Virus record (IMG/VR): IMGVR_UViG_3300031394_000586
Span: 1-23,828 of that record
Length of the DNA stretch: 23,828 bases
From: a virus
Reading direction: 5' to 3' (one strand)
The translations under genes and the position numbers were made by a program. Of this stretch, positions 1-23,828 are shown piece by piece. The notes under the pieces are model-generated. The model was not told the DNA's origin, did not search any database, and worked only from the letters and a program-made list of their open reading frames with translations. Position 1 is the first letter of the stretch, and the number at the start of each line of letters is the position of its first letter.

Positions 1-18
1 GGTGGCCTCCAGAAATGC

Positions 19-40
19 AAAACCCGCCTCTGGGGCGGGT
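19..40 (-). terminator. Rho-independent terminator of the late operon
   Basis: On the minus strand a perfect 7-bp GC-rich stem (ACCCGCC pairing with GGCGGGT) closes a 5-nt loop and is followed at once by four T. It lies about 37 bp after the stop codon of the last gene, which is where the long leftward structural transcript would be expected to end. The T tract is short, so termination may be incomplete. No other convincing intrinsic terminator was seen in the window. Confidence 0.75.
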
Positions 41-76
41 CGGGTGGGTCGGATTGATGTGTGGTGTGGTCTTGCG

Positions 77-388
77 TCAGTCTGTTCGACCGCGCTGGAA
101 GGCCTCGAACATCACGTCGCGCATCGCGCGGATATCGGTTTCAATGCGCTCCAGCCGGTCTGCGTCTACCTTTCGATCCTCGGCACGCTGGGCATCGACG
201 CGGGTGCGTTCGGCGGTGAGCTCGCGGTCAAGCCGCTGCAACAGGGCTTCATTGGTAAAGGCGCGGCGGGTGATGGCGGCAATTAAGGCAAGGAAGCCAC
301 CGATCAGAGCGGTGATCGCGGCGGTCAGGCCATGATCGCGGAAGGCCTGCCCGACCTCGGCAAAGCGGCTCGGGGTATCATCACTCAT
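77..388 (-). CDS. Small membrane-anchored coiled-coil protein, possible lysis or holin-like
   Basis: This 103-residue protein is the last gene of the operon. One hydrophobic segment at about residues 20-40 (rich in A, L, I and G) is followed by a long charged helix, residues 42-95, rich in E, R, D and K and probably coiled coil. The start ATG overlaps the stop of the DUF2793 gene as ATGA, so the two are probably translationally coupled. A single transmembrane segment at the end of a tail module suggests a lysis accessory, holin-like or membrane-anchoring role. This is inferred from position and topology only; no family was recognised. It could equally be an uncharacterised protein common in Rhodobacterales prophages. 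The intrinsic terminator follows directly. Confidence 0.65.
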   Translation of the reverse strand: MSDDTPSRFAEVGQAFRDHGLTAAITALIGGFLALIAAITRRAFTNEALLQRLDRELTAERTRVDAQRAEDRKVDADRLERIETDIRAMRDVMFEAFQRGRTD

Positions 389-1128
389 AATGGAGCTCCC
401 AGCGTAAGGTAATGTATGGCGATACGCACGGCGCCGCCGGTGAAACTGCCGCCCCGGGCCGTCAGCATAATTGGCGTATCGGCGGAGAACGCCTGTGGCC
501 CGATTATGCCGACATTGGTACTGCCAGCGGCGATGCCGAGCGTGGCCCCGAACTTGTCCGCCTCACCTGCGACGCCGCAATCAAAGGAGGCGGCCCCGGT
601 GATCGCCGCTAGAACCCGTGTCGAAACGCCGAGCACGATGGACTGATCCGGGATTTCGATGGTGGAGGCAACGGAAGCCCCCGAAAGCCCGGAAAGCGTC
701 TGCTCCAGCACCGCCATGCCGGTGGTACTGCCCATCGTACCCTTCGCGACTTCGACGCTGGCCGCTTGAGACAGCAGGCTCATGGCCGCATCCAGTGGTG
801 TCCACGCAGCGCCGACCCTCACAACCACCCGCTCCTCGTCTTGGACCCAGACCACCCAGCCGGTGCGGGCTGGGAGCCGCAGCCACGCGCCGCCTGCGTA
901 AAACGCCACGTCTCCGTCCCATCCAGCCCACAGGCCGGTGGCACCGCTGGCCACGATGTAGCGCGCGCCCTCTGCCGGGATGCCAGGTGGTGTTGCAAGA
1001 TTACGGTCCAGCACAGAAATCTGTGTCAGCCCATCAAGCAGACGCAGCGCATCGTTGTGGGTGATATGCTTCTGGGCCTGCGCCGCCTGGATAAAGGGCA
1101 GCAGCAGGTTCGTGGTGGTGTCAGCCAT
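385..1128 (-). CDS. DUF2793 domain-containing phage protein
   Basis: This 247-residue protein matches the DUF2793 pattern in its first 110 residues: an N-terminal LLLPFIQAAQAQKH stretch, then an NDALRLLD segment and aromatic repeats such as LWAGWDGDVAFYAGGAW. The C-terminal half (about 125-247) is Gly-, Ala- and Ser-rich and predicted beta, ending in a jelly-roll-like stretch. DUF2793 proteins occur in Rhodobacterales prophages and near gene transfer agent loci, where they are thought to be surface or fibre proteins; here the exact role is inferred. The start has an AAGGA ribosome site about 6 nt upstream. It lies 10 bp after the megatron stop and overlaps the next gene by ATGA. Confidence 0.85.
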   Translation of the reverse strand: MADTTTNLLLPFIQAAQAQKHITHNDALRLLDGLTQISVLDRNLATPPGIPAEGARYIVASGATGLWAGWDGDVAFYAGGAWLRLPARTGWVVWVQDEERVVVRVGAAWTPLDAAMSLLSQAASVEVAKGTMGSTTGMAVLEQTLSGLSGASVASTIEIPDQSIVLGVSTRVLAAITGAASFDCGVAGEADKFGATLGIAAGSTNVGIIGPQAFSADTPIMLTARGGSFTGGAVRIAIHYLTLGAPL

Positions 1129-1138
1129 TGGGTGTCCT

Positions 1139-4100
1139 TCAGAAGATCAGGGTTTGTGTCGTCGCGGTGCCGCGCCCTGCGGCTGCGGATATCTGGACCA
1201 CGCGAACATCAACGGTGTCGCCGGGCCCAAGTGTGGATCCCCAATCCGCGATCTGCTGCGCGGCGGTGTAAAGCGCGAGCGGTGAGGGAACTTTCAAGGT
1301 GCGCTTGACGGTTGCGCCGTCGAGAATATCGACTTCGTAAACCTCGCTGGTCTCCGACATTGGCACCTCGACCGCTTCCCAACTGTCTGCGCCGAGATCG
1401 CGATCACGCCGGATCCAGCTGATGGTGTAATCCCCGGGCAGGCGTCCGCGCAGATAGGGTTGGGCAATATGGACCGGCGAGAAGGGACGCAGGCCCTCTG
1501 CCATCGGTGTATACTGAACGCTGACCATCTTGGGATCCGCGAAGTCGAGACCGATCGGCCCCAGCCGCCAGTTCCATGCGATCCTGATATCCGTTGTGGC
1601 CAGCGGCACCGGCAGCAGCGCCGAGTTGATCACGATCACTCGCGCACCTCCAGGTTTTACTGCCGCGATGTGCGCTTCAGTACCACGGACTCCGCGCAAG
1701 AGGCCGCGTAGGCGGTAGCGACGCGGACCGATCAATTCGACATCGCGCGCCTGCACAATCTCCCAGGCCCCGTCGTCGGTTTGCACCGCAAAGCTGTTAC
1801 TGCCCGCAAAGAGCTGCAAATCCGTAACGCTCGACAGCACGCCATCGACCAGCTCCACGTCCACCACATTGCCATTATCGAACACCGCTGAAGGGCCGGG
1901 ACCAAGGTCGGTCAGCAAGGTGCCAAAGCTGGCTCGCGTATCGATTGAGCCGATCTGGATGAAGGCGTCTGTCGCGGCCGAGCGCCAGACCGCCAAGGCC
2001 CCCGGCCATGGGGATGCATAGACAGCAAGCAGCGGCTGATAGGGCGGGTCGTCGTCAAACATCTGCGGCAGATCCAGAAACTGCACCAGCGCGCCCCCGA
2101 AGGGCGAGATCAGCGCAAGCGAGGTGCCGCGCGCGCCGCCGACCGGCAGATCGTAGACCAACCGGTCGGAACGGACCGCGTCGATCCTCTTGTCTTCACC
2201 GTCGCTGACCTGCACCACGCGGTACTCCACGCTGCGCCCATCATGGCGCAGCGTGAGCACATCGCCCGCATCCACCGCCACGCGCGACGGTGGGAGCCTG
2301 AAGGATGCGCCCTCGCGACCCACCCAAGTTTCTTGCAGCGCGCGATTGGCCTGGCGCTCGGACATTTCCGGTGGAGCTGCAATGGGAAAACCCTCTGCCA
2401 GAATGCAGGTGGAGTCGACCACCGTGCGGCGCGCCTCGACCATGACCGCGTCATAATCCTGATCAGCGCGTGCCAGCTGCCATTTCAGCGCCAAAGGCAG
2501 CTCGGTCTCTTGCCCCCGGGTGAGCTCGATCACTTCGCCATTGCCGCTCTGGCCAATGACCATATCGTCCAGCGTGACCTCCGCCACGGGACCAGCGCCG
2601 CGCATCACGAACCGCAGGCGCCCTTGGCTCTCGATCGCGTCAAAGCCGAAGTGGCGCTGCAACACAGCAATTGAAGCACGCGGAGCCTCGATGGCGCCGA
2701 TTACATAGCCCTCGACCGCACCCCAGAGCCCGGAGACGTCTATGAGGTCCCCTGGCATTCCGGCGCGCAGACATAGCTGGCGCACCAACGCCGCGAGGGA
2801 AACAGAGCCGAGACGCCCGTTCAGCCAAGGGCCAAGGCGCCAGCTTTCGGTATCACCCCAGACCTCGCTTAACGCCGGGAAGTAAGGGTAAGGCCGTGCG
2901 TCCCAGCCCCAAGCGGCGCATTCGGGGAGGTGCACCATCTGCCCGGCATAGATCGATGAAGTGGGGTTGTTTGCCCCGCTTCCCCAATAGGTCAGCGTAG
3001 CCTCAAGAGCGGCGCGCTGGATGGTGTCGTCGCGCCAGCCGCGCGAGAAGTATGGTGTGCGGCTCTCGGAGGATTTGGGATCGACGAGCGCGTTTGGTTG
3101 GTTGGAGCCCCGGTCGACGGCGGGGCAGCCAAACGCGGTGAACCAGAAGGGCTTTGATTGCGGCACCCATGCGGTGGGCGTGGCGCTCTCGACGCCGCCG
3201 GGCCGGTTGAAATGCGGGTTTGACCACCAGCTGCGCAGGTCCTTGTTGCGATAAACCCAAGGCTTGCCTGCCGAACCAGTGTCAGCGCCAGCGTCATTGA
3301 TCAGCGTGCGCAGTTGCGCCAGGCGGTGCCCGTTGCTGGCATAATACCAATCGAAGCCTTCGCCGCCCGCGATGTTGGACTGCAGATAGCTTTGATCGTA
3401 AATCGCGGGCCAGCCCTGCGCGTCAAGATGATCATAGCCATCGCGCCAATCCGACAGCGGGACATAGTTGTCGATCCCGATGAAATCGATATTGGCATCT
3501 GCCCAGAGCGGATCGAGGTTAAAATAGACGTCGCCACTTTCATCTTCAGGGCGATGCCCGAAATACTCCGTCCAATCTGCCGCATAGCTGATCTTGGTGC
3601 CAGTGCCCAAGATCGATCGCACGTCGGCCGCAAGACTGCGCAGCTGCTGCATGGTTGGATAGGTCCCTGCGGCAGAGCGCACCTGCGTCAGCCCGCGCAG
3701 TTCGGACCCGATGAGGAAGGCATTCACGCCCCCGGCTGCTTTGCACAGATGCGCGTAGTGCAGGACCATGCGGCGCTGTCCCCACTCGCTGGCAGGCCCG
3801 GTGAAGCAGACATTTGTGCCGGAGACCGAGAACTGCCCGGGCGTGGCCGATCCGAACAGCGCTGCGATCTGTGACGCGGCGGACGCTGTCTTGTCGACCG
3901 TGCCCGCAAAACCCGCAGCCGGGCTGCAGGTGATCCGCCCGCGCCATGGATGCGCTGGCTGCCCCAGCTTAGCTGCATTATCCGAATAGGGATCAGGCAA
4001 GCTGTTGCCCGCAGAGATGTCCATCAGCAGGGACGGATAGAACGTGACGCGCAGCCCGCGCGCTTTGCAGTCTTTGATGGCATCGACAATCGATTGATCG

Positions 4101-5137
4101 GCGGGGGTGCCGCCATAGGTCGGGTGGCCGTCCGTTTGGCTCACGCGGTACGCCGCCGCGCGGGATATACCGTTCACCGTCCATGCATAGGGCGACGTGT
4201 TCCGGATCGCGACCTCAACGCCCGGGCGAACCTTGCATTGGCTTGCACGCAGGTCCGTGCCGAACCACGCAACGACCAAAGATGTGCTTTTGACGCTGGG
4301 CACCATGGCCTGCAAGTTATCCAACGACAGAGTGAAGTTGGATTTGGTGATGCTGGCGACAGCGTTCTGGGCGGATTTGAGGCCTTGAGAGTCACCTTCC
4401 TCCGCCATGACAATTCCTGGCGCATATACAAACTCGCCCGACCCTGGGATGATCGCGACAGCCGGAACCAGCCCTTCGGCCACGTCGGCGTCCGGCAGCG
4501 GGCGCAACACCTCGAAGGTCAGCTGCGGCAGACGGTTGCCGAAGTCCTGAAGATCAAGCTCCTCAAACACGGCATAGGCCAGTCCGCGGTAAGCTGGCGA
4601 TAGCGCCGCACCCATGCGTGCCACGATTGTGGAATCGGGCATTTGCGTCTCAGTGCCTTGGTAGACCCGTACACCATCGCCGGTGATATCCAGCGGCTTG
4701 CCGTCAGCCCAGACGCGCCCAATGCCTGTGATCGGCCCTTCGCAAAGGCCGACAGCGAAGCTGGCAGTGTAGAAATAGTTGACCGTGGTGGCCGTGGCGC
4801 GCGGCCCGAACAGACCATAGCGGCGCGGGCCACGCACGGTGGTCGTGACCGCGCGCTCTTTGAAATCTGTTGACCAGATGATGTTGCCCGCGACACGCAT
4901 GCGCCCGAACACGCGACTGACCACGGCCCCCTCGGTTGAGCTTGAGACGCGCAAGGCGTCGATCCGCGCGCCCTCAAATCTCTGGTTTTGATTGCCCGCC
5001 ACCAGACCTGCGTCGATCATGCCGCCGAGGCTGGATCCAACAAAGCCGCCTATTGTGGCGGCCGAGACGCCGAGGATGGTGCCGCCAAGGCTGCCGCCGA
5101 TTGCAGTACCAATTGCGCCCAAGACCAAAGTTGCCAT
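1139..5137 (-). CDS. GTA-type 'megatron' baseplate multidomain protein with TIM-barrel-like domain
   Basis: This 1332-residue protein is a homologue of gp15 of the R. capsulatus gene transfer agent, the large baseplate protein that closes the tail tip and contacts the host. The first 45 residues are Gly-rich and hydrophobic. A GTA TIM-barrel-like domain spans about 430-745 and shows FLIGSELRGLT (471-484), DWTEYFGH (521-528), FIGIDNYVPLSDWRDG (552-567) and a GCPAVDRGSNQPN segment (670-682). A Phage-tail_3-like region follows from about 780, then a C-terminal beta-rich region. The usual glutamate of the WFTE motif is alanine here (residue 668), so glycosidase activity is doubtful. The ATG lies 3 bp after the peptidase stop, with a GGTGGAGA ribosome site. 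Downstream of the hub and peptidase, it completes the tail-tip block. Confidence 0.93.
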   Translation of the reverse strand: MATLVLGAIGTAIGGSLGGTILGVSAATIGGFVGSSLGGMIDAGLVAGNQNQRFEGARIDALRVSSSTEGAVVSRVFGRMRVAGNIIWSTDFKERAVTTTVRGPRRYGLFGPRATATTVNYFYTASFAVGLCEGPITGIGRVWADGKPLDITGDGVRVYQGTETQMPDSTIVARMGAALSPAYRGLAYAVFEELDLQDFGNRLPQLTFEVLRPLPDADVAEGLVPAVAIIPGSGEFVYAPGIVMAEEGDSQGLKSAQNAVASITKSNFTLSLDNLQAMVPSVKSTSLVVAWFGTDLRASQCKVRPGVEVAIRNTSPYAWTVNGISRAAAYRVSQTDGHPTYGGTPADQSIVDAIKDCKARGLRVTFYPSLLMDISAGNSLPDPYSDNAAKLGQPAHPWRGRITCSPAAGFAGTVDKTASAASQIAALFGSATPGQFSVSGTNVCFTGPASEWGQRRMVLHYAHLCKAAGGVNAFLIGSELRGLTQVRSAAGTYPTMQQLRSLAADVRSILGTGTKISYAADWTEYFGHRPEDESGDVYFNLDPLWADANIDFIGIDNYVPLSDWRDGYDHLDAQGWPAIYDQSYLQSNIAGGEGFDWYYASNGHRLAQLRTLINDAGADTGSAGKPWVYRNKDLRSWWSNPHFNRPGGVESATPTAWVPQSKPFWFTAFGCPAVDRGSNQPNALVDPKSSESRTPYFSRGWRDDTIQRAALEATLTYWGSGANNPTSSIYAGQMVHLPECAAWGWDARPYPYFPALSEVWGDTESWRLGPWLNGRLGSVSLAALVRQLCLRAGMPGDLIDVSGLWGAVEGYVIGAIEAPRASIAVLQRHFGFDAIESQGRLRFVMRGAGPVAEVTLDDMVIGQSGNGEVIELTRGQETELPLALKWQLARADQDYDAVMVEARRTVVDSTCILAEGFPIAAPPEMSERQANRALQETWVGREGASFRLPPSRVAVDAGDVLTLRHDGRSVEYRVVQVSDGEDKRIDAVRSDRLVYDLPVGGARGTSLALISPFGGALVQFLDLPQMFDDDPPYQPLLAVYASPWPGALAVWRSAATDAFIQIGSIDTRASFGTLLTDLGPGPSAVFDNGNVVDVELVDGVLSSVTDLQLFAGSNSFAVQTDDGAWEIVQARDVELIGPRRYRLRGLLRGVRGTEAHIAAVKPGGARVIVINSALLPVPLATTDIRIAWNWRLGPIGLDFADPKMVSVQYTPMAEGLRPFSPVHIAQPYLRGRLPGDYTISWIRRDRDLGADSWEAVEVPMSETSEVYEVDILDGATVKRTLKVPSPLALYTAAQQIADWGSTLGPGDTVDVRVVQISAAAGRGTATTQTLIF

Positions 5138-5140
5138 GAT

Positions 5141-5584
5141 TCAGATATCTCCACCGTCCGGGAACCGGAACACAAATGCCGCGCGCGCCCACCACGCTGC
5201 GGTGATCGCCTGCTCAAGGACGCCGTGCACGGAATGCCCGTGCACCATCCGGTCCGGGGCGACCAAAATACCCGCGTGCCTGGCAATCGCCCAGGACCGC
5301 ATCCGAAACAGCACCACGTCTCCGGGCTGTGCCGCACCCTCAACTGCGATCATGCAGCCCGCGCAGCCATCGCGCAGAACCTCATCTGCCCGCACCTCGC
5401 CCCAATCCGGGGAATAGGGCGGCAGGCCCGGCGTCTCCAAGCCCACCACATCACGCCAGACCCCGCGCAAAAGCCCGAGGCAATCGCAGCCCACGCCGAG
5501 AAGCGAGGCCTGATGATGATAAGGCGTGCCAAGCCAAGCCCGCGCCGCCGCGATTACGCGCACGGAATCTGCAGCGCGCCTCAC
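5141..5584 (-). CDS. NlpC/P60-family tail peptidase (GTA gp14-like)
   Basis: This 147-residue cysteine peptidase is expected to cut peptidoglycan stem peptides during DNA entry, acting from the tail tip. The NlpC/P60 catalytic cysteine is C35 in a GCDCLGLL motif; the histidine is H103 in RHAGILV; a third polar residue probably lies in the MVHGHSVHG stretch (113-121). A GTPYHHQ segment before the cysteine and QPGDVVLFR (86-94) are also typical. The start is GTG and overlaps the stop of the DUF2163 gene as GTGA, implying coupled translation. Length and position between the hub and megatron genes match gp14 of the R. capsulatus gene transfer agent. It is intact and probably active. Confidence 0.93.
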   Translation of the reverse strand: MRRAADSVRVIAAARAWLGTPYHHQASLLGVGCDCLGLLRGVWRDVVGLETPGLPPYSPDWGEVRADEVLRDGCAGCMIAVEGAAQPGDVVLFRMRSWAIARHAGILVAPDRMVHGHSVHGVLEQAITAAWWARAAFVFRFPDGGDI

Positions 5585-6465
5585 AGCACCCGCCCATCAT
5601 GACCACCGCCCTGCGTTGCGTAGCGCAGGATGGCGTCTTGTCCGGGGATGCTCGGAAACCCGCGAAAATTGACCACATTGTTGAACCGCGCTGCACAGGT
5701 CTCGATCCGCTTGTCGCAGCCTGCGAAGACGACAAACGCATCGCCCGGCGCGATGTCATTCACCGACTCCGCAAACAGTGTCAGCCGGGCTCCGCTGTCA
5801 GACAGCTCGTGCAGCATGAGCTCCGCGCGCCGTCCGGCATTGGCACCACTGGTCCACTCAATCGTGCCTGCATCAAACCAGCCCGCCCCAAAGCCGCCTA
5901 GATTGAAGCTGGAGATCACCCGGCCGCGCAGGACGCTGCCCACCGTGCCATCGCCCCTAAAAGCCGGATTGCTGAGATCAACACCGCAGCGCACGTCGCC
6001 CAAGGCCGCGTCGCATTGCGCCTGATAGGCGCGCCCGACCTGCTGGTTGAGCACATGGGCGATGCTGCGCACTTCCGCCACGAAGGCGATCCGCCCGCGT
6101 CTGATCTGGCCGATGGAGCCACGCCGCAACAGCACGCGCTGCTCGGTATCCTGCCAGTTGACGCGCCAGACCTCGACCGAGGCGTTGTCCCAGCGCCCGT
6201 CGAGGATGTCGGTCTCGGTGATGCGGTCCGAGGACAGCACGCCCTCGGCATCTTGCGCATCGACCGAGAGATCAGACCCTTGCCGCAGCTCTGACGGGAT
6301 CAGCCCGGCTTCGCTTTCAAAGCTGGTGCTGTCAAAACTCAGCAACCGGTCATGGTCGGTAAAGCCAAAGACCACGCCATCAGCCCTAGTGATGCGCCAG
6401 CACCAGGCCAGCGTGGTGGTCCCGGATGCGAAATGTGCCTGCAGGTCGTCCGTCAGGGTCTTCAT
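5581..6465 (-). CDS. DUF2163 / BR0599-type tail hub protein (GTA gp13-like)
   Basis: This 294-residue protein forms the tail hub in GTA-like and lambda-like tails (gp13, with gpL as distant counterpart). The N-terminal DUF2163 domain covers about 1-160, including FGFTDHDRLLSF and an FVAEVRSIAHVLNQQVGR segment; the C-terminal BR0599-type domain covers about 195-280 with FVVFAGCDKRIETC and FNNVVNFRGFPSIPGQD. Four cysteines (C151, C160, C250, C257) sit at the domain junction and in the C-terminal domain. Lambda gpL and the GTA hub carry an iron-sulfur cluster on a comparable cysteine set, so a [4Fe-4S] cluster is likely, by inference. The ATG overlaps the heme-oxygenase-like gene's stop (ATGA), and the stop overlaps the peptidase gene (GTGA). 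Confidence 0.93.
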   Translation of the reverse strand: MKTLTDDLQAHFASGTTTLAWCWRITRADGVVFGFTDHDRLLSFDSTSFESEAGLIPSELRQGSDLSVDAQDAEGVLSSDRITETDILDGRWDNASVEVWRVNWQDTEQRVLLRRGSIGQIRRGRIAFVAEVRSIAHVLNQQVGRAYQAQCDAALGDVRCGVDLSNPAFRGDGTVGSVLRGRVISSFNLGGFGAGWFDAGTIEWTSGANAGRRAELMLHELSDSGARLTLFAESVNDIAPGDAFVVFAGCDKRIETCAARFNNVVNFRGFPSIPGQDAILRYATQGGGHDGRVL

Positions 6466-6965
6466 CTGCGCCCCTCAATCTCATCCATCACAGCGAGCAG
6501 CCCCGCGAACACGGCCCGCGCGCCATCTGCCAGGTCAGCACGATCCCGCAGGGATTTAACCAGCGCCTCCACCTCAGCAGGCAGCGGATAGATCACATGC
6601 GCGGTCGGCAGCCCTGCCTTGCCCATTGTGGAGGCCAGCACCCGGCCGCCGCGCCGGTGCGCGCCGTGCAAGACGTAGGCAGCAGCCGCGATGCTGGTCG
6701 GCGTGGTGAGGGTTGCCGCAAGCGTATTTGCCGCCTGCCCAACACGCGGCGCAGGCAGCAACGCCAGATCAGCATCGAGCAGTGCCACGCGTGCCATATG
6801 GGCTGGGTGATGTGGATCAATCACCACATGGACTGCGCGGAACGCGGCCAGCCAGTCGGCCCACTCTTGGTGCGAAACTGAGCCTGCGGTCATGCGCTGG
6901 CCCACGGGGTGTGCTTCGCAGGCATGGTGCAGATCGCGCGTGGCCTCGTACAGACCGCCCATCAT
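6462..6965 (-). CDS. Heme-oxygenase-like fold protein in the tail-tip operon
   Basis: This 167-residue, mostly helical protein resembles bacterial biliverdin-producing heme oxygenases. The N-terminus reads LYEATRDLHHACE, matching the proximal-helix pattern with H13 (spaced H-x3-E to E17) as candidate heme ligand. Residues 97-112 (YVLHGAHRRGGRVLAS) match the distal YVLEGS..GG..+ pattern, with G106 and G107 at the heme-facing kink. It is somewhat shorter than usual heme oxygenases (about 190-220). I chose the ATG at 6965 because it overlaps the previous stop by ATGA; the longer frame to 7016 would run 17 codons into the upstream gene. It is coupled to the DUF2163 hub gene. Activity is unproven; a structural or chaperone role using the same fold is possible, as the heme-oxygenase-like fold also covers non-heme proteins. 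Confidence 0.72.
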   Translation of the reverse strand: MMGGLYEATRDLHHACEAHPVGQRMTAGSVSHQEWADWLAAFRAVHVVIDPHHPAHMARVALLDADLALLPAPRVGQAANTLAATLTTPTSIAAAAYVLHGAHRRGGRVLASTMGKAGLPTAHVIYPLPAEVEALVKSLRDRADLADGARAVFAGLLAVMDEIEGRR

Positions 6966-7168
6966 TGGGTGGCACCATCTGGATTGCCACCAAGGGCGAT
7001 GACGCGCGTCCGCCAAGGCAGGCGGCGGGGAAAGGTCTCGAAGCTGGCCTGTCCGGAGGAGAGGCTTTCCCCGGGTGCCAGTACCCCGAAATGCAATGCC
7101 GGGCCATGGGCAATCCAGAAGGTCCGGGTTGTGGCGGTGAAGCTGTGCGTGGTCAGATCATGGGTCAT
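6962..7168 (-). CDS. Small hypothetical protein, 68 residues
   Basis: No family was recognised. The ATG at 7168 overlaps the stop of the DUF285 protein (ATGA), and its own stop overlaps the start of the heme-oxygenase-like gene (ATGA). This double coupling is the main reason to believe it is translated; a longer upstream in-frame extension (to 7258) would run into the previous coding region. The sequence is Thr- and His-rich at the N-terminus (MTHDLTTHSFTATTRTFW), with a beta-like centre (HFGVLAPGESL) and a basic FPRRLPWRTRVIALGG stretch at residues 46-61. No signal peptide or membrane segment is visible. It may be a small virion or assembly factor tied to its neighbours. Confidence 0.6.
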   Translation of the reverse strand: MTHDLTTHSFTATTRTFWIAHGPALHFGVLAPGESLSSGQASFETFPRRLPWRTRVIALGGNPDGATQ

Positions 7169-10035
7169 GCGGGGGTGTCTCCGATAAGTGTCCAAGCGGC
7201 GCCTGCGATCAGCAGCGTTGCGGTTGAAAGCAAGCCGGTCCAGCTGGTGACACTCCAAGGATCGGCACCAGTGCCGGTCGCCTGCGGGCTGTCGTCGGGG
7301 TCGTAGAGGGTCCAGTCGGGGCCGGTTTTGAGGAAATACCAGCCGTCTACGTTGAGATAGACGCTGGTGGCGGCGTTAAAGGGATAGGGACCGTTTGCTT
7401 CGGGCGTGGTGGCCCCTGCGACACTCAGGCTGCGCGCCGTCGTGAGAAACGCGCGCCCGGCTACCGCGTTGGTAAATCGCGACCCCGGTTGATAGGCGGT
7501 AGTGTTGAAACGGCGCGCCTCGAAGAGCGCTGCAACATTGAGCGGCCCGCTGATGGTGGCAACACGGTTTGCCCAGCCTGTCAGCAGGCGCGAATAATTG
7601 GCCTCTGAGAAGGCGCGCTCGACATCAATCGCCATGAAATCCGACAGATCAACGCCGAGTGCGCGCAGTGGCCATTGGGAAATATCCTGATCAAAGCTCT
7701 GGCGGCACCCTCGAAACATGTCGCGCAGGGTCTCGACGCGGCTGACATCCCAAGCCCCGATGGGCTGGTTGAAGCGGTGATGGGGACTGTTGGAGCCGCC
7801 GTCCCCTGAGCGGAACATGGCGCGCATATTGGTCACATTGGAAACATCCCAAGCCACGATTGAGGGGCTGCCGCCGTTGTTGAACTCCGCCCGCTGTGCA
7901 GCGCCTGCGCCGACCGCGCCAAACATCGCCTCCATGGTGATGACGTTCGAGACGTTCCAGCCACCGATGTCCTGGTCGAAGAAGGCACGTTGGGCATTGG
8001 TGCTGACGGAGGCGAACATGAAGGCCATGTCGATTACGCCTGAGACGTCCCAGGTGCCGATCGGCTTGTTGAACAGCCCGCTGCGAAACATCCCCTGCAT
8101 GGTGGTGACGGCCGCGACGTTCCAGGCCCCCAGCGGTTGGTCATAATCGCAATTCGCGAACATCTCGCTCATATCGGTGACGCTCGAGACGTCCCATGCA
8201 TTAAGAGAGCGGTTGAACCCATGAAACCCCGACACGCCGAGGAACATGCCGGATGTGGTGATGACGTTGGCGGTGTTCCAGGCGGAGATGTCCTGGTTGA
8301 AGCTGCGTGCCAGCGCGAACATGCGGTGCAGGTTGGTGGCAGCGGAGGTGTTCCACTGATTGAGCGGTTGGTTGAACGCATGGGTGTTCTGGCTGATGCC
8401 GGGATTGGCGAGATGGCCCATGAAACCTTCGAAGTTTTGCACAGTGGAGACATTCCAGCCATTCAGCGGCTGGTTGAAGGCGGCACCGATTTTTCCGACA
8501 TTGGCGCGCGCGGTGCAGCCAAACATCAGGCGCATGTTGGTGATGCTGCTGACGTCCCAGCTGGCAATGGGCTGATTGAACAGCACACGCCCGTCGCGTC
8601 CGCCGTAGTAATCGCCGATGGTCTGGACGAACATCTCCTCCATTGAGGTGAGGCTCTCCCAATTACCAAGGGAGAACGGGCTATTCATCTGGCTGTCGGC
8701 GAAGGCCTGGAAGACATCTGTGACGCGCCCCACGTCCCAATTGGCGCAGTTTGGGCCGATGCCATTCGAGCGATAGAAGATCCTGCGCAGGTTGGTGATG
8801 TTGCGGGTATCCAGGTCGCGCAGATCAGCGGCGCAAACGCTCTCTTGGAACAGCTCCTCAAAGCTGGTGACGGTCTCGGGGATGTTTGGGGTGATATAAT
8901 CCAGCGCCGTGGCGGTCTGTCGAAACGCGCCGCGCAAGGATGTGAGCCCCATGGCAAAGCCAATGTTCTCGACGCGGATCAGCCCTGACTGGTCGATGGG
9001 CTGGGTGGTACCGTACCAGTCAAGACGACCGGTGATGGTGACGGTCACGCGCGGGCCAGAACCCTCGGCATAGGTATGCGGCTTGATCCCGGCGGTGGTG
9101 AATCGCTCAGAGTTGCCGTCGCCCCAGTCAATCATGACATCGAGGGGGTTGTTGATCGTGCCACCTCCGAGCGGTACGAAGATCGTGCGTGCGGTGGCAA
9201 GCGCCAGATCATAGGTCAGGATCAAAGAGGCTGCGCCGAGAAAGAAGCTGCGCGGGGAGGACCAAGCGGAATAGATCATCGGAGCGGAGGCATTGAGCCG
9301 CCCGCCATAGCGGCTGCGCCAGAGATAGTTCGCAGCAGGCACCAGCGGCGGGATCGGGACGGTGGTGATGGCCCCGCTGGTGTGGGTCACGGTGATCAGG
9401 GGCGCGTCGACGCCGGGCGTGGCATCGGGCGCATAGAACGCGGTCTGGGTCTCGCCGTAGCCATAGCCAAAGAGCGACGCGCTCTCGAAATCCGTGATGC
9501 GCACTGTGCCGGTGATGGCATTCTCGCGGGTGATGGGCGTGGGGCGCGAGATCAGCTCGGGGAAGGTCTGGGCATAAGGAACAGAGAAGTTCGATTGCGC
9601 CCCGCTGGTGCCGGTATAGGCAGCGCGCCAGAGCACGCGGTCGCCGGGACCAAAGCCGTCCTCGGGGAATTCCAGCTGATAGGTATTGCCAAAGCCTGAC
9701 ACGATGCGCGTCAGTGCGCCGTCAAAATCCACGCCGTTGCTGGAAATCTCAAAGATGATACCAGTCTGCTCAAGGCCAGCAGGCGAGCGAAACGTGGTCA
9801 GGCGCAGCTGGGTGCGCTCATCAACGCTGAAGGGCACAAGTGCCGAGGGGCGCAGGATCTCGTTGTCCTCGATGGGCACGATCCATTCAAGGCCGTTGGA
9901 ATAGTAGAACTGGCCGTTCTCGCCTACCACCGCCGCCCCAAAATACTGCGCCGCATCAAGTGGGATCGGGACGGGATAGATCAGGGACTGGCCGACAAAG
10001 CGGCCACGGCCAGTGGCGTAGCGCAGAATACTCAT
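7165..10035 (-). CDS. Large tail-associated protein with BspA-type DUF285 repeats
   Basis: This is a 956-residue protein. Residues 1-265 look like phage fibre or Fn3-like beta domains. Residues 270-345 contain DWGDG (303-307) in a PKD-like beta sandwich often preceding DUF285 repeats. About 13 DUF285 units run from 431 to 801, each near the form FNQPI..WDVS.VT.M..MF, spaced 24-34 residues. The LLTGWA motif (817-822) is the usual end of such arrays. The C-terminus (830-956) has a YLNVDGWYFLKTGPDWTLYDP segment. DUF285 repeats are best known from surface proteins of mycoplasmas, Bacteroidetes and protists, where they are linked to adhesion. Here they probably form a receptor-binding or host-surface-binding element. 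There is no signal peptide. The ATG overlaps the upstream stop, and the stop overlaps the next start, both as ATGA. Confidence 0.85.
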   Translation of the reverse strand: MSILRYATGRGRFVGQSLIYPVPIPLDAAQYFGAAVVGENGQFYYSNGLEWIVPIEDNEILRPSALVPFSVDERTQLRLTTFRSPAGLEQTGIIFEISSNGVDFDGALTRIVSGFGNTYQLEFPEDGFGPGDRVLWRAAYTGTSGAQSNFSVPYAQTFPELISRPTPITRENAITGTVRITDFESASLFGYGYGETQTAFYAPDATPGVDAPLITVTHTSGAITTVPIPPLVPAANYLWRSRYGGRLNASAPMIYSAWSSPRSFFLGAASLILTYDLALATARTIFVPLGGGTINNPLDVMIDWGDGNSERFTTAGIKPHTYAEGSGPRVTVTITGRLDWYGTTQPIDQSGLIRVENIGFAMGLTSLRGAFRQTATALDYITPNIPETVTSFEELFQESVCAADLRDLDTRNITNLRRIFYRSNGIGPNCANWDVGRVTDVFQAFADSQMNSPFSLGNWESLTSMEEMFVQTIGDYYGGRDGRVLFNQPIASWDVSSITNMRLMFGCTARANVGKIGAAFNQPLNGWNVSTVQNFEGFMGHLANPGISQNTHAFNQPLNQWNTSAATNLHRMFALARSFNQDISAWNTANVITTSGMFLGVSGFHGFNRSLNAWDVSSVTDMSEMFANCDYDQPLGAWNVAAVTTMQGMFRSGLFNKPIGTWDVSGVIDMAFMFASVSTNAQRAFFDQDIGGWNVSNVITMEAMFGAVGAGAAQRAEFNNGGSPSIVAWDVSNVTNMRAMFRSGDGGSNSPHHRFNQPIGAWDVSRVETLRDMFRGCRQSFDQDISQWPLRALGVDLSDFMAIDVERAFSEANYSRLLTGWANRVATISGPLNVAALFEARRFNTTAYQPGSRFTNAVAGRAFLTTARSLSVAGATTPEANGPYPFNAATSVYLNVDGWYFLKTGPDWTLYDPDDSPQATGTGADPWSVTSWTGLLSTATLLIAGAAWTLIGDTPA
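7636..8745 (-). repeat. DUF285 (BspA/PARCEL-type) repeat array within the coding region
   Basis: About 13 degenerate repeats encode units with invariant W, the pattern [WDV or WNV]S.VT.M..MF and, in most, a leading FNQP or FDQD. Clear units begin near residues 486, 520, 554, 579, 607, 631, 655, 686, 723, 755 and 781, with weaker ones near 431 and 457. The DNA shows recurring GACGTC or GACGTT cores beside the Trp codon. Spacing varies because some units carry 5-12 residue insertions. The repeats are divergent, so recent slippage is not evident. DUF285 sequences have been described as palindromic amphipathic repeat coding elements shared horizontally among unrelated microbes. Confidence 0.88.
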
Positions 10036-10445
10036 GAGATCACCGTGAAGTCTTCGCGTTGGTTGAGGATGAAGGAGAAATGCGCGATGGCGGCCTCGCT
10101 GGCCTCGACCTTCATCTGGAAGCGCTCGCCTGCGCGCAGTACCTGGCGATCAAGCCCGATCGAGAGAACATCGCCTGCGGGCGCGAAGGCGCGGTCCAGC
10201 AAAAGCCACGGCGTGTTGTTGAAGGCGAGGATCCGGATCGAGACACGCACGGAGGCCCCGGCGGTGGGGGTGATGAGCACACCGGTCATGATGGCGGCCG
10301 TCCCGATGCTGCGGGCGGGGTTTGGGCCCTCGCTGGGGATCAGATAGTCGGGCACGTCATAGATGGTCGTCCACTCGACGCCGATTTCTGCGCGAACCAC
10401 CTCGAAGAGGTTCAGGGGCGGGCGCGGTGTGGTGATGGTGACCAT
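10032..10445 (-). CDS. Hypothetical beta-rich structural protein in the fibre cassette
   Basis: This 137-residue protein has no recognised family. It begins MVTITTPRPPLNLFEV and is predicted to be mostly beta strand (VGVEWTTIYDVPDYLIP-like strands, SVRVSIRILAFNNTPWLLLD at 69-88, SFILNQREDFTVIS at the end), consistent with a compact Ig-like or adaptor fold. The ATG at 10445 was chosen over the longer frame reaching 10535 because it lies 4 bp after the fibre gene's stop and has a GGAG ribosome site; the extension would overlap the fibre gene. It is coupled to the DUF285 gene by ATGA. Its place between two large fibre-like proteins suggests a connector, trimerisation or chaperone role, by inference only. 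Confidence 0.7.
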   Translation of the reverse strand: MVTITTPRPPLNLFEVVRAEIGVEWTTIYDVPDYLIPSEGPNPARSIGTAAIMTGVLITPTAGASVRVSIRILAFNNTPWLLLDRAFAPAGDVLSIGLDRQVLRAGERFQMKVEASEAAIAHFSFILNQREDFTVIS

Positions 10446-10449
10446 GGGT

Positions 10450-12420
10450 TCAAGCTCCGAGACCGATGATGAGGGGGAGGGCGATGTTCTGCACACCGCG
10501 CGAGAAGGCCTGGCCTTCGATGGTGTTGCGCTCAAAATCCACGCGCAGGTCTTCGCCGAGATAGGTATCGCCGACCTCGGTGGAGAAGGTGGCGTAGATC
10601 CGGCCGCCGCCGGTCTTCAGCAGCGTGCTGGCCGGATCGGGCGCGCGGCCGGTGCCGCGCTGGCTAAAGGGCAGTGCGTTGTAGTTAACGCCGGCACCTG
10701 CGTAGCTGAACTGCTGGCTGGTGGCCTCGATGACGGAGGCAAAGCCCACGCGGTAATCTTGCGGGCGCGTGACCACATCCGAAATCAGCCCGATCAGGGC
10801 GCTGATCATTGCTTGTGCCGCGTTGGTGCTGATCTGCGCGATCAGCTCAAGGCGGACCTGCTCCCAGGTGGCGAGAAACAGCGGCACGAGGGCGACCGAG
10901 AAGGCGTAATTGGCGTTCCAGTCAAAGAGCCCTTTGGCAAAGAACTGCGCGCCGCGATCCTGCCCTGAGCGCAGATCATTGATCAGGCTGCGCAGAAGCG
11001 TGCGGGTGTCGCGCTCGGTGAAAGCCTTGTCGCGCGCTGAGAGGCCATTGAAGCCTGTAAGCGTTGGATAGCGCGTGTTCATCAACGCGGTGATGATGGC
11101 TTCTGTCTGGGCGGTGATGGTGTTGGCGGCAGCGGTGTGCGTGGCCAGCACGCCGGTTCCGGCCAGCCCTTCGATCTGGACCGTGTTGCGGAACCCGGTC
11201 GCGGCAAGAGCATAGTCCCCAAAGGTGTTGTTGGAGTTGGCGACGGTGATTTGCCCGCCGTCATGGGCCCAAAGGCCGACGCGGGCCCAGTTGGTGAAGA
11301 CCGAGACCAGCTGGACAAAGGCATTGCGGGTGACGGCATAGCCGACACCATTGGGATTGATCGCGGTAAAGCTGTCGACCACGACCGAGCGCAGCGGTGA
11401 GGACGGGGCGAGGACCGAGCCGTCGGCCAACAGGTTCCCGCCACCGCGCGGCATCAGCGGATTGCCTGCGGCCTTGTCGACCGGCAGGGCCATTTGGTCC
11501 TGGGTAAAGCTGTGCAGCTGCGAGCAATCGGCGATATAGGGCGATCGCGTCAGGACCTCGCCGGGTTTAAACACAAAGGACCAGCCTTTTTGCGGTGGGC
11601 CGCCCGCCAGCGTATAGGACTCATGGCGCAGATTTGAGAAGGTAAAGCCACGGGCTTTGATGCCGTTGGACATCTGGAACATGTTGTTCACCTCCTGGCC
11701 CGGCGGCAGGCTCAGCTTGGTGACGCGCAGGTCATAGCCGTAAAGGGCGCAATTGGCGGGGATCACCGTATCGGGGGGCACGATGTATTCGCCGGGCTGC
11801 ACAATCACCACGCAGGGCTGGGCAACTGCTGCAGCGCGTGCGAGGCCCTCAGTGATGCTGGCAAGGGGCGAGGTCAGCGAGTTGCCCTCATTGAGGTCCT
11901 TGCCGTCCATGGTAACATAGAAGGTGCGCGCGACGGGCACCGAGACGAAGGGCAGCCGCTCGAGACTGCAGACCTCGACGTCGGTGGCGTGTCCAAGCCC
12001 GAATGTGCGCACCCATGGCACGGCGTAGCGCGCGCCAATCGGGGCCACCACGCTGGCGGGACCCTCGGCTTCGGCCACGACCGAGGTGCGGACCTCGCGC
12101 CGCCCATCCGCGACGGTGAAGTTGAGAATCGTCTCGACTGTGGTCGTGGAAAGGGCCGTCTTGTCTGCAGCCAGCCAGTCGATGCCGCAGGCAATTGCAT
12201 CATCGGACGGATCGGGGCTGTTTGTGGTGCGCCGAAACACAGCACGAAACGCGTAGCGCTCCTCGGCCTCAATCGGCACCGGGGTCAGTGCTGTTACCTG
12301 CTGGCTGGCATCAAGACGGATCACCTTTCCAAAGGTGTTCTGGGTGACAAGCCCTCCGCCGAGATCATAAAGCTGGGGCGTATCGCCGGGGCGATGTTCA
12401 AGGGCAGTATAAGTCTGCAT
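10450..12420 (-). CDS. Tail fibre-like protein with parallel beta-helix (pectate-lyase-like) domain
   Basis: This is a 656-residue protein. Residues 1-160 form a beta-rich N-terminal, probably virion-binding, part. Residues 165-415 look like a right-handed beta-helix: RTFYVTMDGKDLNEG then LTSPLASITEGLARA and VIVQPGEY, the usual start of a DUF1565-type helix. Next come a Gly-, Asn- and Ser-rich region, a VQLVSVFTNW..VGLWAHDGGQITV segment (369-393) and NSNNTFGDYAL (395-405), which recall fibre and tailspike proteins of other tailed phages. The C-terminal third (430-656) is partly helical, then beta-rich. A receptor-binding or depolymerase-like role is plausible, but no catalytic residues can be assigned. 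The ATG at 12420 has only a weak GGAA ribosome site, after an 87-bp gap from the DUF2460 gene. Confidence 0.82.
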   Translation of the reverse strand: MQTYTALEHRPGDTPQLYDLGGGLVTQNTFGKVIRLDASQQVTALTPVPIEAEERYAFRAVFRRTTNSPDPSDDAIACGIDWLAADKTALSTTTVETILNFTVADGRREVRTSVVAEAEGPASVVAPIGARYAVPWVRTFGLGHATDVEVCSLERLPFVSVPVARTFYVTMDGKDLNEGNSLTSPLASITEGLARAAAVAQPCVVIVQPGEYIVPPDTVIPANCALYGYDLRVTKLSLPPGQEVNNMFQMSNGIKARGFTFSNLRHESYTLAGGPPQKGWSFVFKPGEVLTRSPYIADCSQLHSFTQDQMALPVDKAAGNPLMPRGGGNLLADGSVLAPSSPLRSVVVDSFTAINPNGVGYAVTRNAFVQLVSVFTNWARVGLWAHDGGQITVANSNNTFGDYALAATGFRNTVQIEGLAGTGVLATHTAAANTITAQTEAIITALMNTRYPTLTGFNGLSARDKAFTERDTRTLLRSLINDLRSGQDRGAQFFAKGLFDWNANYAFSVALVPLFLATWEQVRLELIAQISTNAAQAMISALIGLISDVVTRPQDYRVGFASVIEATSQQFSYAGAGVNYNALPFSQRGTGRAPDPASTLLKTGGGRIYATFSTEVGDTYLGEDLRVDFERNTIEGQAFSRGVQNIALPLIIGLGA

Positions 12421-12507
12421 GGGATGTGGTTCCGTGAACAGGGGATGTGGGTCGGGTTAGGCCTGCGAGGCCCGCTAGATCGGGTCCAGCGCCTCAGGCA
12501 GGATAAA

Positions 12508-13137
12508 TTACAGCAGTCGGATCTCGATCAGCGGGATTGAGGTGATCGAGCCGAGGCGTTCGATATCGAGGGTGACGTCCATCAGATCGCTGTCGAAGCG
12601 GACGGGCACGTCGAACTGATAGCCTGCAGTGAGGGCCACGCCGGGATCCGGGGCGACCTCAAAGGTGACGATCCCGGTGACGGGGTCCGTCAACCAGCCG
12701 TTGAACTGCTCGGCACCGCTCAGCGCGACGCGGATTGTTCCTGCGACCGGCTTCTCGATGCGGCGCTGATAGACATGTGGCAGGGTGCCGTAAGCTTTGG
12801 TCAGCGCGAAGGACGTGGTGGCACCGTCGCCGATCCCGAGGGGCTGGTCCATCTCGGACACACCCTTTGAGGGGGCGCAGGATTTGTAATCAGCCCAGTC
12901 CTTGAACCGGAAGCCATAGAGCCGTCCGAGCCGCGCTTCAAAAAACCCAACCACGGCGTGCAGATCATCCGCGCGCCGAACGCCGTAGGATACATCGTAG
13001 CGACGCCGCGACGCGGACCAGGAGGCGTTGCGCTCCTCGCGGCCTGAGGCCAGCTCCACGATCTGGGTGCGCCGCTGTGGACCGCCGCGCGCCCCGCGGC
13101 TGATGTTGTCGGGAAACTGCACTTCGTGAAACGCCAT
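12508..13137 (-). CDS. DUF2460 distal tail protein (GTA gp12-like)
   Basis: This 209-residue protein matches DUF2460: MAFHEVQFPDNISRGARGGP at the N-terminus, RRYDVSYGVRRADDLHAVVGFFEARLGRLYGFRFKDWADYK in the centre (as pieces at about 45-84), and a C-terminal FDVPVRFDSDLMDVTLDIE motif. In the R. capsulatus gene transfer agent this family (gp12) is the distal tail protein linking the tube end to the hub. The ATG at 13137 makes a TGATG overlap with the tape-measure stop and has a strong GGAGGGG ribosome site. The longer frame reaching 13734 is only antiframe read-through of the tape measure. In gene transfer agents the next gene is the DUF2163 hub; here five other genes separate them. Confidence 0.94.
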   Translation of the reverse strand: MAFHEVQFPDNISRGARGGPQRRTQIVELASGREERNASWSASRRRYDVSYGVRRADDLHAVVGFFEARLGRLYGFRFKDWADYKSCAPSKGVSEMDQPLGIGDGATTSFALTKAYGTLPHVYQRRIEKPVAGTIRVALSGAEQFNGWLTDPVTGIVTFEVAPDPGVALTAGYQFDVPVRFDSDLMDVTLDIERLGSITSIPLIEIRLL

Positions 13138-15551
13138 CACATGCCCCTCCGGCCCATGGAGACTGCGCGCGCCATATCGGCCGCGACCTGCGTGCGCGAT
13201 TGGCGGAAGCTCTCTGCGTCCCGCGTCATGATGTTGACCGTGACCGCGCCGCCACCATTGCCACCGCCACCACCATTGCCGTCGCCATAAGCGCGGGACT
13301 CTTTGCGTGACAGCACACGCTCGCCGCGCTGCAGGATGGAGGGCACCTCGTCGGATTTGAGGCCAGCCCAGCCGCCGTTGTGCATGCGCGGTGCGTTGGC
13401 AAAGGCCATGGCCGGAACCATCCGAGATGGCGCAGGCCCGCCCACAATACCGCCCTGATGGAAAACGCCCGCAAACATGCCGCCAAGATTGCCCAGAGCG
13501 CCTGAAAGCGCGTTGGCGATGGGCCCGAGGATGAATTTGCGCGCGCCGAGCTTGGCAAGGTCCGCGATCATCGATGTGACCAGGCCTTTGAAGTCCAGCT
13601 TGCCGGTCTTGACGAAGTTGCCGATGGCGTCTTCCGCGCTTTGAAACGCGCCGACCAGCACGCCGCCCACGTCCGCGCCCACATCGCGCGCTTTGTCGGC
13701 ATATTCGCTGACCGCATTCACCACCGCCTGCCACCCGGTGGCTGCTGCTTCTGCACCCTTGGCTGCGTCCTCACCTGCCTTTTTTGCCGCCCCGCCTGCG
13801 CGCCCGGCCTGCTCTTCGGTTTCCTCAAGTGCTTCGTTGAATTGGTCCGCCGAGGTTGCAGCGCTTCTAAGTGCCGCCGCACCTTCATCGCTCGCGCCAG
13901 AAACCGCATCCTTCAGTGCCTGCCATGCCGCCATGGGCCGCGAGGCAGCGTCCGAGAGCATGCCTGCTGCCTCGGAATACCCAGATGCCCGGCCGCGCGC
14001 ATCGTCGGCCATGCCGCCAAAAAGATCAGGCGTTTGGAATGGATCGTCCGAGAACGCGCTGTCGTAGGCCGCCCTTGCGCGGTCCCCAAGGTTGACGGCT
14101 TCGGGAACAACAGATTGCCAGGCGGAAAGGTCGGGCGCGGTGATGGCCCAATCGGGACGCCGACCGCCAAGGGTCAGTACGGTGTTGATCGCCTCGGTGA
14201 TGCCCGCGATCCCGGTCTCCATCACCTCGACGAGCCCATTGATGGCAAGCGCGCCAACGCGGTCAAACACATCTGGCAGCGCGCCCCAGATTGCCTGTAC
14301 GGCAAGGAACGTGCCCTCAAAGGTATTGACGGTATTGTTTGCCCAGCCCACCACGGCCTCAGTGGCCGATTGCAGCCCTTCGTAAATACCAGCCTGCGCC
14401 GTGGCCCAGCCGGATTCCACACGCGCCCAGGCCGCGTCCGCGCTGAGCGAAACTCGGTCCCAGACCTCGACCGCCACGTCTTTCAGCAGGTCCATGGCGT
14501 TGCCGAACCCACCGGCACCGGCGACAAGGCGCGTGAACTGATAGACCAGCTCGCCCGCGCCGACGATCAGCGCCCCGATGCCGGTGCGGATCAACGCGGC
14601 CCGCAGGAAAACCAGACCGGTCACCAGCCCACCAACAGAGAATGTCGCAGCCACGAGCCCTGCCACCCATCGTCCTGCCATCACGCCTGCAAAGGTCACA
14701 GCGTAGGTGGTCAGCCCTCCGATGTTCTCAAACAGGCCCTTGATGGCCGAACCGAGTGGGCCGGTGGTGCGCGCCATGGCTGCCAGAGCATCGGCGACCG
14801 CCTCAAGCGCAGGCGCTGCGGCCACAGCCAGCTGGTTCGATACACCTCGCCAGATCAGGCCAAGGCGCGAGATTGCATCATTGGTGCGCTCGATCTGGTC
14901 GGCGTCCTGCTCGGAGACAACAATACCGAAATCATTCACATCAGCGGTGGCCTGACGCAGCGTGGCGGTATCGATGCGCGTAAACACGAGGGCTGCACGG
15001 TCGCCAAAGAGCTGTGAGGCGACAGCGGCACGCTCGGCCTCTGGCACAAACTCTGCCAGCCGGTCTTGGATCAATGCGATGCGCTGATCGAGCGGCAGGC
15101 TTTGCAGCGCGCTGACAGACAGACCAAGGCGGTCAAGTGCATCGACGGCAGGGCCTGCACCTGCGGCTGCCTGGCTCAGACGCCGTGTCAGCTGCACCGT
15201 GGCCTGCTCGACATTGCCCATGGAGACGCCCGAGAGGTCAGCGGCACGCTCAAGCACCTGCAGGCTTTCGACGGTTGTATCCAGCGACTGCGCCAGCTTG
15301 GCTGTCTGGTCGATGGTCTGCAGCCCCGAGCGGATCATGGCAGCGCCCGCAAGGACCACGGCTGCCCCAGCCGCCGCTGCCGCGATCTTGGCCAGGCGGG
15401 TGAAGGCCACGAGGCGTGCATTTGCAATATCGACCTCGCGCGATAGCCGACCGAGCCCGCGGGCACCGGCATCCCCAATGCCGTTCAGCTCAGCCTTGAC
15501 CTGGCGTCCGCCCACGGCCGCGAGACGCACGAAGACGCGCTTATCGGACAT
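13137..15551 (-). CDS. Phage tail tape measure protein
   Basis: This 804-residue protein sets tail length and is packed in the tube lumen before ejection. It has the usual design: an N-terminal FVRLAAVGGRQVKAELNGIG segment, an Ala-rich hydrophobic helix (about 50-65), a LDTTVESLQVLERAADLSGVS stretch, long helical Ala- and Gln-rich regions with central hydrophobic segments (about 275-345), and a C-terminal part holding a poly-Gly/Asn linker followed by AVTVNIMTRDAESFRQSR. By the rule relating tape length to tail length, the tail should be somewhat shorter than lambda's (gpH, 853 residues). The ATG at 15551 was chosen because GGAG lies 6 nt upstream; an ATG at 15563 overlaps that ribosome site. 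The gene overlaps the chaperone frame by 11 bp. Confidence 0.95.
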   Translation of the reverse strand: MSDKRVFVRLAAVGGRQVKAELNGIGDAGARGLGRLSREVDIANARLVAFTRLAKIAAAAAGAAVVLAGAAMIRSGLQTIDQTAKLAQSLDTTVESLQVLERAADLSGVSMGNVEQATVQLTRRLSQAAAGAGPAVDALDRLGLSVSALQSLPLDQRIALIQDRLAEFVPEAERAAVASQLFGDRAALVFTRIDTATLRQATADVNDFGIVVSEQDADQIERTNDAISRLGLIWRGVSNQLAVAAAPALEAVADALAAMARTTGPLGSAIKGLFENIGGLTTYAVTFAGVMAGRWVAGLVAATFSVGGLVTGLVFLRAALIRTGIGALIVGAGELVYQFTRLVAGAGGFGNAMDLLKDVAVEVWDRVSLSADAAWARVESGWATAQAGIYEGLQSATEAVVGWANNTVNTFEGTFLAVQAIWGALPDVFDRVGALAINGLVEVMETGIAGITEAINTVLTLGGRRPDWAITAPDLSAWQSVVPEAVNLGDRARAAYDSAFSDDPFQTPDLFGGMADDARGRASGYSEAAGMLSDAASRPMAAWQALKDAVSGASDEGAAALRSAATSADQFNEALEETEEQAGRAGGAAKKAGEDAAKGAEAAATGWQAVVNAVSEYADKARDVGADVGGVLVGAFQSAEDAIGNFVKTGKLDFKGLVTSMIADLAKLGARKFILGPIANALSGALGNLGGMFAGVFHQGGIVGGPAPSRMVPAMAFANAPRMHNGGWAGLKSDEVPSILQRGERVLSRKESRAYGDGNGGGGGNGGGAVTVNIMTRDAESFRQSRTQVAADMARAVSMGRRGM

Positions 15552-16226
15552 CCTGCTCTCCAATCCGTTCGTTTACTTTTTTGACCATCACCGCCTCGAT
15601 CTCGGGCAGCAGCTCCATGGCCACGAGGCCGTTGATGCCAAGGGCACGCGCCATGGCGAGGGCCGCACCCATGTCCCAGCCGAGGATGATTTGCTTTGTG
15701 GCGCGCAGCTGGCCGCCCAAACGGCCAACCAGGTCCCAGACCTGCACACCCTCGAAAGTCTGGGGGCGGTTCACTTTTGCCGGGCAGTCCGGGCACGGGA
15801 CTTTGCAGGCCTCGAGGGCTTCGCAAGCCTCGCAGTACCGATCGCCCCCGCTGAAGTGCCAGTCGGCAAGGGCGCGGAGACGTTTTTTTCCTGTTCCAAC
15901 ACCAGTGCCTTGGCGACATAACCTGTCTGGAACGCTTCAAAGATCGGATAGACATCGAGCAAGGCGTCAACACCCTCGGGCGTGAGGCCCAGCACCTCGC
16001 CGTCTGCATCGCCCACACCCTCCCAGGCAATCACTGCCCGCCGCCCCAACGCCTTGGCAAAGACCAGCGCGCGGTCCTCGTTGCTGGCATCTTCGGGCAA
16101 AGCTTCGACCGTGATATCGCTGCGGGTGAACACCATCAGCGCCGTGGTCAGCGGCAGCAGCTGCACCCGGACCCCGGGTGACAGCTCAAGCCAGCGTGGC
16201 TTTTTTGACAGATCGAGTTTGAGCAT
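15541..16226 (-). CDS. Tail assembly chaperone G-T fusion made by programmed -1 frameshift
   Basis: Translation starts at the G-like ATG (16226), slips -1 at A-AAA-AAC (15888-15882) and continues in the frame ending at 15541, giving about 228 residues (coordinates include one nucleotide read twice). The -1 frame is open without a stop from the slip site to 15541. The extension begins RLRALADWHFSGGDRYCEAC, contains five cysteines, and continues NRPQTFEGVQVWDLVGRLGG to a C-terminal DUF1799-like helical part. This parallels lambda gpG-gpGT, where the fusion's T part binds tube subunits and the G part coats the tape measure. The same frame also has a GTG at 15774 overlapping the G stop as GTGA, so a separate 77-residue T protein is an alternative or additional product. 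Confidence 0.85.
15771..16226 (-). CDS. Tail assembly chaperone (lambda gpG-like, unshifted product)
   Basis: This 151-residue product of normal translation begins MLKLDLSKKPRWLELSPGV, resembling GTA gp10-type and gpG-type chaperones, and has an acidic helical body (DALLDVYPIFEAFQTGYVAKALVLEQEK, as pieces at about 92-120). After the slip site, the final 30 residues are Ala-, Pro- and Arg-rich low complexity (from NVSAPLPTG to ARTARQK), typical of sequence constrained by the overlapping -1 frame. The ATG at 16226 lies 2 bp after the tail-tube stop, with a GGAGG ribosome site 10 nt upstream; the longer frame to 16430 is antiframe extension into the tube gene. It sits between tail tube and tape measure, as G does in lambda. 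Confidence 0.88.
   Translation of the reverse strand: MLKLDLSKKPRWLELSPGVRVQLLPLTTALMVFTRSDITVEALPEDASNEDRALVFAKALGRRAVIAWEGVGDADGEVLGLTPEGVDALLDVYPIFEAFQTGYVAKALVLEQEKNVSAPLPTGTSAGAIGTARLAKPSRPAKSRARTARQK
15843..15888 (-). promoter_or_regulatory. Programmed -1 ribosomal frameshift signal: slippery heptamer plus stem-loop
   Basis: On the minus strand the heptamer A-AAA-AAC occupies 15888-15882 in the correct phase (GAA AAA AAC in the zero frame). After a 7-nt spacer a 9-bp stem forms between CGCCCTTGC (15874-15866) and GCGGGGGCG (15851-15843), with two G-U pairs and a 14-nt loop. Heptamer type, phase, spacing and stem are all canonical for -1 frameshifting, and both the tail position and the open -1 frame agree. 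A second weaker hairpin lies at about 15831-15814. Confidence 0.85.
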
Positions 16227-16228
16227 GA

Positions 16229-17170
16229 TCAATACGCCTCCATATCGTTGACCAGGGTGATGGTGCACATCCGGCCCAAGGTGACGTCCTTGGCGGCTTG
16301 CCAGTCGAAGGTGGCCTGCACGCCCTGCGGTCCGCCGATCTCCACGCGCGGGCGCGGCAGATAGACCGAATGCGCTGTGACCGTGAGGCTCTCGCCTGTG
16401 CCGAGCAGGTAGGAAAACTCCAGCTCGCAATCGGCACCGTTGATTGCTTGATCCATCAGCGTATTATCGGCAAAGCGCACCTCCATGCTGCCCGAAAGGG
16501 CGGCCAGCGAAGGATCCGCGCCGTCGATCATCCCGTCGGCGCGGATCGTCTCGATGCGGTCGAGATTATTGGCGTAGGTGATCTGGGTCGAGACCACATT
16601 GCCCAGTGCCACCCCCTCGCGCTTGATGGCGCCGTTGAAATGGCCAAAGCGCTGCAGCGCGATCTCTGCTGGCGTTCCAACATTGGTGCTGGTCGCCAAG
16701 GTTTCTCCCTGCGCGACCATGGACACCGAGGCCGTCAAAAGCCCCGAGCGCGTCATTTGCCAGGACAGCTGATCGGCCACGCAGCCCGCATAGATCGCAA
16801 AGCGCGGGATCTCCGGCATAGCGATCTCGATCGAGAGGCTCGGCAGCGTCCAGTTGCCCGAGCGGAATTCGTGGCTATAGGGGGCCTCGGCGCCCGTGGT
16901 GATCGGGTCACCAAAGGTGGCCTTCAGCCAATAGCCGAACGCGCGGGCATCAATGGGAACCACCACGTTGCCATCAGCTGTCAGGGCGTCCTTGATTGGT
17001 GCAAGGGGATCGCGCCCGTAGCCCAGAAGTTCCGAGTCGAGCAGCGGTTGCTCTGCGCCAAGCGTGGCGCTGGCAAAGGGTATCTTGACGTAACCGGTCG
17101 CGGGCGAAGTGCCGTAGACGGATTCGAACGCAAGCGCCATCTGCGCCCGCGCCCCTTGAGCTCGTGCCAT
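16229..17170 (-). CDS. Major tail tube protein
   Basis: This 313-residue protein matches the phage tail-tube family of GTA-like and lambda-like siphophages (Phage_tube_2 type): LAFESVYGTSPATGYVKIPFAS near the N-terminus, DSELLGYGRDPLAPIKDA, then VPIDARAFGYWLKATFGDP (71-89), and a beta-rich remainder. Subunits polymerise into the rings of the non-contractile tube. The length suggests a two-domain tube protein, bigger than the minimal fold. The ATG at 17170 has a strong GAGGAGA ribosome site 7 nt upstream. It is preceded by a 40-bp gap after the terminator gene and followed 2 bp later by the chaperone gene. Abundant expression is consistent with its strong ribosome site. Confidence 0.92.
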   Translation of the reverse strand: MARAQGARAQMALAFESVYGTSPATGYVKIPFASATLGAEQPLLDSELLGYGRDPLAPIKDALTADGNVVVPIDARAFGYWLKATFGDPITTGAEAPYSHEFRSGNWTLPSLSIEIAMPEIPRFAIYAGCVADQLSWQMTRSGLLTASVSMVAQGETLATSTNVGTPAEIALQRFGHFNGAIKREGVALGNVVSTQITYANNLDRIETIRADGMIDGADPSLAALSGSMEVRFADNTLMDQAINGADCELEFSYLLGTGESLTVTAHSVYLPRPRVEIGGPQGVQATFDWQAAKDVTLGRMCTITLVNDMEAY

Positions 17171-17210
17171 AGTGTTCTCCTCAAACTGTGGGGTGGGTCA
17201 GGCTACCGGG

Positions 17211-17630
17211 TCAGGCCAGCGGGTCTGACGTTGAATAATGCAGAACGATCGGGATGATCGCGGCCTTCAGGCTGGCCGCACCCTCAACAGGTAAATCCAC
17301 CGGCTGTGGTGCTTCGGCTTCGATCCAGTCGCAAAGACCCCCAAGTGTTCTGTCGGTACGGATCACCGCGCCGATCTGTCCGCAAAGTACAGCGAAACCC
17401 GTGTCGCGGTTCGCGCCCTGAACGATGACTTCAAGCTCGCTGCGATGCTGGTAATGATAGGTCAGGGGCGACAGCGTCACCGCAGGATCGCCGGGATCGC
17501 CATCGCGCAGGATCAGCAGGCCCGCAGGAGGGATGCGCTCTGGCAGGACCTCGCCGCGCAAGGCAGTGGCGGGCAGCGTCTGCAGCACAGTGTGCAGCGC
17601 GGTAAGAATGGTTTCTCGGGTCGTGGGCAT
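17211..17630 (-). CDS. Tail terminator / minor tail protein U-like
   Basis: This 139-residue protein begins MPTTRETILTALHTVLQ, with an N-terminal helix followed by LPATALRGEVLPERIPPAGLLILRDG, the pattern of gpU-like tail terminators. The central part (YHYQHRSELEVIVQG) and C-terminal strands (AAIIPIVLHYSTSDPLA) fit the small alpha-beta fold. This family stops tube growth and joins tail to head. The ATG at 17630 was chosen because a GAGGA ribosome site lies 10 nt upstream; a TTG at 17651 would give seven more residues but lacks that spacing. It lies directly before the tail tube gene, as U precedes V in lambda. A plus-strand gene separates it from the upstream head-tail gene. Confidence 0.82.
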   Translation of the reverse strand: MPTTRETILTALHTVLQTLPATALRGEVLPERIPPAGLLILRDGDPGDPAVTLSPLTYHYQHRSELEVIVQGANRDTGFAVLCGQIGAVIRTDRTLGGLCDWIEAEAPQPVDLPVEGAASLKAAIIPIVLHYSTSDPLA

Positions 17631-17720
17631 TGGCTTTGTATCCTCGCCCAAGCTATAAAGGCGCAGGCGTTTTTAGTGATCGTGTAGGCGAGCTTGCGCC
17701 AGATCATTCATCTTCATGGT

Positions 17721-17733
17721 TTTACATGGTAAA
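17721..17733. other. Perfect 13-bp palindrome upstream of the HPF-like gene
   Basis: The sequence TTTACATGGTAAA reads as a 5-bp inverted repeat around a 3-nt centre, inside an AT-richer stretch 28 bp before the plus-strand ATG. It could be an operator, or the TTTACA could act as a -35-like element, but no good -10 box is found at the right distance. Functional meaning is inference only. Confidence 0.3.
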
Positions 17734-17760
17734 TGAGCGCATACAAACGGGAGAACCTAC

Positions 17761-18075
17761 ATGCAGTTTCAACTGAATACCGATGCCAACATTCAAGGCG
17801 ACGAACGTCTGGCCGAAGTGGCCGAAGCGGTTGTTACGTCCGCGCTCGGGCATCTGACCGACCGACTGTCACGGATCGAGGTGCATCTGGCCGATGTGAA
17901 TGGTGCAAAGGGCGGGGCTGACGATATTCGCTGCACTGTTGAAGCGCGTCCCGAGGGAATGCAGCCGCAGACCATCACCCACAATGATGCCAATGTGGAC
18001 GCAGCCCTGCACGGCGCATCGAAAAAAATCCGCGCCTTGCTGGACAGCGAATTCGGCAAGCTTGGACGTAGATAG
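17761..18075 (+). CDS. HPF/RaiA-like ribosome hibernation factor homologue (putative moron)
   Basis: This 104-residue protein is the only plus-strand gene, set antisense between two late tail genes. It has the short HPF/RaiA layout: an N-terminal beta strand (MQFQLNTDANIQG), a helix (ERLAEVAEAVVTSALGHLTDRLSR), a strand with IEVHLADVNG (39-48), an ADDIRCTVEARPEG strand (53-66) and a C-terminal helix (NVDAALHGASKKIRALLDSEFGKL, about 78-101). Members of this family bind the 30S decoding region and stop translation in stationary phase or stress. The ATG at 17761 has a GGGAG ribosome site about 9 nt upstream. Its orientation, own upstream region and bacterial-type function fit a moron expressed from the prophage. 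It is similar in base composition to its neighbours. No terminator was seen downstream. Confidence 0.8.
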   Translation: MQFQLNTDANIQGDERLAEVAEAVVTSALGHLTDRLSRIEVHLADVNGAKGGADDIRCTVEARPEGMQPQTITHNDANVDAALHGASKKIRALLDSEFGKLGRR

Positions 18076-18138
18076 GTCCCACCGATGACGTAGGCGATCC
18101 AGTTTTGCACTGAGAATTCTCCGCATCCTCGTCGCCAA

Positions 18139-18768
18139 TCATCGCCGACCTTCCACCCACTTCGCCACAATCGCCCCCGGCATCCTCTCCTGCGCAGCCT
18201 TCGCATCCCGCGCCAGATCAAGCCGTTTACGCAGTTTTACCTGCCGCACCAACAGGAAGATTGGCACTGTTGCCTTTCCGCGCCCGGTTTTTGATCTTGA
18301 GGCGACGCCAAGCCCACGATTGTTCAGCCGCCCCTCGGCCACGAGCAGGCTCGGTCCCCGCCTGCGATAGATAAACCGGAGCCGAAGCCCACGCCGTCGT
18401 TCCCATTCGCCGGGGGTGATCCGGCCACCGCGCGCGCCCTTGCCTGCAGCCTCTGTCGGGATCGCCAGCCAAAAGCCGTCCTTGGAGCGGATCAGGGGCC
18501 CGGTGTCATGTGCGCCGATGATCACGGGCGCTTTTGACCACACAAGTGCTGCGGCATCGATGCTCTCACCAACCTTCGGATAGGTCTGGCTGCGGATCGA
18601 ATTGCCGAGCCGTCGACCCAGCCCCGCTTGCGCAATCTGCCCGCGCCAGTCGGATTTAAGCTGTGTCCCGGCCGCACGCATCGCCGCAGTGACCGCCTTT
18701 TCTCCTGCCTTGATTTCGGCTGCCATAATCGCGGCCAGGTTAGGGGAGATGGTAATGTTGAGTTTCAT
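18139..18768 (-). CDS. DUF6441 family protein in the gpZ position
   Basis: This 209-residue protein begins MKLNITISPNLAAIMAAEIKAGEKAVTAAM, with the ERAVTAAMR-type helix typical of DUF6441 proteins and of HK97 gp10 / lambda Z-like tail completion proteins. It is basic overall, with an RRRGLRLRFIYRRRGPSLLV stretch in the second half (125-143) and a lysine- and arginine-rich C-terminus. Between the head-tail joiner and the terminator it occupies the position of Z in lambda, suggesting a tail-completion or head-proximal tail role, by inference from order. The ATG overlaps the joiner's stop as ATGA. The next late gene lies about 500 bp further on, past the antisense HPF-like gene. Confidence 0.78.
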   Translation of the reverse strand: MKLNITISPNLAAIMAAEIKAGEKAVTAAMRAAGTQLKSDWRGQIAQAGLGRRLGNSIRSQTYPKVGESIDAAALVWSKAPVIIGAHDTGPLIRSKDGFWLAIPTEAAGKGARGGRITPGEWERRRGLRLRFIYRRRGPSLLVAEGRLNNRGLGVASRSKTGRGKATVPIFLLVRQVKLRKRLDLARDAKAAQERMPGAIVAKWVEGRR

Positions 18769-19079
18769 GCTGGTCTCAAATCTATGGTCCAGACAAGCCG
18801 CTCGCGATCACGCACAGGCTCGCCCTGAATAAGGAAGGCCTCCGCGTCGATCTCAATGCGGTCGCCCGGACGTGGGTTTGGGACTTCGGCAACGCGCAGG
18901 TCAATGCGCGTGCTGTCTGACCACAGTCGTGCCGCGCCAAACTCGGTGATCTCATCCGCGCGGCGGGTGACCACACGGATGAGGATCTGAGCACCGCCTT
19001 GGGCGATATAGACCGCGTCCCGGGCGATGTGCGGATCGCGGAAGATCCGGTCGATTGCGATAGCGAAGGCGGAGGTCAT
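18765..19079 (-). CDS. Head-tail joining protein, lambda FII-like
   Basis: This 104-residue protein has MTSAFAIAIDRIFRDPHIARDAVY at its start, a strand-rich centre (ILIRVVTRRADE), then the RLWSDSTRIDLRVAEVPNPRPGDRIEIDAEAF pattern, which as pieces (71-84) is typical of FII-type attachment proteins with a GD.I..DG.. motif. It ends in ERLVWTIDLRPA. Such proteins form the interface ring on the completed head to which the tail binds. The ATG lies 8 bp after the capsid stop with GAGG as ribosome site. It is followed by DUF6441 through ATGA. The family match is by pattern and order, and is less certain than for the capsid. Confidence 0.8.
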   Translation of the reverse strand: MTSAFAIAIDRIFRDPHIARDAVYIAQGGAQILIRVVTRRADEITEFGAARLWSDSTRIDLRVAEVPNPRPGDRIEIDAEAFLIQGEPVRDRERLVWTIDLRPA

Positions 19080-19087
19080 GCGGTGCC

Positions 19088-20110
19088 TCAGTTGCCAGAG
19101 TGCAGCCGGATCGCCATGCGCGGCCGCTTATTGACGGGCAGGATCGAGCTTTCAGTCATCAGATCAATCCAGCGCCCCTTGGTGTCTATCATTTGGCGGG
19201 CATAGAGCGGCAGGCCGATGGTATTGGCAGTCTCCAGAAGGTTGGCAGGCCCGCCATAGGTGGTGAAGGTGTCGAAGGTACCCAAGGGGAACGCGATGCC
19301 TTCGCCTGTGGGTATCAGCCGCTCAGACGTGCCGTTCGAGAGGGTGACTGAGCCGTTATATTCCTCGAACAGAATGCCAGCGAAGGGGAAGGCCCGGCGC
19401 ATGTCCTCGCGCAGTGGCTGGCCACCGGTTGCCGAGAAGAACTTATAGGCCTCTTCGGTCTTGGGATGGCTAATCAGCTTGTCGAAGAATTCCGAGCTGA
19501 CCAGAGCATGCGCGGTGGTCATGGTCTCACCCAGCAGGTTGTCTTCCATGGCGCGCAGCACGCTGCGGACTTTGCCCTGCACGTTTGTGCCAGCAGTGCC
19601 AAAGACAAAGTCGATCGAGATCTTCTCAAGGCCGAACTCGGTGAAATAGTCGTAAAGCGTGGTCCCCGCGCCGTCCTTCACGATACCGCGCAGGGCGTTC
19701 ATCTCCATATATTCGCGGGTCTGGGCATGTTTGCGGCGCATCAGAGTCAGTTTGCGGTTCATCACCTCGACCAGCGGATCGGCTGCGTCCGAGAGGCCGA
19801 GCGCTGGCATGCCCTGGACATCAGCAGGCAGGATGACATCGTCATGCGGGATCCAGGGCAAGGCAAAGGAGCGCATTGAGCGCGCCTCGCGGTTGCCCAC
19901 CGTTGCAGGTGCGCCCAGCGGGACGGACGGCAGGAGGCTCAACACACCTTCGCGCTGCTCGATGACAATTGAGCGCTGTGTGACGCCTTCAAAGCGGAAG
20001 AGGCCGATCTGGCCGAGCCGGGTGTAGAGGTTGGGCAGGATGTTGATCGCCTGCGTCATCTCAGCGAGCGAATAGCCGCCCGCGTCGAAGGGATTACGGG
20101 TGATAGTCAT
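19088..20110 (-). CDS. Major capsid protein, lambda gpE family
   Basis: This 340-residue protein matches Phage_cap_E: it begins MTITRNPFDAGGYSLAEMTQ, continues INILPNLYTRLGQIGLF and IPHDDVILPADVQGMPALG, and has the RRKHAQTREYMEMNALRGIVKDG pattern (as pieces at 126-148). Later come FVFGTAGTNVQGKVRS, HALVSSEFFDKLISHPKTEEAYK and a C-terminal MIDTKGRWIDLMTESSILPVNKRP. It forms the HK97-fold capsid shell. The start at 20110 was chosen because GGAG lies 7 nt upstream and the match to the family begins there; the longer frame to 20446 extends antiframe into the decoration gene. It follows the decoration protein gene after a 67-bp gap and precedes the FII-like gene. Confidence 0.95.
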   Translation of the reverse strand: MTITRNPFDAGGYSLAEMTQAINILPNLYTRLGQIGLFRFEGVTQRSIVIEQREGVLSLLPSVPLGAPATVGNREARSMRSFALPWIPHDDVILPADVQGMPALGLSDAADPLVEVMNRKLTLMRRKHAQTREYMEMNALRGIVKDGAGTTLYDYFTEFGLEKISIDFVFGTAGTNVQGKVRSVLRAMEDNLLGETMTTAHALVSSEFFDKLISHPKTEEAYKFFSATGGQPLREDMRRAFPFAGILFEEYNGSVTLSNGTSERLIPTGEGIAFPLGTFDTFTTYGGPANLLETANTIGLPLYARQMIDTKGRWIDLMTESSILPVNKRPRMAIRLHSGN

Positions 20111-20177
20111 GGGAAACTCCGGGGGAATGAGGGGCAAGGGAAGATGAGAGGATGGCTGCGACGGACGCGCGGTTGGA

Positions 20178-20558
20178 TCAGGCGGTATCGCGCGGAATGA
20201 TGCCCAGCGCTGCGAGCTGGCCGTGTTTGGTGGTGGTTTTGGAGGCATCATCGACGGTGGTGTCAAAGGCGAGGGCGGCTTTGGAGACGATGGCGGGGCC
20301 GCGCGCGATGACAATGCCGGTACCATCAGCGTCAGAGGCATCGACGGGATAGAGCAGCATGGCGGCCGCTGTTTGCGCGCCATCCGTGCCGCCCGAGGTT
20401 GCCAGCTTGTATTTGCCGCTGGCGGTGATGCGGCCCAGCACAGCACCCACGGGATAGGCAGCTCCTGCCAGCAGGGTGACGGTCTCGCGGGTATAATTGG
20501 GGTTCAACTCATATTTGAGGATATCGCCCAAGCTGGGCGGTTGGGTCAGGACAGTCAT
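20178..20558 (-). CDS. Head decoration protein D
   Basis: This 126-residue protein matches the lambda D / HDPD family: LKYELNPNYTRETVTLLAGA near the N-terminus (15-34), YPVGAVLGRITASGKYKL, then a conserved AAAMLLYPVDASDADGTGIVIARGPAIV region (as pieces at 64-91). It trimerises on the expanded capsid and stabilises it after packaging. The ATG at 20558 has AAGGA about 9 nt upstream. It lies between the protease/scaffold gene (101-bp gap) and the capsid gene, exactly as in lambda C-Nu3-D-E. The upstream gap has a repeated GACGGC motif but no clear promoter. Confidence 0.93.
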   Translation of the reverse strand: MTVLTQPPSLGDILKYELNPNYTRETVTLLAGAAYPVGAVLGRITASGKYKLATSGGTDGAQTAAAMLLYPVDASDADGTGIVIARGPAIVSKAALAFDTTVDDASKTTTKHGQLAALGIIPRDTA

Positions 20559-20659
20559 GTCGGGGATCCTTCTGGGGATGGAGAAATAAGCAATTCACCG
20601 CTGGGCAGGAGTGGCGGAATTTTAAGACGGCCGTGGGAGTATGACGGCTGTGGAATCGC

Positions 20660-21130
20660 TTAGCGTTTTGCGCTGGAGGCTGCGGCGCGTTTGGCTGCGG
20701 CAACAATAGGGCTTTCGCTGTTTGGTGATGCCGCCGGAGCGGGGGCTGTTGCCACCACATCCCGCGCATCGGCTGCGGCTGCCGCATGCACCAACACCGA
20801 TCGGCGCAGCGCCGAAGGTGTTGTGCCTTCCCTCAGGGCTTCTGCCGCGTCGATGGCAATGCCGAGGCGTCCCGCTTGTGCTGCGATCTCGGTGATCTCG
20901 GCCACTTCAAGGCGAAGCTGGGCAGAAAGTTCCGCGCGCATGGATGTCTGGAGGGCTGAGGCGGGGTCAGCTTTTGGTGATCCCGAGGCTGCGGGAGGTG
21001 TGGGAGCAAAAGCAGCAGCAGGCGGCGCTTCGGGATCTGTGCCGCTATTTTCGGCAATATCGCTCTGCGTTTGGCCGTCTTGCGCGTCATCGGGGTTTGG
21101 TTCGGTTTGTGGCAAGGTGTCGTTGCTCAT
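20660..21130 (-). CDS. Nested in-frame scaffold protein (lambda Nu3-like)
   Basis: This is the in-frame C-terminal 156 residues of the protease gene, starting at an internal ATG (residue 326 of the full protein, beginning MSNDTLPQTEPNPDDAQDG). AAAGGA (21143-21138) lies 7 nt before this ATG, a textbook ribosome site inside a coding region. The product is acidic and low complexity at first, then Pro/Ala-rich, then a helical region (about 70-120; QTSMRAELSAQLRLEVAEITE), as expected for a scaffold. It should line the prohead and be cut by the full-length protease. In lambda, Nu3 is made from the same kind of internal start in C. Confidence 0.75.
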   Translation of the reverse strand: MSNDTLPQTEPNPDDAQDGQTQSDIAENSGTDPEAPPAAAFAPTPPAASGSPKADPASALQTSMRAELSAQLRLEVAEITEIAAQAGRLGIAIDAAEALREGTTPSALRRSVLVHAAAAADARDVVATAPAPAASPNSESPIVAAAKRAAASSAKR

Positions 21131-22105
21131 GAGAGGATCCTTTCGGGATTGGGATTGGGATTGGGCCTTGGTGGCCACGCGGGATGGCAGAGTTGCGCGG
21201 ATGGGAGACAAGTTTTGTCGAAAACTGGCAAACCCACGCGCAAGATCGATGACTTCGTCGGCAAGACCCGCCGCCACAGCCTCAGCCCCGCGAAAGCTGG
21301 CAGCCTCAGTGGCGAGTGCTGCCTCTTGGCTCAGCCGCACGCCACGTCCCGCTGCCACCGTTTCCGCAAAGAGGAAGCGCAGCACATCGATTTCGCGCTG
21401 AATGTCATCGCGGATCCCAATTGGGAGCGGCATGTAAGGATTGGCATCGACCTTATGGCTTCCTGCGTGGATCAGCGTGACGCGCACCCCGTCTTGATCC
21501 AGCTGACCGCTGAGATCAGCATGCATCACCACGACACCGATGCTGCCCAGAGCACCGGTGCGCGGCAGCAGGATACGGTCAGCCTGACTTGCAAGCGCAT
21601 AGCCCGCCGAGAAGGCGTGTTCTGCCACAAAGGCCCAGACGGGTTTGATGGCGCGAATTGCACGAATACGATCTGCAAGGTCAAATACCCCCGCGACTTC
21701 GCCGCCAAAACTGTCAATTTCCAATGCAAGGCCGCGCACGGACGGGTCGCTTGCTGCCGCGTCAATCTGTGCTGTGATCCCTTCATAGCTGGTCTGGCCC
21801 GAGGACTGTCCGATCCAGCCCCCGCGGTGGATCAGCACGCCGGAGATCTGGATAACAGCAATGCCGTCGAGCATAGGATAGGGCGTCTCACCATGTTGGT
21901 GGTAATCGTCCAGCAGCCCACCGGCTAGAATGCTGACGCGCGCTGGCGGAGCGACGAGGCTTTCCAGGCCGCCGTTTTCGTCACCAATCTCGACCCGGCG
22001 CCCAAGGATGCGCGGCCCAAGGCCGGACAGAAACGCCATGGCTTTGGAAGGCTCAACCAGCAGCGGCGTGTTGAAGGCGCGCGCAGCAATGCGGGCGTGG
22101 AACAT
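20660..22105 (-). CDS. S49-family prohead protease with C-terminal scaffold domain (lambda gpC-like)
   Basis: This 481-residue protein has a SppA/S49 peptidase domain at about 75-290: VIQISGVLIHRGG (84-96), LEIDSFGGEVAGV (128-140), the nucleophile S166 in HAFSAGYALASQADRI, and the general base K218 in HAGSHKVDANPY, followed by DVLRFLFAETVAAGRGV. The C-terminal 156 residues form a scaffold. It processes the scaffold and itself inside the prohead. A Ser-Gln repeat linker (about 315-320) joins the parts. The ATG overlaps the portal stop as TGATG. The catalytic pair and the fused scaffold match lambda gpC, so the gene appears functional. Confidence 0.94.
   Translation of the reverse strand: MFHARIAARAFNTPLLVEPSKAMAFLSGLGPRILGRRVEIGDENGGLESLVAPPARVSILAGGLLDDYHQHGETPYPMLDGIAVIQISGVLIHRGGWIGQSSGQTSYEGITAQIDAAASDPSVRGLALEIDSFGGEVAGVFDLADRIRAIRAIKPVWAFVAEHAFSAGYALASQADRILLPRTGALGSIGVVVMHADLSGQLDQDGVRVTLIHAGSHKVDANPYMPLPIGIRDDIQREIDVLRFLFAETVAAGRGVRLSQEAALATEAASFRGAEAVAAGLADEVIDLARGFASFRQNLSPIRATLPSRVATKAQSQSQSRKDPLMSNDTLPQTEPNPDDAQDGQTQSDIAENSGTDPEAPPAAAFAPTPPAASGSPKADPASALQTSMRAELSAQLRLEVAEITEIAAQAGRLGIAIDAAEALREGTTPSALRRSVLVHAAAAADARDVVATAPAPAASPNSESPIVAAAKRAAASSAKR
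21145..21162 (-). repeat. Three tandem hexamers encoding Ser-Gln repeats
   Basis: On the plus strand GGGATT is repeated three times in tandem, giving (Ser-Gln)x3 in the protease-scaffold linker just before the internal scaffold start. It could vary by slippage without changing frame, since the unit is 6 bp. Confidence 0.7.
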
Positions 22106-23616
22106 CAGGTCTGGTCCTCAGGGTTGCGCGGGCGGCCCGCATCATCGGTTTCATCTGCTGGGTCTTTATCGTCGTCTTCGCCCTCATCCTCATCCGGGCC
22201 TGTTAAAGCCTGCACGCCTTGTGCGGGCGAGCCGGGACGGCGAAAGTCGAGGCCGAGTAATCGCTCGCGTGCGCGCTCAGCCGCAATTTCGCGGTCGACT
22301 TGTTCTGCGTCATAACCACGCTCGGCGATGGCTTGGCTGCGGGATTTGAGGCCCGCCTCTATTTGGGCAATCTCAGCGTTGGCGTCCTTCAGGGGATCGA
22401 CCCAATCCCATTTAGTGGGTAGCCAGTTGGCCGCCAGAAACCGTGACCGGTCAGCCTCATAGCCGGGAAGGTCCAATGCCCCAGACAATACAGCGGCATC
22501 CATCCAGCGCGCATAGACGGGACGGCACAACTGGTAGACCATCACCGAATGCTGCCAGGCCGAAACGCGGCGGCGGAACTCGATCAGGGCAAGGCGTGAG
22601 TTCGAGAAGTTGCCCTTCACCATGTCATTGGTCAGATAAGGATAAGGAATGCCCAGCGCCGAGGCGACCTGAAGCAGCGTGCGGTATTGGAACGGCTCGT
22701 AGGTCGCGCCTGAATCCGCAGGTTGGCCCACGGTCACATCCTCGCCCGGATCCAGACGCACGATTTGGCCCGGTCTGATCTCGAAACCGCCCAGCATGTC
22801 GTCATCCTCGGACGGCAACAGCGGGTTTTCCGGGGCGGGGGAGGTCACGAACATCGCATACATTGCCGCCACCTTTTTGCGGTCGAGCTCGGCATCGTCG
22901 TATTGATCGAGCAGAAACAACTTCACGATGGCAGGTGCCAGCTTTGAGACCCCGCGCAGTTGACCCGCTTCCACCGGATCGATCACATGGATCACCTCGC
23001 TTGCTGGAACCCGGACCATTTCGCCCGCCAACCCCGGATCGGTGCTGTCGCCGGGGTGCCGCCGGAGGAAGTGATAGGCCACGCGGCGTCCGACCCGGTC
23101 GAACTCGATGCCCTGACGGATGGAATTACCATTGCCAGCCATTCCCGTCTGCTGCAGCGGCAACATCTCGGCGGGCAGCATCTGTAGCTGCAAGGGAACG
23201 GAAAGCCCATCGTTTGCGCGTCTTGGTCTGATCCGGAAGAAAACCTCGCCCGCCAGAAACACCTCACGTGCCGCCCGCCGCTGCAGCCCGTAGAAATCGG
23301 TCAGACCTTCGCTGTCAGCTTCATCCGTCCAGGCCAACCAAAGGCGCTGCAGCTCTTCCTTGTGCGCTGCGTCTGCAATTTGCGAGATTGGTTTGATCCC
23401 GTCGCCGACAGTATTTGCAGCCCAGCTTTCAACAGCATTGGCCGCGTAGCCGTTGTTGCGCACCAACCAGCGGGCGCGGGCAGTGATATCGGGTCCTGAC
23501 GCCGCGATCAGCGCATTCACATGCGCGCGCGTCGCCTGGAACCCGCGCAGACGGCGGTGATGCTGGCCTGCATCAAAGCCACCGACAAAGGCCCCGAGAC
23601 GCTGCCGCCAGTTCAT
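22105..23616 (-). CDS. Portal protein, lambda gpB family
   Basis: This 503-residue protein matches the lambda-family portal (Phage_portal_2): HHRRLRGFQATRAHVNALI at the N-terminus, RARWLVRNNGYAANAVESWAANTVGDGI (as pieces at 47-73), AAREVFLAGEVFFRI, then RVPASEVIHVIDPVEAGQLRGVS, and DLKDANAEIAQIEAGLKSR-like sequence near the end. The last 60 residues are acidic (DEDEGEDDDKDPADE), unusual but plausible for a flexible interior end. It forms the dodecameric ring for DNA passage and terminase docking. The ATG at 23616 was preferred to a GTG at 23619 because AAGGA is 6 nt upstream. It makes a TGATG overlap with both neighbours. Confidence 0.95.
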   Translation of the reverse strand: MNWRQRLGAFVGGFDAGQHHRRLRGFQATRAHVNALIAASGPDITARARWLVRNNGYAANAVESWAANTVGDGIKPISQIADAAHKEELQRLWLAWTDEADSEGLTDFYGLQRRAAREVFLAGEVFFRIRPRRANDGLSVPLQLQMLPAEMLPLQQTGMAGNGNSIRQGIEFDRVGRRVAYHFLRRHPGDSTDPGLAGEMVRVPASEVIHVIDPVEAGQLRGVSKLAPAIVKLFLLDQYDDAELDRKKVAAMYAMFVTSPAPENPLLPSEDDDMLGGFEIRPGQIVRLDPGEDVTVGQPADSGATYEPFQYRTLLQVASALGIPYPYLTNDMVKGNFSNSRLALIEFRRRVSAWQHSVMVYQLCRPVYARWMDAAVLSGALDLPGYEADRSRFLAANWLPTKWDWVDPLKDANAEIAQIEAGLKSRSQAIAERGYDAEQVDREIAAERARERLLGLDFRRPGSPAQGVQALTGPDEDEGEDDDKDPADETDDAGRPRNPEDQT

Positions 23617-23825
23617 CACAGGTCCTTTACGGCATGGGGGCGAGAGATGCGCCCAGCGCCGCGTTCGGCTTTTGCGATGCGCCGTTCGATATCAAAGACA
23701 GCGGCCGCCAATTCAGCATCGGTGCCATAGGTCAGAGTTTTGCCATCATAGCTCACAGAGCGCGTGCCGCTGTAGCGCGCCGCCAGCAACGCGCTGTGGC
23801 GGGATTTGAGATCATCGAGGGTCAT
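23616..23825 (-). CDS. gpW-like head-tail connector protein
   Basis: This 69-residue protein closely resembles the size and pattern of lambda gpW (68 residues): an N-terminal helix (LDDLKSRHSALLAARYSG), a beta hairpin with RSVSYDGKTLTYGT (22-35), a second helix (AELAAAVFDIERRIAKAE) and a basic tail (RGAGRISRPHAVKDL). gpW binds the portal ring and retains DNA after packaging. The stop overlaps the portal start as TGATG. The upstream ribosome site and the terminase genes expected to precede it lie beyond the window edge. Confidence 0.88.
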   Translation of the reverse strand: MTLDDLKSRHSALLAARYSGTRSVSYDGKTLTYGTDAELAAAVFDIERRIAKAERGAGRISRPHAVKDL

Positions 23826-23828
23826 AGG

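Follow-up and report, generated by a model that had tools for sequence, protein, structure and literature searches.

A divergent HPF/RaiA-like gene carried as an antisense moron in the late operon of temperate Rhodobacterales siphophages

Known hibernation factors and the closest relatives

Hibernation-promoting factors (HPFs) are already known in virulent rV5-like coliphages and in Cronobacter phage GAP32 (Mizuno et al. 2019, PMC6375957), and HPF has also been reported in virulent coliphages (PMC6969025). The gene analyzed here lies in the IMG/VR virus record IMGVR_UViG_3300031394_000586, whose 23,828 bases constitute the analyzed stretch of DNA (hereafter, the window). Its product resembles the rV5-like and GAP32 proteins in being short, phage-encoded and of a predicted HPF fold. 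However, those phages are large virulent myophages with a canonical HPF, whereas the present gene belongs to temperate siphophages, represents a divergent subfamily and occupies an antisense cargo slot. A tblastn search with the window protein (50,697 phage records, E 1e-3) matched no rV5-like or GAP32 HPF. Hibernation factors encoded by prophages were not described in any paper found by our literature search, although such an absence is weak evidence. New here are the subfamily itself, its occurrence in temperate siphophages, the fixed cargo slot that it occupies in antisense, and the selection measured on it.

The closest solved relative of the window protein is the 'ribosomal subunit interface protein' of Acinetobacter baumannii, the factor modelled in an hpf-bound 70S ribosome (7M4Z, chain v). 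The two share 38–39% identity over approximately 100 residues, the signature D-x-N-x-x-KGG...EARP and the same predicted fold, but the A. baumannii gene is chromosomal, adjoins urate catabolism genes and has no phage setting. The authors used a homology model to fit the A. baumannii factor, and saw no 100S particles (PMC8263017); its identity in the map thus rests on them. Among the matches listed for an E. coli HPF query, none came from Acinetobacter, but A. baumannii might still possess a second HPF.

Three further groups are related. Chromosomal copies in Rhodobacterales (Yoonia, Roseovarius, Palleronia and others) are 63–88% identical to the window protein, but lie outside phage structural genes. 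The long HPF of the hosts shares the HPF fold in its N-domain, but this N-domain is basic and is followed by a C-terminal dimerisation domain. The short HPF of gammaproteobacteria acts with RMF, whereas no RMF was found over the cut-off in six Rhodobacterales genomes (the E. coli control was positive).

The gene and its predicted product

The open reading frame at positions 17761–18075 (plus strand) encodes 104 amino acids from an ATG codon, with a GGAG ribosome-binding site 7 nt upstream (17750–17753) that is conserved in the aligned upstream regions of phage copies. Because many plus-strand open reading frames occur in this G+C-rich window, size alone has little meaning. Nevertheless, homologues at 43 complete viral loci and approximately 30 bacterial loci, a near-constant length and an excess of synonymous changes confirm that it is a real gene. 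The original prediction described it as the only plus-strand gene of the window, and this fits our reading, as the other plus-strand open reading frames appear opposite large minus-strand genes. The minus strand carries the late operon, comprising genes for the portal, protease, head–tail attachment, DUF6441 protein and tail terminator, followed by tube, chaperone, tape measure and tail-tip genes; several of these names were inferred from position.

We compared the window protein with known families. The score against Pfam PF02482 (Ribosomal_S30AE) was 15.4 bits, below the gathering cut-off of 23.7, and searches of NCBIfam and PHROGs returned no family; for these reasons, a profile pipeline could label the protein hypothetical. 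By Pfam's rule, it is accordingly a divergent HPF/RaiA relative and not a PF02482 member. The family as a whole was more readily recognized: PF02482 matched 30 of 42 members with an E-value of 0.1 or lower (best, 3e-11), TIGR00741 matched three (best, 1.5e-7), and a family profile search matched 7m4z_v at E 1e-29. Even the single sequence matched this chain over residues 1–100 (phmmer, E 3.3e-21). The HPF/RaiA similarity expected by the original prediction was therefore not recovered by the Pfam and NCBIfam profiles at their cut-offs, but was borne out by the comparison with 7m4z_v and by the fold.

Structural comparison pointed in the same direction. The AlphaFold model (pLDDT 90.9) shows a beta-alpha-beta-beta-beta-alpha order, and Foldseek against the PDB placed 7m4z_v first (E 1.2e-11, TM 0.90). 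In a VIA comparison, the model scored Z 16.5 to 7m4z_v (rmsd 1.3, 102 aligned) and Z 14.7 to E. coli HPF (6h4n_x); the best 33 rows were all HPF, RaiA, protein Y or their relatives (Z 16.5 to 8.5), and the next fold scored 7.9. These results support the assignment of the predicted structure to the HPF/RaiA fold and family. In both the sequence and the model, the 104-aa protein terminates after its final helix, with no C-terminal dimerisation domain.

The HPF-fold protein might no longer act on ribosomes, and might bind, for example, another RNA or protein. The window protein is acidic (pI 5.5), with a net charge of about –2 in the first helix and about +3 in the last, whereas the N-domain of the host long HPF has a basic pI of 9.3. 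Although the subfamily signature D-x-N-x-x-KGG...EARP is conserved, there is no close match to canonical HPFs; an hhalign comparison of the phage family with the host long HPF gave E 0.005 and a probability of 7%, a weak result from thin alignments. In addition, the rV5 HPF was not found on ribosomes; in high salt, it was not retained there (PMC6375957). The acidic pI and the behaviour of the rV5 protein also count against the ribosome-silencing role that we favor below. However, a mildly acidic pI (6.5) is also seen in E. coli HPF, and a 70S ribosome was the setting in which the closest solved relative was modelled; we therefore consider a loss of ribosomal function improbable.

A cargo slot in the late operon

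The original prediction placed the gene between the gpZ-position and gpU-like genes, and the profiles agree: the right flank at 18139–18768 (minus strand) encodes a DUF6441 protein (PF20039, E 2.4e-50; phrog_6367), and the left flank at 17211–17651 (minus strand) encodes a tail terminator (phrog_4204, E 5.1e-34). The segment from the DUF6441 stop codon to the likely tail-terminator ATG (17630), namely positions 17631–18138, is missing in relatives with an empty site. The HPF gene occupied this site in the antisense orientation in all 43 complete viral copies and in the prophage loci of four isolates; a few contigs ending near the HPF locus show one flank only.

We surveyed the 80 nearest DUF6441 loci, among which 68 displayed both flanks. 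The site was empty at 16 of these, where the DUF6441 and terminator genes overlap or are separated by a gap of 8 bp or less; three contained HPF, and 49 contained other DNA of 351–3790 bp. The DUF6441 protein of one empty-site phage was 98% identical to that of the window, and the HPF gene is thus accessory, the same site being empty in close relatives. Its description as an antisense moron within the late operon is supported, and more strongly than had been claimed, by the constant site and orientation in viral copies and by these empty sites. The DUF6441/tail-terminator junction is also a general cargo slot in related siphophages (loci L081–L157), a property absent from the original prediction. 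As judged by the longest open reading frame, 35 of the 49 other cargoes oppose the late operon, although this is a rough count because long chance open reading frames are common in these sequences.

The contents of the slot bear on the possibility that the prophage factor is a defence or abortive infection system, silencing translation upon attack by another phage and thereby protecting the lysogen population. Cargoes at other loci include ParDE, GNAT acetyltransferases, a RES domain, a PvuRts1I-like methyl-directed restriction enzyme and candidate defence proteins, and such toxin–antitoxin and restriction functions would suit this explanation. However, the slot also holds cargo without a link to defence, namely HU, a cold-shock domain, an EamA transporter and an acyl carrier protein; moreover, there is neither a trigger nor a known HPF defence system. 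We accordingly regard a defence role as having little probability. The slot, which also carries many proteins without a family, is nevertheless a place from which further stress and defence genes could be read off, and merits a survey of its own.

No long flanking repeats were found around the cargo. Some HPF phages contain partial duplicate copies of the tail terminator beside a second cargo gene (L014, 5184–6000; L042, 2604–4073; L028, 525–1891), which in L028 and L042 is a 297-aa open reading frame. These copies suggest recombination at the slot and a route by which cargo is gained.

The HPF gene presumably has its promoter in the divergent intergenic region of approximately 109 bp (17652–17760, plus strand), which is conserved in most phage copies. 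It contains the conserved block TTGCGCCAGATCA at 17694–17706; among the phage copies, TTGCGC..GATCA stands out. A scan of the window found no consensus sigma-70-type promoter and no intrinsic terminator after the HPF gene, so that the HPF transcript may read through, antisense, into DUF6441. Two regulatory sites were considered and rejected. The pattern CTTG-N17-21-CAT occurred upstream of 14 out of 30 phage copies, compared with 0.7 expected, although the copies are related; its resemblance to an RpoH site (CTTG-N18-CAT) breaks down when phage and chromosomal copies are taken together, and the –9 T, on which RpoHI critically depends (PMC3441632), is missing. A partial resemblance to an FNR-type site (TTGCG-N4-ATCA) was likewise not kept across phage and chromosomal copies. 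Complementarity between the HPF and late transcripts, which the original prediction had drawn from the opposite orientation, follows from the geometry if both strands are transcribed. We also considered antisense regulation of the late genes by the HPF transcript, and nothing points to such a regulatory role.

Hosts, selection and a possible role in the lysogen

Two IMG/VR pattern searches, one with the protein and the other with the family profile, gave the identical 43 complete viral loci, and one additional locus was a fragment cut at a contig end. The isolates whose prophage loci carry the gene belong to Roseisalinus, Roseovarius, Roseibaca and Rhodovulum, and include Roseibaca ekhonensis CECT 7235, Roseisalinus antarcticus CECT 7023 and Rhodovulum sp. 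12E13; a tyrosine integrase is present in one 41-kb relative. The HPF carriers are temperate siphophages of Rhodobacterales. Among the GenBank phage records, the above tblastn search found no true phage relative; like the IMG/VR searches, it reaches no further than close relatives. Its only two matches, both labelled 'Acinetobacter phage MD-2021a' (CAKLQH020000008.1 and CAKLQF020000012.1), look like mislabelled host chromosome; we read urate catabolism, DsbD and diguanylate cyclase genes in the former.

All six host-type genomes examined, four of which contain the prophage, encode a long HPF of about 190–250 aa with the C-terminal domain. In the four prophage hosts, the prophage copy is the sole member of its subfamily in the genome, and the long HPF is separate. 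In a sample of 197 Rhodobacterales genomes, 17 carried chromosomal homologues, as single genes in varied neighbourhoods. One of these, in a Rhodobacterales MAG (L048, 5878–6520), lies between dehydrogenase and thiamine-diphosphate enzyme genes, and is preceded by the phage intergenic region and followed by a decayed DUF6441 remnant. If the contig is correct, these remnants are a trace of phage-to-chromosome transfer, and the retained upstream region fits an independent HPF promoter. A single origin of the phage HPF copies is not supported, because they do not form one clade and the tree requires at least two changes; so short a protein allows no finer inference.

The HPF gene is under stronger purifying selection than its structural neighbours. 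The median pN/pS between phage copies was 0.13 for HPF (pairs with pS above 0.3) and 0.25–0.35 for the DUF6441, terminator, attachment and tube genes at a similar pS of about 0.5; this is a comparison of medians without a formal test, and the pairs share history. The low value speaks for a maintained protein function.

On this basis, we favor, with a probability of roughly 0.55, the reading that the gene is a RaiA-type moron of a temperate Rhodobacterales siphophage that is expressed in the lysogen and silences 70S ribosomes. The gene, its family and fold, site, orientation, selection and accessory status are established above; from these we infer ribosome binding, expression in the lysogen and a benefit. 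The single gene would act from the cargo slot, where it has a ribosome-binding site of its own and presumably a separate promoter, and its orientation against the late genes could allow the lysogen to express it at times when the late operon is off. The short product, without a dimerisation domain, would most likely bind the 30S decoding region and, under stress, hold 70S ribosomes idle and protected, as RaiA does. In so doing, it would occupy the site that the host long HPF would need for 100S dimers and, by analogy with RaiA, compete with that protein; because the dimerisation domain is absent, 100S formation by the phage protein alone is not expected. The 7M4Z relative, the ranking of folds, the lack of a C-terminal domain compared with the host long HPF and the lack of RMF above the cut-off argue for this reading, as do the constant site and orientation, the empty sites, the pN/pS values, the sole subfamily copy, the integrase and the upstream region of L048. 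By contrast, the negative scan for a sigma-70-type promoter and an intrinsic terminator, and the fitting of the 7M4Z factor from a homology model, weigh against it.

The same features could also serve the opposite end. At infection or induction, the phage protein might displace the long HPF and block 100S formation, leaving ribosomes free for the phage, an idea already proposed for viral HPFs (Mizuno et al. 2019, PMC6375957). Hosts with a long HPF and no RMF above the cut-off, together with a phage protein without a dimerisation domain, are consistent with such counter-hibernation. However, the HPF gene opposes the late genes and would thus not be made with them, and the chromosomal copies in 17 out of 197 genomes suggest use by the cell itself; we therefore judge it unlikely. 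The orientation, the mixed slot cargo and the chromosomal copies make survival of the lysogen somewhat likelier than use by the induced phage.

Under the favored lysogen reading, the HPF cargo may change the way in which the host or the virus deals with translation during stress. More tentatively, and with some doubt, the prophage short-HPF subfamily might override the long-HPF storage of the host, such that idle 70S ribosomes are stored instead of 100S. If this is true, idle 70S storage would set the pace at which the cell, or the induced phage, restarts translation. Isolate hosts that carry the prophage, a separate long HPF and no RMF above the cut-off, with natural empty-site relatives, provide a tractable case in which prophage control of ribosome storage becomes directly testable.

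Elsewhere in the window, the tail-fibre region encodes a 956-aa protein (7165–10035, minus strand) with stretches of DUF285 repeats (PF03382, E 1.8e-80), which are unusual for a phage tail.
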